This document shows positions 1 to 42,702 of a DNA stretch of 42,702 nt, piece by piece; position 1 is the stretch's first letter, and every line of letters starts with the position of its first letter. A model generated the notes under the pieces. The model saw nothing but the letters and a program-made list of their open reading frames with translations. It was not told where the DNA came from and did not search any database. The position numbers and the translations under genes were made by a program. Source of the DNA: an uncultured Eubacteriales bacterium (GTDB lineage: Bacteria > Bacillota > Clostridia > Lachnospirales > CAG-274); the NCBI GenBank assembly GCA_949738935.1, contig CATJCJ010000305.1, positions 1 to 42,702 of the forward strand. The letters run 5' to 3'.

Positions 1-57
1 GGTTAGCGCACCTGCTTTGGGAGCAGGGGGTCGTGGGTTCGAATCCCGCTACCCCGA
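1..57 (+). tRNA. tRNA-Pro(UGG), 5'-truncated by window edge
   Basis: Identical to the 3' part of the complete copy at 86-160: anticodon loop TTTGGGA, GTTCGAATC T-loop, acceptor TACCCCGA. Confidence 0.93.
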
Positions 58-85
58 CAAAGAAGGAGTTCAATTGAAAAGTTTT

Positions 86-160
86 CGGGGTGTAGCGCAG
101 TCCGGTTAGCGCACCTGCTTTGGGAGCAGGGGGTCGTGGGTTCGAATCCCGCTACCCCGA
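86..160 (+). tRNA. tRNA-Pro(UGG)
   Basis: Cloverleaf: acceptor CGGGGTG/TACCCCG, anticodon stem CCTGC..GCAGG with loop TTTGGGA (anticodon TGG), T arm GTGGGTTCGAATCCCGC. Confidence 0.95.
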
Positions 161-162
161 CG

Positions 163-208
163 AAAAAGAGGCAATTACATGATTTATGTAGTTGCCTCTT
201 TTTTTTTA
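163..208 (+). terminator. Rho-independent terminator after tRNA-Pro
   Basis: AAAAAGAGGCAATTACAT-gattt-ATGTAGTTGCCTCTTTTTTTTT stem-loop with U tract; may also serve the convergent gene at 206-910. Confidence 0.85.
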
Positions 209-910
209 CATTTTCAGGTAATATTCTTTGGTTAGTTCAACGTATTCCTTACTGTATTGATGGCGGGTTAGTTCTATTAATAGTTCTTTTGTCTGGTATT
301 CCTGCTTTTTGAATATAAAAGTTATCAAGGTTCTTTTGGGGGGTAATCCGGGTTTGGTGATAACATTCAGTTGTCTGCATGGATATAAAGAGTGATTGAA
401 GGCAACTTCTTTTACATTGTCCGAAACATCTGTAGGCACGACGACAGTAAATTCTCCATCTTCTGAAAGAAGTTGTGATACTCCACTAAACAAATCTTCA
501 TAAGTTAATTCATTATTGTGCCGGGCAGCATTTCTTTGCTGGTCAGGACATTTTAAAGAGTCTACGAAATATGGAGGATTAGAGACTATGACATCAAAAC
601 GTGCAGTAGAAGTATATTGTTTAAAATCGACCTGTAATACTTCTACTCTATCTTGCCAAGGAGAGTGTGCAACATTCTCTTTGGCTTGTTTAGCGGCGGC
701 ACAATCTATTTCGAGAGCAACAATAAAAGCTTTGCTACGTTGGGCAAGCATTAAAGCTACTAATCCGGTTCCTGTTCCGATGTCGAGTATTCTTTGGGCG
801 TTCTTAACACTGGACCAGGCACCAAGCAGTACTCCGTCTGTTCCTACTTTCATAGCACATTTGTCGTGCCATACAGTGAACTGTTTGAATTGAAAATATG
901 GATTTGGCAT
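206..910 (-). CDS. trmN6: tRNA1(Val) (adenine(37)-N6)-methyltransferase-like SAM methyltransferase
   Basis: 234 aa with SAM motif LDIGTGTGLVALMLAQR and N6-adenine motif SNPPYF; TrmN6/YfiC architecture. Confidence 0.88.
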   Translation of the reverse strand: MPNPYFQFKQFTVWHDKCAMKVGTDGVLLGAWSSVKNAQRILDIGTGTGLVALMLAQRSKAFIVALEIDCAAAKQAKENVAHSPWQDRVEVLQVDFKQYTSTARFDVIVSNPPYFVDSLKCPDQQRNAARHNNELTYEDLFSGVSQLLSEDGEFTVVVPTDVSDNVKEVAFNHSLYPCRQLNVITKPGLPPKRTLITFIFKKQEYQTKELLIELTRHQYSKEYVELTKEYYLKM

Positions 911-1040
911 TTTGCTAATATCTTATGGAATTTGCCAAAAATAAATAATTATTATGAGATAACGTTCGGTAAACGGTATAATTTGGCATTGTTTTTGTGT
1001 TTTTATCGTACGTGGGCTTTATTATTAATGAATAATCGAT

Positions 1041-1048
1041 TAACTTTG
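1041..1048 (+). promoter_or_regulatory. Bacteroides -7 element TAACTTTG upstream of lon
   Basis: Matches TAnnTTTG about 46 nt before the lon start. Confidence 0.5.
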
Positions 1049-1093
1049 CAAACAATTTATGCCCATATAATGACATAAACTAATTTAAACGAA

Positions 1094-3562
1094 ATGATGA
1101 GAGAAAAATACTTTATGGAAGATTCAGATGATAATGCATTCTCACTGATCGCCGATTTTGAAGGAAATGAAGAGCAAATGTTCGATGTGAAAATCAAATC
1201 AGGTGATACTCTTCCGGTACTTCCCCTTCGTAATATGGTGTTGTTTCCGGGGGTATTTATGCCGGTTTCAGTGGGTAGGAAGTCATCCTTGAGATTAATA
1301 CGTGAGGCTGAAAAGAAAAATATGAATATAGCGGTTGTCTGCCAGAAAGTAGCTCAGACAGATGAACCTCAATTTGAAGATCTGCACACAATTGGAACCA
1401 TAGGGAAAATTGTGCGTATTTTGGAAATGCCGGATCAAACGACAACTGTTATTTTACAGGGATTGAAGCGTTTGGAATTGACGGGTATTACAGAAACCCA
1501 TCCCTATCTGAAGGGCAGCATCGAAGTAAAAGATGAAATAATGCCTGACAAAAATGATAAGGAATTTCAGGCTCTGGTTGAAACTTGTAAAGACCTGACA
1601 ATACGCTATATTAAATCTTCGGATTCTTTGCATCAGGATTCTGCATTTGCTATCAAAAACATTAATAATCATATGTTTTTGGTAGATTTTATCTGCACTA
1701 ATTTACCTTTAAAAAAGGACGAGAAGATAGAATTGCTGCGTTACGATTCATTGAGAGAGCGTACGTATCGCCTGTTGGAGATATTGAACCGGGAAGTTCA
1801 GCTTGCTGAAATTAAAGCGTCTATTCAAATGCGTGCCCGTGAAGATATAGACCAGCAGCAGCGTGAATATTTTTTGCAGCAGCAAATTAAAACAATTCAG
1901 GATGAGTTGGGTGGCAGTGGACAGGAGCAGGAAATAGAAGAAATGCGCAATAAGGCGTATAAAATGAAATGGAGCGAAGAAGTACGAACTCTTTTCTTGA
2001 AAGAGTTGGCCAAACTGGAGCGTACTCATCCGCAATCTCCTGATTTTAGTGTACAACTGAACTATCTGCAAACGATGCTTAGTTTGCCATGGAACGTATA
2101 TACAACGGACAATTTGAATCTGAAGAATGCAGAGAAAACACTGAATAAAGATCATTATGGTCTGGAAAAGGTGAAAGAACGTATTCTTGAACATTTGGCT
2201 GTTCTGAAACTGAAAGGTGATATGAAATCACCGATTATCTGTCTGTATGGACCTCCGGGAGTTGGTAAGACTTCTTTGGGAAAATCTATTGCTGCTGCTC
2301 TGAAGCGGAAGTATATTCGTATGTCCTTGGGAGGTGTACATGATGAAGCCGAGATTCGCGGACATCGTAAAACCTATATCGGTGCTATGCCGGGACGAAT
2401 TATAAAGAGTTTGATAAAGGCAGGTTCTTCCAATCCGGTATTTATTCTGGATGAGATTGATAAAGTAAGCGCAGATCGTCAGGGAGACCCTTCATCTGCT
2501 TTACTGGAAGTACTTGATCCGGAACAGAATACAACGTTTCATGACAACTTCCTCGATGTGGATTATGACTTGTCTAAAGTGATGTTTATTGCTACTGCTA
2601 ATAATCTGAACACGATACCTGGACCATTGCTTGACCGTATGGAACTGATTGAGGTTAGTGGCTACATCACGGAAGAAAAGGTTGAGATTGCCCGTAAGCA
2701 TCTGGTTCCAAAAGAGTTGGAAGCAAATGGAATGAAAAAGACTGATATTAAGATTCCAAAAGATACATTGGAGGCTATTATAGAGTCTTATACTCGTGAA
2801 AGTGGTGTACGTGAACTGGAAAAGAAGATCGGTAAGATACTCCGTAAATCTGCCCGTCAGTATGCTACCGATGGTTATTTCTTAAAGACAGAGATTAAGC
2901 CTGCCGATTTATATGATTTTCTGGGGGCACCTGAATATACTCGTGACAAATATCAGGGTAATGATTACGCAGGTGTTGTAACAGGATTGGCATGGACTGC
3001 TGTTGGAGGTGAAATTTTATTTGTTGAAACAAGTTTGAGCCGCGGTAAAGGTGGACGTTTGACTTTAACGGGTAATTTGGGGGATGTAATGAAGGAGTCT
3101 GCTATGCTGGCGCTTGAATATATCAAAGCACATGCTTCATTGCTGAATCTGGATGAAGAAATATTTGATAATTGGAATATCCATGTTCATGTTCCGGAAG
3201 GTGCGATCCCCAAAGATGGTCCATCAGCGGGTATCACTATGGCTACCTCATTGGCTTCTGCGTTGACGCAGCGTAAAGTGAGAGCAAATCTGGCCATGAC
3301 CGGTGAAATAACTCTTCGCGGTAAAGTACTTCCGGTGGGCGGTATTAAGGAAAAAATTCTTGCAGCTAAACGTGCAGGGATTAAAGAAATTATAATGAGT
3401 GCCGAGAATAAAAAGAACATAGATGAGATTCAGGAGATGTATCTTAAAGGACTGACATTCCACTATGTAACTGATGTGAAAGAAGTATTTGCCATCGCAT
3501 TGACTGATGAGAAGGTGGCTGATGCCATTGATTTATCTGTAAAGAAAGCCAGCCAGGAATGA
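1094..3562 (+). CDS. lon: ATP-dependent protease Lon (S16)
   Basis: 822 aa; N-terminal LON domain ([19 protein letters not shown]), Walker [10 protein letters not shown], catalytic [15 protein letters not shown]. Confidence 0.97.
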
Positions 3563-4689
3563 CATTTGAATTACAATATACAGACGCAAAAAGTAATGCC
3601 CGTGCGGGTCTGATTACAACAGACCACGGGCAGATACAAACTCCTATATTTATGCCGGTGGGTACACTTGGCACAGTGAAAGGTGTACACCTGACAGAAT
3701 TGAAGGAGGATATTGAGGCTCAGATCATATTGGGTAATACATATCATCTTTATTTGCGTCCGGGATTGGATGTTATAGAAAAAGCCGGTGGATTACATAA
3801 ATTCAACGGTTTTGACCGTCCGATGTTGACTGATAGCGGTGGGTTCCAGGTCTTTTCGTTGGCAGGTATCCGTAAACTGCGTGAAGAAGGTGCTGAATTT
3901 CGTTCGCATATTGATGGAAGTAAACATGTTTTTACTCCTGAGAAAGTGATGGATATTGAACGTACTATCGGTGCGGATATTATGATGGCATTTGATGAAT
4001 GTCCTCCGGGAGATTCTGACTATGCATATGCCAAAAAGTCATTAGGACTGACACACCGCTGGCTTGACAGGTGTATTCAGCGTTTTAATGAAACAGAACC
4101 TAAATATGGCTATAATCAATCTCTTTTCCCTATAGTTCAAGGGTGTGTGTACACAGACTTGCGTAAACAATCAGCAGAGTTTGTTGCCTCTAAAGGAGCG
4201 GATGGAAATGCCATTGGAGGACTTGCCGTGGGTGAGCCTGTGGATAAAATGTATGAGATGATTGAAGTTGTAAACGACATTTTGCCGAAAGACAAACCAC
4301 GTTACCTGATGGGAGTCGGTACGCCGGTGAATATTCTGGAGGGTATTGAACGTGGAGTTGACATGTTTGACTGTGTAATGCCTACTCGAAACGGTCGGAA
4401 TGGAATGTTATTTACCAAGGATGGTATTATAAACATGCGTAATAAAAAGTGGGAAATGGACTTCTCTCCTATTGAAGCTGATGGCGCTTCTTGCGTAGAT
4501 ACTTTATACAGTAAAGCTTATCTGCGTCATCTGTTTCATGCGCAAGAATTATTGGCTATGCAGATTGCTTCTATCCATAATCTGGCATTCTATCTCTGGT
4601 TAGTAGGTGAAGCACGTAAACACATTATTGCCGGGGATTTCTCTACATGGAAGCCGATGATGGTAAAAAGAGTGTCAACAAGACTATAA
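3559..4689 (+). CDS. tgt: tRNA-guanine transglycosylase
   Basis: 376 aa; TPIFMPVGTLGTVKG, LTDSGGFQVFSL, GGLAVGEP, YLMGVGTP; 4-nt ATGA overlap with lon. Confidence 0.97.
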   Translation: MTFELQYTDAKSNARAGLITTDHGQIQTPIFMPVGTLGTVKGVHLTELKEDIEAQIILGNTYHLYLRPGLDVIEKAGGLHKFNGFDRPMLTDSGGFQVFSLAGIRKLREEGAEFRSHIDGSKHVFTPEKVMDIERTIGADIMMAFDECPPGDSDYAYAKKSLGLTHRWLDRCIQRFNETEPKYGYNQSLFPIVQGCVYTDLRKQSAEFVASKGADGNAIGGLAVGEPVDKMYEMIEVVNDILPKDKPRYLMGVGTPVNILEGIERGVDMFDCVMPTRNGRNGMLFTKDGIINMRNKKWEMDFSPIEADGASCVDTLYSKAYLRHLFHAQELLAMQIASIHNLAFYLWLVGEARKHIIAGDFSTWKPMMVKRVSTRL

Positions 4690-4693
4690 TTAA

Positions 4694-5791
4694 ATGAAAA
4701 GCAATCGTTTTATCAAACTGCTGGACTGGTATATCATCAAGAAATTCTTGGGGACATACGTATTTGCTATTGCGTTGATTATCTCTATCGCTGTAGTGTT
4801 TGATTTCAATGAGAAGATGGATAAGTTTATGGAGCGTGAAGCGCCCTGGACTGCAATCGTCTTTGATTATTATATGAACTTCATTCCCTACTTTGCGAAT
4901 TTATTCAGTCCGTTGTTTGTATTTATTGCCGTAATTTTCTTCACTTCAAAACTGGCAGAGAATTCAGAGATTATTGCTATGTTCTCCACCGGAATGAGTT
5001 TTAAGCGTCTGATGCGTCCTTATATGATATCGGCAGCCGTTATTGCAGTAGCTACTTTCATGTTGGGTTCATATGTAATACCTAAAGGAAGTGTAACGCG
5101 CTTGAACTTTGAGGATAGGTATGTAAAGCCGAAAAAGAAAGGCAGTGCACGTAATGTGCAACTTGAGGTAGCTGACGGCGTAATAGCTTACATTGATAAT
5201 TATCAGGATTATAATAAGACCGGAAATCGTTTTTCACTGGATAAATTTGTTGATAAGAAACTGATTTCTCACCTGACAGCACGTCGTATTGTATATGATA
5301 CAACTACTGTAAACAAATGGACTATTCATGATTATATGATACGTGAACTGGATGGATTGAAAGAAAATATCATAAAGGGGGATAGAATGGATTCTATTAT
5401 AAATATGGATCCATCTGATTTTCTGATTATGAAGAATCAACAGGAAATGCTTACCAGCCCTCAGTTGAGTGAATACATTGATAAGCAACGGAGGCGTGGA
5501 TTTGCCAATATCAAAGAGTTTGAAATTGAATATCATAAGCGTATTGCCATGTCTTTTGCGTCGTTCATTCTAACTGTGATAGGTTTATCCCTGTCATCAA
5601 GAAAAACCAAGGGAGGAATGGGACTGCATTTGGGAATCGGGCTTGCACTAAGTTTCTCGTATATCCTTTTCCAGACAATTACTTCGACTTTTGCTGTTAA
5701 TGGAAATGTTCCTCCTGTAGTTGCGGTATGGATACCGAATGTATTGTATGCATTCATAGCATTCTACTTATATAAAAAGGCTCCTAAATAA
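4694..5791 (+). CDS. LptF/LptG family permease
   Basis: 365 aa; N-terminal LDWYIIKKFLGTYVFAIALIISIAVVFDFNEKMDKF and C-terminal TM helices typical of YjgP/YjgQ; directly follows tgt. Confidence 0.88.
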   Translation: MKSNRFIKLLDWYIIKKFLGTYVFAIALIISIAVVFDFNEKMDKFMEREAPWTAIVFDYYMNFIPYFANLFSPLFVFIAVIFFTSKLAENSEIIAMFSTGMSFKRLMRPYMISAAVIAVATFMLGSYVIPKGSVTRLNFEDRYVKPKKKGSARNVQLEVADGVIAYIDNYQDYNKTGNRFSLDKFVDKKLISHLTARRIVYDTTTVNKWTIHDYMIRELDGLKENIIKGDRMDSIINMDPSDFLIMKNQQEMLTSPQLSEYIDKQRRRGFANIKEFEIEYHKRIAMSFASFILTVIGLSLSSRKTKGGMGLHLGIGLALSFSYILFQTITSTFAVNGNVPPVVAVWIPNVLYAFIAFYLYKKAPK

Positions 5792-5848
5792 TGCTTATTT
5801 TCTGCAATGGCAGATGATTAAAAGAGTAATCTGAATCTTTAAAGAAAA

Positions 5849-5885
5849 AGTCCCGTCAACTTTTAAGTAGACGGGACTCTTTTTG
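5849..5885 (+). terminator. Rho-independent terminator
   Basis: AGTCCCGTC-aacttttaagta-GACGGGACT-CTTTTT. Confidence 0.88.
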
Positions 5886-5980
5886 TTGTATTCATTTCCT
5901 CTTTTGTCTATTCCCGAACATTTTTATTTATTCAGGAAATTCCCCTTTCTCCTTACACTTTTTATTGAAGTCAGATATAT

Positions 5981-6487
5981 TTATCCGATTTCTTTTATGT
6001 GAGCAGAAAGTTCTGCAGCAGAGATGTTTTTGGCTATAATAACACCATTTCCATCTAATAAATAGTTAGTGAAACCCCGGTTCAAACGGTATCTTTTAAA
6101 TAAACCGGAATCTTCGCCTTTAGTTTCCACGAAACAGGTGGGCGTAACTATTTGATCCTTACGAATAGTCTCTTCAAATACCGAACGGTATTCGTCAAAT
6201 GACACAGAAACCATTTCCACATTGGGGGCATCAGACCGAAGTACATTGTTCAAACTTGCGTTTTGCATCCGGGACTGTGCATCATAACTTGCCCAAAAAC
6301 TTAGCAACACATACCGACCTTTTAAGTCAGCCAATTTAAGAGGGCGTTGCTCCCCTGACGTAGATTCGATTCGAAAATCAGGGGCTACGTCACCCACACT
6401 TAAGCCTCCAGTAGGTTTGTCTTTTTCAACGAAGGCTGTCAAGGAACAAATTAGTAATACAACAAAAATCCATTTTACATGTCTCAT
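5981..6487 (-). CDS. TlpA/thioredoxin-fold protein lacking the CxxC motif
   Basis: 168 aa with N-terminal signal/anchor, VGDVAPDFRIESTSGE...GRYVLLSFWASYDAQSRMQN; WASYDAQS replaces WCxxC. Confidence 0.75.
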   Translation of the reverse strand: MRHVKWIFVVLLICSLTAFVEKDKPTGGLSVGDVAPDFRIESTSGEQRPLKLADLKGRYVLLSFWASYDAQSRMQNASLNNVLRSDAPNVEMVSVSFDEYRSVFEETIRKDQIVTPTCFVETKGEDSGLFKRYRLNRGFTNYLLDGNGVIIAKNISAAELSAHIKEIG

Positions 6488-6619
6488 GTAATTCGGTTTT
6501 GGTTAATACTATTCGGGACTGTCCTTAAACAGTGGCTTCTCCCCGAAACATCGTCTTTTCAGGCATCAAACGGAGAGGAATCCGTTGATTGTCAATGCCT
6601 TTAATTCAGAAACCGGGCG

Positions 6620-6627
6620 CAAAGGTA
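6620..6627 (-). promoter_or_regulatory. -7 element TACCTTTG (minus strand) for the TlpA-like gene
   Basis: Reverse complement of caaaggta; predicts a ~125-nt leader before the ATG at 6487. Confidence 0.5.
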
Positions 6628-6753
6628 AGTATTTATTAAATTAACTTCCAAATAAACAAGCAAATTTCTTACTTTTTGACCATAATTTTTTATGTTCTTT
6701 AGCATAGGTACCGACTTTTTTCTCTATTTTTGCAGGATTAAAAGATTTTTTTT

Positions 6754-7977
6754 ATGCAACTCTCAAATACTGAACTCATTCTCATCCGAATAACAGGTGA
6801 AGACCGTCCTGGATTGACGGCTTCTGTGACAGAAATATTAGCAAAATATGATGCTACAATTCTGGATATCGGCCAGGCGGATATTCATAATACGCTTTCA
6901 TTAGGTATCCTTTGTATGACAGAGGAACAGAATTCTGGGTTTATTATGAAAGAGTTATTATTTAAAGCTTCGTCTTTAGGGGTAACAATTCGTTTTTATC
7001 CAATATCTACGGAGGAATATGAAAGTTGGGTAAAGATGCAGGGAAAGAACCGTTATATCCTTACGCTGTTAGGGCGTAAACTTTCTGCTCGTCAGATTGC
7101 TGCAACTACTCGTATTCTTGCTGAACAAGGGATGAATATTGATGCTATCAAACGTCTTACAGGGCGTATTCCCCTGAATGAGTGTGAAGTACGTACACGG
7201 GCTTGTATTGAGTTCTCTGTTCGTGGTACCCCAAAGGATCGTATTGTTATGCAGGAACAGTTAATGAAACTGGCCAGTGAACTCGAAATGGATTTCTCTT
7301 TCCAGCTTGACAATATGTATCGACGGATGCGCCGTCTGATATGTTTTGATATGGATTCTACTTTGATAGAGACCGAGGTTATTGATGAACTGGCAATACG
7401 TGCTGGTGTGGGAGACCAAGTGAAACAGATTACTGAGCGTGCTATGCGTGGTGAAATTGATTTTGTAGAAAGTTTCCGTGAACGTGTAGCGTTACTTAAA
7501 GGGCTGGATGAATCGGTGATGCAGGAAATAGCGGAGAACTTGCCTATTACGGAAGGAGTAGATCGGTTGATGTATGCTCTGAAGAAATATGGTTATAAAA
7601 TTGCTATTCTAAGCGGAGGTTTTACTTATTTTGGAAAATATCTACAGCAAAAATATGGCATTGACTATGTGTATGCCAATGAACTTGAGATTGTGGATGG
7701 TAAGTTGACCGGGCGTTATTTGGGTGATGTGGTTGATGGGAAACGAAAAGCTGAACTCCTCCGTCTGATTGCACAAGTTGAAAAAGTAGATATTGCCCAA
7801 ACAATTGCAGTAGGTGATGGAGCCAATGATCTTCCGATGTTAGGTATTGCCGGATTAGGTATTGCATTTCATGCTAAACCTAAGGTAGTAGCCAATGCTA
7901 AGCAGTCTATTAATACAATTGGCCTGGATGGGGTACTTTATTTTCTTGGTTTCAAAGATTCATATTTGAACATGTAA
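6754..7977 (+). CDS. serB: Phosphoserine phosphatase with N-terminal ACT domains
   Basis: 407 aa; ACT-like ITGEDRPGLTASVTEILAKY; HAD motifs FDMDSTLIETEVIDELA, LSGGFTYF, VGDGANDLPML. Confidence 0.95.
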   Translation: MQLSNTELILIRITGEDRPGLTASVTEILAKYDATILDIGQADIHNTLSLGILCMTEEQNSGFIMKELLFKASSLGVTIRFYPISTEEYESWVKMQGKNRYILTLLGRKLSARQIAATTRILAEQGMNIDAIKRLTGRIPLNECEVRTRACIEFSVRGTPKDRIVMQEQLMKLASELEMDFSFQLDNMYRRMRRLICFDMDSTLIETEVIDELAIRAGVGDQVKQITERAMRGEIDFVESFRERVALLKGLDESVMQEIAENLPITEGVDRLMYALKKYGYKIAILSGGFTYFGKYLQQKYGIDYVYANELEIVDGKLTGRYLGDVVDGKRKAELLRLIAQVEKVDIAQTIAVGDGANDLPMLGIAGLGIAFHAKPKVVANAKQSINTIGLDGVLYFLGFKDSYLNM

Positions 7978-8028
7978 ATCTGCCTGTGATTAATTGGTGA
8001 TATTATTAATTTGTATAATAAGCATAAA

Positions 8029-9270
8029 ATGAAGTTTTCTGAACTAAAACTAAACGATCGTGTACTTGAAGCACTCGACGCAATGCGGTTTGATGAGTGC
8101 ACACCGATACAAGAACAGGCAATCCCTGTTATTCTTGAGGGAAGAGATTTAATTGCGGTCGCTCAGACAGGTACGGGTAAGACGGCTGCCTTCTTACTTC
8201 CTGTATTAAATAAGCTATCTGAGGGAGAGCATCCGGAGGACGCTATTAACTGCGTTGTCATGTCCCCTACCCGGGAACTGGCACAACAGATAGATCAGCA
8301 AATGGAAGGATTCTCCTATTTTATGCCAGTGTCCAGTGTTGCTGTATATGGTGGAAACGATGGAGTGCTTTTTGAACAACAGAAGAAAGGGTTGACTCTT
8401 GGGGCAGATGTGGTAATTGCTACTCCGGGCCGCTTGATTGCTCATCTGAGTTTAGGATATGTGGATTTATCAAAGGTATCCTATTTCATACTGGATGAAG
8501 CTGACCGTATGCTCGATATGGGCTTTTATGAGGATATTATGCAAATTGTAAAGTATCTGCCTAAAGAGCGTCAGACAATTATGTTTTCGGCAACAATGCC
8601 TGCCAAAATTCAACAACTGGCCAAAACAATTCTGAATAATCCTGCAGAAGTGAAATTGGCTGTATCCAAACCAGCCGAAAAGATTGTTCAGGCAGCATAT
8701 GTATGTTATGAAAACCAAAAATTAGGTATTGTCCGTAGTCTTTTCGAAGAAGAAGTGCCCGAGCGTGTTATTATCTTTGCATCCTCTAAAATTAAAGTGA
8801 AAGAAGTTGCGAAAGCTCTGAAGATGATGAAGTTGAATGTTGGAGAAATGCATTCGGATCTGGAACAGGCACAGCGGGAATTCATTATGCATGAGTTTAA
8901 GTCTGGTAGAATCAATATTCTTGTAGCGACTGATATTGTGTCGAGAGGAATTGATATCGATGATATTCGTTTAGTGATCAATTTTGACGTTCCTCATGAT
9001 AGTGAAGATTATGTGCACCGTATCGGGCGTACTGCACGTGCTAATAATGATGGCGTAGCTCTTACATTCGTAAATGAAAAAGAACAGACCAACTTTAAGA
9101 ATATAGAAAATTTCCTGGAGAAGGATATTTATAAAATACCTGTACCTGCAGAATTAGGTGAAGCCCCGGCTTATAATCCACGAAGCAATGGTAGTGGTGG
9201 TAGATCCCGAAACTTTCGTAAGGGAGGTGGACGGAAATCCGGAGATCGTTCAAGAGGGAGAAAACAATAA
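8029..9270 (+). CDS. DEAD-box RNA helicase
   Basis: AQTGTGKTAAFLLPVL, PTRELAQQI, LDEADRML, FSATMP, HRIGRTARA; basic Gly-rich C-terminus. Start moved from the tracked TTG (8011) to ATG 8029 (MKFSELKLNDRV). Confidence 0.93.
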   Translation: MKFSELKLNDRVLEALDAMRFDECTPIQEQAIPVILEGRDLIAVAQTGTGKTAAFLLPVLNKLSEGEHPEDAINCVVMSPTRELAQQIDQQMEGFSYFMPVSSVAVYGGNDGVLFEQQKKGLTLGADVVIATPGRLIAHLSLGYVDLSKVSYFILDEADRMLDMGFYEDIMQIVKYLPKERQTIMFSATMPAKIQQLAKTILNNPAEVKLAVSKPAEKIVQAAYVCYENQKLGIVRSLFEEEVPERVIIFASSKIKVKEVAKALKMMKLNVGEMHSDLEQAQREFIMHEFKSGRINILVATDIVSRGIDIDDIRLVINFDVPHDSEDYVHRIGRTARANNDGVALTFVNEKEQTNFKNIENFLEKDIYKIPVPAELGEAPAYNPRSNGSGGRSRNFRKGGGRKSGDRSRGRKQ

Positions 9271-9283
9271 ATGTATAAAAGAG

Positions 9284-9330
9284 AATGGAGAATATCAATG
9301 CTGTAAATTATTGATATTCTCCATTTCTTC
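9284..9330. terminator. Bidirectional terminator between convergent genes
   Basis: AATGGAGAATATCAAT...ATTGATATTCTCCATT 16-bp perfect stem. Confidence 0.8.
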
Positions 9331-9343
9331 TTTCTTCTATTGA

Positions 9344-10141
9344 TTATTTGTTCGCAGAAATAATGAGCTTTTTATCAAAAGAAATTAATAAATTCACAAT
9401 ATTACATACAGCACTTTCCGGAATACAGACCATAGCCTGATAATGAAATCCTTTATGATCAATACCTTTAAAATCCATATCGGATAATATTGATTGTTGC
9501 AGGAAATCTGTGGAGATTACTTTCTCGAACATTTGCTTTGTTATATCACTGGCATACAAACATTTCTTCCCCTCATATAGACATATATGCATAATATTGT
9601 CATAATATATATTGTCCATGCTGATACCATCTTCTGAATAGGTGGTTTTTACTACTCTGATTTTAGAGGGATTGATATATACATATGCTCTATAACGAAT
9701 TCCATCAAATGTTACTACACTGTCTTTTTTAGTGACTTCTGTATAAGTTGGAATAACCTCAACCGGCTTTCCGGAGAAGGCTAATGAATCATTGGGATCT
9801 TCTGATTTGTGGAGTTTTACAATATTATCTGCTAAGGAATGGAACGAAAAGGTATACTCTGTTTGCTTATCAATCTGATAACGTGTCTGTTCATTTCCAT
9901 AGGTATAAAGAGTGTCCTTTATTACTTTAAAGTATATGGGGGCGCTCTGTGAATCTGCATAATAAATAGTATCACCTTTGATTCGCATTAAAGGAATATC
10001 ACTTTCGTCATCAAGCCAGATTCCTTGTAATAGTTGTTTGGCTTTGATGTCTTCATTTTGTTCCGAAGAGTTTTGTCTTTGGGTGTTATTACACGCCATA
10101 AGCAAGACCGTCAACAACGATATCGCTATGTATTTAATCAT
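9344..10141 (-). CDS. Lipoprotein (possibly DUF4738-type)
   Basis: 265 aa, lipobox LLTVLLMAC; family assignment is from memory. Confidence 0.6.
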   Translation of the reverse strand: MIKYIAISLLTVLLMACNNTQRQNSSEQNEDIKAKQLLQGIWLDDESDIPLMRIKGDTIYYADSQSAPIYFKVIKDTLYTYGNEQTRYQIDKQTEYTFSFHSLADNIVKLHKSEDPNDSLAFSGKPVEVIPTYTEVTKKDSVVTFDGIRYRAYVYINPSKIRVVKTTYSEDGISMDNIYYDNIMHICLYEGKKCLYASDITKQMFEKVISTDFLQQSILSDMDFKGIDHKGFHYQAMVCIPESAVCNIVNLLISFDKKLIISANK

Positions 10142-10177
10142 TTATTTAGTTTTGTGCAAAAATACACAATTATCTTC

Positions 10178-11491
10178 TTATTTCCCAATACAATGGTATA
10201 TGAATCCTAGTTCTTCCATTTCTTTTTTCTCATAGATGTTACGACCATCTAAAACAATTTGTTGTGCCATTGTTTTTTTGATTACTGCCCATGAAGGTAA
10301 CCGAAACTCTTTCCATTCGGTAACTAACATCAGAACGTCTGCATCAAGTACAGCATCATACATATCACGTGCATAATATATAGTGTCCCCTATCCTTCTT
10401 TTACATTCTTCCATGGCAGCGGGATCATATGCCCTGATATTACATCCGGCCTGCTGCAACTTATCTATAAGTACCAGTACTGGAGCTTCACGCATGTCAT
10501 CTGTTTCCGGTTTGAAAGCAAGTCCCCAGATAGCAATTGTTTTATTTTGCAAATCATTGCCAAATAGTTTCTGAAGTTTATCAAATAAAGCACTTTTCTG
10601 TATTTCATTCACTTCCTCTACAGCACGGAGCACACGCATATCATATCCATTTTGCTCTGCAGTCTTTATCAACGCTTTCACATCTTTCGGGAAACAAGAT
10701 CCTCCATATCCTATTCCCGGATAAAGGAATTTACGTCCGATACGAGTATCTGAACCAATACCGCTGCGTACCATATTTACATCGGCTCCTACAAGTTCAC
10801 AAAGATTTGCTATATCGTTCATGAAGCTGATACGGGTAGCGAGCATTGAATTTGCTGCGTATTTAGTCATTTCTGCAGAAGGAATATCCATAAAGATCAC
10901 CCGGAAGTTATTTAATAAGAACGGTTTATAGAGTTTACTCATGAGTTTCTTTGCACGTTCCGACTCTACTCCCACTACCACACGATCCGGACTCATAAAG
11001 TCACTGATGGCATTTCCTTCTTTTAGGAATTCAGGGTTTGAAGCAACGTCAAATTCTATTTTGACTCCTCTTTTATCCAGTTCTTCTTGAATGGCATTAC
11101 GGACTTTCTGAGCTGTCCCTACCGGTACAGTACTTTTGGTAACTACCAGTTTATATTTATTCATATTACGCCCGATTGTATGGGCTACGGCAAGGACGTA
11201 ACTGAGATCAGCACTACCGTCTTCATCGGGAGGTGTACCTACTGCACTAAAAATCACTTCTACATCATTTAAGCAACTTTCCAATGATGTTGTAAATCGC
11301 AATCGTTTTGACTTTGTATTCCGGAGTACCATTTCTTCCAACCCCGGTTCATAAATAGGAATGATACCTTTTTTTAATGTTTCTATTTTTTCACTGTTAG
11401 TATCAACACAAGTTACATCTACACCTATTTCAGCAAAACAAGTTCCTGTAACCAAACCTACATATCCGGTCCCTACAATTGCAATTTTCAT
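10178..11491 (-). CDS. ugd: UDP-glucose 6-dehydrogenase
   Basis: 437 aa; MKIAIVGTGYVGLVTGTCFAEIG, catalytic GIGYGGSCFPKDV, KPETDDMREAP. Confidence 0.96.
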   Translation of the reverse strand: MKIAIVGTGYVGLVTGTCFAEIGVDVTCVDTNSEKIETLKKGIIPIYEPGLEEMVLRNTKSKRLRFTTSLESCLNDVEVIFSAVGTPPDEDGSADLSYVLAVAHTIGRNMNKYKLVVTKSTVPVGTAQKVRNAIQEELDKRGVKIEFDVASNPEFLKEGNAISDFMSPDRVVVGVESERAKKLMSKLYKPFLLNNFRVIFMDIPSAEMTKYAANSMLATRISFMNDIANLCELVGADVNMVRSGIGSDTRIGRKFLYPGIGYGGSCFPKDVKALIKTAEQNGYDMRVLRAVEEVNEIQKSALFDKLQKLFGNDLQNKTIAIWGLAFKPETDDMREAPVLVLIDKLQQAGCNIRAYDPAAMEECKRRIGDTIYYARDMYDAVLDADVLMLVTEWKEFRLPSWAVIKKTMAQQIVLDGRNIYEKKEMEELGFIYHCIGK

Positions 11492-11515
11492 ATTTTGATG
11501 TTTTGTTTGAATGGA

Positions 11516-12070
11516 TTATACGAAATATTCAGCTTCTTGAAAAGTTTTAGCTTGTTTGTCCTTCTCAGACATAATAACTTGAGACTCAGCTATAGGCCAA
11601 TCAATAGCCAATGACGTGTCACAATATAATAAAGATGCTTCTGCTTGTGGAGTATATACATTATCCACTTTGTAAGTAAAAATAGCTTCTTCACTTAACA
11701 CCAAAAAACCATGAGCAAATCCACGTGGAATAAAAAACTGGCGTTTATTTTCTTCGGTTAGTAAAACACTGGCGTGCTTCCCAAATGTAGGTGATGATTT
11801 TCGTAAATCTACTGCTACATCAAGTACTTCTCCTTTTATGACACGTACCAGTTTTGCCTGGCTATATTCCCCTTTTTGATAATGTAAACCACGCAATACA
11901 CCGAATGATGATTTAGATTCATTATCCTGTATAAAATTTACTGGCCCAATGTATTTTTCAAACTCTTCTTTTTTAAAAGCTTCCATAAAATATCCTCTAC
12001 TATCAGAAAATACTTTAGGTTCTATTAACCATACGCCATCAATTTCTGTCTGTATGTAATTCATTATCAA
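11516..12070 (-). CDS. rfbC: dTDP-4-dehydrorhamnose 3,5-epimerase
   Basis: 184 aa; DNESKSSFGVLRGLHYQKG, FIPRGFAHGFLVLSEEA. Confidence 0.94.
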   Translation of the reverse strand: MIMNYIQTEIDGVWLIEPKVFSDSRGYFMEAFKKEEFEKYIGPVNFIQDNESKSSFGVLRGLHYQKGEYSQAKLVRVIKGEVLDVAVDLRKSSPTFGKHASVLLTEENKRQFFIPRGFAHGFLVLSEEAIFTYKVDNVYTPQAEASLLYCDTSLAIDWPIAESQVIMSEKDKQAKTFQEAEYFV

Positions 12071-13491
12071 AAACTTTTGTGAATCTTTAATTGAAACCCC
12101 AAATTATCACCATATATATCTCCAATATCAAAAGCTGTGGAACCGGTAAAGCTCCAACCTCGCCATTTACTTGGAATATATTTAAACTCTGCAAAGGTAG
12201 AAAAATTTTCTAAAATTTCAGGGATTGGTTTAAATGGGGTCCCCCAAGTACGATTGAAGGAAAGCTTTGCACGGTAGGTCCATTCAGAAGTAATATCTCC
12301 ACTCCAACCAAGATGAATCGCTTGTACACGATTATATAAAAATGCTAAATCTCCGTTTTTATTATATATAGGTGAAGTAATTAATGGATTACCTATACTC
12401 ATACCCCAATGTGTCCATCCTGGATACCAACCATTGTTGTAGTAATCATCAGCTCCTCCTGTTTTTTTTATAATAGAATTATCTAATCCATGTAATGGTC
12501 CACTTTGATTAGTAGTCTGGTAATATTCTAAAATAATACCATTAATAGCTTGTGTCTTTAAGTTCTTATATTCTATTCCCCAAAGTCCATCTAATCCATT
12601 TTGCTTTCCCATTCCAGAGAAATCATCATAATAATTTTCTAAATAGATACTAAATGATGTTTCTTTGCAATTGTATGTTAATCTAAAATGCTCACTTCCC
12701 ATATAGTTACCTTGATACCACGATTTATCTCCTTCAGCATTATCACCTCCTCCTTGAGGGATTAATGCATGGATATAATCTTTCCACCCATTACCTAAAT
12801 CACCTTCATCTGATCCTCCTACTTTATATCCTCCAAACTGATCATCTAAACTCATTCCTAAATCAAATTGCCATTTCCCTTGAGGTTTGCCAAAGCGGAA
12901 AAAAAAACTTTTATGATGATATTTTATTTTCTTTGTATAAAAATATTCCTTTCCTACATTCCTTTCTTGGTATTTTGTATCAGTGAACCAACCATATGAG
13001 AGTTCTGCTTTAACCTGAATTTTAGGAGCAATATGTATATAATCAAAGATTCCAATTGATATTTGAGGTAGTGGTCTTGCATTTCCTGACCATGTTAATC
13101 CTCCACTACTTAGTTGTTGATTTAGTAACGGAGAGTCCATTTCTCTGCTTCCTATCCATAAGCCAATCCATTTATAGCGAATATCAGCATAGGCTTGTTG
13201 TATAATAAAGGTTGAGGTAAAACCTGTTGCTGCAACGATATCAATTCCTCCTTTTAGTTGCCAAGCATGGGTTGTGTTCTTATAAAATGCCCCCCCTCTA
13301 ATATAGGTATTATTATTAATAGAAGATACCCCATGTGTATTGCTTACTTGCCATAAAGGAGTATTTTTACCAGCATGAACAGTTGCACCATACTCTGCAA
13401 ATGTACTAAAATTTTGGGCATATACGTAATCTCCTACTATTAGAAGGATTAAAAAAGAAAAAGTTATATATTTATTAGAGCTACTACACAT
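12067..13491 (-). CDS. Capsule assembly Wzi family outer-membrane protein
   Basis: 474 aa with signal peptide, alternating beta-barrel pattern, position in a polysaccharide cluster, RFGKPQGKWQFDLGMSLDDQFGGY. Confidence 0.75.
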   Translation of the reverse strand: MCSSSNKYITFSFLILLIVGDYVYAQNFSTFAEYGATVHAGKNTPLWQVSNTHGVSSINNNTYIRGGAFYKNTTHAWQLKGGIDIVAATGFTSTFIIQQAYADIRYKWIGLWIGSREMDSPLLNQQLSSGGLTWSGNARPLPQISIGIFDYIHIAPKIQVKAELSYGWFTDTKYQERNVGKEYFYTKKIKYHHKSFFFRFGKPQGKWQFDLGMSLDDQFGGYKVGGSDEGDLGNGWKDYIHALIPQGGGDNAEGDKSWYQGNYMGSEHFRLTYNCKETSFSIYLENYYDDFSGMGKQNGLDGLWGIEYKNLKTQAINGIILEYYQTTNQSGPLHGLDNSIIKKTGGADDYYNNGWYPGWTHWGMSIGNPLITSPIYNKNGDLAFLYNRVQAIHLGWSGDITSEWTYRAKLSFNRTWGTPFKPIPEILENFSTFAEFKYIPSKWRGWSFTGSTAFDIGDIYGDNLGFQLKIHKSF

Positions 13492-13494
13492 TAA

Positions 13495-14136
13495 TTATCG
13501 TTTTATCATTACTCCAATAGTACGAAGCATTATTTTTATATCCAAGAAAAGTGACCAATGTTGAATATACCATATGTCATAATTAACGCGCATCTTTACT
13601 CTTTCAATATTTCTTTCTCCACGAAGACCGTTTACTTGTGCCCATCCTGTAATTCCAGGTTTTACAGCATAACGTAAATAATAAGTGTCAATAGCATTCA
13701 TATATTCTTCGTCATGCACTAACATATGTGGCCTTGGACCAATAATTGACATATCTCCTTTTAGAACATTCCAAAATTGGGGTAATTCATCAATACTTGT
13801 CATTCGAAGGAAATTACCTAATAAATATCTGTTCTGATTAGGATCTACAAATTCATCTGATTTATTTTGAGCATCCATTGTCCTAAATTTATAACATGTG
13901 AATATTTTTCCATTTTTTCCAGTCCTTTTTTGACTAAAAAAAATAGGTCCGGGCATCCAAATTTTAATACAACTCCCTATAATTATATATATCCATGGAA
14001 AAAATATCACCAGGACTATCAAAGCAGCTATAATATCAAAAAAACGTTTTATCATTCTGCAACTATTCCGCGTAAGCGGAGTATTATTTAATAGAATATG
14101 TGTATTCATTTGTAGATATAACGTATCTATATTCAT
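13495..14136 (-). CDS. Undecaprenyl-phosphate sugar phosphotransferase (bacterial sugar transferase)
   Basis: 213 aa; KRFFDIIAAL, FRTMD, SIDELPQFWNVLKGDMSIIGPRP, KPGITGWAQVNGLRGE. Confidence 0.93.
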   Translation of the reverse strand: MNIDTLYLQMNTHILLNNTPLTRNSCRMIKRFFDIIAALIVLVIFFPWIYIIIGSCIKIWMPGPIFFSQKRTGKNGKIFTCYKFRTMDAQNKSDEFVDPNQNRYLLGNFLRMTSIDELPQFWNVLKGDMSIIGPRPHMLVHDEEYMNAIDTYYLRYAVKPGITGWAQVNGLRGERNIERVKMRVNYDIWYIQHWSLFLDIKIMLRTIGVMIKR

Positions 14137-14147
14137 TATATTGTTTT

Positions 14148-15239
14148 TTATACTAATGAATCATAAATATCTTTCGTTTGTTTGGATATACAATCCCAAT
14201 TATATAGCGTCATATTATATATACGAGAAGAGTGTTTCAGTTTTAATTTTGCTTCTAATTTATTTTTTAGGTCTTGTGAATCTCCACACTTAAAATAACA
14301 TGTAGTGGGTAAATCTACTTCTATATTGGCTGGGATATCACTTACTAACACATCACAGTTTAAATTCATAGCTTCTAACAGAGATATTGGAAGTCCTTCG
14401 TGATACGATGGTAAGACAAATAAACGTGCATAGTTATATAACTGAGCCAGCTTATCTTTTTGTATAAAACCTGTTAATACAACATTCTGTTCTTGGGCCA
14501 TTTTTTTTAATAATAGAGAATATTGATCTTCATGGTCTGCATCACCTGCAATCACCAATTTTATATTTTTATTCTCGAGTTTTTTGTATACGTCCAATAA
14601 TAAATCAAATCCTTTTTCTTTGACGAAACGTCCGACGGCCAAAATATAAGTATACTTTTCTAATCCTAACTGTGTAAGATAGTTATCATTTAACTGCGGA
14701 TATGTGAGGTTTACTCCGTTATACACAAGAGAAATGTTCTTCTGCATAGGATATTTTTTGTGAATTAGTTCATGAATATGTTTGGATATAACAATTACAT
14801 GATTAGCATATTTTACCCCCCATTTTTCTCCAAGTCTTAAAATTATTTTAGAAAACCTTCCCCATTTTTTTCGATCATAATCAGGACCGTGATGTGTCAT
14901 TACGGCTTTCATTCCTAATAATCTAACAATTGGTATTATTAGAGATGGGCCAACTGCATGGATGTGTACAATATCTGCATGAATTTTACGTGCATAAAGT
15001 ACTGCAATAAATGTATGTGTAAAAGCTTCTAAATGTTTTCCTGATAGAGTTAGAATGTCTTTAATAACCACCCCTTTATAATTATATACCTCATTCTTCA
15101 TTGACACATATTGAGGTCTACGTACAATGATGACTTGATGTTTGTCATCTACAATACGTGGAAACAATTCTTCGCAATGTGTTTCTATTCCTCCCTGAAT
15201 TTCAGGTATTCCTCTTGTACCAGTAACTACTATTTTCAT
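14148..15239 (-). CDS. Glycosyltransferase family 4-like
   Basis: MKIVVTGTRGIPEIQGGIETHCEELFPRI; YNGVN; VGRFVKEKGFDLLLD; LPSYHEGLPISLLEAM. Tracked ORF starts at 15287, but ATG 15239 forms an ATGA overlap with the upstream stop. Confidence 0.88.
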   Translation of the reverse strand: MKIVVTGTRGIPEIQGGIETHCEELFPRIVDDKHQVIIVRRPQYVSMKNEVYNYKGVVIKDILTLSGKHLEAFTHTFIAVLYARKIHADIVHIHAVGPSLIIPIVRLLGMKAVMTHHGPDYDRKKWGRFSKIILRLGEKWGVKYANHVIVISKHIHELIHKKYPMQKNISLVYNGVNLTYPQLNDNYLTQLGLEKYTYILAVGRFVKEKGFDLLLDVYKKLENKNIKLVIAGDADHEDQYSLLLKKMAQEQNVVLTGFIQKDKLAQLYNYARLFVLPSYHEGLPISLLEAMNLNCDVLVSDIPANIEVDLPTTCYFKCGDSQDLKNKLEAKLKLKHSSRIYNMTLYNWDCISKQTKDIYDSLV

Positions 15240-16255
15240 TTTTTGTTTAATTCTATTGAAATGGGCTTTCCTATTATGACATTCCATTTATTACGAACAA
15301 CCCATTGTAGTGGATAATAAATATATTTTTTCATTACAGGTGAAGCTGTACCTACCATCCAGCATTTTTTGGGGCAGTTTTTTACTTTCTGTCGAACCTT
15401 TTGAGCTTGTTCACTTTGCCATATTTCGTTAAAATTAGTTACTTTTTTAATGTTACCCATGCTTTCTTTCCAAATTTTTTCCTCAAGTCCATTACATGGG
15501 TAAACTTCTCCATATGGGTCAACAAAAAAATTTACTAATCCCGCTTCACAAGGGAGAAGTCTAGGATTATCTTGGATGTAGTTAATTAATCCCATATTAA
15601 AATAAGCTCTAAACCAAGATTTGGGATGTTTTTCTTTTAATTGCCATTTTATTAAGGTTTCGAAATCATTGCATACTTCTTTTTTGTTTATTATGTAATT
15701 ATCTTCTTTATGAAAATAATAAGAATTATGGAATGCAGCTGTAGCAAATTCCATACCTAATGATTTAGAAAGTTGATAAAGTGACAACATATCTGCTGAA
15801 TTATGGTTAGATACTGTAATACCAAATCCAATATCTTTTATTCCCATTTCTTTCAATTGTAGTAAAGTACGTAAACCTTTATCAAATCCTCCTGTACGCC
15901 CACGAAGATTGTCGTTCTTCTGTGATAATCCTTCAATACTTATACGTATTCCTATTTTAGGGAAGCGTTTCGCCATTTTCAGTATACGATCTTCAAACCA
16001 ACCTGATGTTGAAATAACAACTCTTTGAGATTTCCGAAAACATATTTTTATAATTTCTTCTAAGTCTTCTCGTATAAAAGGTTCTCCTCCTGTAATATTT
16101 ATAAATTTTACAGAAGGCAGTTTTTCTATTTCTGCAAGAGTAATTTCTTTATCTTTTAATGTTGGGTATTTCCAAATATTACACATTTGACATTGCATAG
16201 GACATCGATAGGTAACAATGATGCACATATCCGTAGGATTAGGTATAGTAGCCAT
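15236..16255 (-). CDS. Radical SAM protein with SPASM-like C-terminal cysteines
   Basis: CPMQCQMC (CxxxCxxC), NITGGEPFIREDLEEI; C-terminal CEAG...YPCNGLE...CPKKCW. Confidence 0.88.
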   Translation of the reverse strand: MATIPNPTDMCIIVTYRCPMQCQMCNIWKYPTLKDKEITLAEIEKLPSVKFINITGGEPFIREDLEEIIKICFRKSQRVVISTSGWFEDRILKMAKRFPKIGIRISIEGLSQKNDNLRGRTGGFDKGLRTLLQLKEMGIKDIGFGITVSNHNSADMLSLYQLSKSLGMEFATAAFHNSYYFHKEDNYIINKKEVCNDFETLIKWQLKEKHPKSWFRAYFNMGLINYIQDNPRLLPCEAGLVNFFVDPYGEVYPCNGLEEKIWKESMGNIKKVTNFNEIWQSEQAQKVRQKVKNCPKKCWMVGTASPVMKKYIYYPLQWVVRNKWNVIIGKPISIELNKK

Positions 16256-16380
16256 TTCTTTACTTTCTTTTGTTAGTCACTTATTAAATTGTTATTTTAA
16301 TCTAAACGTAAAAAAACGATAAAAATTATATTATTCATATGAAATTTTGCATAAATATATATTTAGTAGACTTTTGATTT

Positions 16381-16476
16381 CTGTAAGTATCCGATAAGGT
16401 GCACTGTATCAAATGGTTATATACTCGAAGCGGGAGATGCAGACATTTAGTATAGTGCACTTTATCGGATACTTAC
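16381..16476. repeat. 94-96 bp inverted-repeat element (MITE-like or structured RNA)
   Basis: GTAAGTATCCGATAAGGTGCACT (16383-16405) vs AGTGCACTTTATCGGATACTTAC (16454-16476), 22/23 complementary; flanked by GATTT at 16376-16380 and 16477-16481. Confidence 0.7.
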
Positions 16477-16554
16477 GATTTATCAAAGAATATCAAAAGT
16501 TAATTCATTACATATCAGGAAATAAATTTATTTTTAAAGGATGAGTAAGTTAAT

Positions 16555-17754
16555 TTATGATTCAAATTCATTTAAATAATCATTTGAAATTATGTCCCAA
16601 CTATATTTTTGTTCTATACAATTTCGTGCTTGCAGACTTTGAAACTTTTGTTTTTTTTCATCTAGAATAAAGGATATTTTTTTCAAAAAATCTGTTTCAT
16701 CTTCATAACATATACATCCGGATTTACCACTGTTAGGTAATTGTAAGCCTGATTTTGCACTAACTAAGACAGGAGTACCTGCAGACATTGCTTCTAAAAT
16801 AACTAGGCTAAACCCTTCTAAAGTAGAAGGAAAAATAAATGCTTTTGCTATGTTGTAGTATTCATTCAATTTTTTACCAGGTTGCAATTCTCCTACATAA
16901 ACAACTTGTTTACTAATATTATTGGTAAGAGAGAAACTATCTATAGCAGCTTTATAATTAGCTTCGATGATTCCACCTGCATATAAATAAATAATATCTT
17001 GATTTTCTTTCATTAATGGTAATAATAATTTAATAGCGGTGAGTTGATTCTTCCGTTCGCATACAGAACCCGCTTGAAAAAGTACATATTTATTTTCTAT
17101 ATTCAATTTTTTTAATATATTTTCTTTCTCAGTTTTTTCTAATGGATAGTATATATTTGTATTCACTCCATTTGCAATTAAATTTATTTTATTAGGATCA
17201 ATATTGAATTGTTGAGTAAGATGTTCTTGTGTTTTTTTATTTAAAACAAAGACTTTATCTGCATGCTGACAACAATAGATTTCTTGAAAATAGCGCTTAT
17301 ATACTATGTTCTTAATTTGCTCCCATTGTCCTTGCCAAATATAGCTGTGGTTTGTATATACAATAGTAATTCTTTTGCGTATTTTAGTTGAAGTTAATTT
17401 TAAGAAAAAATATAGATTATATTGGTTGTGAAAATGTAATATAATATTCTCTGATTGTTTAGAAAGCAACCGATGTAACTTATAAGTTAGCGATATAGAA
17501 TATAATACACGTTTTATTTTATGAATAATCCCCAGTTTTATATCTGTGGAAGTGAAAAAATGAGGAATATATGTTTCAATGATAGGTAAAGAAGTAATAT
17601 CTCTATTTTTATCTTTAATATCTATAATAGTAACATCGAGTTTTAACCTTAACATAGATTTTGTTAACTCTTCTACTACTATTTCTGTGGCTGCTCCCAT
17701 TTTCGCTGGAATGGAAGTGTATCCTGTTGCAACCTCAAATATTTTCATAATCAC
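16555..17754 (-). CDS. Glycosyltransferase family 4-like
   Basis: 399 aa; INLIANGVNTNIYYP, FQAGSVCERKNQLTAI, AFIFPSTLEGFSLVILEAMSAGTPVL. Confidence 0.87.
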   Translation of the reverse strand: MIMKIFEVATGYTSIPAKMGAATEIVVEELTKSMLRLKLDVTIIDIKDKNRDITSLPIIETYIPHFFTSTDIKLGIIHKIKRVLYSISLTYKLHRLLSKQSENIILHFHNQYNLYFFLKLTSTKIRKRITIVYTNHSYIWQGQWEQIKNIVYKRYFQEIYCCQHADKVFVLNKKTQEHLTQQFNIDPNKINLIANGVNTNIYYPLEKTEKENILKKLNIENKYVLFQAGSVCERKNQLTAIKLLLPLMKENQDIIYLYAGGIIEANYKAAIDSFSLTNNISKQVVYVGELQPGKKLNEYYNIAKAFIFPSTLEGFSLVILEAMSAGTPVLVSAKSGLQLPNSGKSGCICYEDETDFLKKISFILDEKKQKFQSLQARNCIEQKYSWDIISNDYLNEFES

Positions 17755-18964
17755 TAATAGCTTTATTGTATATATTCATTAATGTTTGATAATGTGTTTC
17801 AGAATTAAAATGTTTATTAGCAAATTCTTTAGCATTAATTGAAATCTCCTTATATTCTTCTTTTGATAAAGATAAAGCAACATTAATAATTCTTTCTAAA
17901 TCCTTTTTGTCGAAAGCTTTAAAAATAAAACCTGTTTTACCATCATTTATTATTTCAGGGATACCGCCTATTTTTGAACCTATAACAGGCTTTCCATATG
18001 TATAGGATTCTATGATTGTTAAGGGATTGTTTTCTGCACATTCTGAAGGTACGACTATAAATGATGCTTTTTCAATTTGATTATAAAGTTCTTTACCAGA
18101 TATAAATCCTAAAAAACAGACATTTTTAGGTGCTGTTTGTTTTAATATATTAAGTAAAGGTCCAATTCCTGCTATTTTGAGCTGAATATGTGGTAAGTTT
18201 TTCATGACTTCAACTAATGTACTAATTCCTTTTTCAGCTGTAATACGTCCATAGTAAAATAAATAATTTCCTTTGTCATAAGATCTATTTTGTTCAAAAT
18301 CAGGTAAGAAGTTGTAAAGAACAACACCTTTGTCTTCAAAATAAGAATGCCGAAGAGCATGCATCTTTTTAAAGTTTTCACTTAAGAAAATATATTGAGA
18401 AATATAAGCATTATAATTAAATATATATTCTTTATGAAACATTTCCATAGCACACATAACACTATTTATATAATCATCTTGATAGCACCGATGAAATGCA
18501 CAATTTAAAAACAATGTTTTAGGACACTTTTTACACCAATTACCTCGTAAATCAAAATATGATGATGGACAAATGAAACGAGTATCATGCATTGTAATGA
18601 CAATAGGTATATGATACTTTTTTAAGACTGGAAGAATGGATAAGGAAATTCCGTTAAATAAATTATGAATGTGGGCAATGTCTGGCCTTTCTTGCTTTAG
18701 AAGTTTATCTAGTTGTGATGCAGCATTTTTATTCATAAAAAAGCGAGGAATACTTTTTATTTTTTTCCAGACTCCATTTAAATTTCGTATTTCTGGTGCG
18801 TTTACAAAATAATCATCATATTGAGATGATAGATTATTGGGATGTTTGGTACAAAATGGAACAACTTGATGAGAATGATTTTCCAGCAATTTTATTGTAT
18901 TAAAGAAGACGCTATCAGCTCCGCCTTTTATATAATAATATTTATTGATTAGGAGAATTTTCAT
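17735..18964 (-). CDS. Glycosyltransferase family 4-like
   Basis: 409 aa; MKILLINKYYYIKGGADSVFFNT, YYGRITAEKGISTLVEV, VPSECAENNPLTIIESYTYGKPVIGS. Confidence 0.88.
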   Translation of the reverse strand: MKILLINKYYYIKGGADSVFFNTIKLLENHSHQVVPFCTKHPNNLSSQYDDYFVNAPEIRNLNGVWKKIKSIPRFFMNKNAASQLDKLLKQERPDIAHIHNLFNGISLSILPVLKKYHIPIVITMHDTRFICPSSYFDLRGNWCKKCPKTLFLNCAFHRCYQDDYINSVMCAMEMFHKEYIFNYNAYISQYIFLSENFKKMHALRHSYFEDKGVVLYNFLPDFEQNRSYDKGNYLFYYGRITAEKGISTLVEVMKNLPHIQLKIAGIGPLLNILKQTAPKNVCFLGFISGKELYNQIEKASFIVVPSECAENNPLTIIESYTYGKPVIGSKIGGIPEIINDGKTGFIFKAFDKKDLERIINVALSLSKEEYKEISINAKEFANKHFNSETHYQTLMNIYNKAISDYENI

Positions 18965-18987
18965 ATTTTATTCTATTAATAAAAAGA

Positions 18988-20100
18988 TTATTTACTTATT
19001 GCACTTTCAATAAATATTTTAATAATTTTATTTGCTACATTTTCGGTGGATAGCGTATTTCTTATTTTTAAACAATTATTTTTATAGGTGTTATCTTTAA
19101 CTATTTGTTCCAAGTCTTTATGATCCCATTGCTCTTTAGCTATTCCTAACTTATTTTTATTAATATAGTTAGCCAATGCAGGAATTGTGTTTGTTAATAT
19201 AGGAGTTCCTGATACAATTGCCTCTGGTATTGATACCATGTTTAAATCATTTCTGGTATCTATTAAAGAAGCGTAGGACTCTGATAAATATTTATTTAAT
19301 TGTTCATGACTCAAGAATCCTAGAAATACAACATTCTTATTTATATTTAAGTCTGAAACTAATTTTTGTAGCTCGTTTTTTAAAGGGCCACGTCCAGCTA
19401 TTAATAATATAAAATCAGAATATTCTTTTTGGCTTATGAAACGATGAAACTTGTATATAATACTATTTATATTTTTGCGATATATTAGCTGTCCAATAGT
19501 AATAAATTGTCTCGCTTTATAATCTGATAATTGAAATTTATGTATATTTATTCCATGATCGATAGGAACCTTTGAAATTTTATCTTTAGGTATATATTGG
19601 GAAATAAATGTGATTGCATTGTCCGAACGTCCTATTACTATTCTTATATGCCTAAAGAATAGAGGAACAATAACAGAATGCCATAAACGGGAAGGAACTG
19701 TGAACCATTTTTTTTGATGAGCAACTAATTCATGCCATATTATTGTTTTAGAAGGTGCGACTATTGCTGCAAAAAGTGAGTGAAAACCGAATATTTCGCT
19801 TGATAATATCATATCAAATTGCGAGGCATTTTTCTTTAGAAAAAGATACATTTCAATAGAAAAAGGTAAGGGGGATGGTAATATCTTTGCAAGATTATTT
19901 TTGAAAAATAATATTTCGAAATCATATACTTCATTTTCTGTTGGCTTGTAATCATCGATGGCTAATAACGTGATATTATGTCCTAAAGATTGAAATCCAA
20001 GGCACATATTATAAATCATAGTGTCTTTAATAGTATCAACTTTCGGTAATTTGTTTCCATCACCAGAAAAGAGTATAGGATTGATGATTAGTATTTTCAT
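18988..20100 (-). CDS. Glycosyltransferase family 4-like
   Basis: 370 aa; IGQLIYRKNINSII, LLIAGRGPLKNELQKL, VVFLGFLSHEQLNKYL, SIPEAIVSGTPILT. Confidence 0.82.
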   Translation of the reverse strand: MKILIINPILFSGDGNKLPKVDTIKDTMIYNMCLGFQSLGHNITLLAIDDYKPTENEVYDFEILFFKNNLAKILPSPLPFSIEMYLFLKKNASQFDMILSSEIFGFHSLFAAIVAPSKTIIWHELVAHQKKWFTVPSRLWHSVIVPLFFRHIRIVIGRSDNAITFISQYIPKDKISKVPIDHGINIHKFQLSDYKARQFITIGQLIYRKNINSIIYKFHRFISQKEYSDFILLIAGRGPLKNELQKLVSDLNINKNVVFLGFLSHEQLNKYLSESYASLIDTRNDLNMVSIPEAIVSGTPILTNTIPALANYINKNKLGIAKEQWDHKDLEQIVKDNTYKNNCLKIRNTLSTENVANKIIKIFIESAISK

Positions 20101-20109
20101 GTTATTTAG

Positions 20110-21405
20110 TTATTTAATATCTGTTTTTCTTATTTTATACCATAAAGTAATTGCCATTAAGGATTCTGCCAAAGTGTATGCAATGGCATAACCTGATATT
20201 TGAAAATATAAAATAAATATGTGGTATATACCACATGATATGAAATTCATGATAGTCATTGTATATATATATGTTTTTATACGGCGTTGAGTGAAGTATA
20301 ATTTAACCCAAACTTGACCAAATCCAATAAGCGGAAGAGAAAAAATTCCTATGCCGATAATTGTAGAAAGTTGCAACATAGCATTAGTCGGAATATTAGC
20401 TAATCCATATATGATATGAATAATAGGATATCTCATAGCATAAGTCAAAATTGCTATAATCAAGCCAATTATAAATATATTCCGTGCAATTTTTTGTGTA
20501 ATATTATATAATTCGCTTTCTTTTTTTTGAGCGTGAAGTTCATTTAATTTAACCTGAAGCACAATTGCAATTTGTTGCATAATGCCATAAGGGGCTTGAA
20601 TAAGTTTCATGGCATAATTAACAATGCTCACTGATCCTATTGGTAATTGTGAGAGTAGGTAAAAAGGATAAGTGGAGACAATGATAACAATGCTTTGATT
20701 GGCAATCAAGCCTAGAATAGGTTGAAAGGATGTTTTCAATAGTTTAAAATTCCATATTCGAAAATTCCAGTGTAGTATTTGCTTCATTTTATATATGAAA
20801 CAAATGAAAGCTATAAATGCTAAAGATAAAGCTCCTGCCATCATTGAAAATCCTCCAATTTGATTGTGGAATAAAAGTACTGACAGAATGATACATAGAT
20901 TTAAACCTAGATTTAATATAATAGGGGCAGTGAAATACTTATAGGAAACGAATATTTCAGCTAAAAAAGAATTTATAGATAATAATAGAGTTGTTGGTAA
21001 AAAAAGTAAATATATTAAATAATTATGTTGTATATCTTCTAAATTGAAGTTTGTAATTAGGGGCATAAATACTTTACCTATTATTCCTAGAAGAAACATT
21101 CCTAAAATTCCAATTCCAATCAATAATATAAAAAAAGAATTTAAATATTTCATTTCAGAAATATGTGATTTATTAATACGCATTTCCATAGAACGAGGTA
21201 TTAGTATCGAGGATGTAATAATTTGTATCATTCCTCCTATTAATATGGCAAGATTATATAAGTAAAAATGGATATCAGTAGTACTACTCACACCACAACA
21301 ATATACAATGCTAATCTGTTGTATAAAAGCTACTCCTTTTGCTATCAAACTTAGTAGAGAAGAAGATATTATTCCTTTTTTATATATATTATTTTTTTCT
21401 TTCAT
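20110..21405 (-). CDS. Polysaccharide flippase (Wzx/MVF-like)
   Basis: 431 aa polytopic; GVAFIQQISIVYCCGVSSTTDIHFYLYNLAILIGG; position among glycosyltransferases. Confidence 0.75.
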   Translation of the reverse strand: MKEKNNIYKKGIISSSLLSLIAKGVAFIQQISIVYCCGVSSTTDIHFYLYNLAILIGGMIQIITSSILIPRSMEMRINKSHISEMKYLNSFFILLIGIGILGMFLLGIIGKVFMPLITNFNLEDIQHNYLIYLLFLPTTLLLSINSFLAEIFVSYKYFTAPIILNLGLNLCIILSVLLFHNQIGGFSMMAGALSLAFIAFICFIYKMKQILHWNFRIWNFKLLKTSFQPILGLIANQSIVIIVSTYPFYLLSQLPIGSVSIVNYAMKLIQAPYGIMQQIAIVLQVKLNELHAQKKESELYNITQKIARNIFIIGLIIAILTYAMRYPIIHIIYGLANIPTNAMLQLSTIIGIGIFSLPLIGFGQVWVKLYFTQRRIKTYIYTMTIMNFISCGIYHIFILYFQISGYAIAYTLAESLMAITLWYKIRKTDIK

Positions 21406-22573
21406 ATTTAGAGGGTAGGACCATTCCTAATAGAATTAGAATAAATAAGCCACGGTTATGGGTAAATGTTGCATCAGCTACACCCTCTATTAGAAAAAAT
21501 AGTGATATTAATAGTGTGAAAAGAAATTGTTTCATATTTATAAAACGTTTTCTTGCTGATATCTTAATTATCCATGCCCAAAACGTAAAATAAAGTATTA
21601 CACCTATTATTCCAAACTGGGCTAATTCTGGATAATATGCATCTGATATAAAATCTGGTTTGTTTTTCGATAACCCCCAAAGTTGATCTAACCCGTACTT
21701 TTCATAAATAGAAGAATAATATTCTCCAGATACAAATGTTCCAAAGCTACCTAATCCACACCCAAATGGGAAATAATCCAAAAGAAGATAGAATGCAGTT
21801 AACATCATTGCAGGACGACTCCACATTTGGTGTGCATTTATACTGCCATCAATATAATAAATAACAATTTTTTCCCAAGATAAAGAAACAGCTAGACATA
21901 TTAACAATAACAAACATATAAATCCTTTTATATTAAAATATAGTTTTCCTCCTATTTTTAAATAGATCATCAAAAATATTGTAATACCCCAAAATCCATA
22001 AAATTTAGAACGTGTAGAGAGTAAACCAATACATAGTAAAATAAAAAATATAATTATATCTTCCCATGTGAATGAACTACAGTAAAAAAAAAGTAATGCT
22101 GTGATAGTTGCAGATGTTGCAAGGCGTGAAGGATGCCCAAAGAAATTCCACATATTTCCAGTCAATACTACTGCTAATGTTATTCCACCAACTATTAAAC
22201 AGATTATACTTATAATTTGCTTTTGCTTTTTGGTAAAAGTTGGGGCTATCAACCATGTACAATAAAATCCTAAAAATGGTTTTATTTGGATTACAAAGTC
22301 TTTCAAGATAGCTTGAGGAACATTTGAGGCTATAAGAAATGAATAAATTAGATAAAAGAGAAATATGCAAACAATTAATATTAATGGATATAATTCTTTA
22401 AAATTTTTACGTTCCCAAACTGTTATACCAGCAAATAAAATTAGGAAAAATGCCATAAGTTCATCGGTATAATCAAACTTCAGGAAATCATATAAAATAA
22501 CTCCGAAAACATATCCAAAAAGCAAGAAACAGAAAAAGAGATTATTTTTCGATAACACAATTTGCTGTATCAT
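21389..22573 (-). CDS. O-antigen ligase/polymerase (Wzy-like) membrane protein
   Basis: 394 aa polytopic; GLGSFGTF...DAYYPELAQFGIIGVILYFTFW matches the Wzy_C-type periplasmic loop. Confidence 0.78.
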   Translation of the reverse strand: MIQQIVLSKNNLFFCFLLFGYVFGVILYDFLKFDYTDELMAFFLILFAGITVWERKNFKELYPLILIVCIFLFYLIYSFLIASNVPQAILKDFVIQIKPFLGFYCTWLIAPTFTKKQKQIISIICLIVGGITLAVVLTGNMWNFFGHPSRLATSATITALLFFYCSSFTWEDIIIFFILLCIGLLSTRSKFYGFWGITIFLMIYLKIGGKLYFNIKGFICLLLLICLAVSLSWEKIVIYYIDGSINAHQMWSRPAMMLTAFYLLLDYFPFGCGLGSFGTFVSGEYYSSIYEKYGLDQLWGLSKNKPDFISDAYYPELAQFGIIGVILYFTFWAWIIKISARKRFINMKQFLFTLLISLFFLIEGVADATFTHNRGLFILILLGMVLPSKYERKK

Positions 22574-22578
22574 GTTTA

Positions 22579-24123
22579 CTATTCTTTTTTAGAAACAAAT
22601 ACTTTAAAACTAATTACTACTAATGATAAAACACATGTAATAATAAATGCAATAATAAGAACAATTGATTTTTTAGGAAATATAGGTTTATATGAACTAT
22701 ACGCTTTGTCTATGATTCTTCCTGCAATTTCATCAGGTGAATTAATTAATTCTTTTTCTTGTAATTTTTGCATCAAAAACAAATACATAGATTCCTTTAT
22801 TTTTTGTTGGCGTTTCATTTCTATAAACTCACGTTCCTGTGTTGGAAGTTTATCTACTTGTTTGCTCAACGTCGTATCTTTTTTATATAAAGCATCTAAA
22901 CTTATTTGTATATTATGACGCACACTTTCAACTGATTCAATTAACATTTTACGCTGTTCCCTCAATTGATTTTCTACTAACTGCAATGCAGGATTATTCG
23001 ATTCTGAAGATTGCAATAAACGCTGGCGATCTAATATTAGCTGATTATATATCATAATTGCTTTTTCTCCGGCGCCATCTACTATAGGAATAGCAGAATA
23101 TGCATTTGATGATTTTTTCATATATGCTAAAACATAATCAAGCATGCGCATACGGGTTTCCGTTTCTAAAATCGCCTTCTCAGTCTCTTTATTACCATAA
23201 TAAGTAATGCTACTATAGGCGCCTGGATCAGGCATTTTATTAATTTGCTTATATGTTTCAATCTGTTGTTCCAATATAGTTAATTCTAAGGTAACACTAT
23301 CTAAACGATCTTTAACAAATGCAGAGTTCAAATTTGCTTCGTTGACTTTTGTCATTCTCGAATATTGATTGTATCTATTCATTATTGCATTTAAAAGCTT
23401 ACATGCTCTTTGCTTATTAGTTGATTCGCAACTGAGTACTATAATGTCTGAAATAGTCTTGGAAGGGGTGACATATACTATTTTATCTAAATCTTCATAG
23501 ACTTTTTGTAAGGGGGATATTTGGGTAGTAAACGTACCGTTTCCATCTAACTGGCGAACGATAGTAATAGTTCCTACAGGTAAAACCATTTTAAAAGGTA
23601 TAGATTGATTTTCAAATACTATAGTTTCAAAAAGAGATGATTTTACAGTCGCTTTCTTTATTTTATTATCATCTACATTTAACCTTATATTAATAGGAGC
23701 ACTGATAGTATCTAATAATAACTTTGGAAAAATGTATGAAATAGGACATTCTTCTTTATCGAACAAAACATTTTTCAAATTCTTTTTTGTACTGGTTTCT
23801 ACTTGATATTCAGTTTGACGAATAACCTCTGCCAGATTATTACGTGACGTGATGATAAGAATTTCATTTTCGGTATTTACACCTCCACCGCCTCCTCCTA
23901 ATAATCCACCAATACCGGAGCTTTTTAACATTTTAAGTTCGGACATCATGCCTTGTTGTTCTCCCAGTAACTGCATTCGAGCAGTAATGTCGTATTTTTG
24001 GGGAGTTACTAATATAAAAACGATAGCACCTATTAAGCAAGTAATCCCAATAGGTACATATATTTTCCAATATTTGATAAATTGTTTCAATAATTCTCCG
24101 ACATGTATATTTTCGTCCGTCAT
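22579..24123 (-). CDS. Chain-length determinant (Wzz-like) protein without BY-kinase domain
   Basis: 514 aa; N- and C-terminal TMs, coiled coil, PTQEREFIEMKRQQKIKESMYLFLMQKLQE, ends just after the second TM; no Walker motifs. Confidence 0.87.
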   Translation of the reverse strand: MTDENIHVGELLKQFIKYWKIYVPIGITCLIGAIVFILVTPQKYDITARMQLLGEQQGMMSELKMLKSSGIGGLLGGGGGGVNTENEILIITSRNNLAEVIRQTEYQVETSTKKNLKNVLFDKEECPISYIFPKLLLDTISAPINIRLNVDDNKIKKATVKSSLFETIVFENQSIPFKMVLPVGTITIVRQLDGNGTFTTQISPLQKVYEDLDKIVYVTPSKTISDIIVLSCESTNKQRACKLLNAIMNRYNQYSRMTKVNEANLNSAFVKDRLDSVTLELTILEQQIETYKQINKMPDPGAYSSITYYGNKETEKAILETETRMRMLDYVLAYMKKSSNAYSAIPIVDGAGEKAIMIYNQLILDRQRLLQSSESNNPALQLVENQLREQRKMLIESVESVRHNIQISLDALYKKDTTLSKQVDKLPTQEREFIEMKRQQKIKESMYLFLMQKLQEKELINSPDEIAGRIIDKAYSSYKPIFPKKSIVLIIAFIITCVLSLVVISFKVFVSKKE

Positions 24124-24150
24124 AACTTTTAGATTTGAATTGAAATAAGT

Positions 24151-24954
24151 TTATTTTACTAATAATGCGATTGTTAATGAAGCTAATACAGAGATAGCAC
24201 TGACAATAGTAGATGCAACCGATATATTAAATTGGGCACTTTGGCTATATCTAGAGTTACTTTTTCGCGCTTTATTAGGTTCAACATATACAATATCATT
24301 TTGTTGTAAATAATAATAAGGCGAAGATAGCATCTCAGAAGATGTTAAATCTAATCGATGAAATTCTTTTTTTCCATTGTTATCACGGATTATTAACACA
24401 TTTGTACGTTCTCCATAAATAGTTAAATCCCCCGCCATACCAATTGCGTCAAGGATTGATATGCGTTCATTTGTTATAACCTTGGTGCCTGGAATATTTA
24501 CTTCACCTAAAACTGAAACTTTAAAATTCTGTATTTTAATAGTTACTAATGGAGACTTGGCATATGCAGAAATTTTCTCTTTCAAATTTTTAGCCAATTC
24601 ACTTCGGGTCTGCCCTACCACTTTTATTTTACCTAAAACTGGAAATTCAATATTTCCATTAGTATCTACTAAATAAGTTTGCATGGTTGGTGTAGCAGCT
24701 ACGTTTGTTTCACCAGGATTTAAATAACTCGTTAAAGGAAGGTTAAATACTGCCACTGAATTTGGATCAATACTGGAAACAAAAATAGATAGCTGATCAT
24801 CCGGACAAATTTTAGCTTCATAATTGACTCCATTTTCTGTCAATTGCCCTGAATTGCGTTGATTAAGATCTTGAAAATAAGTAATTTGATTGCTTGTCTT
24901 ACATGAAGTCAATAAGGCTATCAGAATAGCTGCGGTGACTATTTTTATTTTCAT
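24151..24954 (-). CDS. Polysaccharide export lipoprotein (Wza-like)
   Basis: 267 aa; lipobox LIALLTSC; YLVDTNGNIEFPVLGKIKVVGQTRSELAKNLKEKI; SVLGEVNIPGTK; DAIGMAGDLTIYGERTNVLIIRD. Confidence 0.92.
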   Translation of the reverse strand: MKIKIVTAAILIALLTSCKTSNQITYFQDLNQRNSGQLTENGVNYEAKICPDDQLSIFVSSIDPNSVAVFNLPLTSYLNPGETNVAATPTMQTYLVDTNGNIEFPVLGKIKVVGQTRSELAKNLKEKISAYAKSPLVTIKIQNFKVSVLGEVNIPGTKVITNERISILDAIGMAGDLTIYGERTNVLIIRDNNGKKEFHRLDLTSSEMLSSPYYYLQQNDIVYVEPNKARKSNSRYSQSAQFNISVASTIVSAISVLASLTIALLVK

Positions 24955-25096
24955 TGTTTATTTAAATAGTTTTGGTCAATATTTAAAACGATTCATTATC
25001 TCTTGTTAATAACGATAGAATGGGGCGTTTTATTATACTTTACTTCAAATAATAATAAAAAATGCTTTTTTTCTGGCATATCTTCAATAAAACTGT

Positions 25097-25104
25097 TAAT
25101 TTTG
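25097..25104 (+). promoter_or_regulatory. -7 element TAATTTTG
   Basis: TAnnTTTG match 5 nt before ATG 25110. Confidence 0.5.
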
Positions 25105-25109
25105 CACTC

Positions 25110-26210
25110 ATGATTGAATTGTCACAGCATATAGAAGTATTATTATTGGAGAATGATTGTGTAATTGTTCCCGGATTAGGAGGTTTTGTAGCTCATTATA
25201 CGCCTGCTATACAAGTAGAAGAGAACATGTTCCTTCCTCCTACCCGTACCATTGGTTTTAATCCGCAATTAAAGCTGAATGATGGGTTGTTGGTACAATC
25301 TTATATGGCTGTATATGATACGAACTTCTCAGATGCCTCCAAGATAGTAGAAGATGAGGTTTCAGGGTTGATCATTATGCTGCATAAAGAAGGTAAGGTT
25401 GATTTGGATAATGTTGGAGAAATCAGGTATACGATCCATGACACTTATGAGTTCATTTCTTATGATAATAAAATTACTACACCTTATTTGTATGGGCTTG
25501 ATTCTTTCGAAATGAAGGAACTGACCGTTTTACACCAGGAAAAAGAAAGGGTATTGGTTCCTGTTATTCAGGAAAGAAAAAAATCATATGAGATCAAGAT
25601 CAATCGTGGGATGGTGCGTAGTGCGGTGGCTATAGTGGCTGCGGTAGTACTGTTCTTCTTCCTTTCCACTCCGGTTGAAAATACTTATGTAGAAAAAGAT
25701 AATTACGCTCAATTGTTGCCGATTGATCTGTTTGAAAAAATAGAAGGAAAATCTATTGCGATGACTCCTGTTGTGATGAATAAGGATGTGAAGCAGTCGG
25801 TAAAGGCAGTGTCCGGTACTTCTAAAAAAACGGGGAAAAAGGTAACAAAACCTGTTGCGGTACGAGAGGTGAAAGTAGCTCAGCCTGTTACAGAAGAGGT
25901 ACATAAAACGTCTGCTGCTGTACAATCAAACGAATCTCAATCGATTCCATCCTCTAAAGCTGTTGTAAAATCAAAACAGACAGAAGGTAATTTTCATATA
26001 ATTGTTGCCGGAGGTATTGGTGTAAAAGATGCAGAGGTAATGGCAGAACGATTGAAAGCTGAAGGATTTACAGGAGCGAAAGTTTTAAATAATGATGGCA
26101 AGATCCGTGTAAGTATAATGTCGTGTACAACTCGTGAAGAGGGTACAAAACAGCTTTTGAAGTTAAGAGAGAATGACACCTATAAAACCGCTTGGTTGCT
26201 GGTTAAGTAA
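25110..26210 (+). CDS. HU-domain (CCDC81-like)/SPOR-domain membrane protein
   Basis: MIELSQHIEVLLLENDCVIVPGLGGFVAHY; TM VAIVAAVVLFFFLS; C-terminal SPOR-like FHIIVAGGIGVKDAEVMAERLKAEGFTGAKVL. Start reassigned from 25062 because the extension spans a -7 element. Confidence 0.8.
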   Translation: MIELSQHIEVLLLENDCVIVPGLGGFVAHYTPAIQVEENMFLPPTRTIGFNPQLKLNDGLLVQSYMAVYDTNFSDASKIVEDEVSGLIIMLHKEGKVDLDNVGEIRYTIHDTYEFISYDNKITTPYLYGLDSFEMKELTVLHQEKERVLVPVIQERKKSYEIKINRGMVRSAVAIVAAVVLFFFLSTPVENTYVEKDNYAQLLPIDLFEKIEGKSIAMTPVVMNKDVKQSVKAVSGTSKKTGKKVTKPVAVREVKVAQPVTEEVHKTSAAVQSNESQSIPSSKAVVKSKQTEGNFHIIVAGGIGVKDAEVMAERLKAEGFTGAKVLNNDGKIRVSIMSCTTREEGTKQLLKLRENDTYKTAWLLVK

Positions 26211-26236
26211 TACAAATCCCCCCTATCCTTTAATAT

Positions 26237-26764
26237 ATGAAACGAGTTCGTTGTCCTAAGTGTGAGAATTATCTTTCTTTTGATGAAACTAAGTATACAG
26301 AAGGGCAATCTTTGGTATTTGTTTGTGAATACTGCGGTAAGCAGTTTAGTATTCGTTTGGGAAAGAGCAAAGTGAGAGAGACTCAAAAAGAAGAAATACT
26401 TGATGAAGAAGCTCATAAAAATGAATTCGGGTGCATTGTTGTTATTGAAAATGTATTTGGTTTCAAACAAGTAATACCTTTACAGGAAGGGGATAATGTT
26501 ATTGGACGCCGTTGTGTGGGCACAATGATAAACACTCCTATCGAGACTGGTGATATGAGTATGGATCGTCGGCATTGTATTATTAATGTGAAACGAAATA
26601 AGCAAGGGGAACTGGTTTATACACTTCGGGATGCTCCTAGTCTGACAGGTACTTTTCTAATGAATGAAATTTTAAATGATAAAGACCGTATTCGGATAGA
26701 AAATGGTGCTATCATAACGATTGGTGCTACTACTTTTATACTTCGGGCTGCAGAATCAAATTAA
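26237..26764 (+). CDS. Zinc-ribbon + FHA-domain protein
   Basis: 175 aa; CPKCENYLSF...CEYCGKQF; GDNVIGRRC...MSMDRRHCIINV typical of FHA. Confidence 0.82.
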   Translation: MKRVRCPKCENYLSFDETKYTEGQSLVFVCEYCGKQFSIRLGKSKVRETQKEEILDEEAHKNEFGCIVVIENVFGFKQVIPLQEGDNVIGRRCVGTMINTPIETGDMSMDRRHCIINVKRNKQGELVYTLRDAPSLTGTFLMNEILNDKDRIRIENGAIITIGATTFILRAAESN

Positions 26765-26984
26765 GTGTTGTTTTGCTGAAGTTTTTTCACTAGTTAAAGG
26801 TTATTTATGATAATAAAGTTTCATCAAATTGATAATATCTTTTCAATAATTATATTATTTGCGATTGATTTTCATAATCCGGACAGATGGATATCGCCAA
26901 CAACCAACATTGATCAATATAAATTCTATTCTTATTAAATAAAAAAATATTATTTTAAACTATCTTGAATTTTGAATTAATTAT

Positions 26985-26992
26985 TATATTTG
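26985..26992 (+). promoter_or_regulatory. -7 element TATATTTG
   Basis: TAnnTTTG match; the tracked ORF start (26990, TTG) lies inside it. Confidence 0.5.
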
Positions 26993-27037
26993 CACCTTTG
27001 TAAACGCACATTAAGACAAAGTACAAAATGTAATAAT

Positions 27038-28798
27038 ATGAAAATGAGAGACAGTTATTCTATCTATTTGTTTTTTTTAGGAACAGCCATAGTACTAATG
27101 TTTCAGTTTATGGTTTTAAGATATGATGTTTTACTGAGATTTGATGCTAACCTTAGTTTAATTAGTTATGCAATACGTTCATTTGCTGATACGTTAATAT
27201 TGTTATTACCATTTTGGTTATTCCCTGCTCGTTTTCGTTCTTTTATATGGATTGTTATTATAGTATTTACTTGTTGGACGATATCACAAATGTGGTATTT
27301 TCGTACTTACAATGATTTAATGCCTTTTTCTTCTTATCTATTATTTAATAATATTTCATCTCTATTGTTAAACTGTATTGTAGGCTCAATTCGCATTATT
27401 GATTGTTTTTTAATTATTCCTGTAATAATACTATTTATTTTGTATTGGCGATATTTTAAACTACCCATAAAAAGAATAAAGATAACCACTAAAGAAAAGG
27501 TGGTATATATTTGTACCATATTTTTGATATCATCTGTAATATACATTGCTCAGGCATTTATTTATTATCAACATGAAAAAGGAAAAACTGTTTCTGTTTT
27601 TTGGGGAAGATATACTAATGCCGGTGGCTATGCATTCTATTTAAATTATAATGGTTTTGTGCCATTTTGCATACATTCTGCAATTGAAACTGCTTTAGAA
27701 AAACAAGAACTTACTAAAACAGAAAAAGAACAGATTAATAGATATATCTGTAGTAAGCAACAAAAGCCAGCCTGTTTGTACAATACATCAGAAAAGAAGA
27801 ATCTAATATTAATTATAGTGGAATCTCTTAATTCATGGGTTCTTGATTTTAGAATAAATGATATTGAAGTTACTCCCAATCTAAATAAATATTGTAAAGC
27901 TGAAAATTCCTTAACAGCACTTCGGATGTTTCCTCAAGTAAAAGACGGGCGTTCAAGTGATGCACATTTTATGTATAATACTGGATTGTTGCCAATAAAG
28001 TATGGAGCAGTGGCTGTTCGTTATGGAAAGGCCAATTACCCTTCCATGGCCAAAGCTTTAAAAGAATATCACTCTTTGGAAATCGTATGTGATGATGCAA
28101 AATTCTGGAATCAAAATAATACATTTGTATCTTATGGATTTAATGAAATATTTGATTGTCATACGATATCTCATAATTCTGATGATAAAGTTTCTGACCA
28201 AGCAATGTTCACAAAAGCTTTTGAGGTACTAAAGAATACCCCTCAGCCGTTTTATGCACAACTTGTAACTATAACGATGCATCAGCCATATAATGAGTTG
28301 GTAGTTCCTATGACAAATATTTCACGTTCATCGCAATATACGAAAGAAATAAGAAATTATCTTGAAGCTACACATTTTTGTGACGCTGCAATAGGTGAAT
28401 TTATTCATAAACTGAAAGAAACAGGAATATATCAAAACTCAGTTATTGCCATAATTGCAGATCATAATGAACTAAACAAAAATGTATTGGATGGTAGAGA
28501 TGAGGTTAAAACTTCTGATAAGGAGATTCCTCTGATTATTTTAAATGGCCCACAGGCATTGCAATATAAAGAGGTCTTGGGACAAATAGATGTCTATCCA
28601 ACTTTATTAGATGTTATGAATATAAATACTTATAGTTGGCCAGGATTAGGGTATAGTATTTTGCGTAAGCCGGCACCTACCTCTGCTGTAAGCTGGTCTG
28701 GAGAATTAGCAGGAGATGGGAAATTAGAAATAATTTCCAGACAGAAAGAGGCATGGAGTATATCGAATACAATAATTACCAAGCATTTCTTTAAGTGA
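27038..28798 (+). CDS. LTA synthase-like membrane sulfatase/phosphotransferase
   Basis: N-terminal TM helices; LILIIVESLNSWVL, PQVKDGRSSDAHF, QLVTITMHQPY, IIADHNE, DVYPTLLDVM. Start reassigned to MKMRDSYS at 27038. Confidence 0.85.
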   Translation: MKMRDSYSIYLFFLGTAIVLMFQFMVLRYDVLLRFDANLSLISYAIRSFADTLILLLPFWLFPARFRSFIWIVIIVFTCWTISQMWYFRTYNDLMPFSSYLLFNNISSLLLNCIVGSIRIIDCFLIIPVIILFILYWRYFKLPIKRIKITTKEKVVYICTIFLISSVIYIAQAFIYYQHEKGKTVSVFWGRYTNAGGYAFYLNYNGFVPFCIHSAIETALEKQELTKTEKEQINRYICSKQQKPACLYNTSEKKNLILIIVESLNSWVLDFRINDIEVTPNLNKYCKAENSLTALRMFPQVKDGRSSDAHFMYNTGLLPIKYGAVAVRYGKANYPSMAKALKEYHSLEIVCDDAKFWNQNNTFVSYGFNEIFDCHTISHNSDDKVSDQAMFTKAFEVLKNTPQPFYAQLVTITMHQPYNELVVPMTNISRSSQYTKEIRNYLEATHFCDAAIGEFIHKLKETGIYQNSVIAIIADHNELNKNVLDGRDEVKTSDKEIPLIILNGPQALQYKEVLGQIDVYPTLLDVMNINTYSWPGLGYSILRKPAPTSAVSWSGELAGDGKLEIISRQKEAWSISNTIITKHFFK

Positions 28799-29064
28799 TC
28801 TATTGGTCAAGATGTAATATAATACCTTTTTGTTAAAAATAGCCTTCCAAACAAACCGGGATGGATACTATTTAATGACTCGTAATGTATTGATTTTCAG
28901 TAGATATGGTGGTATGAGATGGAAAGTGCGACGTTTGTGGATGTATTAACTATTTTTAGTTTATTAAGAGCGAAAATGTTAATTCCTTAAAAAGGAACAG
29001 ATAGTTTGTTTTAATATAATATTATTATAGATTTTACGTTATTTATATTATTAATATTTATATT

Positions 29065-29871
29065 ATGGATAAAAAAAATAAAAACATCTATCTCACTGGT
29101 GAAAAACTTTACGGGGATGATTTTACGGAAGAGGAAATTCTTCAATGGTATGAACAAGAGAAAGAAGGATATGCTGATATATATGGAGAGACTTGGGAAA
29201 ACAGAGAATATGAATATAGAAATATAACAAATAAATATGCATATAAATACCTTAAAGACATTAAACGATTTGATAATGTTTTAGGTTTTGGTGCATCATG
29301 GGGATATGAATTATACGATATTATAGACAAAGTGAATAATCTTGTTATTATAGATCCTTCTTTGAAAACCCGCTCTTCTAAAATTGGTGATGTTATACCT
29401 CAATATGTAATACCTTCACATACAGGGATCATCCCTTTTGAAGATAATAAATTTGATTTAATTACCTGCTTTGGTACTTTGCATCATATTCCTAATGTTA
29501 CCTTCCTCATGAAGGAGTTGCATCGAGTCCTTAAGCCTGGAGGTATTATTTGTATAAGAGAGCCGATAAAGTCGATGGGGGATTGGAACTATAGACGAAA
29601 AGGGGCTACTGCATGTGAACGTGGAATACCAATTAATATTTTTGATAAGATAATTGCAAATTTAGGCTATAGCATTATTAATAGAAGTTGTTGCTATACA
29701 TGCAGGGGCTTTTTTCAACGAACTTTTGGGTATAAATTTTCAATATCAAAAAGCTATCATCAATTGGATAAATATCTATCTACTATGTTAGAAAGAAATA
29801 TATATTATCACCCCACCTCTTTTTGGGAGAAACTTTGCCCTTCTATCGTTTTTTATGTCTTAAAGAAATAA
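29065..29871 (+). CDS. Class I SAM-dependent methyltransferase
   Basis: 268 aa; NVLGFGASWGYEL, FDLITCFGTLHHIPNVTFLMKELHRVLKPGG. Confidence 0.87.
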   Translation: MDKKNKNIYLTGEKLYGDDFTEEEILQWYEQEKEGYADIYGETWENREYEYRNITNKYAYKYLKDIKRFDNVLGFGASWGYELYDIIDKVNNLVIIDPSLKTRSSKIGDVIPQYVIPSHTGIIPFEDNKFDLITCFGTLHHIPNVTFLMKELHRVLKPGGIICIREPIKSMGDWNYRRKGATACERGIPINIFDKIIANLGYSIINRSCCYTCRGFFQRTFGYKFSISKSYHQLDKYLSTMLERNIYYHPTSFWEKLCPSIVFYVLKK

Positions 29872-29881
29872 AGGGTAAAAG

Positions 29882-29923
29882 TATGCTCGAACAAACTCAT
29901 CTTCAGTTTGTTCTTTGAGCATA
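29882..29923 (+). terminator. Strong hairpin, probable terminator or leader structure
   Basis: TATGCTCGAACAAACT-catcttc-AGTTTGTTC(ttt)GAGCATA: 9+7 bp with 3-nt bulge, followed by TATAAAAATT. Confidence 0.6.
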
Positions 29924-29949
29924 TAAAAATTCACTAAACCCTAACGAAA

Positions 29950-30096
29950 ATGAAAGAGAAAAACAGAACATGGATTATTATAGCCATTATTATAGCTGTA
30001 TTATTGTTGGGCTATTGGGTTTTATCATCTCCCAGAGTGGAGAAAGATGTAAACCAACAGTCAAAAGAGGTTATTGAAGATCTTACTATTGACTAA
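29950..30096 (+). CDS. 48-aa single-TM small membrane protein
   Basis: MKEKNRTWIIIAIIIAVLLLGYWVLSSPRVEKDVNQQSKEVIEDLTID*; positive N-terminus, TM, polar tail. Below the ORF-track cutoff. Confidence 0.65.
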   Translation: MKEKNRTWIIIAIIIAVLLLGYWVLSSPRVEKDVNQQSKEVIEDLTID

Positions 30097-30176
30097 TTCT
30101 TTGTATGACTAAAAATAGAAAAGAGTGGCCTTCACAAAATGAAAGTCGCTCTTTCCTGTTTATTTTAATCTCTTAT

Positions 30177-31625
30177 TTAGAGAATGCTTTTCACTGTTTC
30201 CAGCATACCTTTTTCCTGGATAGAATCAAGGTTGGCTTTTACCGCTTCGGCCAGTCCTGGGATATTATTCAGATTTTCACCCCAAATAAACTCAGCGCCA
30301 AGTACACCTTCTGTTACTTTCTGAGTACAACCGGTTGCCCACAGTTCTTTCAACAGATTCATGATTTCCGGAGCGTCGTTTGGTATAATTTCGGCGCCAT
30401 CAGCACGAACGCCACCTTTATAATAGGTAATGATAGCAGCCAAACCTAATACTAAACCTTTTGGCAATTCTCCTTTACGCTCTAAATAAGTTTTCAATCC
30501 CGGCAGGTCACGTGTCTGATATTTCGGGAATGAATTCAGCATGATACTTGTTACAGCATGGTCTACAAACGGATTATTGAAGCGCTCCAATACATCGTGA
30601 GCAAATTTCTCCAGCTCGTCTTTTGGTAAGTTAAGTGTCTCCATTAACTCATCAAACATTACTTTGTGGATATATTTACCAACAACCTCGTGCTCACAGG
30701 CTTCACGCACAATATTTACTCCCGACAGATAGGCTACCGGAGAAAGGACAGTGTGCGGACCATTCAATAAAGTTACTTTACGTTCGTGATACGGAGCCTC
30801 AGATGGAACGAATAATACATTCAGGCCGGCTTTGTCAGCAGGGAACTCTTTCGCAATCTCTTGTGGTGCTTCAATGACCCAAAGATGGAATATTTCGGCC
30901 TGAACAACCAGATTATCATCGTATTGTAGTTTTTCCTTGATGGCAGCAATGTCTTTACGGGGGAATCCGGGTACAATGCGGTCTACCAATGTAGCATATA
31001 CGCCGCAGGCTTCTTCAAACCATGTTTTGAATTCTTCACCCAGGTTCCATAATTCGATGTATTGATAGATTGTTTCTTTTAGTTTGTGGCCATTAAGAAA
31101 GATAAGTTCGCATGGGAAAATGATTAATCCTTTACTCTTATCTCCATTGAATGTTTTGAAACGATGATATAACAATTGAGTCAGCTTGCCCGGATAAGAA
31201 GTTGCAGGTGCATCATCCAGTTTACAAGACGGATCGAAAGCGATACCGGCTTCAGTAGTATTGGAAATAACAAAGCGCATCTCCGGTTGTTCCGCCAACT
31301 TCATGAACTCTGCATTTTGTGTATAGGGGTTCAATGCACGGCTGATAACGTCAATCATTGTGAGACTATTAACAGCTTCGCCTTTGTCCAGTCCCTGGAG
31401 GTTTACATGATAGAGATCATCCTGCGCATTCAGCATGTCCACCATACCTTTGTCGATAGGTTGAACAACGACTACGCTACTATTGAAATCGGCTTTCTCG
31501 TTCATATTATAGATTATCCAATCTACAAATGCACGTAAAAAGTTTCCTTCACCAAATTGGATGATACGCTCTGGGCGTTGTACTTTAAGAGCTGTCTCTT
31601 TGTTTAATGCTTTCATGTTAATCAA
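30177..31625 (-). CDS. uxaB: Tagaturonate reductase (altronate oxidoreductase)
   Basis: 482 aa; RIIQFGEGNFLRAFVDWIIYNMNE, VISNTTEAGI, KLTQLLYHRF, polyol dehydrogenase/UxaB layout. Confidence 0.93.
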   Translation of the reverse strand: MINMKALNKETALKVQRPERIIQFGEGNFLRAFVDWIIYNMNEKADFNSSVVVVQPIDKGMVDMLNAQDDLYHVNLQGLDKGEAVNSLTMIDVISRALNPYTQNAEFMKLAEQPEMRFVISNTTEAGIAFDPSCKLDDAPATSYPGKLTQLLYHRFKTFNGDKSKGLIIFPCELIFLNGHKLKETIYQYIELWNLGEEFKTWFEEACGVYATLVDRIVPGFPRKDIAAIKEKLQYDDNLVVQAEIFHLWVIEAPQEIAKEFPADKAGLNVLFVPSEAPYHERKVTLLNGPHTVLSPVAYLSGVNIVREACEHEVVGKYIHKVMFDELMETLNLPKDELEKFAHDVLERFNNPFVDHAVTSIMLNSFPKYQTRDLPGLKTYLERKGELPKGLVLGLAAIITYYKGGVRADGAEIIPNDAPEIMNLLKELWATGCTQKVTEGVLGAEFIWGENLNNIPGLAEAVKANLDSIQEKGMLETVKSIL

Positions 31626-31643
31626 AATTATAAAATTAATATG

Positions 31644-32705
31644 TTATTCAAATTCGAAATAAAAATCAATATTCTCTTTTATCAGAATATCAATCGGCAT
31701 ATATTTCAGCGGTTCAACAGATTTTTTGAAGACGATGTTGTCACATAGTGTTTTTACACCACAGTAGCCTTGAAGCCCGGGACGTTGACCTATAAGATAG
31801 GTGACTTCTCCTGATTTCAGCAATTCGGTATTGTTCCTTAGAAGATCATACCCTATCAGGCCAGTCATGTTCTGTCCCTTTTCCCGTAAGTAGTGCCCCA
31901 CCTGGTAAACACGAGAGTTGAATACCGCCCCCAATGTTGCTTTTGGATGTTTCCGGAAAAAGTCACTTAATATTTCATTATTTTTTTCCGGATTATTCTT
32001 ATTCAATATTACTTCGTGAATCGCGATGTCTTTATGTTCTTCAGAAATATATTTCATGAATCCTTCAAGACGACGTTTCATCTGTATCTCTGCCGGATTA
32101 TCCTTGTTATTATTTAAAAACAATATCAATTCTTGCCCCTGCTGATAATTGCGCATCAGGATTTTAGCTGCAATATATCCGCTCTTATAAGAATCCTGAC
32201 CGATGTATTTCAGAGCTTTAGCTTCTTCAATATCAAAATCAATGAATGCAAACGGAATATTTTTATCTTTTAAATATGCGAGCATTGAAAGAGTGTCTTC
32301 CCGAAAATTAGGAGCTAAAAGCAGTGCATCTGTGTTGCTTTTCTCTATTTTCTGACATGCATCCTGATAAGATTTTCGGTCTCCATGTTTGTAATGCAAG
32401 TAATCTACACTAACGTTAAACGGACGTAACTCTTGCCGGGCACGTTCAATACCGGTTGCCACAGAATGCCAATAATCATGTTCTACATAATAGGGTATCA
32501 TGCATGTAATGGTGTACTTTTTCTTGGCAGCCAGGCCGATAGCAAATACATTGGGCTGATAATTGATCTCATCGAGCACCTTCTGGACTTTTTCTTTGCT
32601 TTTCTGAGATACATCACCCCGATTGTGAAGTACCCGGTCTACCGTTCCGGCAGAAACTCCTGCCATCTGGGCTATATCTTTTATGGTGTAGTTCTGGTCT
32701 TCCAT
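31644..32705 (-). CDS. LacI-family transcriptional regulator
   Basis: 353 aa; YTIKDIAQMAGVSAGTVDRVLHNRGDVSQKSKEKVQKVLDEINYQPN plus periplasmic-binding-like domain. Confidence 0.95.
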   Translation of the reverse strand: MEDQNYTIKDIAQMAGVSAGTVDRVLHNRGDVSQKSKEKVQKVLDEINYQPNVFAIGLAAKKKYTITCMIPYYVEHDYWHSVATGIERARQELRPFNVSVDYLHYKHGDRKSYQDACQKIEKSNTDALLLAPNFREDTLSMLAYLKDKNIPFAFIDFDIEEAKALKYIGQDSYKSGYIAAKILMRNYQQGQELILFLNNNKDNPAEIQMKRRLEGFMKYISEEHKDIAIHEVILNKNNPEKNNEILSDFFRKHPKATLGAVFNSRVYQVGHYLREKGQNMTGLIGYDLLRNNTELLKSGEVTYLIGQRPGLQGYCGVKTLCDNIVFKKSVEPLKYMPIDILIKENIDFYFEFE

Positions 32706-32739
32706 AGCTTTAAAACTTAAATATTATAAATATTCGCTG

Positions 32740-32747
32740 CAAATATA
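32740..32747 (-). promoter_or_regulatory. -7 element TATATTTG for lacI (minus)
   Basis: Reverse complement of caaatata; TTG -33 candidate at 32768-32766, 18-nt spacer. Confidence 0.55.
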
Positions 32748-32755
32748 CGAATTAT

Positions 32756-32786
32756 TTTGTTCCTACAAGTAATTTTTCTACTTTTG
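32756..32786 (+). promoter_or_regulatory. uxaC promoter: TTTG (32756-32759) - 19 nt - TACTTTTG (32779-32786)
   Basis: Exact match to the Bacteroides -33/-7 consensus and spacing. Confidence 0.7.
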
Positions 32787-32902
32787 TGTTCGATAACGGT
32801 TAATAAAACTAAAACGATAATCAGGCCTATTAGCTTTACAATCAATACTATATAGGTTACGATATAAAAAGTAATTATTTTATATACTTAAAACACAGTA
32901 GA

Positions 32903-34309
32903 ATGAAAAACTTTATGGATGAAAACTTCCTGTTGCAGACAGAAACAGCACAGAAGTTGTATCACGAACATGCGGCAAAGATGCCAATTATTGATTACCA
33001 CTGTCACTTAATTCCTCAAATGGTTGCTGATGATTATCAGTTTAAATCATTGACAGAAATTTGGTTGGGTGGCGACCATTACAAGTGGCGTGCAATGCGT
33101 ACTAACGGTGTAGATGAGCGTTATTGTACCGGTAAGGATACTACAGATTGGGAAAAATTTGAGAAGTGGGCTGAAACCGTACCTTATACTTTCCGTAATC
33201 CGTTGTATCACTGGACTCATCTGGAACTGAAGACTGCGTTTGGTATTGATAAGATTTTGAGTCCGAAGACTGCCCGTGAGATCTATGATGAATGTAATGA
33301 AAAGTTGGCTTTACCCGAATATTCGGCTCGTGGTATGATGCGTCGTTATCGTGTAGAAGTGGTTTGTACTACTGATGATCCTATCGATTCACTGGAATAT
33401 CACATCAAAACACGTGAGAGTGGATTTGAAATAAAAATGCTTCCTACATGGCGTCCGGATAAAGCGATGGCTGTAGAAGTTCCTGCAGACTTCCGTTCAT
33501 ATATGGAAAAACTTTCCGAAGTGAGTGGCGTTACCATCTCTGCATATGATGATATGATTGCTGCTTTGCGCAAACGTCATGACTTCTTTGCTGAACAAGG
33601 CTGCAAACTGTCAGATCATGGTATTGAAGAATTTTATGCCGAAGATTATACAGATGCGGAAATCAAAGCTATATTTAATAAGGTGTATGGCGGAGCAGAA
33701 TTGACGAAGGAAGAGATTCTGAAGTTTAAATCGGCTATGTTGGTGGTATTTGGTGAAATGGATTGGGAAAAAGGCTGGACTCAACAGTTCCATTATGGTG
33801 CTATCCGTAACAACAACAGTAAGATGTTTAAGCTTCTGGGTCCTGATACCGGTTTTGATTCAATTGGTGAATTTACTACGGCAAAAGCTATGTCTAAATT
33901 CCTTGACCGCTTAAACTCTAAGGGTAAATTGACAAAAACAATCCTTTATAACCTCAATCCTTGTGCAAACGAAGTGATTGCCACGATGCTGGGTAACTTC
34001 CAGGATGGTACTGTTGCAGGAAAGATACAGTTTGGTTCAGGCTGGTGGTTCCTCGATCAGAAAGATGGTATGGAAAAGCAGATGAATGCTCTTTCTGTAT
34101 TAGGATTGCTGAGTCGTTTCGTAGGTATGTTGACCGATTCTCGTTCCTTCCTCTCCTACCCGCGTCATGAATATTTCCGTCGTACGTTATGTAATCTGGT
34201 GGGTCGTGATGTAGAAAATGGTGAAATTCCGGTATCAGAAATGGATCGTGTAAACCAAATGATTGAAGATATCAGTTATAATAATGCTAAGAACTTCTTT
34301 CAGTTTTAA
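32903..34309 (+). CDS. uxaC: Glucuronate isomerase
   Basis: 468 aa; IIDYHCHLIPQMVADDYQFKSLTEIWLGGDHYKWRAMR, FGSGWWFLDQKDGMEKQM, DSRSFLSYPRHEYFRR. Confidence 0.96.
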   Translation: MKNFMDENFLLQTETAQKLYHEHAAKMPIIDYHCHLIPQMVADDYQFKSLTEIWLGGDHYKWRAMRTNGVDERYCTGKDTTDWEKFEKWAETVPYTFRNPLYHWTHLELKTAFGIDKILSPKTAREIYDECNEKLALPEYSARGMMRRYRVEVVCTTDDPIDSLEYHIKTRESGFEIKMLPTWRPDKAMAVEVPADFRSYMEKLSEVSGVTISAYDDMIAALRKRHDFFAEQGCKLSDHGIEEFYAEDYTDAEIKAIFNKVYGGAELTKEEILKFKSAMLVVFGEMDWEKGWTQQFHYGAIRNNNSKMFKLLGPDTGFDSIGEFTTAKAMSKFLDRLNSKGKLTKTILYNLNPCANEVIATMLGNFQDGTVAGKIQFGSGWWFLDQKDGMEKQMNALSVLGLLSRFVGMLTDSRSFLSYPRHEYFRRTLCNLVGRDVENGEIPVSEMDRVNQMIEDISYNNAKNFFQF

Positions 34310-34339
34310 TCAGATAAAAATCTGATAAGAAAACAGAAT

Positions 34340-34377
34340 ACCGGCAGGAACTAATCATGTTCCTGCCGGTTTTTTTA
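34340..34377 (+). terminator. Rho-independent terminator after uxaC
   Basis: ACCGGCAGGAAC-taatcat-GTTCCTGCCGGT-TTTTTTT. Confidence 0.92.
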
Positions 34378-34387
34378 TATGAAACCA

Positions 34388-34417
34388 TTGTCATTTCTAT
34401 TTTATTCATTAACTTTG
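34388..34417 (+). promoter_or_regulatory. Promoter of orphan wza-wzc: TTG (34388-34390) - 19 nt - TAACTTTG (34410-34417)
   Basis: Close match to the Bacteroides promoter consensus; predicts TSS near 34424 and a ~300-nt leader. Confidence 0.65.
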
Positions 34418-34472
34418 CAGTCTGTTTAGAAACTTTATATAAAGGTTCTAAATGGTTACATATTAATTAGTT

Positions 34473-34670
34473 AGAAGCGTTTACGATATTATTCTTGTCA
34501 AGGAAATCGCCAATTTCAAAAGAGACACTGGAATAATAAGCAACAAAACGCTCATGCTCGCTGTATATCTACGAATGTATAGTTGGGCGTGGGCTGTTGC
34601 TTCATTATTTGTGTTTCGGGTGTTTGGCGATACCTCTTGACAGATAATGGCAACAGTTCCCACGCTTTCT
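34473..34670 (+). ncRNA. Candidate cis-regulatory RNA leader with mutually exclusive helices
   Basis: Alternative 1: 34495-34513:34624-34643 enclosing 34532-34544:34596-34609, outer helices 34488-34492:34644-34648 and 34473-34480:34662-34670. Alternative 2: 34587-34611:34641-34665. Confidence 0.6.
34554..34640 (+). CDS. Possible 28-aa hydrophobic leader peptide
   Basis: MLAVYLRMYSWAWAVASLFVFRVFGDTS*; lies within the alternative-fold region. Coding status unproven. Confidence 0.25.
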   Translation: MLAVYLRMYSWAWAVASLFVFRVFGDTS

Positions 34671-34685
34671 ATATATAATTAGAAT

Positions 34686-34708
34686 AGCTGGTGCGGGAAC
34701 CACCGGCT
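34686..34708 (+). promoter_or_regulatory. Hairpin 15 nt upstream of the orphan wza start codon
   Basis: AGCTGGTG-CGGGAAC-CACCGGCT, 8 bp with one G-U. Confidence 0.6.
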
Positions 34709-34722
34709 ACGAACAAACAGTA

Positions 34723-35514
34723 ATGAATCGAGCAGTTCAGGCTACCATGGTTGTAGCTTTGTGTCTTGTTGTCATGTCTTGTGCATCAAGCAGGCGGGTT
34801 GTCTATTTACAAGAGAAAAGTGTAGAAATACCGGAATCTTCCGTGGCTTTTGATGCCCGGATCATGCCAAAAGACTTAATAACCATTTCTGTCAGTACCC
34901 CCGAACCGGAAGCAGCTTTGCCATTCAATCTGATTGTTCCTTCTGCCCAGTCGGGCAACAGCCTTTCCAGTCTTGTCTCCCAACCTACATTGCAAAACTA
35001 TCTCGTTAACAATGAAGGGGAGATCTCTTTCCCTGTTCTGGGACAATTGAAAGTAGGCGGACTCACAACACAACAGACTTCTGAAATGATTATTTCACAG
35101 TTGCATAAGTACCTGAAAGAACCACCCATTGTTACCGTCCGTTTGATAAACTATAAAGTATCTGTCATAGGAGAAGTGAATCGCCCCAATATGTATACGG
35201 TGATTAACGAAAAGATAAATGTATTTGAAGCATTAGCTATGGCGGGCGATCTCACGATTTATGGAAGAAGAGATCGTATACGAATCATGAGAGAGGACAT
35301 CGACTCTCACCGGCATATTATTACACTGAATCTGAATGATGCCAATATCATATACTCACCTTATTTCTATTTGCAGCAGAATGACATTGTATATGTAGAA
35401 CCTAATAAAGCAAAGTCTCAAAGTGCCAATATCGGTTCTTCTACTACATTGCTGGTTTCTGTTACTTCTATTCTGATATCACTTGCCGGATTGATTGTTA
35501 ACATACTTCGCTAA
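34723..35514 (+). CDS. Polysaccharide export lipoprotein (second Wza-like)
   Basis: 263 aa; lipobox LCLVVMSC; YLVNNEGEISFPVLGQLKVGGLTTQQ; SVIGEVNRPNMYTV; AMAGDLTIYGRRDRIRIMRED. Confidence 0.92.
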   Translation: MNRAVQATMVVALCLVVMSCASSRRVVYLQEKSVEIPESSVAFDARIMPKDLITISVSTPEPEAALPFNLIVPSAQSGNSLSSLVSQPTLQNYLVNNEGEISFPVLGQLKVGGLTTQQTSEMIISQLHKYLKEPPIVTVRLINYKVSVIGEVNRPNMYTVINEKINVFEALAMAGDLTIYGRRDRIRIMREDIDSHRHIITLNLNDANIIYSPYFYLQQNDIVYVEPNKAKSQSANIGSSTTLLVSVTSILISLAGLIVNILR

Positions 35515-35524
35515 TTTAAAGATT

Positions 35525-37855
35525 ATGGAAAATAACCGAATGACGAATGACCCTGTTCAGGAACAGGAGATTGATTTAATTGAGCTTTTTTACAAACTTC
35601 TTGCCCGATGGAAGTGGTTCGTTGCTTCTCTTATTCTGGCATTGGCTGCTGCTTTTATTTATGTTCATTTAGTAACTCCTGTTTATCAGGCCTCTGCTTC
35701 CATTGTTATTAAGGAGACAGAGAATCAGAATAAAGTAGTTGACGAACTTTTTGCCATGGCAAATACCCAACTTCCTAATACAGGAACTCAGATTGATGAT
35801 GAAATGGAGATACTACGTTCGCGTTCTACCCTTTTACAGGTAGTCAATGAGCTTCGTTTGCATACGACTTATCGCATCAGAAAAAACTTCAGATACGTAG
35901 AAGATACTGCTTCACCATTGGTTGCTATTCTTGATGAAGCGGCTATGGATACTTTGACAGGAACTTTGCTACTGGAAATTGATAGTAAGAAAAGAGGATA
36001 TGTAGTGACTGCAGCATTAAATGATGTTTGCCGGACAACTGAGTTTACAGGGTTTCCGGTTACTGTTGAAACGCCCGCAGGAAAAGTGATGCTTCGTATG
36101 ACCAACGACCAGAGTGAATGGCCGGGAACTATGAAAATTATGATTTGCCGTCCTATAGATGCTGTGAAAAGTTGCGCATCACGTCTTTCCGTTAGTACCA
36201 TTTCTAAGAAAACATCGATTATTTCTCTTTCATACACGGATGTCAGTAAGCGCAGAGCAGAGCTTTTCCTTTCCAGATTGATTGAAATTTATAACCGTGA
36301 TGCGATGGAAGATAAAAACAAAGTGACAGGAAATACTTTGCAGTTTGTAACAGAGCGGCTTGATAGTATCAGTCGTGAACTGGGCTTTGTGGACAAGAAT
36401 CTGGAACGCTATAAACTGAAAGAGCGTCTTAGTGATATAAAAACCAACATGGTACTTGATCTTAATACAAATAATGAATACGAGAAGAAATTGCTTGATG
36501 TGGAAACACAATTGAACATGACTGCTTATATCTATGAATATTTGCAAGATAGTAACCATCCTTTTTCTTTATTACCCATTAATACCGGAATTGCAGATAC
36601 TGAACTTGCCAAATTAGTAAATGAGTACAATAAAGAATTGCTGGAGCGTGAAAGATTGTTGCATATAATGAAAGAGAATAATCCGGCTGTTATAAACCAG
36701 GGTATTAAGATTGACGCTTTAAGACGGAATGTGCTCAATTCGCTTTCAGGAATAAAAAATGGTTTACTGATAGCGCGTGACGATATTATGCAGAAAACAA
36801 ACTATTTTAATACCCGGATAGATAACCTGCCCAAACAAGAGAGAGAATTTAATAACATCGACCGTCAGCAACAAATTAAGGCGAATCTTTATCTGATGTT
36901 ACTTGAGCGCAGAGAACAGGCTGCTATCTCATTGGCTGCTACTATTAATAAAGCACGTATTATTGATGCGGCGCTTGCTGCTAATGCACCGGTAGCTCCC
37001 AAAAGTATGATGATTTATGCCGGAGCGAGCTTCATGTCTCTTGTGCTTACTGCCGGAATAGTTCTGTTTGGAGGAATTTTCCGTACTAAATTGACGTCAC
37101 TATCTGAGTTGGAAGCAATTGGTTTACCACAGGTGGGGACTATTCCACAGATGAATGATTCGGAACGGCAAGTTGAAGACGGTCGGAATGATGTAATAGA
37201 TGAAGCATTCAGGCGTTTGCGCAGTAACCTTCGTTTTATGGCCGAAGGAGATGATAAGAAATGTATTCTTGTGACTTCTACGATGAGTGCTGAAGGTAAA
37301 AGCTTTACGAGTATAAACCTGGCGCTGACTTTTGCTTTCCTGGGATGCAAAGTATTAATTGTGGGACTTGATATTCGTCGTCCGAGACTCGCTGATTTTT
37401 TTAAGATTAGAAACGAACAGGGAATGACTAATTACCTCTCCGGGAGTGAAGTGTCCCTGGATAGCATTATCTATCCTTCCGGCATTCATAAAGACCTGTT
37501 TGTGCTTCCTGCAGGTCCTGTACCTCCCAATCCGGCAGAACAATTGGAAAAAGAAAAACTTAGGGTAGCCTTTGATTATTTGCGTAAACAATTTGATTAT
37601 ATTATCGTCGATTCGGCTCCGGTAGGTATGGTGAGTGATACATTGAGCCTTGGAAAGATAACGGACTTCACTCTCTATGTATGCCGGTTGAATTATACAC
37701 CTAAAAAGGCTTTGTCAATCATACGGGATTTGGAATCGGGTGGTCAGTTGAATCGTATTTCCATATTGGTAAACGGGTACAATATGTCTGATGAAAAATA
37801 TGCTTATGGCAAGTACGGTTACGGATATGGCTATGGGCATAAAAACAATAAATAG
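35525..37855 (+). CDS. Wzc-like polysaccharide co-polymerase with BY-kinase domain
   Basis: Wzz domain, Walker A MSAEGKSFTSINLA, Walker A' VLIVGLDIRRPRLADFF, Walker B YIIVDSAPVG, Tyr cluster YAYGKYGYGYGYG. Start reassigned from 35495 to ATG 35525 (MENNRMTND). Confidence 0.93.
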   Translation: MENNRMTNDPVQEQEIDLIELFYKLLARWKWFVASLILALAAAFIYVHLVTPVYQASASIVIKETENQNKVVDELFAMANTQLPNTGTQIDDEMEILRSRSTLLQVVNELRLHTTYRIRKNFRYVEDTASPLVAILDEAAMDTLTGTLLLEIDSKKRGYVVTAALNDVCRTTEFTGFPVTVETPAGKVMLRMTNDQSEWPGTMKIMICRPIDAVKSCASRLSVSTISKKTSIISLSYTDVSKRRAELFLSRLIEIYNRDAMEDKNKVTGNTLQFVTERLDSISRELGFVDKNLERYKLKERLSDIKTNMVLDLNTNNEYEKKLLDVETQLNMTAYIYEYLQDSNHPFSLLPINTGIADTELAKLVNEYNKELLERERLLHIMKENNPAVINQGIKIDALRRNVLNSLSGIKNGLLIARDDIMQKTNYFNTRIDNLPKQEREFNNIDRQQQIKANLYLMLLERREQAAISLAATINKARIIDAALAANAPVAPKSMMIYAGASFMSLVLTAGIVLFGGIFRTKLTSLSELEAIGLPQVGTIPQMNDSERQVEDGRNDVIDEAFRRLRSNLRFMAEGDDKKCILVTSTMSAEGKSFTSINLALTFAFLGCKVLIVGLDIRRPRLADFFKIRNEQGMTNYLSGSEVSLDSIIYPSGIHKDLFVLPAGPVPPNPAEQLEKEKLRVAFDYLRKQFDYIIVDSAPVGMVSDTLSLGKITDFTLYVCRLNYTPKKALSIIRDLESGGQLNRISILVNGYNMSDEKYAYGKYGYGYGYGHKNNK

Positions 37856-37878
37856 CATTTTTCTTTTCACTCAACAAA

Positions 37879-37935
37879 AATACCGCATAAAAGAAATCTT
37901 AATATGGGAAGATTTCTCTTGCGGTATTTTTTATT
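37879..37935 (+). terminator. Rho-independent terminator after wzc
   Basis: AATACCGCA...AGAAATCTT-aatatggg-AAGATTTCT...TGCGGTATT-TTTT. Confidence 0.8.
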
Positions 37936-37936
37936 T

Positions 37937-38332
37937 TCAAAACCATTTTCTTTTCTTTTTAGGCTCTTGCTTGTATATCTCGGCAAAGGTTCTTTTCTCT
38001 TTTATTATTTGATAAATAATTCCCCAGTCGGGAAGTCCTCCCAGGTTACGGTCATCAATAAATAAGTCTACTTTTAGTTTCCGGGAATAATCTTTATCTG
38101 TCATTTCTTCTTCCGGATAGTCTTTGTTCACTGCATAAAACTCAAGGCCTCGTGCCCTGCACCATTCTACAGCTTCTTCCAGGAGTTTGCCTTCGCGTAC
38201 ACTCCACAATATCAGCCAATGCCCCTCTCGTTGTAACAGTTTCAGGGTCTCAATCGCAAAAGGAATTTCCTTGCCAATACGTGGATAACAATGTTCTACA
38301 ATGGTTCCGTCAAAGTCTACAGCTATTCTCAT
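37937..38332 (-). CDS. HAD-superfamily hydrolase
   Basis: 131 aa; MRIAVDFDGTIVEHCYP, LILWSVREG, DLFIDDRNLGG. Confidence 0.85.
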   Translation of the reverse strand: MRIAVDFDGTIVEHCYPRIGKEIPFAIETLKLLQREGHWLILWSVREGKLLEEAVEWCRARGLEFYAVNKDYPEEEMTDKDYSRKLKVDLFIDDRNLGGLPDWGIIYQIIKEKRTFAEIYKQEPKKKRKWF

Positions 38333-38431
38333 TTCACTATTTCTTAGGTGTTATTGCTGACAAATGTACATATAAATAGCCAAAAAAGACTATCTTTGCG
38401 CTGAATTAATACATAAAAACAGAAAATTTAC

Positions 38432-39814
38432 ATGAACAATTCCCCTCAAAGTGCTACCAAAGGATTCACTAAAGCCTTTTGGGTCAGCAACACAGTCGAA
38501 CTGTTTGAACGCATGGCTTATTATGCTGTGTTTATCGTTCTCACGATCTATTTATCCAGTATTTTAGGTTTTAATGATTTAGAAGCAAGTATGATATCCG
38601 GTCTTTTCTCCGGCGGATTGTATTTACTTCCTATTTTTTCGGGAGCTTATGCTGATAAGATAGGTTTCCGACGGTCTATGATCATTGCCTTTTCACTTCT
38701 TTCCATCGGATATTTGGGATTAGGAGTATTACCTACCCTGCTTGAATCGGCGGGGCTGGTTACTTATGGTGAAGTAACCCGTTTTTCCGGTTTGCCGGAC
38801 AGCAATGCCCGTTGGATGATAGTTCCTGTCCTGACTATACTTATGATAGGAGGCTCTTTTATCAAATCTATCATTTCTGCATCAGTAGCCAAAGAGACAA
38901 CAGAAGCTACACGTGCACGGGGTTACTCCATTTTCTATATGATGGTAAATATTGGTGCTTTCACCGGTAAAACCATTATTGATCCACTGAGAAACTTTAT
39001 AGGTGAGCAGGCGTATATTTACATCAATTATTTTTCCGGTGGCATGACATTGCTTGCTCTTCTGGCAGTGATTTTCTTCTATAAATCAACACATACGGCG
39101 GGTGAAGGAAAAAGTATGCATGAAATCTGGCGTGGTTTTGTACGAATCATGACTAATTGGCGATTACTGATTCTTATTTTAATCATTACCGGATTCTGGA
39201 TGGTGCAACAACAATTGTATGCCACTATGCCGAAGTATGTTATTCGTATGGCGGGCGAAACAGCGAAGCCAGGGTGGATTGCTAATGTTAATCCTTTTGT
39301 GGTGGTTTGTTGTGTCAGTTTTATTACCCGGTTGATGGCAAAGCGTACCGCTATCACTTCTATGAATATCGGTATGTTTCTGATTCCGGTTTCAGCATTA
39401 TTGATGGCTTGTGGTAACCTGCTTGGAAATGATATAATATCCGGCATGACTAATATTACCTTAATGATGATTGTTGGTATTGTAATACAGGCGTTGGCTG
39501 AATGTTTTATTTCTCCGCGCTATCTTGAATATTTCTCTTTACAAGCACCTAAAGGCGAAGAAGGAATGTATCTGGGATTCAGTCATCTGCACTCATTCCT
39601 CTCTTCTATCTTTGGTTTTGGGCTGGCTGGTATTTTATTAACGAAATATTGTCCGGATCCAATTTTGTTTGAATCACATGAAGCATGGGAGGCTGCCAGT
39701 GTGAATGCTCATTATATCTGGTATTATTTTGCGGGTATAGGATTGGTAGCAGCTATTGCTCTTCTTATTTTCGCTAAAATCACCCAATCCATCGACAAAA
39801 AGAAGAAAGCATAA
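38432..39814 (+). CDS. MFS transporter (POT-like)
   Basis: 460 aa, about 12 TM; FWVSNTVELFERMAYYAVF, SGAYADKIGFRRSMIIAF, ARGYSIFYMMVNIGAFTG. Confidence 0.85.
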   Translation: MNNSPQSATKGFTKAFWVSNTVELFERMAYYAVFIVLTIYLSSILGFNDLEASMISGLFSGGLYLLPIFSGAYADKIGFRRSMIIAFSLLSIGYLGLGVLPTLLESAGLVTYGEVTRFSGLPDSNARWMIVPVLTILMIGGSFIKSIISASVAKETTEATRARGYSIFYMMVNIGAFTGKTIIDPLRNFIGEQAYIYINYFSGGMTLLALLAVIFFYKSTHTAGEGKSMHEIWRGFVRIMTNWRLLILILIITGFWMVQQQLYATMPKYVIRMAGETAKPGWIANVNPFVVVCCVSFITRLMAKRTAITSMNIGMFLIPVSALLMACGNLLGNDIISGMTNITLMMIVGIVIQALAECFISPRYLEYFSLQAPKGEEGMYLGFSHLHSFLSSIFGFGLAGILLTKYCPDPILFESHEAWEAASVNAHYIWYYFAGIGLVAAIALLIFAKITQSIDKKKKA

Positions 39815-39837
39815 GGCATATTTTCTTCTTTTTTGTG

Positions 39838-39845
39838 TATATTTG
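39838..39845 (+). promoter_or_regulatory. -7 element TATATTTG upstream of the MBL hydrolase gene
   Basis: TAnnTTTG match. Confidence 0.45.
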
Positions 39846-39902
39846 CCGTCACTTTGCCACAAAAGTTGATGGCAATTTGCATTTTAAAGAAAAGGATACG
39901 AA

Positions 39903-40706
39903 ATGAAAGTAAAATTTATAAGCCTGGCAAGTGGCAGTAGTGGAAACTGCTATTATCTGGGTACTGATACATATGGAATACTAATCGATGCCGGCATTGG
40001 AATACGAACGATAAAAAAGACACTGAGAGACATTAATGTAGCAATGGAGTCCATACGTGCTGTGTTTGTGACTCATGATCACGCCGATCATATCAAAGCT
40101 GTAGGACATTTGGGGGAAAAACTGAATATTCCGGTTTATACAACGGCTCGTGTTCATGCCGGAATTAATAAGAGTTATTGTATGACGGAGAAGTTACATT
40201 CTTCTGTCCGTTATCTGGAAAAGGAACAGCCGATGGAATTGGAGGATTTCCATATAGAGTCTTTCGAAGTCCCTCATGACGGAACAGATAATGTGGGTTA
40301 TTGCATTGAGATAGATGGTAAGATCTTCTCTTTCCTTACTGACCTTGGCGAGATCACTCCTACCGCTGCCAAATACATCCGCAAAGCCAATTACCTGATT
40401 CTTGAAGCCAATTATGATGAAGAGATGTTGAAGATGGGACCTTATCCGCAATATCTGAAAGAACGTATATCAAGCGGTACGGGACATATGAGTAATATAG
40501 CAACAGCCGAATTCCTGGCAGAGAACTTTACCGAAGATCTACGTTATATCTGGCTTTGCCACCTGAGTAAAGATAATAATCATCCGGAATTGGCATACAA
40601 GACTGTGGAATGGAAATTAAAGAACAAAGGAATCATTGTAGGTAAAGATGTGCAACTGCTTGCATTAAAGCGAAGTACGCCATCAGATCTGTATGAATTC
40701 GAATGA
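39903..40706 (+). CDS. WalJ/YycJ-like metallo-beta-lactamase fold hydrolase
   Basis: 267 aa; KFISLASGSSGNCYYLGT, VFVTHDHADHIKAVGHL, GTGHMSN, LCHLSKDNNHPELA. Confidence 0.9.
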   Translation: MKVKFISLASGSSGNCYYLGTDTYGILIDAGIGIRTIKKTLRDINVAMESIRAVFVTHDHADHIKAVGHLGEKLNIPVYTTARVHAGINKSYCMTEKLHSSVRYLEKEQPMELEDFHIESFEVPHDGTDNVGYCIEIDGKIFSFLTDLGEITPTAAKYIRKANYLILEANYDEEMLKMGPYPQYLKERISSGTGHMSNIATAEFLAENFTEDLRYIWLCHLSKDNNHPELAYKTVEWKLKNKGIIVGKDVQLLALKRSTPSDLYEFE

Positions 40707-40794
40707 AAGCAATAAAAACGGCTAAAAAAGTTCCTGTTTTGTTTGGCTGAATAAAACAAAAAATCTACCTTTGCAAGCGCAAATGAGAAGATAA

Positions 40795-40867
40795 GCACTC
40801 TTAGCTCAGTTGGTAGAGCAACTGACTCTTAATCAGTGGGTCCAGGGTTCGAATCCCTGAGGGTGTA
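40795..40867 (+). tRNA. tRNA-Lys(CUU)
   Basis: GCACTCT/AGGGTGT acceptor, ACTGA-CTCTTAA-TCAGT anticodon arm (CTT), T arm CCAGGGTTCGAATCCCTG; preceded by TACCTTTG at 40766-40773. Confidence 0.94.
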
Positions 40868-40889
40868 CAAGCATTTTGTAAAATAAAAG

Positions 40890-40928
40890 AATCCGTTGTA
40901 TTTTGAATAAATACAACGGATTTTCTTT
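40890..40928. terminator. Rho-independent terminator after tRNA-Lys
   Basis: AATCCGTTGTATT-ttgaata-AATACAACGGATT-TTCTTTT; may serve both directions. Confidence 0.85.
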
Positions 40929-40963
40929 TATTATTAATAGATTCTTTCTGTTTCTGGCTTATT

Positions 40964-41284
40964 CTAATGTACCATTTTCAGTCCTACTACTCCTGTCAGA
41001 ATCAGCAGTACAAACAGCAGTCTGAATATATTTGTTGAATCATGAAAGAAGAAGATACCGATAAGAACTGTCCCTATTGCTCCGATTCCTGTCCAGATGA
41101 CATATGCAGTGCCAATAGGAATTGTTCTCTGTGCAAGATATAGCAAGAAACCACTTGCTCCCATAGAAACAATGGATATGGTGATGAATAAATAGAAATA
41201 TTTCTCATAAATACTTGCCAGTTTGAACCCCAAAGGCCATCCTATTTCCAGTAGCCCGGCTCCAATCAATAATAACCATGCCAT
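40964..41284 (-). CDS. SMR-family exporter, Gdx/SugE-like
   Basis: 106 aa, 4 TM; GAGLLEIGWPLGFKLA, IPIGTAYVIWTGIGAIGTVLIGIFFFHDSTN..GVVGLKM. Confidence 0.87.
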   Translation of the reverse strand: MAWLLLIGAGLLEIGWPLGFKLASIYEKYFYLFITISIVSMGASGFLLYLAQRTIPIGTAYVIWTGIGAIGTVLIGIFFFHDSTNIFRLLFVLLILTGVVGLKMVH

Positions 41285-41335
41285 AATTTAATTATTTAAA
41301 ATTTTCAGTAAAGATATGAGCTTGGTTAGAAAAAG

Positions 41336-41355
41336 TAATTGATAATTATCAATTA
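41336..41355. promoter_or_regulatory. 20-bp perfect palindrome, candidate operator
   Basis: TAATTGATAATTATCAATTA is identical to its reverse complement; lies between divergent genes. Confidence 0.6.
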
Positions 41356-41379
41356 AGTATTTTAATAGATAAAATCAGT

Positions 41380-41387
41380 TATATTTG
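41380..41387 (+). promoter_or_regulatory. -7 element TATATTTG for the Crp-like regulator
   Basis: TAnnTTTG match 23 nt before the ATG. Confidence 0.55.
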
Positions 41388-41409
41388 TCGGACAAAATAT
41401 AGTCATGTT

Positions 41410-41988
41410 ATGGATATTACATCATTTTCCTGTCCTTCAAAGGATACCATTTTACAGAATACAATGAATAAATTGGAGTCTATATGGGATGAAATTTCCT
41501 ATCCTAAAGGATTTATTTTGTTCACTAAAGATAAGATCGAACGTGATGTATATCTGATAAAGCAAGGTATCGCCAGGGCCTATATTGAAGTGGACGGAAG
41601 AGATATTACAATCTGGTTTGGGAAGGAAAATGATATTATTATATCTGCTCAGGGATATGTGAATGGTGAGAAAGGGTATGAGACGATAGAGCTTTTAGAG
41701 GATTCCGTGTTGTACAAAATGAATTTAAAACAGTTGCATGAATTGTATCAGCAAGATCTGGAAGTATGCAATTGGGCACGGAAATTCATAGAAAAAGAAT
41801 TTGTAGGAACCGAACATCGCCTTATTTCCAGTTTGTCTATGACGGCAACCGAACGCTATCTCCGGCTTATGAAAGAGAAACCGGAGATTTTACAGCGTGT
41901 ACAGTTGCGGCATATTGCTTCCTATCTTGGTATTTCATCGGAGCACCTGAGTAGGATACGTGCCAACACTAAAAGTATGACAATATAA
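41410..41988 (+). CDS. Crp/Fnr-family transcriptional regulator
   Basis: 192 aa; cyclic-nucleotide-binding-like fold, C-terminal HTH LRHIASYLGISSEHLSRIRAN. Confidence 0.88.
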   Translation: MDITSFSCPSKDTILQNTMNKLESIWDEISYPKGFILFTKDKIERDVYLIKQGIARAYIEVDGRDITIWFGKENDIIISAQGYVNGEKGYETIELLEDSVLYKMNLKQLHELYQQDLEVCNWARKFIEKEFVGTEHRLISSLSMTATERYLRLMKEKPEILQRVQLRHIASYLGISSEHLSRIRANTKSMTI

Positions 41989-42020
41989 ATAAGGTATTCA
42001 TGAATTACGGTAGGATCTGA

Positions 42021-42608
42021 TTACTTTTGCCTTGCCAGTCGCCACACTACTTCTGCCTTTTTGGCCAGAATGAGTGAATCTGCATCGATTTTAACTACAT
42101 TCAGGGTATCAGTTCCTGTAATGGTCTGTTTGTTGCCAATACTTTCATATCGCAGAGTCAGTGTCCAATTATCCAGATTCCAGTTTTTTATCAGTAAAGT
42201 TGCCATATTCACAGAACTGGCCGTTCCGTTTTGATTGAGTGTGAATCCTTGCATCTCTTTGAGATTTATAGGATTGGGTTCAAGCCAGGTTCCCTGAATA
42301 TAGTAATAAGGAGAATGCACGGTAATTGTTAGCTCGTCGGCTTTCAGAATTTTAACTCCGTCTATATCTTCATGGGTGCAGGTTACTCTGACAGAATCAT
42401 TGAGTAATACTCCGGGCACTTTCTGTGGATTGGCATCCATTGTGCTGATGTTTACCGTATCTCCCTGATCAGAGATAATTGTCAGGTTGTTCATGCTTGC
42501 ATCATACACGATTCCGTTAATAATCTGAGTGGCTGGAGCTTGTTTGCATGAAATAATGCCAGCCAATAAAAATACCACTGAAGTCGACAGATAAACTAAT
42601 TTCTTCAT
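42021..42608 (-). CDS. Lipocalin-like lipoprotein
   Basis: 195 aa; lipobox FLLAGIISC; IQGTWLEPNPINLKEMQGFTLNQNGTASSVNM. Confidence 0.65.
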   Translation of the reverse strand: MKKLVYLSTSVVFLLAGIISCKQAPATQIINGIVYDASMNNLTIISDQGDTVNISTMDANPQKVPGVLLNDSVRVTCTHEDIDGVKILKADELTITVHSPYYYIQGTWLEPNPINLKEMQGFTLNQNGTASSVNMATLLIKNWNLDNWTLTLRYESIGNKQTITGTDTLNVVKIDADSLILAKKAEVVWRLARQK

Positions 42609-42702
42609 ATTCTTCTATGTTGTATTCCTAATAATTGAATACTTTTTTATTTGTTATTAACTTTATAAATCAATTAGTTATCTCTTTTCTCTCATTTTTC
42701 AA

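Follow-up and report, generated by a model that had tools for sequence, protein, structure and literature searches.

The question raised by this locus is whether the long, structured 5′ leader in front of a wza-like gene and its wzc-like neighbour is a regulatory RNA, and if so, of what kind. Judging from its pairing and conservation, we think the leader represents a new multi-copy family of cis-acting RNAs of the Bacteroidia that would work as a bistable four-strand switch, a reading to which we give a probability of roughly 55%. The DNA analyzed was a contig of 42,702 nt, called the window below, in which the leader and everything belonging to it lie on the plus strand. The promoter that the original prediction had placed ahead of the leader was found in the sequence (34388-34417), with a TTG −33 element (34388-34390), a 19-nt spacer and the −7 box TAACTTTG (34410-34417). 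A strong intrinsic terminator of the upstream uxaC unit (34340-34370), a 12-pair stem with a T run, lies outside the leader, and the leader therefore begins its own transcript. It comprises a 5′ part of similar length in homologues (34424-34472), a conserved RNA core of about 200 nt delimited by our covariance models R1 and R2 (34473-34670) and the U-rich tract TTTCTATATAT (34666-34676). Pfam domains identify the genes that follow as a wza-like polysaccharide export lipoprotein (Poly_export, SLBB; 34723-35511) and a wzc-like co-polymerase/tyrosine kinase (Wzz, GNVR, AAA_31; 35495-37852). Elsewhere in the window, on the minus strand (10178-24954), is a polysaccharide cluster that has wza- and wzz-like genes of its own as well as Wzi, a sugar transferase, glycosyltransferases, a dTDP-sugar epimerase and a UDP-glucose/GDP-mannose dehydrogenase; this second wza-like gene (24154-24954, minus strand) has no copy of the leader RNA.

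The assembly holding the window is assigned to a different genus from the one its genes point to. The uxaC of the window is 95% identical to that of Bacteroides compared with 46% to that of the assigned genus, and a second uxaC, of the assigned-genus kind, is present on contig 366 of the same assembly. By this comparison the contig (window 1-42702) is Bacteroides DNA misbinned into the assembly of another genus, which explains why no copies of the leader turned up in the genomes that the assignment would make its relatives. Pattern matches in two genomes (G131 and G216) were rejected as leader copies, being short unrelated hairpins.

Four strands of the core, s1 (34475-34494), s2 (34531-34559), s3 (34585-34612) and s4 (34640-34667), would exchange partners between two folds. 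Fold 1 is a long rod in which s1 would close on s4 (34475-34480:34662-34667 and 34488-34492:34644-34648), s2 would pair with s3 (34532-34537:34604-34609, 34540-34544:34596-34600 and 34550-34559:34585-34594), and helices a (34495-34502:34636-34643), b (34506-34513:34624-34631) and c (34522-34527:34612-34617) would zip the halves together, with s4 staying outside any GC-rich hairpin. Helix a has the strongest covariation in the family, and folding of the leader places an AU-rich hairpin at the apex (34560-34584). Fold 2 consists of two hairpins, s1:s2 (34476-34482:34546-34552 and 34487-34494:34531-34538) and s3:s4 (in which 34659-34665, 34651-34656 and 34640-34649 of s4 pair with s3), each with a small inner hairpin, A (GAAAU-CGCCA-AUUUC, 34503-34517) or B (GGGUGU-UUGGCG-AUACCU, 34618-34635); s3:s4 would form a GC-rich, terminator-like hairpin directly before the U-rich tract. 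The strands of helix b are the loops of hairpins A and B and are mutually complementary, and these loops may form a kissing pair in fold 2. Most of this architecture agrees with the original prediction, whose fold-1 helices (both s1:s4 segments, 34495-34513:34624-34643 and 34532-34544:34596-34609) and fold 2 (34587-34612:34640-34665) do pair. Absent from it were helix c, the 34550-34559:34585-34594 segment of s2:s3 and the whole 5′ half of fold 2, both segments of s1:s2.

The leader is not confined to this contig. The closest wza orthologues, in B. stercorirosoris, B. timonensis and B. cellulosilyticus, share 70-72% protein identity, and the leaders ahead of these three orthologous wza-wzc pairs are 84% identical at the DNA level to that of the window over approximately 285-300 nt. 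A plasmid search recovered the core at 73% from Parabacteroides distasonis, upstream of a 122-aa hypothetical protein. Model R1, built from these five sequences (the wza-leader copy, the three Bacteroides orthologues and P. distasonis), matched 44 of 61 genomes in the genus of B. cellulosilyticus, mostly with several copies each. Model R2, built from 55 diverse copies, found 28 copies in Bacteroides sp. GM023, 19 in genome G457, 13 each in B. bouchesdurhonensis and Phocaeicola massiliensis, 10 in B. cellulosilyticus, 6 in B. fragilis Q1F2, 5 in Prevotella communis, and a single copy in both B. pyogenes and the window's own assembly. R2 also matched 54 of 149 genomes taken from across the order and 27 of 149 from across the class (the latter at E ≤ 1e-4), often in a compact form of ~160 nt. 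The family numbers at least ~150 distinct copies, with 1-28 per genome in the genomes searched closely, and by these model matches the leader belongs to a multi-copy family spread across the Bacteroidales and other Bacteroidia. A search of a phage collection gave no match to the leader.

Some copies occur as tandem pairs about 200 nt apart on one strand (L165 3501-4123, L171 3501-4124 and L172 1201-1817). The AT-rich genomes represented by loci L217-L236 have the compact form of 160 nt, in several cases just 170-420 nt away from the end of a contig, and this position suggests that surrounding repeats break the assemblies. Short hairpins with the UUGGCG loop and a similar stem were also seen in an unrelated genus (L093 1501-1519, L094 1501-1519) and are probably an independent repeat or due to chance.

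Variation among the copies allowed us to ask whether both folds are under selection. An all-pairs covariation analysis of a MAFFT alignment was limited by misregistered variable helices and was replaced by a per-copy swap test on the 35 copies below 72% identity. Own partner strands paired better than those of other copies for a, b, c and s1:s2 (p ≤ 1.2e-7), s3:s4 (p = 9e-9) and s2:s3 (p = 4e-8), with p > 0.5 for all four control pairings, and a sliding-window version of the test (1,711 comparisons) recovered the same helices. In alignment A6, 84.3% of fold-1 cells are paired, with 357 double-change cells compared to 145 ± 10 after shuffling (0/500), and 84.5% of fold-2 cells are paired, with 170 double-change cells compared to 70 ± 8.5 (0/500); slid registers on the same alignment drop to 36-49% paired cells. 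When changes were placed on a tree of 143 copies, compensatory events on the same branch numbered 14 for s2b:s3b, 12 for s3b:s4b, 7 for s1b:s2b and 13 for s1b:s4b, compared with 0-4 in slid registers, and exceeded the slid controls for s1:s2, s3b:s4b, s3m:s4m, s2b:s3b, s1b:s4b, a and b. The hand-set registers for c, s3t:s4t and s2m:s3m in this count were wrong, and all registers are covered by a blind scan for compensatory double changes over 16,653 five-pair windows. Helices of both folds are among its best well-paired windows, which include a, b, c, s1:s2, hairpin A, s3:s4, hairpin B, P1, P3 (s2b:s3b) and s2:s3.

The GC-rich stretch 34585-34594 retains two partners, 34550-34559 in fold 1 and 34659-34665 in fold 2, so that s2:s3 is a conserved antiterminator-type helix that covaries and excludes the terminator-like hairpin by sharing s3 with it. 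Since the same s3 columns covary with both s2 and s4, which is impossible for one static fold, the comparative evidence indicates that two mutually exclusive helix sets are maintained by selection. The original prediction asked for conservation and covariation in homologous leaders, and on this point it survives: both of its folds covary far above shuffled and slid controls and have been kept by evolution. Its description of fold 2 as terminator-like also holds up, since s3:s4 covaries and in 93 of 104 copies a U-rich tract comes after it. A tree-aware all-pairs test reached E ≤ 0.05 for a and b only, with s1:s2 borderline (E = 0.75) and s3:s4 not detected at E ≤ 1, and the AU-rich part of s1:s4 (34488-34492) did not covary. 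In the ~160-nt relatives from other lineages, helices a, b and c and the s2:s3 hairpin behaved in the same way, with s1:s2 and s3:s4 less well supported, and RNAalifold on five sequences returned the rod only, this alignment being too shallow.

The surroundings of the copies mark them as transcribed leaders, by the placement of promoter and gene. The Bacteroides −7 box TAnnTTTG is found within 120 nt upstream of 87 of 104 copies compared with 9.6% of random stretches, and lies 63 nt from the core start in the five wza copies. The 3′ end is U-rich (at least 5 T in 8 nt) in the 93 copies mentioned above, and in 75 of 96 scorable copies the dominant ORF that follows has the same orientation as the RNA, starting a median of 58 nt past the core. 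Conserved leader peptides were not found, and ATG uORFs are rarer than in mononucleotide-shuffled sequence (28 of 87 copies compared to 51 ± 5); leader-peptide attenuation was rejected because no uORF is conserved. The genes that follow are very diverse. Among 64 downstream proteins, 78 Pfam families were identified, none in more than three proteins, and no common function pointing to a signal or ligand emerged. Examples include lipocalin-like lipoproteins, outer-membrane barrels, histidine kinases, PEGA and DUF1266 proteins, RHS, wza, an MmeI-type restriction enzyme and an amylase. Given this diversity, we rejected a capsule-specific or UpxY leader as a general explanation. The original framing as a wza-wzc or capsule-specific device is not supported; the window's second wza-like gene also lacks a copy, the family is not confined to polysaccharide operons, and no link to UpxY emerged. 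In several Bacteroides genomes a family of small proteins (79-88 aa), function not assigned, is encoded directly 3′ of the RNA (L126, L136, L145, L102, L109, L112, L120, L141 and L255).

Folding energies bear on which state would be the default. The 299-nt leader folds at −103.5 kcal/mol compared to −65.6 ± 4.5 for 200 dinucleotide shuffles (z = −8.4, 0/200 as good), and the Parabacteroides homologue gives z = −7.8. With the rod energy approximated as duplex energy plus a loop term, fold 1 was lower in 98 of 100 full-length copies by a median of ~10 kcal/mol, and before s4 is made it was preferred in all 100 by a median of ~22 kcal/mol. Minimum-energy folds of the growing transcript form s1:s2 until about 34585 and then the rod. 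Because fold 1 is preferred even before the terminator is made, the terminator state would not be the equilibrium default, and termination would need a signal, factor, ligand or kinetic trap.

Most likely, then, the leader is a conditional attenuator acting by four-strand exchange. The s3:s4 hairpin of fold 2 would end transcription, and fold 1, through s2:s3 with a, b and c, would prevent termination and give read-through into the gene as the thermodynamic default. A ligand, a protein or pausing would stabilise s1:s2 or the A/B loop contact and bring about termination. A counterpoint is that the fold-1 rod likewise ends at the U-tract. Considering the range of genes it precedes and the two exclusive folds kept in it, the leader is probably a general-purpose genetic switch. 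A broader proposal, which we hold at about even odds, is that these RNAs form a portable, signal-responsive class of leader in the Bacteroidia that had gone unrecognised. Such a switch, exchanging four strands and carrying complementary loops on its hairpins, would put as many as ~28 unrelated genes in a genome, many for surface or secreted proteins, under one common cue.

The two folds could also be read out at translation, which is possible though we think it unlikely. A short strand, s5 (GGGAAC, 34695-34700), lies 23 nt before the wza start and is the complement of GUUCCC in s4 (34656-34661). As s5 can pair with s4 and the complementarity covaries (swap test, p = 2.5e-5), s4:s5 might hinder ribosome loading, with fold 2 locking s4 in s3 and freeing the start region, and the U-tract would be incidental. 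In 86 of 104 copies the duplex has an energy of −7 kcal/mol or lower, and the median distance from s5 to the start is 31 nt. However, the U-tract is retained in 93 of the 104 copies, several copies have no s5 or a distant start, and in the minimum-energy fold of the window s5 prefers a local hairpin.

Returning to the exchange of strands, it could be dispensed with if the RNA were a compact three-dimensional element, a four-way junction of P1, s1:s2, s2:s3 and s3:s4 with the A/B loop contact, that targets RNA polymerase in the manner of the processive antiterminator RNAs put and EAR. Shortening each of these helices allows all four to be drawn as a single junction, and gene-independent use would fit action on the polymerase, but s3b retains two full-length partners with separate compensatory events, and there appears to be no steric room for s1:s2 and s3:s4 beside a coaxial rod of a, b and c; we regard this alternative as improbable. 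We are equally doubtful that the element is an independent small RNA that stops at the U-tract, with the downstream gene incidental or reached by read-through. It does have its own promoter, a terminator-like end and, like the FopS sRNAs, many copies, but the usual same-strand gene a short way downstream, the complement of s4 sitting between core and start codon and the orthologous position at wza kept in five genomes all speak for a leader. If the RNA were instead a spreading palindrome of the MITE or REP type, without any part in regulation, this would account for the many copies, the long hairpin, the tandem pairs and the copies near contig ends in fragmented assemblies. That reading is already disfavoured and very improbable: promoter distance and strand are fixed, compensatory changes occur in both exclusive helix sets, most paralogues fall far below 80% identity, and the copy at wza has been retained vertically.

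The four-strand attenuator is a familiar design, and the question remains how far this family departs from known systems. No Rfam 15 family reached its gathering threshold at the element, in the window or in 29 loci holding copies, and nothing credible appeared in the leader down to E = 10; this check, called for by the original prediction, supports a novel structured leader. We did not find the family in the literature searched, and an earlier unnamed listing is possible, supplements and subscription papers having been outside the search. The leader is thus a new RNA family in which the 1:2, 2:3, 3:4 strand logic is known from attenuators and the gene-independent, multi-copy use is unusual. 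As in trp-type attenuators, four strands are arranged so that 2:3 excludes 1:2 and 3:4, and a GC-rich 3:4 precedes the U-tract; unlike them, the family has no leader peptide, precedes unrelated genes and adds helices a, b and c, loop complementarity and the s1:s4 closing helix. The UpxY/UpxZ-controlled capsule leaders are likewise long, precede polysaccharide genes and come from the same genus, whereas our family is not tied to such genes, and no NusG-like or upxY gene was found among the 19 window proteins scanned. The EAR/epsC (RF01735) and JUMPstart/ops (RF01707) RNAs are also structured leaders before exopolysaccharide genes, but the present family has no Rfam match, a different architecture and gene-independent use. 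6S RNA, considered after the Parabacteroides match, shares the long interrupted hairpin of ~200 nt but was rejected on copy number and position, the family being present 1-28 times per genome and 5′ of genes. The Bacteroidetes 6S model, 6S-Flavo, gave no match over its cut-off in 8 genomes, a weak result since it also misses a Bacteroides control.

These leaders matter because little is known about cis-regulatory RNAs in Bacteroides, where many long 5′ UTRs lack an explanation; in B. thetaiotaomicron, 13.5% of mRNAs have a 5′ UTR above 100 nt (PMC7366714). That one RNA class precedes as many as 28 unrelated genes in a genome suggests that a dominant group of gut bacteria has a global regulon at the RNA level, and the two folds are defined well enough for the design of direct tests. 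Another multi-copy Bacteroides RNA family is FopS (RF04319), a set of paralogous sRNAs of ~70 nt that act in trans through a single-stranded seed followed by a terminator (PMC11697453). Our family differs in that its members are leaders of 160-230 nt, and they give no match to RF04319. A second paralogous RNA family, described near transposases in the same study, is not the leader family, its context being different. Two FopS genes do lie near one leader copy (L129, 10585-10651 and 13612-13678).
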